A DNA stretch of 34,024 nucleotides from Verrucomicrobiota bacterium (GTDB lineage Bacteria > Verrucomicrobiota > Verrucomicrobiia > Verrucomicrobiales > Verrucomicrobiaceae): contig VFKE01000017.1 of assembly GCA_009885695.1 (NCBI GenBank), forward strand, positions 1-34,024, in the 5' to 3' direction. The position numbers were made by a program, and so were the translations under genes. Positions 1-34,024 of this stretch are shown piece after piece. Position 1 is the first letter of the stretch; every line of letters starts with the position of its first letter. Under the pieces are notes generated by a model. The model saw nothing but the letters and a program-made list of their open reading frames with translations, had not been told where the DNA came from and did not search any database.

Positions 1-53
1 AGCAGTTTCCGCTGTTCGCTCGACAGGGTGACGCCAGTGGTTTTTAGATTCAT
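1..53 (-). CDS. 5' end of an unidentified minus-strand gene (partial)
   Basis: Reading the minus strand from the ATG at 53 gives 17 open codons to the window edge, beginning MNLKTTGVTLSSEQRKL. It is too short to assign. No Shine-Dalgarno sequence is visible upstream. The start lies directly against the broken end of the FIST remnant, so this gene or its insertion may mark where that gene was cut. It could also be chance open frame. Confidence 0.3.
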   Translation of the reverse strand, partial: MNLKTTGVTLSSEQRKL

Positions 54-578
54 GCCGGACCATGGCAGGAAAATATCTATTGTCTAGACATTTCTGCGAC
101 AGAACACTACCAGAGTCTGTCGGACACGCAACGCGAGCAGGCCCAGGGCAACATCCTCGTCGGACTCGCGATGAGTGAATACGTCGAAGATTTTCATGCT
201 GGCGATTTTTTGGTGCGTTCGATCATCGGCGGAGATCCGAACAATGGCATCCTCGCCGTCGGCGCCATCCCGCGCGTGGGGCAGACCTTGCAATTCCAAC
301 TGCGCGATCGCGAGGCGGCGCACGCCGACCTGCGCAACATGCTGCGGCAAAAGCGCGCGGCACTCGATGCGCCGCCGTTTGGCAGCCTGCTCTTCTCTTG
401 CGCGGGCCGCGGGAAAAACCTTTTCGGCAAACCGAATCACGACGCCGCGCTGATCCAGACCATCTTCGTTGATGTCCCACTCGCCGGCCTGCTTTGCAAC
501 GGCGAGATCGGGACCGTCGGCGGAAAAGCGCACCTGCACGGTTTCACCGCCAGTGCAGCGTTTTTCGTGGCGTCGTGA
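48..578 (+). pseudogene. FIST-domain sensor protein, C-terminal remnant
   Basis: The frame is open from just after a stop at 45-47 to a TGA at 576-578. It reads like the second half of a FIST C domain: a segment with NILVGLAMSEY, then GDFLVRSIIGGDPNNG, then the hallmark FSCAGRG near the end and GEIG before the C-terminus. FIST proteins normally have a FIST N domain and a full FIST C domain and are thought to bind small ligands in signalling proteins. Here the N domain and the start of the C domain are missing. The first ATG in frame is at 171, which would give only 135 residues starting in mid-domain. I therefore call it a 5'-truncated pseudogene. The alternative is an expressed fragment from 171. 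An antisense frame at 84-539 is only its shadow. Confidence 0.65.
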
Positions 579-652
579 GTGTTACTAACAGCATGCCCGT
601 CGCTCTGGAATTATGATCTGCAGGTTGTGGGCATCAGCGCACGGTTGAACGA

Positions 653-763
653 GTGGCACAGGCTTCCAGAGCCTGTGTGTTGACCGGGCATTGTGCCGGG
701 TCTTGTTTCATCATGGCCCGATCAGAATGGTCGGGCTACACACAGGTTAAAAACCTGTGCCAC
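653..763. repeat. Palindromic dispersed repeat, copy 1 (about 111 bp)
   Basis: The element begins GTGGCACAGG (653-662) and ends with its exact reverse complement (754-763). Inside are smaller hairpins, each a half-palindrome with GGCTTCCAGAGCC-like or CAGGTTAAAAACCTG-like sequence, and CGGGCA/TGCCGG pairs. A second copy of the same architecture lies at 2469-2591. It sits 3' of both the FIST remnant and holA. No ORF or transposase is present, so if it is mobile it depends on an enzyme supplied elsewhere. Confidence 0.75.
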
Positions 764-769
764 ACACCG

Positions 770-1909
770 TCATGCCGCGCGGCGTTTACTCTTCGCGCCC
801 AGCATCCCGATCAACAAACGCTCCAGCACCAACTGCGAATCAAGTGCCGTGGTCACAAGCTTCAAGTTGGCATCGAGACAGGCGCGCAGTGCATCACGCA
901 ATTCGATCATGGTGAAACGCCGAGCCTCGTCGAGCGCCAGAAAAAGCGGATAGCCATTGATGCCGCTGCCGTCTTTCTTTTTCGGCAGATGTGCGGTCTG
1001 ATCCGCTGGCAGTCGATCCAGTGCGCCAACGAAGCCTTGGTAATTCCCGCGCGGCAATTTTGGGTGACTGGCCACAATGTCCGCCGCCAGCAGCAGGCTC
1101 CGCACCCTCGGCACGATGGCGCCGAGCAATATGCCCACGGGATTCTGCCCCTGATAAATCAACGTGCGCAAGAGTTCCAACGCGCGACGCAGATCGCGTT
1201 TTCCAATGGCGTTGCCTACTTCAAAGATGATCCCCGCACGGCTCAGCGGCACGATTGCGCGCACGTCTTCAACGGTCACGCGCTTGGCTTGGCCGAGGTA
1301 AAGCCCGATCTTCTCCAGTTCTGAATCAAGCTGCCGCGTGTCTTCGCCGGCAAGTTGCACGAACATATCCAGCGCATCGCCGTCGAAAGTGATCCCCATG
1401 TCACGCGCCCGTCGTTGCACGAGGGGCATGACCTCATCTTCCCAGCCCGTCTTGCTGGTGTCCGGCCGGTCGAACACGCGCAGATCGGCCAGTTTCTGGA
1501 TGCGCTTGTAGGCGGCGCGGCGCTTGTCCACCGCCGTGGCACTGAGAAGAAACTTCACCTCGGGCGGCAACTGCTTTTCCACATAATCCAAAATCGATTC
1601 AGCACCTTCAATCGCAGCGATGGTTTTTCCGACCTGGGTGTCGGCGAGGAAGTTCGCATTCTTCAACCACACCAGCTTGCCGCCGCCGAAAAACGGCAGC
1701 GTCTGCAGCGCGTCCATCGTGGCCCGCACGATGCGCTCGCAGTGCTCGGCATTGTCCGCCGCGCCATCGATGATATCCACCCCGAAGTCGCCCGCATCCG
1801 CCGGCGCCAGTTCGCGTGAGAGCGCCAGCGCCGTTTCTTTCACGCGCGACTCGTCCGTGCCGAGAACGGCGGCGAAGTTCGAGGACGCGGATTTCTTGGG
1901 CGGAGGCAT
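770..1909 (-). CDS. holA: DNA polymerase III subunit delta
   Basis: The product (379 residues from ATG at 1909) is the clamp-loader subunit that opens the beta sliding clamp. It shows the usual HolA layout: an N-terminal P-loop-like fold without a true Walker A (FAAVLGTDESRVKE), a middle part with LPFFGGGKLVWLKN, then ARDMGITFDGDALDMF and LAGEDTRQLDSELEK, and a C-terminal helical domain with LLRTLIYQGQNPVGILLGAI. The length is near the usual 340. A TTG nine codons upstream (1936) is in frame, but the ATG is preferred; neither has a convincing ribosome binding site. The gene diverges from the GAF gene. Its tail, SKRRAA, ends just short of a palindromic repeat, so transcription may end in that repeat. 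Confidence 0.9.
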   Translation of the reverse strand: MPPPKKSASSNFAAVLGTDESRVKETALALSRELAPADAGDFGVDIIDGAADNAEHCERIVRATMDALQTLPFFGGGKLVWLKNANFLADTQVGKTIAAIEGAESILDYVEKQLPPEVKFLLSATAVDKRRAAYKRIQKLADLRVFDRPDTSKTGWEDEVMPLVQRRARDMGITFDGDALDMFVQLAGEDTRQLDSELEKIGLYLGQAKRVTVEDVRAIVPLSRAGIIFEVGNAIGKRDLRRALELLRTLIYQGQNPVGILLGAIVPRVRSLLLAADIVASHPKLPRGNYQGFVGALDRLPADQTAHLPKKKDGSGINGYPLFLALDEARRFTMIELRDALRACLDANLKLVTTALDSQLVLERLLIGMLGAKSKRRAA

Positions 1910-1931
1910 GGCTGATGATTGGCGGGAAGAA

Positions 1932-2001
1932 GGCAACAGGCAAGAGGCGAAAGTGATGATGAGGTGGATTTTCTCTTGCCTCTTGCCTCCTGCCTTTTGC
2001 C
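1932..2001. repeat. GGCAAGAGGC-type imperfect inverted repeat
   Basis: The divergent holA/GAF spacer holds GGCAACAGGCAAGAGGC (1932-1948), facing a run of CTCTTGCC-like and CTCCTGCC-like units at about 1972-2001. The arms are imperfect and about 30 bases apart. It occupies almost the whole promoter space of both genes, so it could influence either promoter. Nothing else is recognised here. Confidence 0.45.
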
Positions 2002-2016
2002 CCGGATACTTCTCCC

Positions 2017-2466
2017 ATGAATGCCGCGATCACTTCACTCCTCTCCGATTCACCCATCGACTGGCAGGCCGTCCTAGATGCAGTCATCGCAGAATTTAAA
2101 GGTAGCACCGGCGCGCTGCACCGGCTCAATCCAACCACGAACCTGCTCGCGCTCGTAGCACAGCGCGGCATGCCGCCGCATCTAATGCCGGTCATCGACA
2201 ACATTCCCGTAGGCAAGGGGATCGCTGGTGTCGCTGCGAAACGCCGGGAGCCGGTGGAACTGTGCAATCTACAAGTCGATCTAGGTGGCGTGGCCAAAGA
2301 GGGTGCGCGAGCCACGAACGTTCAGGGTTCGCTGGCGGTGCCCTGCCTTTTCGGAGATGAATTGCGCGGCACCTTGGGCGTGGGCCTGATGACACCGCAT
2401 GATTTTACGGATGATGAGAAAGCGCGGCTGATGGAGATCGGTCGCGCGATGGCTGAGATGTTGTGA
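2017..2466 (+). CDS. Stand-alone GAF domain protein
   Basis: This 149-residue protein is almost entirely one GAF domain, a small-molecule-binding fold. Visible pieces are GSTGALHRLNPTTNLLALVA (about 30-50), IPVGKGIAGVAAKRREPV (about 68-85) and the last strands SLAVPCLFGDELRGTLGV with the helix FTDDEKARLMEIGRAMAEML. It has no output domain and no membrane segment, so it is cytosolic and must act through a partner. The GVAAKRREPVELCNL stretch resembles free-methionine sulfoxide reductase and phosphotransferase-type GAF domains only in a general way. I see no conserved cysteine triad that would identify fRMsr. The stop codon lies 2 bases before a palindromic repeat that separates it from transaldolase. 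Confidence 0.8.
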   Translation: MNAAITSLLSDSPIDWQAVLDAVIAEFKGSTGALHRLNPTTNLLALVAQRGMPPHLMPVIDNIPVGKGIAGVAAKRREPVELCNLQVDLGGVAKEGARATNVQGSLAVPCLFGDELRGTLGVGLMTPHDFTDDEKARLMEIGRAMAEML

Positions 2467-2468
2467 TG

Positions 2469-2591
2469 GTGGCACAGGCTTGCAGCCTGTGTGTTTTCCG
2501 CCGGTTTCCGGCGGATTGCGATCCTCGATTCCAACGCGATGAACCCGGGCAAAATGCCCGGGATACACACAGGCCGAAGGCACTGTGCCAC
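2469..2591. repeat. Palindromic dispersed repeat, copy 2 (about 123 bp)
   Basis: The outer ends are GTGGCACAGG (2469-2478) and a reverse-complement copy with one mismatch (2582-2591). Internal hairpins include CCGCCGGTTTCCGGCGG and CCCGGGCAAAATGCCCGGG. Its order of parts matches the copy at 653-763, while the centres differ. It fills the GAF-to-transaldolase gap and would separate their transcripts or form a structured 5' leader. Confidence 0.75.
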
Positions 2592-2658
2592 ATGCTGTGA
2601 CACAGGACGACTCGCTCCTTGCGCGCCGGAGCAATCCCCGTATTCTGCCTCCCCACTT

Positions 2659-3612
2659 ATGAACCAGCTCGACCAGCTCAAACAGCACACCGTCGTGGTA
2701 GCCGACACCGGCGATTTCGAAGCTATGCGCGCCTACAAGCCGCAGGACGCCACGACCAACCCCTCACTGATTCTCGCCGCATCGCAAAAGGCGGAATACA
2801 AACCGCTCGTGGACAAGGCTGTCGCGGATCACAAAGGCTCCGCGCTTAACGGTGTGAAACTCGCCGATTCGATCATCGACACCATTCTGGTGAACTTCGG
2901 CATCGAGATTCTAAAAATCGTTCCCGGTCGCGTCAGCACGGAAGTGGACGCGCGCTTGTCGTTCGACACCGCATCCACCATCGCGAAGGCCCGGCACATC
3001 ATCGGTTTGTATGAGAAGAACGGCATCGGTCGAGAGCGCATTCTGATCAAGATAGCCTCCACTTGGGAAGGCATCAAGGCCGCCGAAGTTTTGCAAAAGG
3101 AAGGCATCAACTGCAATCTCACGTTGCTTTTCTCACTCGCGCAAGCCGTGGCCTGTGCCGAGGGCGGCATCAAGCTCATCTCACCTTTCGTGGGCCGCAT
3201 TCTCGACTGGTTTAAAAAGAGCAGCGGCAAGGATTACTCACCCGCTGAAGATCCCGGCGTGAAGTCGGTCACGGAGATCTTTAATTACTACAAGCACTTC
3301 GGCCACAAGACGGAAGTCATGGGCGCAAGCTTCCGCAACAAGGGAGAGATCACCGAACTCTGTGGCTGTGATTTGCTCACCATCAGCCCGTCGCTCTTGG
3401 GTGAACTCCAGGCGGCGAGCGAGCCTATAATCAAAAAGCTCGACGCTGCGGCAGCGAAATCCGCGAAGATCGAGCGCATCAACTGTGATGAAAAATCCTT
3501 CCGCTGGATGCTCAATGAAGACGCGATGGCCACGGAGAAAACCGCCGAGGGCATCCGGAACTTTGCCAAGGACATCGTGAAGCTGGAGACGCAAATTCTT
3601 GCCGCAGTCTAG
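2659..3612 (+). CDS. tal: Transaldolase
   Basis: Transaldolase moves a dihydroxyacetone unit between sedoheptulose 7-phosphate and glyceraldehyde 3-phosphate in the cytosolic non-oxidative pentose phosphate pathway. At 317 residues it has the length of the classical TalB type rather than the short 220-residue type. Motifs seen are [20 protein letters not shown] and TNPSLIL near the N-terminus, DARLSFDT (about 95), [13 protein letters not shown] with the Schiff-base lysine (about 130), [28 protein letters not shown] and EVMGASFRN. The ATG at 2659 is chosen because family similarity begins there; upstream in-frame sequence is the palindromic repeat. A strong terminator follows 30 bases after the stop. 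Confidence 0.96.
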
Positions 3613-3642
3613 TTTTCAGCGATGCCAGTCATGTGTTAATGC

Positions 3643-3670
3643 AAGCCGCGCTCATTCGAGCGCGGCTTTT
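3643..3670 (+). terminator. Rho-independent terminator after tal
   Basis: An 11-bp perfect stem (3643-3653 with 3658-3668) closes a four-base ATTC loop and runs into TTTT. It starts 30 bases after the tal stop on the same strand. This is the clearest factor-independent terminator in the window. Confidence 0.85.
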
Positions 3671-3772
3671 CATTGGCCAGCGCTGGATTCATGCGCTGCG
3701 GATTCAACGGAGAATCGAAGTTGCCTTGCTCCACAAAACTGCAACAGTCTCACTCCGCTCTCCCAAGCCTCA

Positions 3773-5491
3773 ATGTCCGACACTCCCGAGCCTACGACTC
3801 CCGTTGACCTCTCCGATCTGCGCATGACGCCGAAGTGGGTGGCCGACTTTGGCAATGCACAGCCGCAGTTCCAAACCCACGAAGGTGAATCACATGATCG
3901 ACCGCGACGTGATCGCGATGGTCGCGGCGGTGGTGATCGCGGTGGATTCGGTGGCGGCAGAAGCGGACCTCCGCGTGGTGCAGGCGGAAGACCTCCCGGT
4001 GGCGGAGATCGCGGATCGCGCGCGGGCGGTCGTCGTGAAGGCGGACCGCCGCGTGCCGGACAGCGCGATGACCGGCGCGAGCGTGGCGGATTTGGCAGGG
4101 ACAGAGATCAGGGACCACGTTTTGAAAATCCCCCGGTGGTTCAAGGGCTGGTCGTATTGATCGAACCGGACATCAAAGCCGTGGAAGCGATGGCCAGCAT
4201 GATTCGCAGCGCGGGGAAAGCTTACAGCGTGTTCGATGCCGCGAAGCTCGTGCTCTCCAGCGGAGACCGTTTCGATATCACCTTCACGATTGATGCGCCG
4301 AACGCGCCCAAGTTTGCAACGGTGCCCGCCGATGGTTCAGTTTGGCTCACCCGTGAGGATGCCTTGGCGCATCTCATGCAAAGCAACGTTCTCGATCAGT
4401 ATTATCGCGCCGAGGAAGTTGAACTCGAAGAACCCAAGGGCATGTTCACCAGCATCGCCATCTGTGGATTCAGCGGTGAACTGCTCGGCCCGCCCAATCA
4501 TCACAGCTATCAGGCCACCCTGCACCGGATCCATCGCGAAGGATTCAGCAACATCCATTTCGAGGATTTCAAGCGTCGCGTGCGCACGGATTCCAGCCCG
4601 GAAGCCGTCGAGAAATGGAAGGAATCGCAAAGGCGCGGCAGGCAGTGGATCGATCTCAAGGCTGAAGTCCCCGAGGGTGGTGAAGCCCCCCGGTTTAAGA
4701 CGCGCGCGGAAGTGGACACCCATTTCCGCACGCATCACGCGGATTCTTTGCTGGGTGAAACCGCCCGCGCGACTGTGCCTGGCAATATTCCGAAAAAGAA
4801 CCTGCCGCCCACGCTTTACTTCGCGCTGCGCCGGTCGGTGGACGAAGCCCGCAAGCATCTGCTCGGCATCGCGCAGCAGCTTTGCGTCGGATTTGAGAAG
4901 CAGGGGCTGAAGCTCTTCAAGCGCCGGGGAGGAAAACTCTGGGTTAGTCGCACAAGGCCGAAGCTGATCGATAGCAGCGTGGTGCTCTCCGATCGCATTT
5001 CGAAGATGATCGAGCTGGTGAAAACAAAGCCCGGCATCCATGTGAAAGAGCTGGTCGAAACCATCGCGCCCGGAGAAGAAACGCCTCCACAGCAAGCCGC
5101 CGGATGCGCGGAGGCTGAAACCGCGCCCGTGGCGGAAACAAAGCCAAGCCCCCTTGCGCAAGAATGCATCCAAGTGCTGAAGGATCTATACTGGCTCAAC
5201 AGCGAAGGATACCTCGTCGAATATTCTGACAGCGCCGTGTTTATCGGTGTCATGGAGCCACCGCCCGCGAAACCGAAAGCGGCGAAGCCAGTCGTGGATG
5301 CCGGGCAGGTTGAAATCAAAATCGACGAGGCAACGACTACGCTAGAAGTCATATCACCTCCATCAGCAACAGCAGAGAATGTGGATATGAGCGAGGAGCC
5401 AATAAAACACATGGCCGGATCGGATGAAGATTTCATCATCGACCCGCCTGAGGTGGCGTCCTCCCCTGAGAATGCCGAGAACGCGCCCTAG
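3773..5491 (+). CDS. RGG-rich protein of unknown function
   Basis: This 572-residue soluble protein is not one I recognise. After a short start ([15 protein letters not shown]) comes a low-complexity Arg/Gly stretch at about 43-117 with several RGG and RGGF motifs, as in RNA-binding proteins. Then comes a well-ordered part (about 120-400) with [46 protein letters not shown] and the tail [21 protein letters not shown]. The last 170 residues are poorer in order, with a helical [16 protein letters not shown] and an acidic C-terminus. RGG stretches suggest RNA binding, which is inference. Start at ATG 3773 follows the terminator region; upstream in-frame sequence looks non-coding. The stop codon TAG overlaps the hscA stop on the other strand. 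No membrane segment or signal peptide is seen. Confidence 0.85.
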
Positions 5492-7260
5492 CCCAGCTTC
5501 CGCTCCAGCGCCGCCTCCATCGCGCGCTCCACAAGCAGCACAGCGAGCGACTGTGTCGCGTCATCCAGTGATTGATTCGCCGCTTTCAACTTCTTCACAT
5601 CATGCGGTTCGTGATTGATTGAATCGCGCACCTGCGCAGCGCAGGATTTGATTTTGTGCAGCTCGTCTTCAATGAGCAAGGTGCCACACTGGGCGAGAGC
5701 CTCAGCAACAGCTACCAGCAGTTCCTCGCCCTTCAATCGAGACTCGGTCCAGATCCGTTCATTCATGTCCTCGAAGGCGTGGTCCACACTCTCGGCGATC
5801 ATCTGCTCTACCTGGGCATCGTCCACATTCACAGCGGAGCTTTGAATCTCCAGCACGGTGTCGGCCTTGGTCGCGGTGTTGCGCGTCAGCACCTGCAAGA
5901 TGCCATTGGCGTCGAGGGAGAACTGCACACCTACCCGGGCACTGCCCTTCGGTCCTGAAGGAAACAGCACGGCGATGCGCCCCAGTTCCCAGTTGTCTTT
6001 CGCGAGTTCGCGCTCGCCCTGGAGCACGCGGATCAGCATTTCGCTTTGGTTGGTCACGGCGTTGGTGAACATTTCGCCGGCCTTGCAGGGAAGGGTGGTG
6101 TTGCGCGGGATGATGACATTCATCAGCCCACCGAAAGTTTCGATGCCCAGCGACAGCGGTGTGACATCCAGCAGCACCACGTTGCGCAATGAACCGCTCA
6201 AGATGCCGGCCTGGATGACCGCGCCCATCGCCACAGCTTCATCCGGATTCTGCGAGATGTTTGGCTCTTTGCCGAAGATATCTGCCACGATGCGCCGCAC
6301 CAGAGGCATGCGCGTGGAACCGCCCACGAGGATGACTTCATCGAGTTGGTCTGGCTTGAGATTAGCATCGGTCAGCGCCCGGAGGCAGTGTCGGCGAGTG
6401 CGCTCGATCAAGGGCAGTGCGATTTTTTCCAGATCGGTGCGCGTGGTGCGGACGGAGAGGTGTTTCTGTGAATCAAGGAATGGAATCTCGATGGTGACTT
6501 CATCGTGCGATGAGAGTTTTTTCTTTGCCGTCTCAGCGGCATCTCGTAGCCAGGGCATCTTGCCCTTGATGATTTCAAGCGAGGGCAAGATGCCCTGGCT
6601 ACGAATCCAATCTGCAAAGGCACGGTCAATGTCGTCGCCGCCGAGTTGGGTGTCGCCCGCGGTCGCCAGCACCTGGAACACACCGTCGCGCATTTCGAGG
6701 ATTGAAATATCGAAGGTCCCGCCGCCGAGATCATAGACCGCGATCTTTTTCCGCTCCTCCAGCTTGTCCAATCCGTAGGCCAGCGCGGCGGCGGTTGGCT
6801 CGCTGAGAATGCGCTCCACCGTGAGTCCGGCAAGTTCACCTGCGCGCTTCGTGGCCTGGCGCTGGGCATCGTTGAAGTAAGCCGGCACGGTGATGACTGC
6901 GCGAGAAACTTCCATTTCCAGTGCGCGCTCAGCGATGTTCTTCAAGTGCCGCAGGATGTCGGCGGAAACATCGACCGGTGTTTTTCCAATCCCCGTCAAG
7001 TCATACGATGGCTTCCAGTCGCCTTCGCCTTGGCGCCGTCCGATGAGCCGTTTCACGGAACTCACTGTGCGCTCTGGATCCAGCGCGCGCTGCCGCAGTG
7101 CCCTTGCGCCGACAGTGACTGCTCCCTCTTTCGCATAATGCGCCACTGATGGCGTGAGCCGGCTGCCCTCGGCATCGGCCAGCAAGATCGGAAAGCCGCT
7201 GTCCACCACGCCGACTAGTGAGTGGGTGGTGCCAAGATCAATGCCGAGGATTGCACTCAT
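5488..7260 (-). CDS. hscA: Hsp70-family chaperone, HscA-like
   Basis: The 590-residue product is an ATP-driven Hsp70. Nucleotide-binding motifs are intact: [12 protein letters not shown] (6-17), [17 protein letters not shown] (122-138), [13 protein letters not shown] (175-187) and [13 protein letters not shown]. The substrate domain includes [14 protein letters not shown] and [10 protein letters not shown]. It is shorter than DnaK (about 640) and lacks a long C-terminal tail. It follows a J-protein and an IscA gene, so a role in iron-sulfur cluster transfer is likely; a general DnaK paralogue is the alternative. ATG 7260 gives the usual start just before the phosphate-1 loop and lies 8 bases after the hscB stop. 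Residues about 219-239 are encoded by a 61-base perfect-arm palindrome, yet the frame stays open. The stop overlaps the convergent RGG gene. Confidence 0.9.
6544..6604. repeat. Perfect palindrome inserted in frame in hscA
   Basis: Positions 6544-6566 and 6582-6604 are exact 23-base reverse complements around a 15-base spacer. The core, CCAGGGCATCTTGCCCT, is the kind of sequence found in dispersed palindromic elements. It lies wholly inside the hscA coding region, just after the conserved GGDD segment, and is translated in frame without a stop. The mRNA would carry a very strong hairpin here. Confidence 0.9.
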
Positions 7261-7268
7261 CAGTGAAT

Positions 7269-7820
7269 TTACATCAAGGCCAGCAAGCTTTCTCTCACCT
7301 GCGTCTGCCATTTAGCAAGGTAGGCGAATTTCGCCTGTAAAACGCCAAGCTGTTTCCAATCCATGCTGGCATCAAGCCCTGGCAATTCAGCCTCCATTTC
7401 CTTGCGGCGGCGGTCGAGTTCAAATCCAATGCGCTCCAGTGATTCACGCTGCTGCATTTCCTCGTTCGCGAGCAAGGCCTTCGACAAGGCGGTCTGCGCT
7501 TTTAACTTTCGGTCAATGAATTTGGCTGAAGCTTCCAGTGCTGCGCCCAGTTCCGAAAACAAGCTCATCATGCCTTCATCGATTGGCACGGTGCGCCATT
7601 GCTTGGCATCCACTGGCGCGGCGAGTTCCAGCAGATGTTTCAGTCGCTTGTCCGTAGCGCGCAAAATTTCATAAGCGGCATTCACCTCAGCGGCCCTTGA
7701 TTCGTCGCCGCCGTGATCGGGATGCGCGGCGCGGCTGTGAGCGGCATAGGCTTTTTGCAGTGCCCCCTCATCCAGCGCGGCGCGGCGCGTGAAATTCAGT
7801 GTCTTGTAAGCGTCGAACAT
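7269..7820 (-). CDS. hscB: J-domain co-chaperone, HscB-like
   Basis: This 183-residue protein has an N-terminal J domain (about 1-65) with the HPD tripeptide at 33-35 that triggers Hsp70 ATP hydrolysis, and a C-terminal helical part (about 85-183) like that of HscB, which grips the scaffold IscU. HscB proteins are about 170-180 residues, which matches. The C-terminal half carries long Lys/Glu-rich helices such as [19 protein letters not shown]. It is translated from ATG 7820, and its stop is 8 bases from the hscA start, so the two are co-transcribed and probably coupled. I do not see the cysteine tetrad found in some eukaryotic HscB proteins. Confidence 0.85.
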
Positions 7821-7832
7821 ATTCTACGTTGC

Positions 7833-7852
7833 AAGCGACGTGGGCGTCGCTT
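7833..7852. repeat. Small hairpin between iscA and hscB
   Basis: AAGCGACG (7833-7840), TGGG loop, and CGTCGCTT (7845-7852) form an 8-bp stem filling most of the 32-base gap. Sequence of the same kind (AAGCGACGCC) recurs near 28524 after actP. In the operon transcript it could tune the relative yield of the two genes. Confidence 0.5.
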
Positions 7853-8230
7853 CTACGCCGCGAAACTCTCGCCGCAGGAACAGGTCACGACGGCATTGGG
7901 ATTCTTCACCTTGAAGCCGCCTTGCTGGAGGTCATCGCTGAAATCCAGTTCACTGCCGCTGACGAACAGGGCGCTCTTGGGATCGATCACAACCCGCACA
8001 TCGCTGGAGACGACCATGATGTCGCGGTTCGCTGGACCATCGACGAGATCCATCTTGTATTGCAACCCGGAACAGCCGCCGCCGACTACCGCAATGCGCA
8101 GCGCGCCGTGTTCCGCACGGCCCTGCTTTTTTAAGAGGCCGAGCAGCCGCAACGATGCGTTGGGCAGCACCTTGATGAGCTTTTCGTTGCCGAGCTTGTA
8201 TTCTGGGGACTGGGCGGCTGCGACGGTCAT
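7853..8230 (-). CDS. iscA: IscA/HesB-type iron-sulfur carrier
   Basis: The 125-residue product has the three conserved cysteines of A-type carriers: C53 in GGGCSGLQY and C117/C119 in VTCSCGESF. They bind iron or a cluster that is passed to target enzymes. Further family features are KLIKVLPNASLRLLGLLKK at the N-terminus and SGSELDFSDDLQQGGFKVKNPNA before the final pair. The start is uncertain: ATGs at 8230, 8236 and 8278 are in frame. The last would add a hydrophobic stretch unusual for this cytosolic family, so 8230 is chosen. It heads the iscA-hscB-hscA unit; no iscU, iscS, iscR or ferredoxin gene is adjacent. Confidence 0.9.
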   Translation of the reverse strand: MTVAAAQSPEYKLGNEKLIKVLPNASLRLLGLLKKQGRAEHGALRIAVVGGGCSGLQYKMDLVDGPANRDIMVVSSDVRVVIDPKSALFVSGSELDFSDDLQQGGFKVKNPNAVVTCSCGESFAA

Positions 8231-8323
8231 GGACATGGAGATGATAGTGGCAAAGAAGCGGAGAAGCAAAGGCTCCATTGAGCCCCTGACTACTAAATGC
8301 GGGGTTAAGCGGCTGCGTCTTTT

Positions 8324-8578
8324 TTAATAATGCAATAGCGCACGCCCACCCAGCGGATGAAGATGAGTTTCTTCGTAAACCCATCCTGTCAATCTTGTTA
8401 ATCCTGTCTCAACCCACCCATTGTGTTTTTCGGGCTCAATTTCACTGCCGTAGCAGCCGAGGTCGGAGCAACCGAGATCGTCGGCGAGAATAAAGTCGAT
8501 GTTCAGCTTCGAAGCGGAATCGGCGGATGAATTACCGCATAGGGCGAAAGGGAAATATAGAAAGAGTAGCCTGGTCAT
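8324..8578 (-). pseudogene. Sulfatase, N-terminal fragment
   Basis: From ATG 8578 the frame gives a signal peptide (MTRLLFLYFPFALCG) and then the classic sulfatase opening, LNIDFILADDLGCSDLGCYG, with the paired Asp that binds calcium. Similarity ends at about 8441. The remaining codons to the stop at 8324 read through a dispersed repeat (8347-8397) and have no sulfatase character. The CxPSR active-site motif and everything beyond are absent. Normal sulfatases are about 450-550 residues. It is a decayed gene cut off next to the repeat. Confidence 0.75.
8347..8397. repeat. 51-bp dispersed repeat, copy 1
   Basis: This stretch matches 33829-33879 in the same orientation at 49 of 51 positions. 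It contains GATGAGTTTCTTCG and CATCCTGTCAATCTTG. It sits at the break point of the sulfatase fragment. It has no coding sense. Confidence 0.85.
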
Positions 8579-8631
8579 GGATGCGGGTGGCACTGTTGCC
8601 GGATCAAGTCAATGCCCACCAGTGGCAAATA

Positions 8632-9318
8632 CTACCCCGCTTGTGCCATTTGTGGCGGGCAGCTCATGTCGGCGCTACTGCCGCGTTCGTCGTGGGACAG
8701 GGTGCTCGATGGTCCGTCAAACTCGTGCACGCGTGATGCGAAGCGCGCCAGCACTTGGTGCGAGACGGCGTTGAGTGTGGTGAGCACGTTGTGGCCGCGG
8801 GAGGCAGCGGCTTCGTAACTCAGATGGCGCTGTTGGCCGTTGTTGAGCAGATACTCCATGTATTCCACTGGCGCGGCGTTGGGCGCGTCGCGTTTGTTGT
8901 ACTGCAGCACGATGGGGATCTGCTCGATATTTTGGCCGTTCAGGCGGAGGTTGGCCTCGAAATTCTGCCACGCGTGGATGTTGTCACGCTGGCGATCGAG
9001 TTGCGAATCAGCGACAAACACCACGCCGTCGGCCTGACGGAGCACGAGTTGGTAGGTCGCATTGTAGACGATTTGTCCGGGCACCGTGTAGAGATGGAAG
9101 CGGGTGCGATAGCCGTTTAGCACGACGGCTTCCACGGCCAGAAAATCAAAAAAGAGTGTGCGGTCCTGGGCGGTCGCGAGCGAGATCAGATCGCCACGCG
9201 TCTCCGGATCGAGGCATTGATGGACGTGCTGGAGGTTGGTCGTCTTCCCGCCAATCGGCGTGCCGCAATAAACAATTTTGAAGCTGACGTAGCGCTCCGC
9301 GTGGTGGATCGACGCCAT
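8632..9318 (-). CDS. mglA: MglA-type small Ras-like GTPase
   Basis: The 228-residue protein closely follows MglA, the bacterial Ras-like GTPase that marks a cell pole and directs motility or secretion machines. Seen are the P-loop GTPIGGKTTN (19-28), the switch I segment QDRTLFFDF (51-59), the switch II HLYTVPGQ (75-82), where MglA proteins lack the usual DxxG Asp, VADSQ (103-107) and the guanine motif NKRD (141-144). MglA is normally about 195 residues; the extra C-terminal 30 residues (from about 200) are polar and of no known function. No membrane anchor is visible. It lies 12 bases after the roadblock-protein gene, which should encode its regulator. Other MglA-like proteins differ in role, so the target process is unknown. 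Confidence 0.9.
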   Translation of the reverse strand: MASIHHAERYVSFKIVYCGTPIGGKTTNLQHVHQCLDPETRGDLISLATAQDRTLFFDFLAVEAVVLNGYRTRFHLYTVPGQIVYNATYQLVLRQADGVVFVADSQLDRQRDNIHAWQNFEANLRLNGQNIEQIPIVLQYNKRDAPNAAPVEYMEYLLNNGQQRHLSYEAAASRGHNVLTTLNAVSHQVLARFASRVHEFDGPSSTLSHDERGSSADMSCPPQMAQAG

Positions 9319-9330
9319 GACTCGGAGGAT

Positions 9331-11922
9331 TTACCTTGCCGACGATTCGCTGAGGATCGCAGCGATTTCACGGCCGAGGAGGGTGATCTTTTCCTTCAGC
9401 GCAGTCTCGCGTCGGCGCGGATCATGCAGCACGGCGAAAGTGATCGCGCCCTGAAGGCAGAAGGTCGCTTCGACCTGGTCGCTCTGAATGTGGAGTGTCT
9501 CGGCATCATCGATTCCCGTGAGACTGGCCAGAGCGGTGAGGCCGTTGATCTTCGAGGGTGCATCGTGCAAGAAGCGATGGGCCTCCGGTGAATCATCTCC
9601 GGATTCGGCGATTGGGCGTCCGTTGTTGACACAGAGCGCGGCGGAGACACCGGGGAGATGACGCGTCAGATTTACGATCTGAGTGACATCCGTGGCATCG
9701 GGTGATCCGAGCAGCACCGTCAGAAGAAGTCGCCGGGTGGCGTTGTCGCCTCGTGGTGTGGCCACAGCGGCGAAGGATCCCTGAGGCGGAAGCACCGGCG
9801 CGGGGGAGACAAACTCGGGCGCGCCAGTCAGTGGATTGGCCGGAATGATGACCGACGCGTTCTTTTCTGGTGTTGCTGATGGTAGCAGATCAGAATTTTG
9901 TTCGGCAACGGAGGGAGTGAACAATGGTTTCGCTTCTGGCGTTTGCGGAGCGTCAAACGAGATCGGAGTTGCCAGTGTCGGGGCAGGACTGTTCCAAAGC
10001 GGCTGTTGTGGGGCGGGAGATTCGAGCACGGTCTCTTTCCATGAGTTATCCGGAACAGGCGCGAAGGGATCGAGTCGCGTGTCGGACGGAATGGCCGTGG
10101 CTGCGATGGATGCTGGAGCCATCTCGGAGACGGCGGAATATGCAGTGTTCGATGGAAGTTCGACCTGCACACCGCTGCGCGCCTGAGTGAAGAGCACGCG
10201 AATGGGTGCGTCCAGACCGGCGACGATGGCTTCCAGCGGAATGATCACCCGACCAGTGGCGATCTGACCGGCCAGCATCTCACAGGGCAGTGTGAACTGA
10301 ACCCAAGATGGAATGTTTTCGGGATTGGTGCCCAGATCATGTGCGGCGCAATTCTTCAGTGAGGCAGCAAGATTCAGTTTCACTACCTTGCCGCCATCGC
10401 TTGCTCCCTCTACTGGTTGCATCATTGGTGCCTGTGCCGGATGAGGCGGCTCAACGGCGGCAGGCAGCGGACTGCCGCCAAAGAAACTTGCGGTATCGAT
10501 TGGTGGCTTCTTCGCAAAGGGATCTGCCGCAGGCGGCGCAGATTGCTCCGCAGCCTTTGCCAAAGCCTGGATGCGTTCGAACGGATTGAATGGTTTTGAT
10601 GAAGCTGTTGGGAGGGAACTCGCCGGCGCGGTCGGTGTATTTTCCACTTGGGCTACGGGCTGACTGAGTTCGGCGGGTGCCGGTGCCACTCCAAAGTTGC
10701 TGAAGAATCCGGCCGCATGGGGAGGCGCGGTTTCAATTGGCGCGATTGCTGCGGGTGAGTCAGCGGCTAACTGCGGTTGTTCGACAGGAAAAAAAGTAGC
10801 ACCGACGCCGGGCAATGAGGCAGCGGCTGCTGGCGCAGGAGATTGGGCTGAGAAAATTGACTCCCAGTTGGCAGGTGGTGCTACTGGCGGATTAGCCGGC
10901 GACGCAGGCGCTGCCGGAAAGGGTGACACTGAGGCGGGTGTCTGCGCGAATGGCCAGGCCGTGGCCTGCGGTTCGGGCGAAGGCGCCGAGAAAAACGAAC
11001 TGTCCTGCGACGACGATCCAACGCCCGGCACCGACTGCACGACCGGACCATTGAGCATCGAGGGAATAGCTGGAAGTGCGTCTGCCGACTGCGGGGCTGG
11101 CGCGGGCGCAATGGGTGACGCAAAGGAAGAAAAGGAAGATGCGCTCCCAGACTGCGGTGCGTCTTGCGCGGACTCAGGTGCCAGTGAAAAAGGACTCGAG
11201 ACTGTCATGGACGGTGCGGTCATGAAGGGACTGGCCGCCATTGCTTGCTCGGCAGCTGGTATGAGAGTGAAGGGCGCGGGATGAAAAAGGAGGGGGGCGG
11301 GCGCAGCGGGTGAAGCCGTTGCAGGTTCATCTTCACGGGGTGCCGACACTATCCCAAAAGGACTTGATGGCGTGGGGGTTCCATGTTGAGGCATCATCGC
11401 AAATGGATTTTGCGGTGCAGCCGTTGTCGTGTTTCCTGGTATCAGATGGGCAATTTTATGCGGCGGCAACGGAACCGTTCTCGAATCGTGAGGCCCAACA
11501 GCCATCTGGAACATCGACGGGCAGACCCGGAAAAGTTCGTAGAGCGGGATCGTGGGATTACCGCTCCGCAAAGCGCTTTCAAGAACGTGATCGGGAACAG
11601 TTACCGGATGAGTCGAAGGCAGTCCGGGATTTTTTGCGACATCGGCCGGTATCCACGGCAACAAGTCACCTATGGTTAGTCCCGCAACGGGTGTTTCTTC
11701 AGCGGGAGCGAATGGGCTCAATGCGACCGGCGCGCCAACGTGGGCTTCAACCGTGGCAGTCTTGAAGAGCATCGAGTTGGGGAATACTGAATTGGAATCG
11801 GCCACAGACTGAAAGGGTGAAGCAACTTCGGCCGGAGCCGCGTTCTCGGGAACCACAAGAGTAGCGGCTGCACCATTAGTGGAACCGCTTTTGCCAAAGA
11901 AACTGCGCAGGGAAAATGCCAT
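9331..11922 (-). CDS. Large Pro/Ala-rich protein with C-terminal roadblock/LC7 domain
   Basis: This 863-residue protein is mostly disordered linker rich in Pro, Ala and Ser. Three ordered parts stand out. Two are related to each other: about 83-163 (VPDHVLESALRSG, IPLYELF, VPLPPHKIA) and about 510-600 (LPCEMLAGQIATG, IPLEAIV, VELPSNTAY). The third (about 720-863) is a roadblock/LC7-like domain with RRLLLTVLLGSPDATDVTQI, HLPGVSAALCVNNG and a closing helix REIAAILSES. Roadblock proteins such as MglB dimerise and act as GTPase-activating partners of MglA, whose gene follows directly. The linkers carry ten S/N/D-P-F tripeptides. ATG 11922 is chosen over a TTG two codons upstream. The N-terminal MAFSLRSFFGKSG is basic but not a signal peptide. 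Confidence 0.85.
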   Translation of the reverse strand: MAFSLRSFFGKSGSTNGAAATLVVPENAAPAEVASPFQSVADSNSVFPNSMLFKTATVEAHVGAPVALSPFAPAEETPVAGLTIGDLLPWIPADVAKNPGLPSTHPVTVPDHVLESALRSGNPTIPLYELFRVCPSMFQMAVGPHDSRTVPLPPHKIAHLIPGNTTTAAPQNPFAMMPQHGTPTPSSPFGIVSAPREDEPATASPAAPAPLLFHPAPFTLIPAAEQAMAASPFMTAPSMTVSSPFSLAPESAQDAPQSGSASSFSSFASPIAPAPAPQSADALPAIPSMLNGPVVQSVPGVGSSSQDSSFFSAPSPEPQATAWPFAQTPASVSPFPAAPASPANPPVAPPANWESIFSAQSPAPAAAASLPGVGATFFPVEQPQLAADSPAAIAPIETAPPHAAGFFSNFGVAPAPAELSQPVAQVENTPTAPASSLPTASSKPFNPFERIQALAKAAEQSAPPAADPFAKKPPIDTASFFGGSPLPAAVEPPHPAQAPMMQPVEGASDGGKVVKLNLAASLKNCAAHDLGTNPENIPSWVQFTLPCEMLAGQIATGRVIIPLEAIVAGLDAPIRVLFTQARSGVQVELPSNTAYSAVSEMAPASIAATAIPSDTRLDPFAPVPDNSWKETVLESPAPQQPLWNSPAPTLATPISFDAPQTPEAKPLFTPSVAEQNSDLLPSATPEKNASVIIPANPLTGAPEFVSPAPVLPPQGSFAAVATPRGDNATRRLLLTVLLGSPDATDVTQIVNLTRHLPGVSAALCVNNGRPIAESGDDSPEAHRFLHDAPSKINGLTALASLTGIDDAETLHIQSDQVEATFCLQGAITFAVLHDPRRRETALKEKITLLGREIAAILSESSAR

Positions 11923-11958
11923 GGACAAGTTATCACCGCAATTAAATTTAAGTATTCA

Positions 11959-11986
11959 TATTTACTATGTAAAATAAGAATGACAA
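11959..11986 (-). promoter_or_regulatory. Candidate sigma-70 promoter for the roadblock-mglA unit
   Basis: On the minus strand TTGTCA (11981-11986) and TAAATA (11959-11964) are separated by 16 bases, in an AT-rich stretch unlike the surroundings. A start site near 11952 would leave about 30 bases to the ATG at 11922. The prediction rests on sequence match alone. Confidence 0.45.
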
Positions 11987-12095
11987 TAAACCATTGCTTA
12001 AGCGATAATAAATATCAATGAGAAGCTAAGCAAGAAAAAACTCCGGCAGTCTAACTATTTTTTCTGGAATCCAAGATTTCTCAAATCAGTGTGCC

Positions 12096-12962
12096 CTACA
12101 GCGCCAGATGCCCCAGAGCGAGCAATCCATAATAAGTGTACTCGACATCCAGTGCATCGTCTGCCCAGTGCCCATGGAAGCCACCCTCTGCCGACCAAAG
12201 TGAATCCACAAAATCGAGACAGCGCTCGCGTTCCGTTTCTAACGAAATCTGCAAACCGTCGAGCGCGTGCAGCGCCACCGCCGTGCTTAACAAATCCGGT
12301 AACGGTGCTTTCGGCGTCGCGAGGAACCCACACGATACATGTTGCTGCTGCAACAGCCAGGCACTGCTGTGCACCGGCGGCGATTCCTGTAGATGGCGGA
12401 ACAGCGTGAGCGTGGCAGCCGTCGCGCTGGTGGTGCCCTGCGCGAGTCCGCGCTCGTTGGCAAATGACCCATCTTCAAGCTGCAACGATCCCAGTGAGTT
12501 CAAGAGTTGCTCCGGCTCTGCGAGTGCCATATCCAGATCCGATAAAGCTCCCCACGCGAGCAACGCACCATAGGCAGAACCATGCGCCCGGCCTGGCGTT
12601 CCATGAAAGCCACCGTCAGGCGTCCGGAAAGTATTAATCCGGCGCGCCAACGAGTACTTTATTTTGTCCTCAAAAAAATTTCTCTCCAAAGCCGCACCAC
12701 ATCGCGCCAGTGAGCAGGCGTGAACGAAGTCGAGTGACTCCGGCTTCGCGGATGCGACAAGAAACTCCGCAACGTTCCCGGTTGGCGGTTCCAACTGGAG
12801 CGCGAGCATCGCCTCCAGTCCGAAGACGGTGTAGTAAAGATCCGGACATCCGTCACGGTTGGCAAAACCACCAGAATCGGTCAGCCGCGATTTCACGAAG
12901 TCCGCTACCAATTGCGCTGATTCGCCCAACAACTTGGGTGCCAGCCGCGACACTTGGAGCAT
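12096..12962 (-). CDS. Prenyltransferase/squalene-cyclase-type alpha-alpha repeat protein
   Basis: The protein (288 residues from ATG 12962; a GTG at 12998 would add 12) is built of about five repeats with the G-G-F signature: SGGFANRDGCPDLYYTVFG, DGGFHGTPGRAHGSAYG, DGSFANERGLAQGTTSAT, CGFLATPKAPLPDLLST and GGFHGHWADDALDVEYTYYG. This matches the alpha-alpha barrel of protein prenyltransferase beta subunits and terpene cyclases. Zinc ligands of protein prenyltransferases appear missing: where Asp-x-Cys is expected there is PDLLST, and the expected His is not found in the last repeat. There is no DxDD cyclase motif. It is probably non-catalytic or has another role. It follows the cyclic-nucleotide-binding gene and precedes the GTPase unit. 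Confidence 0.8.
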   Translation of the reverse strand: MLQVSRLAPKLLGESAQLVADFVKSRLTDSGGFANRDGCPDLYYTVFGLEAMLALQLEPPTGNVAEFLVASAKPESLDFVHACSLARCGAALERNFFEDKIKYSLARRINTFRTPDGGFHGTPGRAHGSAYGALLAWGALSDLDMALAEPEQLLNSLGSLQLEDGSFANERGLAQGTTSATAATLTLFRHLQESPPVHSSAWLLQQQHVSCGFLATPKAPLPDLLSTAVALHALDGLQISLETERERCLDFVDSLWSAEGGFHGHWADDALDVEYTYYGLLALGHLAL

Positions 12963-13044
12963 CTCGAGCCGGAAACTGGGTCGTGTGGTTGCGATCACGC
13001 TCCGCCATGCCTCGTTTGCCCCGCGACGTCAACCGCCCATGCGT

Positions 13045-13629
13045 TCAACGTCTGCTTCGCGCGGGAAGCTTCCGCTTCGCGGCCCTGGGTTTCACACCCT
13101 TGACCGGGAGCGTGATGCTTCGCTTCGCTGCGATTTTTGCCTTCAAGAGGCGCAGTTCATTTTGCACTTTCGCAAGCTGGCGCGAAGTGGCTTCAAGCCG
13201 CCCGGCTGTGAGCCGGGCAATGAATTCGTAAAGCGCGGCGTAGAAAGCCGGATACTCCTCGCGAGGCTTGATGTCCTGAAGAAATTTTTGGTCCACGGCA
13301 AGACAAACCACCCGCGTCTTGGCCACCACGGAAGCCGAGCGCCGATCCTCACTAACCACGGCCAGCTCGCCAAAAACTTCACCCGTCTGTCCGATGGTCG
13401 CCAACAGCTTGCCCTGTCTGCGCACCTCCACCTCGCCGCTGAGAAGGATGTATATGCGCGAGTCAATCGCGCCTTCGTCGATCATCACATCTCCCGGTTC
13501 ACCCTGAACGTAGTTGCTGGAATCGAGCACATCATCGAGTTGCTCGTCGTCGAAGGAACCCAAAAACGGCAGTTTCTTCAAGGCAGCCGGCACCCGGCCG
13601 TGTTCGTGAATGTATGCGAATTCTTTCAT
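13045..13629 (-). CDS. Cyclic-nucleotide-binding domain protein without DNA-binding domain
   Basis: The 194-residue protein has a cNMP-binding fold (about 15-135): LPFLGSFDDEQLDDVL, GDVMIDEGAIDSRIYILLSG, then the phosphate-binding cassette GEVFGELAVVSEDRRSASV with the Glu and Arg that contact cAMP or cGMP. A helical segment (about 140-170) follows, then a strongly basic tail (KRKLPARSRR). No helix-turn-helix is present, so it is not a Crp/Fnr regulator. It could be a regulator subunit working by protein contact. It is transcribed towards the repeat-protein gene, 82 bases apart, and diverges from the lipoprotein gene. Confidence 0.85.
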   Translation of the reverse strand: MKEFAYIHEHGRVPAALKKLPFLGSFDDEQLDDVLDSSNYVQGEPGDVMIDEGAIDSRIYILLSGEVEVRRQGKLLATIGQTGEVFGELAVVSEDRRSASVVAKTRVVCLAVDQKFLQDIKPREEYPAFYAALYEFIARLTAGRLEATSRQLAKVQNELRLLKAKIAAKRSITLPVKGVKPRAAKRKLPARSRR

Positions 13630-13648
13630 TTATCCGCCATACTGTGGC

Positions 13649-13697
13649 AAAAACCGCGGCTAATTAAAAGTTTTCTTCACTTAAATTTGCGGTTTTT
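13649..13697. promoter_or_regulatory. Inverted repeat in the divergent spacer
   Basis: AAAAACCGC (13649-13657) faces its exact reverse complement (13689-13697) around 31 AT-rich bases. It lies between two divergent genes, so it could be an operator region rather than a terminator. No known box is recognised. Confidence 0.25.
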
Positions 13698-13762
13698 CAT
13701 GTTCCCTGTGTTTGGCAGGCTGGCATTTGCGCTTTCACCGGGTTCCTGTAGGTTCGCTGCCC

Positions 13763-15982
13763 ATGAAAATGCCGCGACTCATCCCACCCGTTGCTCTCGT
13801 TCTGTTTCTCTCACTCGCCTTGAGCCAGTGTGGGGAAAAAGATGCGCCCGCCACGCCCGCCACTTCAATGCCGGCTGCCACCGCTCCGACGAAGCCGCCC
13901 GTCAGCTTCGCCGCGAAGGCTCCGATGCTCGGATTTGCGGGCAAACTGCCTGCCAACACGGAGTTCTACATCGGCAGCGCCAACTTCAAACAGCATCTCG
14001 AGACGCTGAAAAAGTCCGCGTTTTACAAGGAGGTTTCCGCGCTCGCCAACGACAAAACCCCGGCCCCGGCCTCGGGTGACAAAACCATGAAGGCCCTCCA
14101 GAAGCTCTGGGGTGACGAGATTTTCATCGCCGGCGGAGCGGGCATGACGGAGTTCGCAACTTGGTTCCGCACGATTAGCCGCCTCTACAATGAGCTGAAT
14201 TTCCGCATGCTCATGACTGGCGCCGCCTTCAATCCCGCCATCGCCAAGTCCAAAGAGAAGTCCAGGGCCTTCAATCCCGCCGTCTTGTTCCAGTCCCTTC
14301 TTGCCGACCCCTCACAACTCGACCGCGCCAGCGATGTCATCGCCAAGTTCGACCTGCCGCCCATGCTCTTTGGCGTCAAGGTTGATAATCCCGCTGAGGT
14401 AGCCCGCGACCTCATCCCCGAAAAAATGCTGAAAAATGCGCCCCCGGATAAAGTCACCGTTGGCACCGTCAAGAGTCCCGATGGCAGCACTTTCCAAACC
14501 CTCACCACCGACGGCGCAAAACTGCTCGCTGATGAAGCCAAACAGCAAATGCTTGCCAGTCTGCCGCCAGCTTTCAACGAGCGGTCGCGCAAGGCAATCG
14601 AAAAAATGCTCACGGATTTTCAGGGCAAAAAATTCTCATTCGCCTGGGGTCCGGTCGGTGACCATCTCATCTTCGCCTTCGGGAAAAACCTCGACCATCT
14701 GAAGTTCGCCGATGATGCCGGGGCTTCGCTCTTGTCGAAACCAGAGCTGACGCAGTTAAGTCCCTATGCAAACAAAAACCTTCTCGGGCTGGTTTACTCC
14801 AGCGCTGGCGTGCTGGAGGGCTTGATGGATAATCAGCCTTTGACCCCCATGCTGCGCGGCGTGGTTGGCGCCATGAAGGAGAACCCGATGTTCTCTGCCC
14901 TTGGCACGATTCTCGAAAATCAGCTTGCCGAATACACGCCGGCCGAGTCCGCCTTATTTAAGATGGAAATCACCGCCCAAGCCGCTGCGATCTGGTGGGA
15001 TCGCGGCTTGCATATGGAAAGCTACGGCGGTGCCCGCTCCAGGGCCTTCGAACTGGCAAAAAATTTGCAATACGCCCGCCTGGTTGACCAACCCGGTGTC
15101 GTCGCCGCTTTTGCCTACCAGCGCAGTCATCCGTTTGAGAAATTTCAGCGTGCATGGATGGAGAAGCTTTTCAGCATGATCTACACCGCCGCGCAGGAAC
15201 TGATAAAAACAGGCATCGCCGGTCCGGAGGGCGGACAGAGCTTCGCCATGTTCGAGGGTTTGGTGCTGCCCATGTTGAAAAAAATTTATGACGCCGACAG
15301 GGAGCTTTCCGACAATGGACTTGGTGGCGAAGCGGCGTTCGTCATTGATGTGAATGGCAAAATGCCTTCGCTTCCAGGAGTCCCGATCGAAGCCAAGGAC
15401 ATGAAATTTCCCCGCATCACCACAATCTCCGAAGTGACCAACCGCGGCATCGTGGCCTCAAGTTGGAAAAAGATGAGCGACACCATCACCGAAGCTATCG
15501 GCACCTTTGCCGGCGGCGGTGGTGGTGCATCCGACGCGAAGGGCACTACTGCGGGTGCAGCGCCGTCCGGCTTTGTTCCCCCGGATCCGATCAGCACCGA
15601 GAAAAACGGTGTGACCACCTGGTTCTACGGCCTGCCGTTTTTTGCCGGGGACATGCTTCCCTGCGCCTCAATCAATGACAAGCTGCTGGTGCTCAGCACC
15701 TCCAAAAACTGCGCTGAGGCCTTCGCCGGCGAACTCTCCAAACCTGCGACCACAAGCGTGGACGGACTCGTTTGGAAACTCGACCTCGGTGCGCTCGTGG
15801 ATTGGGGCGTCTCCGCCACCAAACTCTCGCCCGCTCAAACGCCAGAAAAGCAAAAAGAAATGAAGCAGGTTCAGAAATGGGTTAAACCCTTTCACGCCAT
15901 GCGCGGTCGCATCTTCTTGGAGAACAGTGTCCCGCGCCAGAGCTTCACCTGGGAGATCAACGACCTCGTCTCCTTCGACTAG
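13763..15982 (+). CDS. Large predicted lipoprotein of unknown function
   Basis: This 739-residue protein starts with a signal peptide ending in a cysteine (MKMPRLIPPVALVLFLSLAL then SQC), so it is probably lipid-anchored at the cell envelope. Gln just before the Cys is unusual for a lipobox, which normally has Gly, Ala or Ser there. The mature part has a Pro/Ala/Thr linker (about 28-45) and then a long mixed fold with segments such as LPANTEFYIGSANFKQHLE, KLWGDEIFIAGGAGM, KKFSFAWGPVGDHLIFAFG and a late part WFYGLPFFAGDMLPCASIND. I recognise no catalytic motif. The repeated strand-plus-helix character and the alternating LIFAFG and LLVLSTS strands suggest two related halves. It may be co-transcribed with dgt, 26 bases on. 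Confidence 0.8.
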   Translation: MKMPRLIPPVALVLFLSLALSQCGEKDAPATPATSMPAATAPTKPPVSFAAKAPMLGFAGKLPANTEFYIGSANFKQHLETLKKSAFYKEVSALANDKTPAPASGDKTMKALQKLWGDEIFIAGGAGMTEFATWFRTISRLYNELNFRMLMTGAAFNPAIAKSKEKSRAFNPAVLFQSLLADPSQLDRASDVIAKFDLPPMLFGVKVDNPAEVARDLIPEKMLKNAPPDKVTVGTVKSPDGSTFQTLTTDGAKLLADEAKQQMLASLPPAFNERSRKAIEKMLTDFQGKKFSFAWGPVGDHLIFAFGKNLDHLKFADDAGASLLSKPELTQLSPYANKNLLGLVYSSAGVLEGLMDNQPLTPMLRGVVGAMKENPMFSALGTILENQLAEYTPAESALFKMEITAQAAAIWWDRGLHMESYGGARSRAFELAKNLQYARLVDQPGVVAAFAYQRSHPFEKFQRAWMEKLFSMIYTAAQELIKTGIAGPEGGQSFAMFEGLVLPMLKKIYDADRELSDNGLGGEAAFVIDVNGKMPSLPGVPIEAKDMKFPRITTISEVTNRGIVASSWKKMSDTITEAIGTFAGGGGGASDAKGTTAGAAPSGFVPPDPISTEKNGVTTWFYGLPFFAGDMLPCASINDKLLVLSTSKNCAEAFAGELSKPATTSVDGLVWKLDLGALVDWGVSATKLSPAQTPEKQKEMKQVQKWVKPFHAMRGRIFLENSVPRQSFTWEINDLVSFD

Positions 15983-16008
15983 AGCGCGGCCCCCCACGAC
16001 CGCATTCG

Positions 16009-17289
16009 ATGGTCAGCCGCTTTTATAACGACTTTGACACCGCCCCGCTCGACGAAAAACGGGCGCGGCGTTCCGAAGACGAATACCGCAGTGCCTTTCA
16101 GATCGATCGCGACCGTATCCTGCACAGCGCCGCCTTCCGTCGCCTGCAAGGCAAGACGCAAGTCTTTCATTCCTTCCTCATCGGCGAATACGACTTTTAC
16201 CGCTCACGCCTGACGCACAGCCTGGAGGTTTCCCAAGTCGGTCGCGCGATCTGCGGGTTTCTCCAAACCAAAGGCGCACCACTCGACGACGCAGTGTTCA
16301 TTGACCCGGATCTCGTCGAGGCCGCGTGTCTCGCGCACGACCTCGGCCATCCGCCCTTCGGCCACACCGGCGAGCGAGCCTTGCACCGGCTCATGGAGGA
16401 CTTTGGCGGTTTCGAGGGCAATGCCCAAACCTTGCGCCTCCTCACGGAAACACTCTTCGGCGACGGACGCGAAGGCATGAACCCCACCCGTGGCTTGCTC
16501 GATGCCATTCTCAAATATAAAACGCTGCATCACGATGCCAGCGGCGCGAAAAATCATTACCTCTACGACGAGCAGGAACGATTCATCCATTTTGTCCTCG
16601 GCGGCGCGGAGTTCCCCGCGGAACTGACCCCGGGAAAAGCCCGCAACGGTTTTCGCAGTCTCGAATGCCAGATCATGGACTGGGCCGACGACACCGCCTA
16701 TTCCATCAATGATCTTTCCGACGGCATCCGCGCCGGGTTCATCACCGAAATCAAACTCGCCGCCTGGGCCGAGCAACAATCACTACCGGGTGAAGAGGCC
16801 GGGCACGTCGAGTTCTTGATCGACGCCATCGAAAGTGGCAAGTTCGAAGGCCGGCTCGGCCGCAGCATCGGCGAGCACATTCGTGGTTGTTCCCTTCAGC
16901 CGCGCCGCAACTTTATTTTCCACCACACGCAGCGCTACGCCTTCGACCTAGCCATCGACGAGGAAGTGCGCCGCAAAGCGAAACTCAACAAGCGGATCGC
17001 GCTCGAACTCGTCTTCCGCGCGCCGAAGCTCCAGCAGCTCGACTTCAAGGCCGAGCTGATGTTGGAAAGATTGTTCGAAGCCCTGCGCGAACAATACATC
17101 GAGCGCGAGAAACCCCGCCTCCACCTGCTGCCCGAGCCCGTGGAAAAATCCATCATGGTCGCGCCGGACAAGTGTGCTCGCGCCCGGCTCGTATGTGACT
17201 GGCTCGCAAACCTCACCGACCGCGCCGCCTTCCAGGCTCACCAACGGATGTTCGACACATCGGGCGGACCATTGCCGGATTTCGTGTGA
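16009..17289 (+). CDS. dgt: dGTP triphosphohydrolase-like HD protein
   Basis: The 426-residue product is a metal-dependent HD phosphohydrolase that splits dNTPs into nucleoside and triphosphate. The metal site is clear: H70 (SRLTHSLEVSQ), H110-D111 (CLAHDLGHPPFGHTGE) and a later Asp in QIMDWADDTAYSINDL. FEGNAQTLRLLT and AAFRRLQGKTQVF are also family-typical. The length fits the type 2/bacterial short branch, near 420-440. Start ATG 16009 gives MVSRFYNDFD. It lies 26 bases after the lipoprotein gene. Whether it prefers dGTP or any dNTP cannot be read from sequence. Confidence 0.92.
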   Translation: MVSRFYNDFDTAPLDEKRARRSEDEYRSAFQIDRDRILHSAAFRRLQGKTQVFHSFLIGEYDFYRSRLTHSLEVSQVGRAICGFLQTKGAPLDDAVFIDPDLVEAACLAHDLGHPPFGHTGERALHRLMEDFGGFEGNAQTLRLLTETLFGDGREGMNPTRGLLDAILKYKTLHHDASGAKNHYLYDEQERFIHFVLGGAEFPAELTPGKARNGFRSLECQIMDWADDTAYSINDLSDGIRAGFITEIKLAAWAEQQSLPGEEAGHVEFLIDAIESGKFEGRLGRSIGEHIRGCSLQPRRNFIFHHTQRYAFDLAIDEEVRRKAKLNKRIALELVFRAPKLQQLDFKAELMLERLFEALREQYIEREKPRLHLLPEPVEKSIMVAPDKCARARLVCDWLANLTDRAAFQAHQRMFDTSGGPLPDFV

Positions 17290-17303
17290 TGCTACAACGG
17301 AAC

Positions 17304-17319
17304 GCGGACTTCAGTCCGC
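17304..17319. repeat. GCGGACT hairpin downstream of dgt
   Basis: GCGGACT (17304-17310) and AGTCCGC (17313-17319) pair around a two-base loop. It starts 15 bases after the dgt stop. It lacks a T-run, so it is a palindromic repeat or 3'-end stabiliser rather than a standard terminator. Confidence 0.5.
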
Positions 17320-17482
17320 CGCTTGTGCGCCATTCGTGAACCAGTGCCGCAAACGACTTGCAAGCGTTGGTCGTCCCTCCATCGTTATGTCGCGCCTCCC
17401 TGAATCGCCTGTCCCGCGAACTCACGTCCCATGTTCAAGCAAGCCCTCAAATACCTCGATGCCTTTAAACACGGCAAGAACA

Positions 17483-17551
17483 CCGAAGCTCGTCGCGCTG
17501 GAAGCGTTGATGAAGTCGCTGCGGCATCAGGCCTTTACCGGAGAGTTGTGA
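17483..17551 (+). pseudogene. Type I restriction specificity subunit (HsdS), C-terminal scrap
   Basis: The last 22 codons before the TGA at 17549-17551 read PKLVALEALMKSLRHQAF followed by TGEL. This closely resembles the conserved end of HsdS subunits, typically LDALFASLQHRAFxGEL. Nothing upstream in frame reads like HsdS, and no hsdM or hsdR is near. It is probably a relic of a lost restriction-modification locus. The short length makes the call tentative. Confidence 0.45.
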
Positions 17552-17810
17552 AATGAAACCGCCCACGCCAGCCTCATCATTGGGACGCCCCCTCAGGGTT
17601 TGACCAAAGGGTGGGCCAATGTCCCAAGGCTCAGCCCTCACTGGCTGTAGACAGACGTTGGGTCTCGGAGCTTTTTTCACTTTAGAACATTTTCTAAAAA
17701 AGACGTAGCCGCATCTCAGTAAGAGTGCGGGAAGAAGCCACGCCAGCCAACGAAGCATGCCTATTTCCCGCGTTTTCGCTTCGCGGCTGCGGGGAGAACT
17801 TCCATATTTC

Positions 17811-17856
17811 CCGCGTTCTTACGAACGCGGCTACGAACGCGGCTACGAACGCGGCC
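17811..17856. repeat. Hairpin plus three 12-bp tandem units
   Basis: CCGCGTTC (17811-17818), TTAC, GAACGCGG (17823-17830) make an 8-bp stem. Overlapping its right arm is ACGAACGCGGCT, present three times in a row (17821-17832, 17833-17844, 17845-17856, the last with one change). The right arm of the palindrome appears to have been multiplied by slippage. Confidence 0.75.
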
Positions 17857-18024
17857 ACGAAATTATTTAAACCTAAAAAGAAAAATGGAATCACCGCCCG
17901 CTCTATAGGTCTAATTTTCAGTGAATTCCCATCGCTCCGCGATGAACTTTCCTGGTGATAAACGATTCATGTTCAAGGCCTTGTGTTTAAAGGCACAGCC
18001 CGATTTTCGACGGTTCTATTTTCC

Positions 18025-18094
18025 TTTTTAGCAGACAATCCACGGCGTGCGGGATGCAGAACGGAGAGTAACTCCAGTCAAGTTAGTCGGGAGG
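18025..18094. repeat. 70-bp dispersed repeat, copy 1
   Basis: These 70 bases match the reverse complement of 33692-33761 with one mismatch (position 18085). They are not inside a recognised gene. The high identity at two sites 15.6 kb apart indicates a recently active or recently copied element. Confidence 0.9.
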
Positions 18095-18121
18095 TTAACC
18101 CGCTCTCAATAGTGCCACCCC

Positions 18122-19018
18122 TCACAATCCCGGCGGCCGATCCTTGATGGAGCGGCCCGAGGGACGACTGGGCACGACGATGGTCGGATCGAAGAATTCA
18201 CCTCCCTGAACGATCACATTCTGCGTGGGGTCCACGACCAGATGCGGGCGGTTGGCTTCGATCTCCTTGAAGTAGAGCCGCTTTACAACATTACCCTGGG
18301 TGTTGATGATGATGTGCGAATAAATATGGGGTTGAGTCATAAACAGCACATTGAGCCTGTTTTCCTTATCGAGCGTGATTTGTGGATCAGCCACGTGGAT
18401 CCAGCTTCCAAGCGAAAAGGTGGCGAGATTCATATTGGTTTTGTCTTCGAGAAGTCTCAAATAAAGATTAGTGTGCTCGAAATCCTTGAGCACGGAAAGC
18501 TCGTAGCGCCGGATCTGACCGGCCCCTGCGAGGCCAAGCGGCACACCAAATGGCTTCGACCAAAATGGCTTTGAGGCCGAAAAACCGCCTCGGGCGCGGT
18601 TGGATGCAATGTATTGCTGCGACGGCGGATGATAAACGTTGGCCACGACAATATAGTTTCCGAAATCCGAAAATGTAAACTGGTCGGAAAGTGCGATCTT
18701 CCGCGTGATGGTGGAGCCTGATTTGAAGACAATGTTCTCCTCGCTCCGGAAGCGCATGGGCGGGACGGGGCGCGTTTGTGGATCGATGATGTCAAAACTG
18801 AGCCAGGGGGTGTTGTTCGGCCCACCAAGAACGACATCTGCGCCGGTGCGATTCATGACGGTCACGGAGGCTTCCACGCCTTCGTAGGTCAGATAATTTT
18901 CCTTGTTGAGCTTCAGCGTGATTTCGTATTGCGCACGAGCAACTGCCGGGCAGAGCGCAAGAAACAGCATGCAAAGCGTAAAACGATTCAGCAAAGAATG
19001 CGGAGTGGAGCCGGTCAT
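18122..19018 (-). CDS. Secreted protein of unknown function
   Basis: This 298-residue protein has a signal peptide (about 1-29, LLNRFTLCMLFLALCPAVARA), so it is periplasmic or exported. The mature start, YEITLKLNKENYLTYEGVEASVTVMNRTGADV, looks like an Ig-like or cohesin-type beta sandwich used in surface and periplasmic proteins. The second half (about 170-270) has strands such as SWIHVADPQITLDKENRLNVLF and HIYSHIIINTQGNVVKRLYF that could be half of a beta-propeller. No catalytic motif is seen. It is 68 bases downstream of the fusion-protein gene and could be the third gene of that unit. Confidence 0.75.
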   Translation of the reverse strand: MTGSTPHSLLNRFTLCMLFLALCPAVARAQYEITLKLNKENYLTYEGVEASVTVMNRTGADVVLGGPNNTPWLSFDIIDPQTRPVPPMRFRSEENIVFKSGSTITRKIALSDQFTFSDFGNYIVVANVYHPPSQQYIASNRARGGFSASKPFWSKPFGVPLGLAGAGQIRRYELSVLKDFEHTNLYLRLLEDKTNMNLATFSLGSWIHVADPQITLDKENRLNVLFMTQPHIYSHIIINTQGNVVKRLYFKEIEANRPHLVVDPTQNVIVQGGEFFDPTIVVPSRPSGRSIKDRPPGL

Positions 19019-19086
19019 GCAGGAAGAGCGTTGAAATGAACGAGACTAGCAGAAAATGGCACGTTTGCCAAGTTCCGAACTCCAGC

Positions 19087-21081
19087 TCACGGGGTGGAAG
19101 GCGGTTGGTCAGACGCGGTGCGAAAGCCGAGCGCTTCACTGGAGCTTTCAGGTGATTTGTAGAAGTGCCGGGCGGTCAGCAGTTCGGGTGAACTTGGTGC
19201 GGCGAAGCACCCTCCGCGAACCAGAGGCACGCGTTTGTCGGGATAGTCGGGATGGTCAGTCCAGGTTGCGGTCCATTCCTCCACGTTGCCCGCCATGCCG
19301 ACCGCACCGCATGGGCTGATATCTGTCGTGTATTTGTTGACTGGTGTCCAGCGCTTGCTGCTATCGATCTTTCCGCTTTTTTCCCCGGTCGTGTCGTAGT
19401 CCTGGCCGAGGTTTGCCGCCTTGGGCATCGCCACATTGCCCCAGGGATAAGCGCGCCCATCGGTGCCGCGCGCCGCTCTTTCCCACTCCTCCTCAGTCGG
19501 CAACCGGCGCCCCTTCCATTTTGCATAAGCAGCGGCGTCCCACCAGTCCACCATCACAACCGGGCAATTCACATCCACGCGTTGTGCATCCACCACTCCG
19601 CCACTGAGCGCAGCGGCGTAAATCTCAACCCATTTGGCAGGTTTGTGCGTCTTTTTTGATGCTGGCTGGAGCGGGTCATCCCATGCAAACGCACGCCTGG
19701 GATCAGCGTCCAGCGCCTTCAAGAATTCGTCATACTGTGAAATCGTGACCTCATACTTGTCGATCCAGAATTTTGATAGCGTCCTATTCCCATTCCGCTG
19801 AAAAATAAATTCGCCTGCGGGCACCGCCACCATTTCCTCGGTCAGCGGTTTAACCGGCCGTGAATCAGCGCCACGATATTTGAACACGATGATGCTGCCG
19901 ATCAACGCCAGCGCCAGACCGACCCAAGCCAATGCGGAGACACTTTTCCCAGCCGAACGGGCGGCTACGATCTCATGTGCCTCCTTCGTATCCGCGCGTT
20001 TCATTAAACTAGCCTGCCGGTTCTGCTCCTGCATGTTTACAGCGCGCCGGTTTAATGTCTCCCAGTCGAGTTTTTGCCGGGCCAGTGTCTCCAACATATG
20101 CCGGGCGCGCTGCCCCTCACAGAGCGCGCGAAGCATCATCAGAAAGCGTCCAGTGTCCGACCCGTAGTCGCGACTCTTTCCGGTTTGCGGACGAATTACG
20201 TTCACAATGCTGGCTTGCTGCTCTTCATCGACAAAAATATCCCGGGCTGTCGGCATGCGATAATGATGGCCACGTAACACCGCCAGGCTCATGGCCTCGC
20301 TCACGCCGGCAATGACATCCGCGAGCGTTTTTTCCTTAAACTTCACGCAGGTGGCGATTAGTTTTTCAAGTGAGCGGCCGTGCGGCATCTCGCGAGTATA
20401 ATACATCCAGCCTTCTAACTTCTGTGCTTCATAGAGTGGTGCGATGCGCGGATGAGTGATTGATGCCTTCACGCGACTGCGTTCGAGGAACCCCTCCACC
20501 GCGGTGGCGTCATTAAGCAGTTCCGGCTTGAGAAGCACCAAGGCCACCTCGCGCTTCACCGACTGCTGCAACGCGAGATAGGTCTCGGAATCTTTCTCCA
20601 CATAGAGACGCTCCTTGATGACATAGTTTCCGAGCACCGTCCCGGGTGGGAGCATGGGGGGCGCATCCATAGCTACCAATTCTTCGTCTGGCACCACTGA
20701 AACGTCAGCCTGAGAGACTGATTGATCCTGGGGACGGACTTGGCCGGCAACCGCAGCAGCGAGAGCCCCATCACCAACTGGTTCGCAGAGCACCACACTG
20801 TCCTCGATGAATGCACCCAATTCCGACAGCTCATTACGGCTCGTGACCACGGTGTGAAGACTAGGAAATTTCTCGCGCACCCCATCGCGAAGATCGAAGC
20901 CCGTGAAATCACCACCGAGCAGGCCCTCCGTGACCAGCACATCGAGCGACTCCAATTGCTGAGCCACGTTCGCCGCGTCTTCCGCACTTTCAGCCGAGTG
21001 CACTGTATGACCTGATAGCGCCAACATTCTGGCACGTTGCAACCTCACCACTGGATCTGGATCCACATATAAAACAACCAT
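19087..21081 (-). CDS. Receiver-like / pseudokinase / TM / FGE-like fusion protein
   Basis: This 664-residue protein joins four parts. Residues 1-115 resemble a response-regulator receiver (VLYVDPDPVVRLQRARML), but the phospho-acceptor Asp is replaced by E52 (VLVTEGLL) and the conserved Lys by E100. Residues 150-340 resemble a Ser/Thr kinase. The Gly loop is lost, the VALK lysine is V182, the HRD loop reads GHHYRMPTARDIFV with Met for the catalytic Asp, and DFG is absent. One TM helix spans 384-401. Residues 415-655 are an FGE/SUMF1-like fold (VPAGEFIF, RRLPTEEEWERAARG, GMAGNVEEW, LVRGGCF, LGFRTA) without the catalytic Cys pair. It is probably a non-enzymatic sensor or scaffold, with the FGE part outside if the kinase part is cytosolic. 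The stop of the upstream gene is 11 bases away. Confidence 0.88.
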   Translation of the reverse strand: MVVLYVDPDPVVRLQRARMLALSGHTVHSAESAEDAANVAQQLESLDVLVTEGLLGGDFTGFDLRDGVREKFPSLHTVVTSRNELSELGAFIEDSVVLCEPVGDGALAAAVAGQVRPQDQSVSQADVSVVPDEELVAMDAPPMLPPGTVLGNYVIKERLYVEKDSETYLALQQSVKREVALVLLKPELLNDATAVEGFLERSRVKASITHPRIAPLYEAQKLEGWMYYTREMPHGRSLEKLIATCVKFKEKTLADVIAGVSEAMSLAVLRGHHYRMPTARDIFVDEEQQASIVNVIRPQTGKSRDYGSDTGRFLMMLRALCEGQRARHMLETLARQKLDWETLNRRAVNMQEQNRQASLMKRADTKEAHEIVAARSAGKSVSALAWVGLALALIGSIIVFKYRGADSRPVKPLTEEMVAVPAGEFIFQRNGNRTLSKFWIDKYEVTISQYDEFLKALDADPRRAFAWDDPLQPASKKTHKPAKWVEIYAAALSGGVVDAQRVDVNCPVVMVDWWDAAAYAKWKGRRLPTEEEWERAARGTDGRAYPWGNVAMPKAANLGQDYDTTGEKSGKIDSSKRWTPVNKYTTDISPCGAVGMAGNVEEWTATWTDHPDYPDKRVPLVRGGCFAAPSSPELLTARHFYKSPESSSEALGFRTASDQPPSTP

Positions 21082-21092
21082 GTGCGTGACAG

Positions 21093-22151
21093 TCAGTTTT
21101 TAGGGAACAGCGCACTGTCCGCACCTGCTGGCCCTGCGCCAGGTGGATTGTAGTTTACCAGCGCCTTCGGCTCCGCCTGCACATCCATGAGACGATCCTG
21201 GTAATAGATTTTCACAACATAACCGTAGTAGCTGCGTTTCCCGAGTTCGCGCAGCTCCTCGGGCTTGAGCTCCGGCATGTTGTAGCTGAAGTCCACCAGC
21301 TCCTCGCTTTCCTTCCAGTCCACCGGGGCGGACACCCAGTTCGGCACCGGCGGATCGGCGCGCGTGGACTCGATCCGGTCAGCACCCACCTTGTCAAAAA
21401 AATAGACGTGAATGTCCATTTGTGCCGGATCGATTTCCACCCCCGGCGCGGCAATGATCGGCACCCGCAGCGCCAGCCGCTGTCCCTTGTTTACCGACTT
21501 GTCCGGAATGACCTGACAGGCACCGAGCGTCACCGAGTTGCGCTCCGGCGTTTTTGGCACCGCCTCCCGGCCCTCGAGTTTCGCCTTCGCCAGCGTGTAA
21601 TATCCGCCCGCACCCAGCTCTCCCATCGCGATGACATTGCGCCACACAGTTTCCGATTTATCCGCCAGACCCATCGCCTCGTAGGTCAGCGCCGTTTCAC
21701 TGAGAATCTCGGGATGATTCGGCTCGCGCAGATCCGCTGCGCGCAAGGATTCCAATGCCAGTTGCATGTCACCCAGCTGGCGCACCGCACGCGCGGCTTC
21801 AACCATTTCACGCACTTGAACATTGGAAATTTCGCGACCTGATGGCATCGATGGTTGCGAACCTCCCACTGATGGGCTGACCGGTGCTGATACGGCGGCA
21901 GATCCGGGCACCGGTAAAGAAACTGCTGGAGGCGTGATTAATGCCGGGGCGCTGGTTGTGGCGAAAGCTGTGACCTGGGTAGATGGTCCAGGCTCGGGCG
22001 ACATACCAGCATTGCCACCAGAAAAAGCACCGCGCCAACCCGCCAAGCCCAGTGCGCCCACGCAAAGCCCTGCCAGCAGGCAAAGGGTCAGTTGCGCGGC
22101 ATAATGAGCGCTCTCGGATCCGGGAACAAGGATTGTATGGGGCTTGGCCAT
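21093..22151 (-). CDS. Membrane-anchored TPR-like protein, partner of the fusion protein
   Basis: The 352-residue protein has one N-terminal TM helix (about 19-40, LTLCLLAGLCVGALGLAGW), then a Pro/Ser/Ala-rich linker (about 50-105), a helical part that looks like two or three TPR-type units (VREMVEAARAVRQLGDMQLALESL, PEILSETALTYEAMG), and a beta-rich C-terminal domain with QMDIHVYFFDKVGADRIE and YYGYVVKIYYQDRLM. No enzyme motif is present. The TM and linker suggest the bulk is periplasmic. It lies directly upstream of the fusion-protein gene, and the two should be translated from one mRNA. I do not recognise a named family. Confidence 0.8.
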   Translation of the reverse strand: MAKPHTILVPGSESAHYAAQLTLCLLAGLCVGALGLAGWRGAFSGGNAGMSPEPGPSTQVTAFATTSAPALITPPAVSLPVPGSAAVSAPVSPSVGGSQPSMPSGREISNVQVREMVEAARAVRQLGDMQLALESLRAADLREPNHPEILSETALTYEAMGLADKSETVWRNVIAMGELGAGGYYTLAKAKLEGREAVPKTPERNSVTLGACQVIPDKSVNKGQRLALRVPIIAAPGVEIDPAQMDIHVYFFDKVGADRIESTRADPPVPNWVSAPVDWKESEELVDFSYNMPELKPEELRELGKRSYYGYVVKIYYQDRLMDVQAEPKALVNYNPPGAGPAGADSALFPKN

Positions 22152-22236
22152 GAAATTTCAGAATCCGCAGTCTATGAGCCCGCCTCCACTGTGTCAATCA
22201 AACCACAGAGCCTTGAAAAAATGATCCGCGACCTCA

Positions 22237-23388
22237 TCAGCCTCTGGTGGTTGCAACGGCAGGCATTTTACAACTCACTGCCGTAAAAGTTTCCGCCAGC
22301 GCCCGCCAATCCGCTGCAGTGGTGTCCCAGCCACCACTAACGCGGATGACACGGCTCATCTCATCCATGCTGGCACCGAGCGCGGACAGCACCACTGAGG
22401 ATCCATCGTGCCCCGCGCTACAGGCGGAGCCCGTCGAGACTGCAAACCCCTGCTGACTCAGCCGGGCGAGCCATTTGCGGTTGTCGCCATGAGGCAGCAC
22501 GAACATCGAGGTATTCCAGAGTCGTTCAGCGCCCTGGCCGATAATTCGCAAATCGGGAAACGTTGTGAGCATGTTTTTTTCAAAATCATCACGCATCACA
22601 GATTGCTCAAGCGCGACACCGGCCAACTTGGGAGTCAGCTCCTCCAGCGCCACGACCATAGCCTCGATGCCCGGATAATTTTCCGTGCCCGCCCGTCGTC
22701 CCTCCTCCTGCGGTCCGCCGCGCAAGAACGAAAGCGTCTCCTGCTCATCCCGCATCACAAGAAACCCAACGCCCTTCGGCCCGCCGAACTTGTGGGCGCA
22801 GCCCGTGATGTAATCGCAAGCGCCCAGTTCATGCGCCGGCAGTTTTCCAATCCACTGCGCCGCGTCCGTGTGCACAAGCACTCCGCGCTCGCGACACAGC
22901 TCCGCGATGTCGCGCCACGGTTGCAACAGCCCGCACTCGTTGTTCGCCGCCATCACCGTGACCAGACCCACATCATTACGCGCCAGATGCTCCGTAAAAT
23001 CATCTGCATCCAGTTCACCTCGAGGCGTGGTCTTGACCAGCGTCACACGACTTCCAAACTGCCGCTGCAAAAATTCGCGCACGCTTGGATGCTCGATGCT
23101 GGATGACACGACGCGCGTCTGCTTGCCAAGCGTATCGCCCATTCTGGTGAACAGCGCGTTGTTTGATTCCGTCGCGCCGCTCGTGAACACAATGCGCTCC
23201 GGTTCGCAACCCAGCAGCTCACCCAGCCGCTGGCGCGCCTCATCGAGTTTTCGTTTTGTCATCGCCGCCTCCCGGTAAAGCGATGAGGGATTGTGCCAGT
23301 GTCGTTCTGATGCGCGCAGCCAGGCATCGCGTGCGCCATCGCTCAGTGGCGTGGTGGCGTTATAATCAAAGTAACCGCTCATCTTCAT
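22237..23388 (-). CDS. Cysteine desulfurase, NifS/IscS family
   Basis: The product (383 residues from ATG 23388) is a PLP enzyme that takes sulfur from cysteine for iron-sulfur clusters or other thiolation. Seen are the start YFDYNATTPLSDGAR, FTSGATESNN (PLP-phosphate area), SSIEHPSV, HTDAAQWIGK (Asp/Gln contacting PLP), CAHKFGGPKGVGF with the PLP lysine at about 200, and the active-site cysteine in STGSACSAG at about 323. The length fits group I. ATG 23382 is also possible. No iscU is adjacent, although iscA-hscB-hscA lie about 14 kb away. The stop is about 85 bases from the next gene. It could also serve tRNA thiolation. Confidence 0.92.
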   Translation of the reverse strand: MKMSGYFDYNATTPLSDGARDAWLRASERHWHNPSSLYREAAMTKRKLDEARQRLGELLGCEPERIVFTSGATESNNALFTRMGDTLGKQTRVVSSSIEHPSVREFLQRQFGSRVTLVKTTPRGELDADDFTEHLARNDVGLVTVMAANNECGLLQPWRDIAELCRERGVLVHTDAAQWIGKLPAHELGACDYITGCAHKFGGPKGVGFLVMRDEQETLSFLRGGPQEEGRRAGTENYPGIEAMVVALEELTPKLAGVALEQSVMRDDFEKNMLTTFPDLRIIGQGAERLWNTSMFVLPHGDNRKWLARLSQQGFAVSTGSACSAGHDGSSVVLSALGASMDEMSRVIRVSGGWDTTAADWRALAETFTAVSCKMPAVATTRG

Positions 23389-23452
23389 ACCAGTAGCAGA
23401 CAACGTGAGGAGACTCTAACTTTTCTCCGCAGACCACAGCATGAACATCCAT
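23366..23452 (-). CDS. Possible 28-codon upstream ORF overlapping the desulfurase start
   Basis: On the minus strand GGAGGAGG (23460-23467) lies 7 bases before ATG 23452, the best ribosome-binding site I see in this window. The ORF, starting MDVHAVVCGEKLESPHVVCY, has two cysteines and ends at 23366, overlapping the desulfurase start in another frame. It could couple or attenuate translation of the desulfurase. No homologue is known to me, so it may be chance. Confidence 0.3.
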   Translation of the reverse strand: MDVHAVVCGEKLESPHVVCYWYEDERLL

Positions 23453-23490
23453 TTCAGTGCCTCCTCCCATCGGCAGTTGCCAATACCGCG

Positions 23491-24238
23491 TTGTCATTAA
23501 CCACCCTCGCTTTCCTCTTCTTCGCCGGACTGGCGGGCGGATTATCGACGCCATTGCGGGCGGTGGCGGACTCATCACCTTGCCCGCGCTGCTGGCCGCA
23601 GGTCTGCCACCCCAGATTGCTCTGGGCACCAACAAATTTCAATCTTCCCGCGGCACCGTCATCGCCGTCACGCGCTATGCCCACGCTGGCATGATGAAAA
23701 CTTCCTGGCTCTGGCTCGCGGTAGCGTGCTCGTTCTTCGCCTCCATGGGCGGGGCGCATGCTCTCACCATCATCAACAACGACGAGCTGAAAAAAATCAT
23801 CCCGTGGATGCTGGCCGCGGTCGCCATCTATACCGCGCTGAATCCGCGCTTCGGTATTCATCAGGGAAGAAAAAAATCCCGCTCATCACCTTCGCACTCC
23901 AGTTCGGCAGTGTGCACGGATTTTATGACGGCTTCTTCGGCCCCGGTGCCGGATCTTTCTGGACCGTGGCTTGCGTGGCTTTGCTGGGTCTCGATCTGCG
24001 CCACGCCACCGGCTACACGAAAGCAGCCAACCACGCGAGCAACCTCGGATCACTGGTGATCTTCCTGCTCTGCAGTTCAGTAAATTTCATCGCCGGCGCA
24101 GCCATGATCGCCGGCCAGCTCATCGGTGCATAGCTCAGCTCCGGATTTATCATCAAGCACGGCGCAAAATTTATCCGGCCTGTGTTTCTCGCGGTGGTGT
24201 TCGCACTGACAGTGAAGTTGATCTGGGATGCGATGTAA
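23491..24238 (+). pseudogene. TauE/SafE-type permease, broken by frameshifts and a stop
   Basis: Pieces of one sulfite/organosulfonate exporter-type membrane protein lie in three reading-frame segments. They are LTTLAFLFFAGLAGG at 23491, then DAIAGGGGLITLPALLAAGL through FGIHQGRKK, then IPLITFALQFGSVHGFYDGFFGPGAGS to GQLIGA. A shift lies near 23535-23545, and a second lies at the run of seven A at 23870-23876. A TAG at 24131-24133 is followed in the same frame by SSGFIIKHGAKFIRPVFLAVV and WDAM, ending at 24238. The full protein would have about 250 residues and several TM helices. Three lesions argue for a real pseudogene, though base errors in the A-run cannot be excluded. Confidence 0.85.
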
Positions 24239-24240
24239 TT

Positions 24241-24305
24241 TGCAGGGCGGGCGCTCCGCCTGCCTTGGTTTCCAAAATTACGGCAAGCGGAGCGCTTGCC
24301 CTACA
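24241..24305. repeat. Inverted pair of 24-bp palindromic units
   Basis: Unit 24241-24264 is the reverse complement of unit 24282-24305 at 20 of 24 positions. Each unit is also a hairpin (GGCAAGC-GGAGC-GCTTGCC in the second). The second unit supplies the TAG stop codon of the minus-strand gene that ends at 24301. The pair begins 2 bases past the permease relic and could act as a bidirectional 3' end. Confidence 0.75.
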
Positions 24306-25608
24306 CATGATTGATCGAACACGGCACCATCGCCGCGTCCTTCATGCCGTGGAGCAGCTTCTTGTCCGCAGGGACAATGGTCGCCAGTACGCCACCCAGT
24401 TTTGCCTCTTCATCCGCGACGAAGTAATACGGACACAAACGCACGCGGCCCCGCATCATCACCTCGGCCTGCTTTTTCTCATTCCAAACCGGATGCGCGA
24501 TCACTTTCGCCTTGGCGAATCGTTGTATGAGATGCGGGTTGCGCGGAAAACTTTCCAGCGCGTGATCAATCGCGGCGCTCCATTCATCATGTGAGAGATC
24601 GTGCCCTACGCTGACACCGCGCGATCCCCAGGCCTTGTCGGACCAGCCGCTGACTTTGATCACCAATTCGCGCTCTTTGTTGCCGAACTCTTTCATTTCA
24701 TTCCAGTCGTGAATGCCCAGCTGCGGCCATTCCGCATGCAACGGCAGCTTCACCGGATCCAGCACCCAACCGAAGGGAATGCACTCCCGCAGCAGGGCAT
24801 GGTTTTCTTCGCTGAGCGATGTTTCCCAGAACCCTGCCAGTTGCGGCGACCAGAACAAGGCCAGCCAGAGTTTCTCCTCGAGGAACGGTTTCAGCGGCGG
24901 TGTGAAATGGATATCGCCGCGCTCCGCCATCGCCAGCAGCGCCGCGCCCTGCTCGACATTGTCCACATCCCACACCTCAAAGAAGCGATAGATGTCGCGG
25001 CCGGTGAGTTCATGCGGTTGCACATTCCAGGGGTTGATCACTTCACGCTCACCGCCTTCGTGCGCGTTGAGCTTTTCCGCGAGCCATTCCATCTCCGGCT
25101 GGTAGTCGCCCGATTCGCGCGAAATGAGGAAGTCATGCTGCGGATACGACCTGGAGAATCCCTCAATCATCCCACTGGCACCGCCGATGATCTCCTCGCC
25201 GAGCGCGGTTTGCGTTTCTCCCAGCCAGCCGGTCAGCCCGATGCCGCCGGGGAGCGAGTCGAGCTCCGCAATGCTCACACCTGTTTCTGTCAGGATGAGA
25301 TCAGGCCGGATGACCCTGGGCAACTCATCTCGCCAGCGCGCATTGCGACCGAGCGCGATCATGCGTTCCGGTTTTCCCAGATCGAGCAGTTGCGCGACCC
25401 AGGCGTCCTCGCCCCCTGCGCTGCGATGATAGAGTTCGTTGCACGTTTTTTGAAACGCGAGCAGCGCCGCGCCCAGCGCATCCAGTTTATCTGCAAGATC
25501 GCGGGCAATCGGAAACGCCTGTGTTGAGGCCAGCCACTCCTTGCCCGCGAACATCCCGCGGACGGGCATCGCGGCACGGATGTGCAATACTTTCTCGGCG
25601 GCGGTCAT
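24301..25608 (-). CDS. ATP-grasp-like protein of unknown function
   Basis: The 435-residue protein has no family I can name surely. RPDLILTETGVSIAELDSLPGGIGLTGWLG (first half) looks like the substrate-side strand and loop of ATP-grasp enzymes of glutathionylspermidine-synthase type. LVIKVSGWSDKAWGSRGV and NPHLIQRFAKAKVIAHPVW (second half) resemble an ATP-binding lysine segment and a following LIQ strand. If so it would make a peptide-like or amide bond. There is no signal peptide or TM helix. ATG 25608 is chosen; a TTG at 25644 is possible. Its final codons lie in a palindromic unit, which gives it its stop. It diverges from the next lipoprotein gene. Confidence 0.7.
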   Translation of the reverse strand: MTAAEKVLHIRAAMPVRGMFAGKEWLASTQAFPIARDLADKLDALGAALLAFQKTCNELYHRSAGGEDAWVAQLLDLGKPERMIALGRNARWRDELPRVIRPDLILTETGVSIAELDSLPGGIGLTGWLGETQTALGEEIIGGASGMIEGFSRSYPQHDFLISRESGDYQPEMEWLAEKLNAHEGGEREVINPWNVQPHELTGRDIYRFFEVWDVDNVEQGAALLAMAERGDIHFTPPLKPFLEEKLWLALFWSPQLAGFWETSLSEENHALLRECIPFGWVLDPVKLPLHAEWPQLGIHDWNEMKEFGNKERELVIKVSGWSDKAWGSRGVSVGHDLSHDEWSAAIDHALESFPRNPHLIQRFAKAKVIAHPVWNEKKQAEVMMRGRVRLCPYYFVADEEAKLGGVLATIVPADKKLLHGMKDAAMVPCSINHV

Positions 25609-25693
25609 GGCCGCGCAATCAAGGGGACGCAGGCGGCGTGTCAACCTTCCCCTTCCACTTGACTTGCGGGCGCTTCGCGCTTTTCAATGTTGC

Positions 25694-26485
25694 ATGACGC
25701 AGCTTCTCCGACATTCCGCCGCCGTGCTGCTGGCGCTGATTTGCACCAGCTTGCTTAGTTCCTGCCTCGAGGGTTACGAGGAGGATATGGTGATTAATTC
25801 AGATCTTTCGGGAAGGGCGGTGGTGAAGGTCAGGCTGCCAGACTCGATAGTTTCCAAATTTGATGCCATGCGCGAGGAGTTTAGCCAGAAAAACATCGAG
25901 AGGCGCTTTTCCTCGCTCAGTGGGCTGACCTTGAGAAGCTATACATTGAGCGAGGGCCGTTACCCGGAGGCGACATTTGAAGTGGCCTTCACATCGCTGG
26001 AGAAGCTGGGAGCGGCAGCGGCGGAGAACAAGCCGGCCCAGATGCTGGTGGGCGAATTTGTGGTGACGAAGGATGGTGACGGCAGGATCGTTGTCGAGCG
26101 CAAGCTGGGGCACGGCGCGGCGAAGATGGAGCTGCCCCCCGACAAATTCGCACAGTACAAAACTCACTTTCAATCACCGACCGTAGTTTCGAACACTGAC
26201 TCCGGTTTCAAGGACACCTCGCACAACGATGTGCGCTACCGCTGGTCGTTGGCGCAAATCGCCACGGAAAAGCCCTCGATGGTGAACAAGCTGGTGAAGC
26301 CGCTGCCTTGGATTTACATCATCGGTGGAGCCGTGGCACTGCTGATCCTTGGGAGAATTCTCTGGCCGATGTTCATGAAGAAGAAAGTCAAAATGCCTGC
26401 CGGGCCGCCACAGGCTGAAGCGCCGGCGCAAAATCAAGCTCCGCAGCGTCCCGGACCTCCGCGCCGTCCGGGGCCGCCACGCTGA
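25694..26485 (+). CDS. Lipoprotein with C-terminal TM helix and Pro-rich tail
   Basis: The 263-residue protein has a lipoprotein signal ending LLSSC (Cys24), a soluble middle (about 30-190) of mixed strand and helix (MVINSDLSGRAVVKVRLPD, ATFEVAFTSLEKL), a TM helix (about 203-223, IYIIGGAVALLILGRILW), a basic KKK patch and a tail of PGPPRRPGPP type. With a lipid anchor at one end and a TM helix at the other, the middle is outside the cytoplasm and the tail inside. I recognise no family. It precedes the symporter pair by 85 bases on the same strand. Confidence 0.8.
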   Translation: MTQLLRHSAAVLLALICTSLLSSCLEGYEEDMVINSDLSGRAVVKVRLPDSIVSKFDAMREEFSQKNIERRFSSLSGLTLRSYTLSEGRYPEATFEVAFTSLEKLGAAAAENKPAQMLVGEFVVTKDGDGRIVVERKLGHGAAKMELPPDKFAQYKTHFQSPTVVSNTDSGFKDTSHNDVRYRWSLAQIATEKPSMVNKLVKPLPWIYIIGGAVALLILGRILWPMFMKKKVKMPAGPPQAEAPAQNQAPQRPGPPRRPGPPR

Positions 26486-26570
26486 GAAAAGTGCCGAGCG
26501 GAAGACTGCATGAGCCCAGTATTGTTTTCCCCTCTTGCGTTCCATGCGGAGACTCTCTAGCCTCTGCGCC

Positions 26571-26891
26571 ATGTCTCAAGAAAAAAATGACTCTCCCGCC
26601 AGCCCGCCCGACTGGAGCGGCCTTGCCGCCAAACCCGCGTTTCAGGCATTGCTGAAGCGCAAGAGCAGATTCATCGTGGCGGCATCGGTCTTCTTCATCG
26701 TCTACTACTTTGCGCTGCCGGTGCTGGTCGGATGGTTTCCCGATCTGATGAAGAAGGAAATAGTGGGCAAGGTCAATATCGCCTACCTCTTCGCGCTCTC
26801 GCAATTCTTCATGGCCTGGGCGGTGGCGTTCGTTTACGTGAAGAAAGCTGCACAATGGGACAAGGCAGCCGAGGCTGTCCTCGAAAAATAA
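26571..26891 (+). CDS. yjcH: DUF485 membrane protein (YjcH-like)
   Basis: The 106-residue protein has two TM helices (about 36-56 and 74-96) and the DUF485 pattern: KRKSRFIVAASVFFIVYYFA, a middle PVLVGWFPDLMKKEIVGKVN, then FALSQFFMAWAVAFVYVKKA. Proteins of this type are nearly always encoded just before acetate-type symporters, as here 17 bases before actP; their role is not settled. ATG 26571 is preferred over an ATG nine codons upstream because the product then starts with a polar, acidic N-terminus as usual for the family. Confidence 0.88.
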   Translation: MSQEKNDSPASPPDWSGLAAKPAFQALLKRKSRFIVAASVFFIVYYFALPVLVGWFPDLMKKEIVGKVNIAYLFALSQFFMAWAVAFVYVKKAAQWDKAAEAVLEK

Positions 26892-26908
26892 ACTGAAAGA
26901 CCACGCGC

Positions 26909-28519
26909 ATGACTTCAGCCATCTGGATGTTTCTTCTTTTCGTCGCCGCGACCCTCGGCATCACGATCTGGGCCGCAAAACGCAATACGGGGGCGAACGC
27001 CTTCTTTGCCGCTGGTCGCAGCATCACTGGATGGCAGAACGGCCTGGCCGTCGCCGGTGATTACATGAGCGCGGCTTCGTTCCTGGGCATTTCCGGAATG
27101 ATCGCGTTCTATGGCTACGACGGCTTCATGTATTCCGTGGGCTGGCTCGTGGCCTATCTCACTGTGCTGCTCATCGTGGCGGAGCCGCTCCGCAACGCGG
27201 GCAAATACACCATGGCGGACCTGCTGGCCTACCGTCTCTCGCCCCGGCCCGTGCGGGCGATGGCGTCGCTGAGCACGATCACCGTTTCCACATTTTACAT
27301 GGTCGCGCAGATGATCGGCGCGGGCACGCTGGTGAAACTGCTGCTGGCCGACACCGGCGTTTCCACGGAAACGGCGATCATCGGCGTGGGCGTGCTCATG
27401 GTCGTGTATGTCGTGTTCGGCGGAATGCTGGCCACGACCTGGGTGCAGATCATCAAGGCGATCCTGCTCATGACCGGCACCATCTTCCTGAGCGTCCTCG
27501 TGCTGCGGCATTTCGATTACAGCTTCGCGAAGTTCTTCGATGCCATCACCCATCTCACTTACACGGATGTGAAGACGAACTCGGAGGTGACGCGCAACTT
27601 CCTGGAGCCAGGCATGAAATTTGGCGCTGCGGTCACGAATGGCTGGGGGCCGCTGGATCTGATCTCTCTCGGATTGGCGCTGGTGTTCGGCACTGCGGGA
27701 CTGCCGCACATTCTCGTGCGTTTTTACACCGTTCCGGATGCCAAGACCGCGCGCGTCAGCGTCGTCTGGGCGATGGTGATCATCGGGGCGTTCTACATCC
27801 TGACCACGTTCCTCGGATTTGGCGCAGCTACGATTCTGAAACCGCACAACATCCCCCTCGACAACATGGCCGCGCCGCAGCTCGCGCTGGCCCTGGGCGG
27901 CGATCTCTTCTTCGCCTTCATCAGCGCCGTGGCGTTTGCCACGATCCTCGCGGTCGTCGCCGGGCTGACGATCAGCGCCAGCACCAGCTTCGCGCACGAT
28001 TTCTATACCAACGTCATCCACCATGGCAACCCGAAGACGCCGGGTGAAGAAGTGCGCGTGGCGCGCATCTCAGCGTTTGTTGTCGGCGCGTTGTCCATCT
28101 TCCTCGCGATCAAGCTTCAAGCCGCGAACGTGGCCTTCCTGGTGGGGCTGGCATTCGCCGTCGCGGCCTCGGCCAACCTTCCCGTGATCGTGCTGTCCAT
28201 CTTCTGGAAGCGATTCTCCACGTTCGGCGCCGTGTTGGGCCTTGGCGTGGGACTCCTGAGCAGCATCGTGTTGATCATTCTAAGCCCAAGCATCATGGGC
28301 ATCGACGCCGTGGACGTGCCAGCGGCCAAGCGTCACCTGATCCAGATGAAGGCAATCTTCCCGCTGAACAACCCAGGCATCCTGAGCATTCCGCTGGGCT
28401 TCCTTGCGGCCATCATCGGCTCGCTGCTAAAGCGAGAACCGGACGCCGAGGCGAAGTTTGCAGAGCTTACAGTTCGGGCACACACCGGACTGGGTTCGGA
28501 AAAGGCGTCGTCGCACTGA
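26909..28519 (+). CDS. actP: Cation/acetate symporter (SSS family)
   Basis: At 536 residues with about 13 TM helices, this is a sodium:solute symporter of the acetate type. Seen are [20 protein letters not shown] and [20 protein letters not shown] (helix 1-2 region with the conserved Asp/Ser), [57 protein letters not shown] and a late [20 protein letters not shown]. ActP imports acetate and related short acids with sodium or protons. The preceding DUF485 gene is its usual partner. A long open frame on the opposite strand is its shadow. The gene is convergent with the EPS unit. Confidence 0.94.
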
Positions 28520-28612
28520 TGGTGGAAGCGACGCCATCGTCGCCAGTCACTCACCGACGCGAGGCGCGCCGGATACACCTGAAAGCGGCGAGGGCACCGC
28601 TTCTACTTGGAA
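28520..28612. repeat. Palindromic sequence between convergent actP and EPS genes
   Basis: Here AAGCGACGCCATCGTCGCC (from 28527) is a partial palindrome, and AAGCGG (28583-28588) pairs with CCGCTT (28597-28602) around CGAGGGCA. The first unit shares AAGCGACG with the iscA/hscB spacer. It separates two converging transcripts and could fold in either RNA. Confidence 0.5.
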
Positions 28613-29185
28613 TCACTGCGGGATGTGAATCTGATCGCCGGGGCGCACTTGGATGGCGGCATCTGTGCCGTCGGCTTTCTTCAAGTCGAGGATGCGCGTC
28701 ACGCCGCCGCGAGTGAACTTGGCTGCCTTGAGTTTTGCAAAGTCCGTCGGGCCGCCGGCGGAGGTCATGGCCTGATGAACAGTCATGCCGGGACTGAGCA
28801 GGACACGACCAGGTATTTTCACTTCACCACTGACATAGAGAACCTGCGTGCCCCCTCCATCCGCCTTGTTCGTGGTCACCTGGATGGTGGGATGAGTGAA
28901 GATCTCTGCGGTCTTATAGGCCGACTCAATGTTCTCCTGCAACTGCGAAGGCCGGAGTCCGCCAGCGCGAACCTTGCCGATGTAGGGCAGGTTGATCGTC
29001 CCGCCGTCGGAGATGTCGTAGGTGTTGTTGACCACGGCGATCTCCTCGGAGGGAACTCCGGAGAGCTTCACAGCGATGCTGTCGCCGGGACGCAGAGTTT
29101 GTTCAACGCCCTGGGCGGGGGCCGGAATGCGTTCAAAGAAGACGGCGGCCAGTGCGACAAGCAGTGGGATGAGTTTCGTATTCAT
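28613..29185 (-). CDS. Wza-like polysaccharide export protein
   Basis: The 190-residue exported protein has a signal peptide (about 1-25, ending APAQG), a polysaccharide-export domain (about 30-115: LRPGDSIAVKLSG, YDISDGGTINLPYIGKVRAGGLRPSQLQ) and an SLBB-type domain (about 118-190: YVSGEVKIPGRVLLSPGMTVHQAMTSAGG, RVRPGDQIHIPQ-like end). Such proteins form or gate the outer-membrane exit for exopolysaccharide. Wza is about 380 residues with two SLBB domains and a C-terminal membrane helix; this short form, with one SLBB, must rely on another protein to cross the outer membrane. The beta-barrel two genes upstream is the natural candidate. It starts 18 bases after the kinase stop. Confidence 0.88.
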   Translation of the reverse strand: MNTKLIPLLVALAAVFFERIPAPAQGVEQTLRPGDSIAVKLSGVPSEEIAVVNNTYDISDGGTINLPYIGKVRAGGLRPSQLQENIESAYKTAEIFTHPTIQVTTNKADGGGTQVLYVSGEVKIPGRVLLSPGMTVHQAMTSAGGPTDFAKLKAAKFTRGGVTRILDLKKADGTDAAIQVRPGDQIHIPQ

Positions 29186-29203
29186 GACTGAGATGAGGGT
29201 GAA

Positions 29204-31375
29204 TTAAAATACATCATCACCTGCATTGGCCGGAGCCATGGCATGGGATTCAGCTGACGACTTGGATTTGCGGCGCGAGTCCTTCGAAGAAACGTGCTGC
29301 GGCTTGTTGTAGTAGCTGTAGTAGCCCGTGTAGTAGCCGTAGGAAGAGTCGCTGCGGATGTCGACGTTGTTGAGCACCACGCCGATTACGTTGCCGCCGA
29401 CATTATCCACGGCCTGCTTGACGCGCTGGAGCATGTGGCGCGGAAGTTTACGGTGCTGCACGACGATGATCGTAGCATCCACTTCCGCAGCCAGCACGCT
29501 GGCGTCGCTGACGCCGAGGATGGGCGGTGAGTCGATGAGCACGAGATCGAATCGGCTTTTCACGTCGGTGAGCAGATCGGTGAAGCGCTTGGTGTTCAGC
29601 AGGCCGGCGCTGTCGGCGGGCATGATGCCGCTGGGCATGAAGTAGAGATTGGGCACGGGCGTTTGCATCACTGCTTCTTCCAGCGGCATCTGCGAGGTGA
29701 GATAGGTGCTGAGGCCGGTGCTGCTGGCGACATCGAAAAACGTGTGCATGCGCGGGCGGCGCAAGTCAGCATCGATGATGAGCGTGGTGTAACCAGCCTG
29801 GGCGCAGACGTAGGCGAGGTTGACCATGGTGGTGGACTTGCCTTCGCCAGCGCCGCCGCTGACAACGCTGATGCAGTTCACTTCCGGCGACTTGCGGTTG
29901 AATTCGATGTTCGTGCGCAGAATGCGGTAGGCTTCGGCATCGGGATTGTTGCCGGTGGTGCGGTGCAGCACGGGCACATCCTTGGGAATAACAGCCAGCA
30001 CCGGGACGCCAAGCTGGCGTTCCACGTCGTCCATACTCTTTACACTGGTGTCGAGGTATTCGAGGAAGAATGCGAGACCGAAACCGAGCATGAGTCCCAC
30101 GGCCGCGCCGAGCGCCAGATGGAGCAGCACATTCGGCTTGAACGGTCTGGACTCCGGTTCAGCTGCTTGATAAATCGTGACCGGTGTCTTGGACATCTGG
30201 CGGTCGATTTCTTTCTGCGCCTTGGTGTCCTTGAGCTTGGCCAGTTCCATCTCGGTGATCTCCCATTCCTTCTTGGCCTTGAGAAACTCCTGGTTGCTGG
30301 ACTGCGCGCTGATGGATTTGTCGCGTTGCTCCTTGTTGAGACTCTGGATTTCCTCCAACTGCTTGTGCTCGATTTCAATGCGCACATCGAGGTTCTTCCG
30401 GTAGTCCTCTGCGGCGGCGAGCAGCTGTTTGCGCGTCTCTGCGAGCTGGGCGTTGACCGAAATCATGTTCTGATGCTTCGGACCAAGACCCTGACTGACG
30501 ATATTTTCCTTTTTCAGCAGCAGATCCTGGTAGACCGGACCAAGCTTGCGAATGGTGTCGTTCTCGACGCGCAATTCACCGGCCTGGCGGATGAGATCAT
30601 CGCCCTGCAGCTTCTGAAGCTGCACGATCTGCGCCCTCATGTCGCCGATGTCTTTCTGTAGCCTGTAAACGTCCCGCGCCGCTTCGGCCACGATCCCGCC
30701 TTCCGGCGTGATGATGTCATCCTGTCCGGCGCTGCGCTGCACATTGTAGGACGGCATCTCGACGATGTTTTTGTCCTTCTTGATCTGGAGCATTTTTTGA
30801 AGGGAAATATTGGTGACCTGCTCTTTCGCGGCGATCTGGGCGATGAGCTGGGTGACGGCGCTCTCATTGCGGGCGTTGTCCACTTCCAGCCGCATTTCCC
30901 GGTAGCTTTCCCCCACGGCATTCGCGATGTCGGCGGCGAGCTTGGGGTCTTCATCGTAATACTCTACCGTGATGAAATCAGACTTGATGCTGCTCTGGGA
31001 GTCAAGGTTCCCGAGCAGCTTTGAGATGGTGTGCTGGCGGGCGGGGTGGTTCCAGCGATTCTGGAGATCCAGTTTTTCCACCACGCGATCGAGTGTTTTG
31101 CGCTTGGTGATGATTTCGAATTGAGTCTTTAGAAAATTGTCAGCGAACGGGCTGGTGACATCGAGCTGACTGTGTCCCTCAACCCTGACGTCCTGGGCGT
31201 TGCGCTCGATGACCATTTCGACTTTGCCCCTGAATTTGCGAGGCATAATGTAGGTGATGATGGCGGCAGCAGCAAAGACCAGGAGAAATGAAAAGAGGAT
31301 CAGCCCGGCCCGGTTTCGGATGATCTGCCAGTAATCATGGGCGTGGCGTTGCAACTCCAAGTTTTCAGGATTCAT
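29204..31375 (-). CDS. Wzc-type polysaccharide co-polymerase and BY tyrosine kinase
   Basis: The 723-residue inner-membrane protein has TM helices at about 23-43 and 416-438, a long periplasmic coiled-coil region (about 150-400) and a cytosolic kinase. Walker A is SGGAGEGKSTT (506-516), Walker A' is IIDADLRRP (533-541), Walker B is LVLIDSPP (611-618). A tyrosine cluster lies at 679-689 (SYGYYTGYYSYYNKP, seven Tyr), the trans-phosphorylated tail. It is a single-chain form as in Wzc. These kinases control polymer length and export by cycling phosphorylation and assembly. The stop is 18 bases from the Wza-like gene. No phosphatase gene is near. Confidence 0.94.
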   Translation of the reverse strand: MNPENLELQRHAHDYWQIIRNRAGLILFSFLLVFAAAAIITYIMPRKFRGKVEMVIERNAQDVRVEGHSQLDVTSPFADNFLKTQFEIITKRKTLDRVVEKLDLQNRWNHPARQHTISKLLGNLDSQSSIKSDFITVEYYDEDPKLAADIANAVGESYREMRLEVDNARNESAVTQLIAQIAAKEQVTNISLQKMLQIKKDKNIVEMPSYNVQRSAGQDDIITPEGGIVAEAARDVYRLQKDIGDMRAQIVQLQKLQGDDLIRQAGELRVENDTIRKLGPVYQDLLLKKENIVSQGLGPKHQNMISVNAQLAETRKQLLAAAEDYRKNLDVRIEIEHKQLEEIQSLNKEQRDKSISAQSSNQEFLKAKKEWEITEMELAKLKDTKAQKEIDRQMSKTPVTIYQAAEPESRPFKPNVLLHLALGAAVGLMLGFGLAFFLEYLDTSVKSMDDVERQLGVPVLAVIPKDVPVLHRTTGNNPDAEAYRILRTNIEFNRKSPEVNCISVVSGGAGEGKSTTMVNLAYVCAQAGYTTLIIDADLRRPRMHTFFDVASSTGLSTYLTSQMPLEEAVMQTPVPNLYFMPSGIMPADSAGLLNTKRFTDLLTDVKSRFDLVLIDSPPILGVSDASVLAAEVDATIIVVQHRKLPRHMLQRVKQAVDNVGGNVIGVVLNNVDIRSDSSYGYYTGYYSYYNKPQHVSSKDSRRKSKSSAESHAMAPANAGDDVF

Positions 31376-31477
31376 GGCAGATCAACGGATGATGGTTATT
31401 AGTTAATATAACTTAACAAATGTGGGCAAAAAAAACTAATTATATTTTTTGGGCTCCAACTCCCAGTGCAAGGTGAG

Positions 31478-32674
31478 TTAGAAACTGGCGTTCAAGCCCA
31501 CGGTCGTGTAGTGGCGGTTATAATCATTGAATGAGATGTCGGAGTTGATCGTGGTGAAGGAGTAGCTGGCCTGGACGGCTACATTCTTGTTGATCTTATA
31601 GTTCATGCCGAGGCTGCCGTAGAACTGGTTTTCATTCGCGCCGGATACGGTGTCGCTGGCTTGATAGTCGCTGTAAACGTAGCCCAGGCCCATGTTGCCA
31701 GTGAATCTCTCGCTGAACTGATAGTCGGCGATGATTCCCGTGGAATAGGAGTAGCGAGCGTCAAATTCACCAACTTGCGAACCATTGTAGCCCAGCAGGT
31801 TGTACCAGCGCAGGCTGGAATGGCGGGAGGTCGCGAGGTTGAGCGAAGCCTCGAGGTAGGGCGCGATGTCTTGGTTTCGATCGGAGTCATAGAACTGCGC
31901 GCCCACCCGGGCGCTGGCGGCCAGGGTCGGGCTCCAGGCCTGATCAACGCCGACGAGAAGATAATGCGCCGTATAGTCAGGATTGATCTGATCGGCGGGA
32001 CTGTCGGGATAGGTGTCTTTTTCGTAGCGGTATTCAGCGGTTAGCGCGGTGGTGCGGCTGAGTTTGTAGCTGAACTGCAGCGCGACGATGTTGGTAAGAC
32101 GGTTTTCAAACTGGCCGAGATCGTCGTCCTGATATTTGATGCCTGAGAACGTATAGGATGCCGTGGTCGCGAATCTTTCGGACCACGCATAGCTCACGGC
32201 AAAGTTGTTGTAGCCGTAGAAATACTGGCCGGAAGGGATGGCGTTGGAAACACCAATGTTGAAATCGGGCTCTATTTCATAGGCCGCGTAAAGATTGTTG
32301 GATACGGTGAGCCGGCGCGAAGCTGCGTGTTGAATGTTGAAATTCGCGCGGGTGTTGTAGTTGGTGTTCTTGTCTCCCGGCCCCTTATTGAAGTAGTAAA
32401 GGGCATCGAAGTCGCCACCGGTGGTGATCTCGGTGATGCGGTCGCTTTTGGCAAAAATGAAGCCAAGACCAGCACCGACAAAACCTGAATCCACGTCCGT
32501 ATTTGAAGTGTCGGTGTAGCTGATGCGATCGTAACCTGACAGTGCGCTGACATTCAACTTGAAGGGGACATTCTCTTTATAGTCGGATTTCTGTCCGATT
32601 CCGAGCAATCCCTGACCGTGAAGGGGGATGGTGGACATTAGGAGCGCTCCGAGGAGGAAAACAACTGCTTTCAT
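31478..32674 (-). CDS. Outer-membrane beta-barrel protein of the EPS unit
   Basis: The 398-residue exported protein has a signal peptide (about 1-22, MKAVVFLLGALLMSTIPLHG) and then about a dozen or more amphipathic strands ending in a Phe (TTVGLNASF), the usual outer-membrane insertion signal. Repeated features include Tyr-rich strands like SYAWSERFATTASYTFSG and TALTAEYRYEKD. Its position between the small secreted protein and the Wzc-like gene suggests that it makes the outer-membrane channel or anchors the export complex, as barrel proteins do in other EPS clusters. Substrate cannot be told. The gap to the Wzc-like start (31375) is 102 bases and AT-rich, so a second promoter is possible. 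Confidence 0.8.
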   Translation of the reverse strand: MKAVVFLLGALLMSTIPLHGQGLLGIGQKSDYKENVPFKLNVSALSGYDRISYTDTSNTDVDSGFVGAGLGFIFAKSDRITEITTGGDFDALYYFNKGPGDKNTNYNTRANFNIQHAASRRLTVSNNLYAAYEIEPDFNIGVSNAIPSGQYFYGYNNFAVSYAWSERFATTASYTFSGIKYQDDDLGQFENRLTNIVALQFSYKLSRTTALTAEYRYEKDTYPDSPADQINPDYTAHYLLVGVDQAWSPTLAASARVGAQFYDSDRNQDIAPYLEASLNLATSRHSSLRWYNLLGYNGSQVGEFDARYSYSTGIIADYQFSERFTGNMGLGYVYSDYQASDTVSGANENQFYGSLGMNYKINKNVAVQASYSFTTINSDISFNDYNRHYTTVGLNASF

Positions 32675-32728
32675 ACGGCTAGTGGTTGGTGTTGTGGTGG
32701 CGGAGACAGGGCCGGCGGCATCGGTGGG

Positions 32729-33310
32729 CTACGGTCCTTGCGCGATGGATGGCGATTGGGGAATTGAGTTCTTTGGTGGGCGACGTTTAACGACCACTTT
32801 GGTCGTGCCACCGGGCTTCTCTTTGGGAGGAGTTTTGTTCGAATAGCCCCCAGTCGAAGGTTGGATCAAATACACGCCGCGGATATCACCGGGTGTCAGC
32901 GAGTAATCCATGCCTTCTTCAATTTCTACCGGCTGGACACCGATCACCTGTTTGACAGACTCGACGACATCCTTGCCTCCGCCCACTGAGAGCGCTCCCG
33001 CACATTCCGCGATAAGCGGCGCCATCTTCGGAGCCACGTGCGTCGCGGTAAGGACGATCTGCTTTGTGAGATCGGAGTTCGCCTTCGACGCCAGAATCGC
33101 GGCCTTGACGATTTCGCAGGCGCAGGTCTCATTCGCGACCATCGCATCCTCGACAATCACAAGTATTTTCTGCGGTTCCATCTCTACGGCAGAACGGACT
33201 TCCTCGAAGACCTTGTCGCAACGCGTGAAGTCGCCAGCACGCGAGATTAGCGGCCAAAGGAATGTCGCAACTGTGAGAGTGGCGACTTTAAGAGTAGTTG
33301 TGGTTTTCAT
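32729..33310 (-). CDS. Secreted protein at the head of the EPS unit
   Basis: The 193-residue protein has a signal peptide (about 1-25, FLWPLISRAG). The mature part begins DFTRCDKVFEEVRSAVEMEPQKILVIVEDAMVANETCACEIVKAAI, with three cysteines (about 31, 63 and 65), and then VVESVKQVIGVQPVEIEEG. The C-terminus is low-complexity (PPKEKPGGTTKVVVKRRPP). The helix-rich pattern with a Cys-x-Cys pair looks like a small periplasmic adaptor, which is inference. It is the first gene of the EPS unit and starts 40 bases after tRNA-Gly, on the same strand. I recognise no named family. Confidence 0.75.
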   Translation of the reverse strand: MKTTTTLKVATLTVATFLWPLISRAGDFTRCDKVFEEVRSAVEMEPQKILVIVEDAMVANETCACEIVKAAILASKANSDLTKQIVLTATHVAPKMAPLIAECAGALSVGGGKDVVESVKQVIGVQPVEIEEGMDYSLTPGDIRGVYLIQPSTGGYSNKTPPKEKPGGTTKVVVKRRPPKNSIPQSPSIAQGP

Positions 33311-33350
33311 AGCTTACTGGGTTCATTTTTGCCCCGCCGAAGCGAAGCCT

Positions 33351-33424
33351 TGGAGCGGGCTACGGGAATCGAACCCGTCTGTCCAGCTTGGAAGGCTGGA
33401 GCATTACCACTATGCTAAGCCCGC
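33351..33424 (-). tRNA. tRNA-Gly (anticodon TCC)
   Basis: The minus strand from 33424 folds as a complete cloverleaf. The acceptor stem GCGGGCT pairs with AGCCCGC; the D arm includes TAGCATAGTGGTAATGC; the anticodon arm is CCAGC-CTTCCAA-GCTGG with anticodon TCC; the T arm is ACGGGTTCGATTCCCGT. The discriminator is T and CCA (33351-33353) is encoded. The gene body without CCA is 33354-33424. It lies 40 bases upstream of the EPS unit, with a UUCG-type hairpin between. Confidence 0.95.
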
Positions 33425-33435
33425 ATAGTATTTAG

Positions 33436-33465
33436 TATTTAACACCCTAATAGTAATAATTACAA
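33436..33465 (-). promoter_or_regulatory. Likely promoter of tRNA-Gly
   Basis: On the minus strand TTGTAA (33460-33465) and TAAATA (33436-33441) are 18 bases apart. A start near 33429 leaves a very short leader to the tRNA at 33424. The stretch just upstream is nearly pure A/T, as in promoters with an UP element. Since no clear terminator follows the tRNA, this promoter could also serve the EPS genes. Confidence 0.5.
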
Positions 33466-33485
33466 GATAATTATTATAATTATCT
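33465..33485. promoter_or_regulatory. AT-rich palindrome upstream of the tRNA promoter
   Basis: AGATAATTA (33465-33473) and TAATTATCT (33477-33485) are exact reverse complements around TTA. It abuts the candidate -35 box. It may be an UP element or a protein binding site. Confidence 0.35.
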
Positions 33486-33691
33486 AAAAATCATTAATAG
33501 ATGGTCTATTTAGAATCTCAGCCCAGCAAGCTATTTCCAGATTTGGATCCTAAAGCAGACTTGATTTCATACACCGATTTTTTTTAACCGCAAGCAAGGA
33601 ATCACGCCTCTCTGTGCCGCCACGACCCGGATCAGTGATCTTGGAATGCTATCATTATTGAGCTACGCGCAATTGCATGACAAGGAGTAAC

Positions 33692-33761
33692 CCTCCCGAC
33701 AAACTTGACTGGAGTTACTCTCCGTTCTGCATCCCGCACGCCGTGGATTGTCTGCTAAAAA
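33692..33761. repeat. 70-bp dispersed repeat, copy 2 (inverted)
   Basis: This is the reverse complement of 18025-18094 with a single mismatch. The two copies face opposite ways. Identity stops sharply at both ends. Confidence 0.9.
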
Positions 33762-33828
33762 CGGAAATTGGACAGAATTTACATGACGAACAGGATTCAG
33801 ATAAAGGCACTTACGATCAGCGCGCGCT

Positions 33829-33879
33829 CACCCAGTGGATGAAGATGAGTTTCTTCGTAAACCCATCCTGTTAATCTTG
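33829..33879. repeat. 51-bp dispersed repeat, copy 2
   Basis: It matches 8347-8397 in the same orientation at 49 of 51 bases. Here it stands alone in a non-coding stretch, 67 bases after the 70-bp repeat. Confidence 0.85.
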
Positions 33880-34006
33880 GTGCGCCAAGTGAAGTCCAAC
33901 AAATCTAGCTGAATGAAAGGAGTCAGATGACATGAAAGCGAAGGAGAAACGCACCTTGTGAGTGCTTCGTGCGCAGGAGAGCGTGATTTGGTAGAGTGTC
34001 GGTGCC

Positions 34007-34024
34007 ATGAACACCCTAACTAAA
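34007..34024 (+). CDS. Possible 5' end of a plus-strand gene (partial)
   Basis: ATG at 34007 opens MNTLTK to the window edge. Upstream, AGGAGAGCG at about 33976 is too far for a ribosome site, and no other support exists. It may be chance. Confidence 0.25.

Follow-up and report, generated by a model that had tools for sequence, protein, structure and literature searches.

The window, by which we mean the whole stretch of 34,024 nucleotides that was analysed, carries at 19087-21081 a complete open reading frame of 664 aa with an intact frame. Judged from the frame, its orthologues and the AlphaFold2 model, it encodes a fusion of a pseudo-receiver, a pseudokinase, a transmembrane (TM) helix and an FGE-like domain; this gene, its parts and its two partner genes are all on the minus strand. 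The model had a mean pLDDT of 90.5, and low confidence was confined to the linkers.

The receiver-like domain occupies residues 1-115 (20737-21081). Its Pfam Response_reg match (residues 3-84, 18.8 bits) stayed under the curated cut-off, and AlphaFold2 placed alternating strands and helices in it, giving a (beta-alpha)5 receiver fold in residues 1-111 with pLDDT mostly >90. The pseudokinase with the helices after it follows at residues 147-376 (19954-20643); Pfam Pkinase matched residues 165-265 at 17.3 bits, again under the curated cut-off, and the assignment rests on the PknA/PknB profile, the fold and an alignment with active kinases. A single TM helix at residues 383-403 (19873-19935) is marked by a hydrophobic segment of conserved position and by an AlphaFold2 helix of the same extent. 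The FGE-like (SUMF-like) domain, residues 415-656 (19114-19839), gave a strong match to FGE-sulfatase (PF03781, 151 bits) and is predicted to be periplasmic: with one TM helix between it and the pseudokinase, it should lie outside the cytoplasm.

A family profile built from 59 homologues and compared with PDB sequences matched FGE/SUMF2 (E 5e-39, with SUMF2 as the best PDB match) and PknA (E 4.7e-26), and Foldseek matched the kinase part to the PknB kinase domain (E 1.7e-11). The family profile, AlphaFold2 and, for the kinase part, Foldseek confirm the assignment of the receiver, bilobal kinase and FGE/SUMF folds that the earlier note had read from the sequence.

Lost catalytic and pocket positions

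At 30% identity, the catalytic positions were placed from profile and MAFFT alignments, with the predicted fold as support. The earlier note described a four-part fusion with three non-catalytic modules, and the alignments of homologues and of active kinases indicated that all the replacements it named are real. Judged from the sequences, each of the three modules lacks the residues by which its parent family carries out catalysis, and all three are under purifying selection.

In the receiver, the phospho-Asp position is Glu52 (20926-20928), which was found in 46/46 family members, and the conserved Lys position is Glu100 (20782-20784), with Asp or Glu in 42/46 and Lys in 0/46; both Glu residues had been named in the earlier note. 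Of the acidic pair, Asp7 (DD1) is kept in 45/46 sequences, whereas at the second acidic position (DD2) the window protein has Pro8 and the family Ser, Pro, Ala, Gly or Val. The conserved Thr/Ser is retained in column 81, which was fixed by alignment with class relatives (T in 36, S in 9 and C in 1 of the 46). Among 25 non-redundant family members only 6/115 receiver columns are invariant, namely D7, E52, G61, F62, T80 and R82. D7 and E52 are pocket positions, R82 is T+1 and column 80 is T-1. Glu52 co-occurs with Arg82 and the lost Lys in 46/46 family sequences, which we read as a pocket fixed in a single state, perhaps through a salt bridge within the domain.

The losses in the kinase part likewise bear out the earlier reading. 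The VAxK lysine position is Val182 (20536-20538; V in 46/46 family members), the HRD aspartate position is Met276 (20254-20256), the DFG aspartate position is Asn294 (20200-20202; N in 101/107 sequences and invariant in the 59-sequence alignment), and no GxGxxG Gly loop was found in the window protein when it was aligned with active kinases. The earlier note had not listed the TM helix at 383-403 or two further changes: the alpha-C Glu position is Arg201 (Arg in 46/46 family members), and the activation segment with APE is deleted, as only ~12 residues lie between DFN and helix alpha-F, compared with ~40-60 in active kinases.

In the FGE-like part, the alignment of the RGG segment places Ala628 (19198-19200) at the first catalytic Cys position, which we take to be human Cys336. 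The GGCF sequence and the absence of C-x4-C that had been pointed out are found here: C-x4-C after RGG is absent in the window protein ('RGGCFAA..') and in the aligned homologues displayed.

Conservation and history of the fusion

Long orthologues are present in 65/68 genomes of the family of the window (Verrucomicrobiaceae, here f1), and homologues occur across the class Verrucomicrobiae. The HRD Asp is absent in 108/108 sequences, a set that extends to other families within the order and to further orders in the class, and the DFG position is Asn in 46/46 family sequences. Pairwise Nei-Gojobori dN/dS was calculated per domain with our own script for 11 pairs; where dS is near 1, the values are only approximate. 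The ratio came to 0.010-0.091 in the pseudokinase, 0.028-0.186 in the receiver and 0.037-0.182 in the FGE-like part, and the pseudokinase was usually the most constrained domain. The motif losses are more than chance, since 107 homologues, which are under purifying selection, show the same replacements; this recurrence fits the scaffold that the earlier note proposed.

At the depth searched, the extent of the family is narrower than had been supposed. The earlier note thought of a PVC-wide family, but a profile search of a 195-genome sample of the phylum (E<=1e-40) gave no homologues outside the class of the window.

Among the relatives, the VAxK Lys is retained in 15/25 at the class level and in 9/27 at the order level, and this pattern suggests that it was probably lost later, or repeatedly. 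Because the Lys is kept in 15/25 of them, some class-level relatives may bind nucleotide.

The receiver varies among the relatives. It is canonical in four loci (L122, L129, L134 and L135); the phospho-Asp position holds Glu in f1 and a second class branch (L123, L131, L132, L136, L139 and L141) and other residues in families f3-f6. The receiver is absent in f2, a family that includes a genus with genomes of 2.2-3.3 Mb. The earlier note regarded the receiver as an addition. As class relatives carry canonical receivers and f2 has none, the simpler history is probably that an older receiver decayed or was lost, and a recent gain is less likely, on a tree that is unrooted.

The operon and its neighbours

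Directly upstream of the fusion lies a gene for a 352-aa protein (21093-22151) with an N-terminal TM helix, TPR repeats and a C-terminal beta domain. No Pfam family matched it above the cut-off; its profile matches TPR proteins, and AlphaFold2 predicted the TM helix at residues 13-43, TPR helices at 111-197 and the beta domain at 207-333. In every locus where it was found (95/95), this gene immediately precedes the fusion gene in the same orientation; the count includes a few loci representing the same contig fetched twice. Downstream, a 298-aa protein with a signal-peptide-like N-terminus is encoded at 18122-19018, and its gene adjoins the fusion gene in 71 loci. Neither a Pfam nor an NCBIfam family was matched by this protein, and a profile search gave no significant match. 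Its gene profile was found in 102/141 class genomes, mostly as a single copy, which puts it near the core genes of the class. Within one genome this profile gave a second, short match (G000:C203:11082-11315), possibly a remnant.

The operon of the TPR gene, the pseudokinase fusion and the secreted-protein gene is new here, and it has been kept more steadily than the set of domains that its middle gene encodes. The middle gene of L233 (4366-5043), flanked by the TPR and secreted-protein genes, codes for a receiver-like protein of 225 aa with DUF4388, and in L232 the two outer genes occur with no middle gene. As the TPR and secreted-protein genes also occur without the pseudokinase, their products can act without it.

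An Amidase_3 gene (Pfam E 2e-54) follows the 298-aa gene in 19/52 loci with room for it, and L233 has Amidase_3 and then a YjeF_N/Carb_kinase (NAD(P)H-hydrate repair) gene beyond the operon. The recurrence of this neighbour suggests an output in the envelope or peptidoglycan. Within f1, the window included, no Amidase_3 gene adjoins the operon, so the envelope link is suggested only by association in other families. An aminotransferase class V gene upstream (22237-23403) was rejected as an operon member, being matched in only one fetched locus. A role in anti-phage defence was also set aside, as the PADLOC matches were to a generic kinase only (PD-T4-6).

Proposed role, alternatives and related systems

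On balance, the data make it somewhat probable that the 664-aa protein acts without catalysis, as a transmembrane scaffold for signalling that belongs to an envelope module. In the mechanism that we propose, the FGE-like part would sit in the periplasm and bind a ligand or a partner, possibly the TPR or the secreted protein; such a ligand-binding role is generic, as Cys-less FGE-like domains are common. The pseudokinase would serve as a docking site for a partner in the cytoplasm and would not bind ATP and Mg. The receiver would be fixed in one state by Glu52 and Arg82 with no switching by phosphorylation, and binding outside would alter the docking of the partner inside. The output could be the upkeep of peptidoglycan or of the envelope, which is the weakest step. 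More tentatively, there may be a class-wide envelope system of Verrucomicrobiae, in which a central TM protein with all its domains degenerate relays by binding and works on the TPR protein, the secreted protein and the amidase.

The Glu of the receiver could otherwise be a fixed phosphomimic, as the earlier note proposed, leaving the receiver permanently 'on' and the pseudokinase in its active docking state. The invariance of this Glu in f1 and its presence in the second class branch agree with the idea, and Glu is reported to be the commonest residue in Asp-less receivers and to activate some regulators partly (PMC12632262). The phosphomimic idea has, however, been disproved for some pseudo-receivers (PMC12632262), and in the present family the second acidic residue is lost and the contacting Lys is mostly acidic and never retained. 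The idea is plausible, though weakened: a simple phosphomimic that depends on the lost Lys is less likely than the locked receiver, and we rate it as rather unlikely.

An unusual activity of the kinase part, such as nucleotide binding, AMPylation or similar, as in some other pseudokinases, would account for the survival of the VAxK Lys in part of the class- and order-level relatives and for the nearly invariant Asn at the DFG position. It is nevertheless unlikely in the family of the window, where the Lys and the alpha-C Glu are uniformly Val and Arg, the Gly loop is missing and the activation segment is deleted.

We consider it quite improbable that the protein is a scaffold of a secretion system or of motility, comparable to the FGE-like PorK/GldK rings (type IX) or the pseudokinase EssB/YukC (type VII). 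PorK/GldK match the family profile at ~91 bits, and EssB/YukC shows that a membrane secretion system can include a pseudokinase (PMC12599244), but no secretion gene was recognised among the recurrent neighbours, and PorK/GldK are labelled lipoproteins in the match lists whereas the 664-aa protein is TM-anchored. Finally, a pseudogene, or an active receptor kinase that broke down recently and persists by chance, would explain the loss of all motifs and the two domains below the Pfam cut-offs, but it is refuted by the full-length orthologues in nearly all family genomes, the low dN/dS and the conserved operon.

The scaffold reading can be set against several known systems. The Hanks-type membrane Ser/Thr kinases PknB/PknA share the kinase fold, a cytoplasmic kinase part, a single TM and an external sensor part. 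On the other hand, the 664-aa protein has lost all catalytic motifs and the activation segment, its FGE-like part replaces PASTA, and a receiver stands in front. MviN is a mycobacterial membrane pseudokinase that works with FhaA and is tied to peptidoglycan control; its architecture is different, and it recruits its partner by phosphorylation. Planctomycetota kinase-FGE fusions of ~1000-1300 aa (L027, L028, L037, L040, L049, L054, L067, L069, L070 and L074) also join a kinase domain and a C-terminal FGE-like domain in one protein. They differ in their intact HRDIKPAN and DFG, a longer middle region and the absence of a receiver-like match. As these fusions keep HRDIKPAN and DFG, the kinase and FGE layout is not inherently non-catalytic. 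Chlamydial Pkn1, to which the earlier note likened the protein, would share the kinase and FGE-like layout according to that note. It is, however, described as a validated, autophosphorylating, cytoplasmic kinase (PMC5177608) and so reported active, unlike the 664-aa protein without kinase motifs, and together with the planctomycete fusions it speaks against the likeness.

A review of 2025 lists seven bacterial pseudokinase families and mentions no Verrucomicrobia, receiver or FGE (PMC12599244). ActPs1-3, GLW, CP1, DLHK, DYD and EssB/YukC share with the 664-aa protein a conserved non-catalytic kinase fold, and in GLW the kinase part is likewise followed by a TM, but their motifs appear to differ and that review names none of them with a receiver or FGE. 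Plant PRRs and the fungal Rim15p share the Glu at the phospho-Asp position, and Rim15p joins this pseudo-receiver to a kinase (PMC12632262). Rim15p differs in being called a kinase and in having no TM or FGE-like part (PMC12632262 and general knowledge). SUMF2 and other Cys-less FGE paralogues share the FGE fold without the catalytic Cys pair, whereas in the 664-aa protein this fold comes after a TM helix, in one chain with a pseudokinase.

Bacterial pseudokinases and pseudo-receivers are common, and their functions or mechanisms are largely unknown according to the reviews of 2025 (PMC12599244, PMC12632262). A literature search of less than full coverage found no prior paper on this protein. 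If the scaffold reading is true, information would pass between periplasm and cytoplasm purely by binding, via a Glu/Arg-locked receiver, a kinase fold without its activation segment and a Cys-less FGE fold. A pseudo-receiver and a pseudokinase are united here in a single protein found almost throughout its family, which includes Verrucomicrobium sp. strains, and the defined operon supplies candidate partners. Evolutionary intermediates are extant, with a canonical receiver and a pseudokinase, a pseudo-receiver and a pseudokinase, or a pseudokinase without a receiver, so the order and the purpose of the losses are testable.

Two other gene sets were observed on the minus strand of the window. 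At 5488-9318, genes for an HSP70 (607 aa), a DnaJ-domain protein (183 aa) and a Ras/Arf/Roc-like small GTPase (228 aa) stand together, adjoined by an 865-aa ORF without a Pfam match. An exopolysaccharide export set lies at 28613-32674, consisting of Poly_export/SLBB, a BY-kinase-like Wzz/AAA_31 protein of 723 aa and BBP2_2, an outer-membrane barrel.
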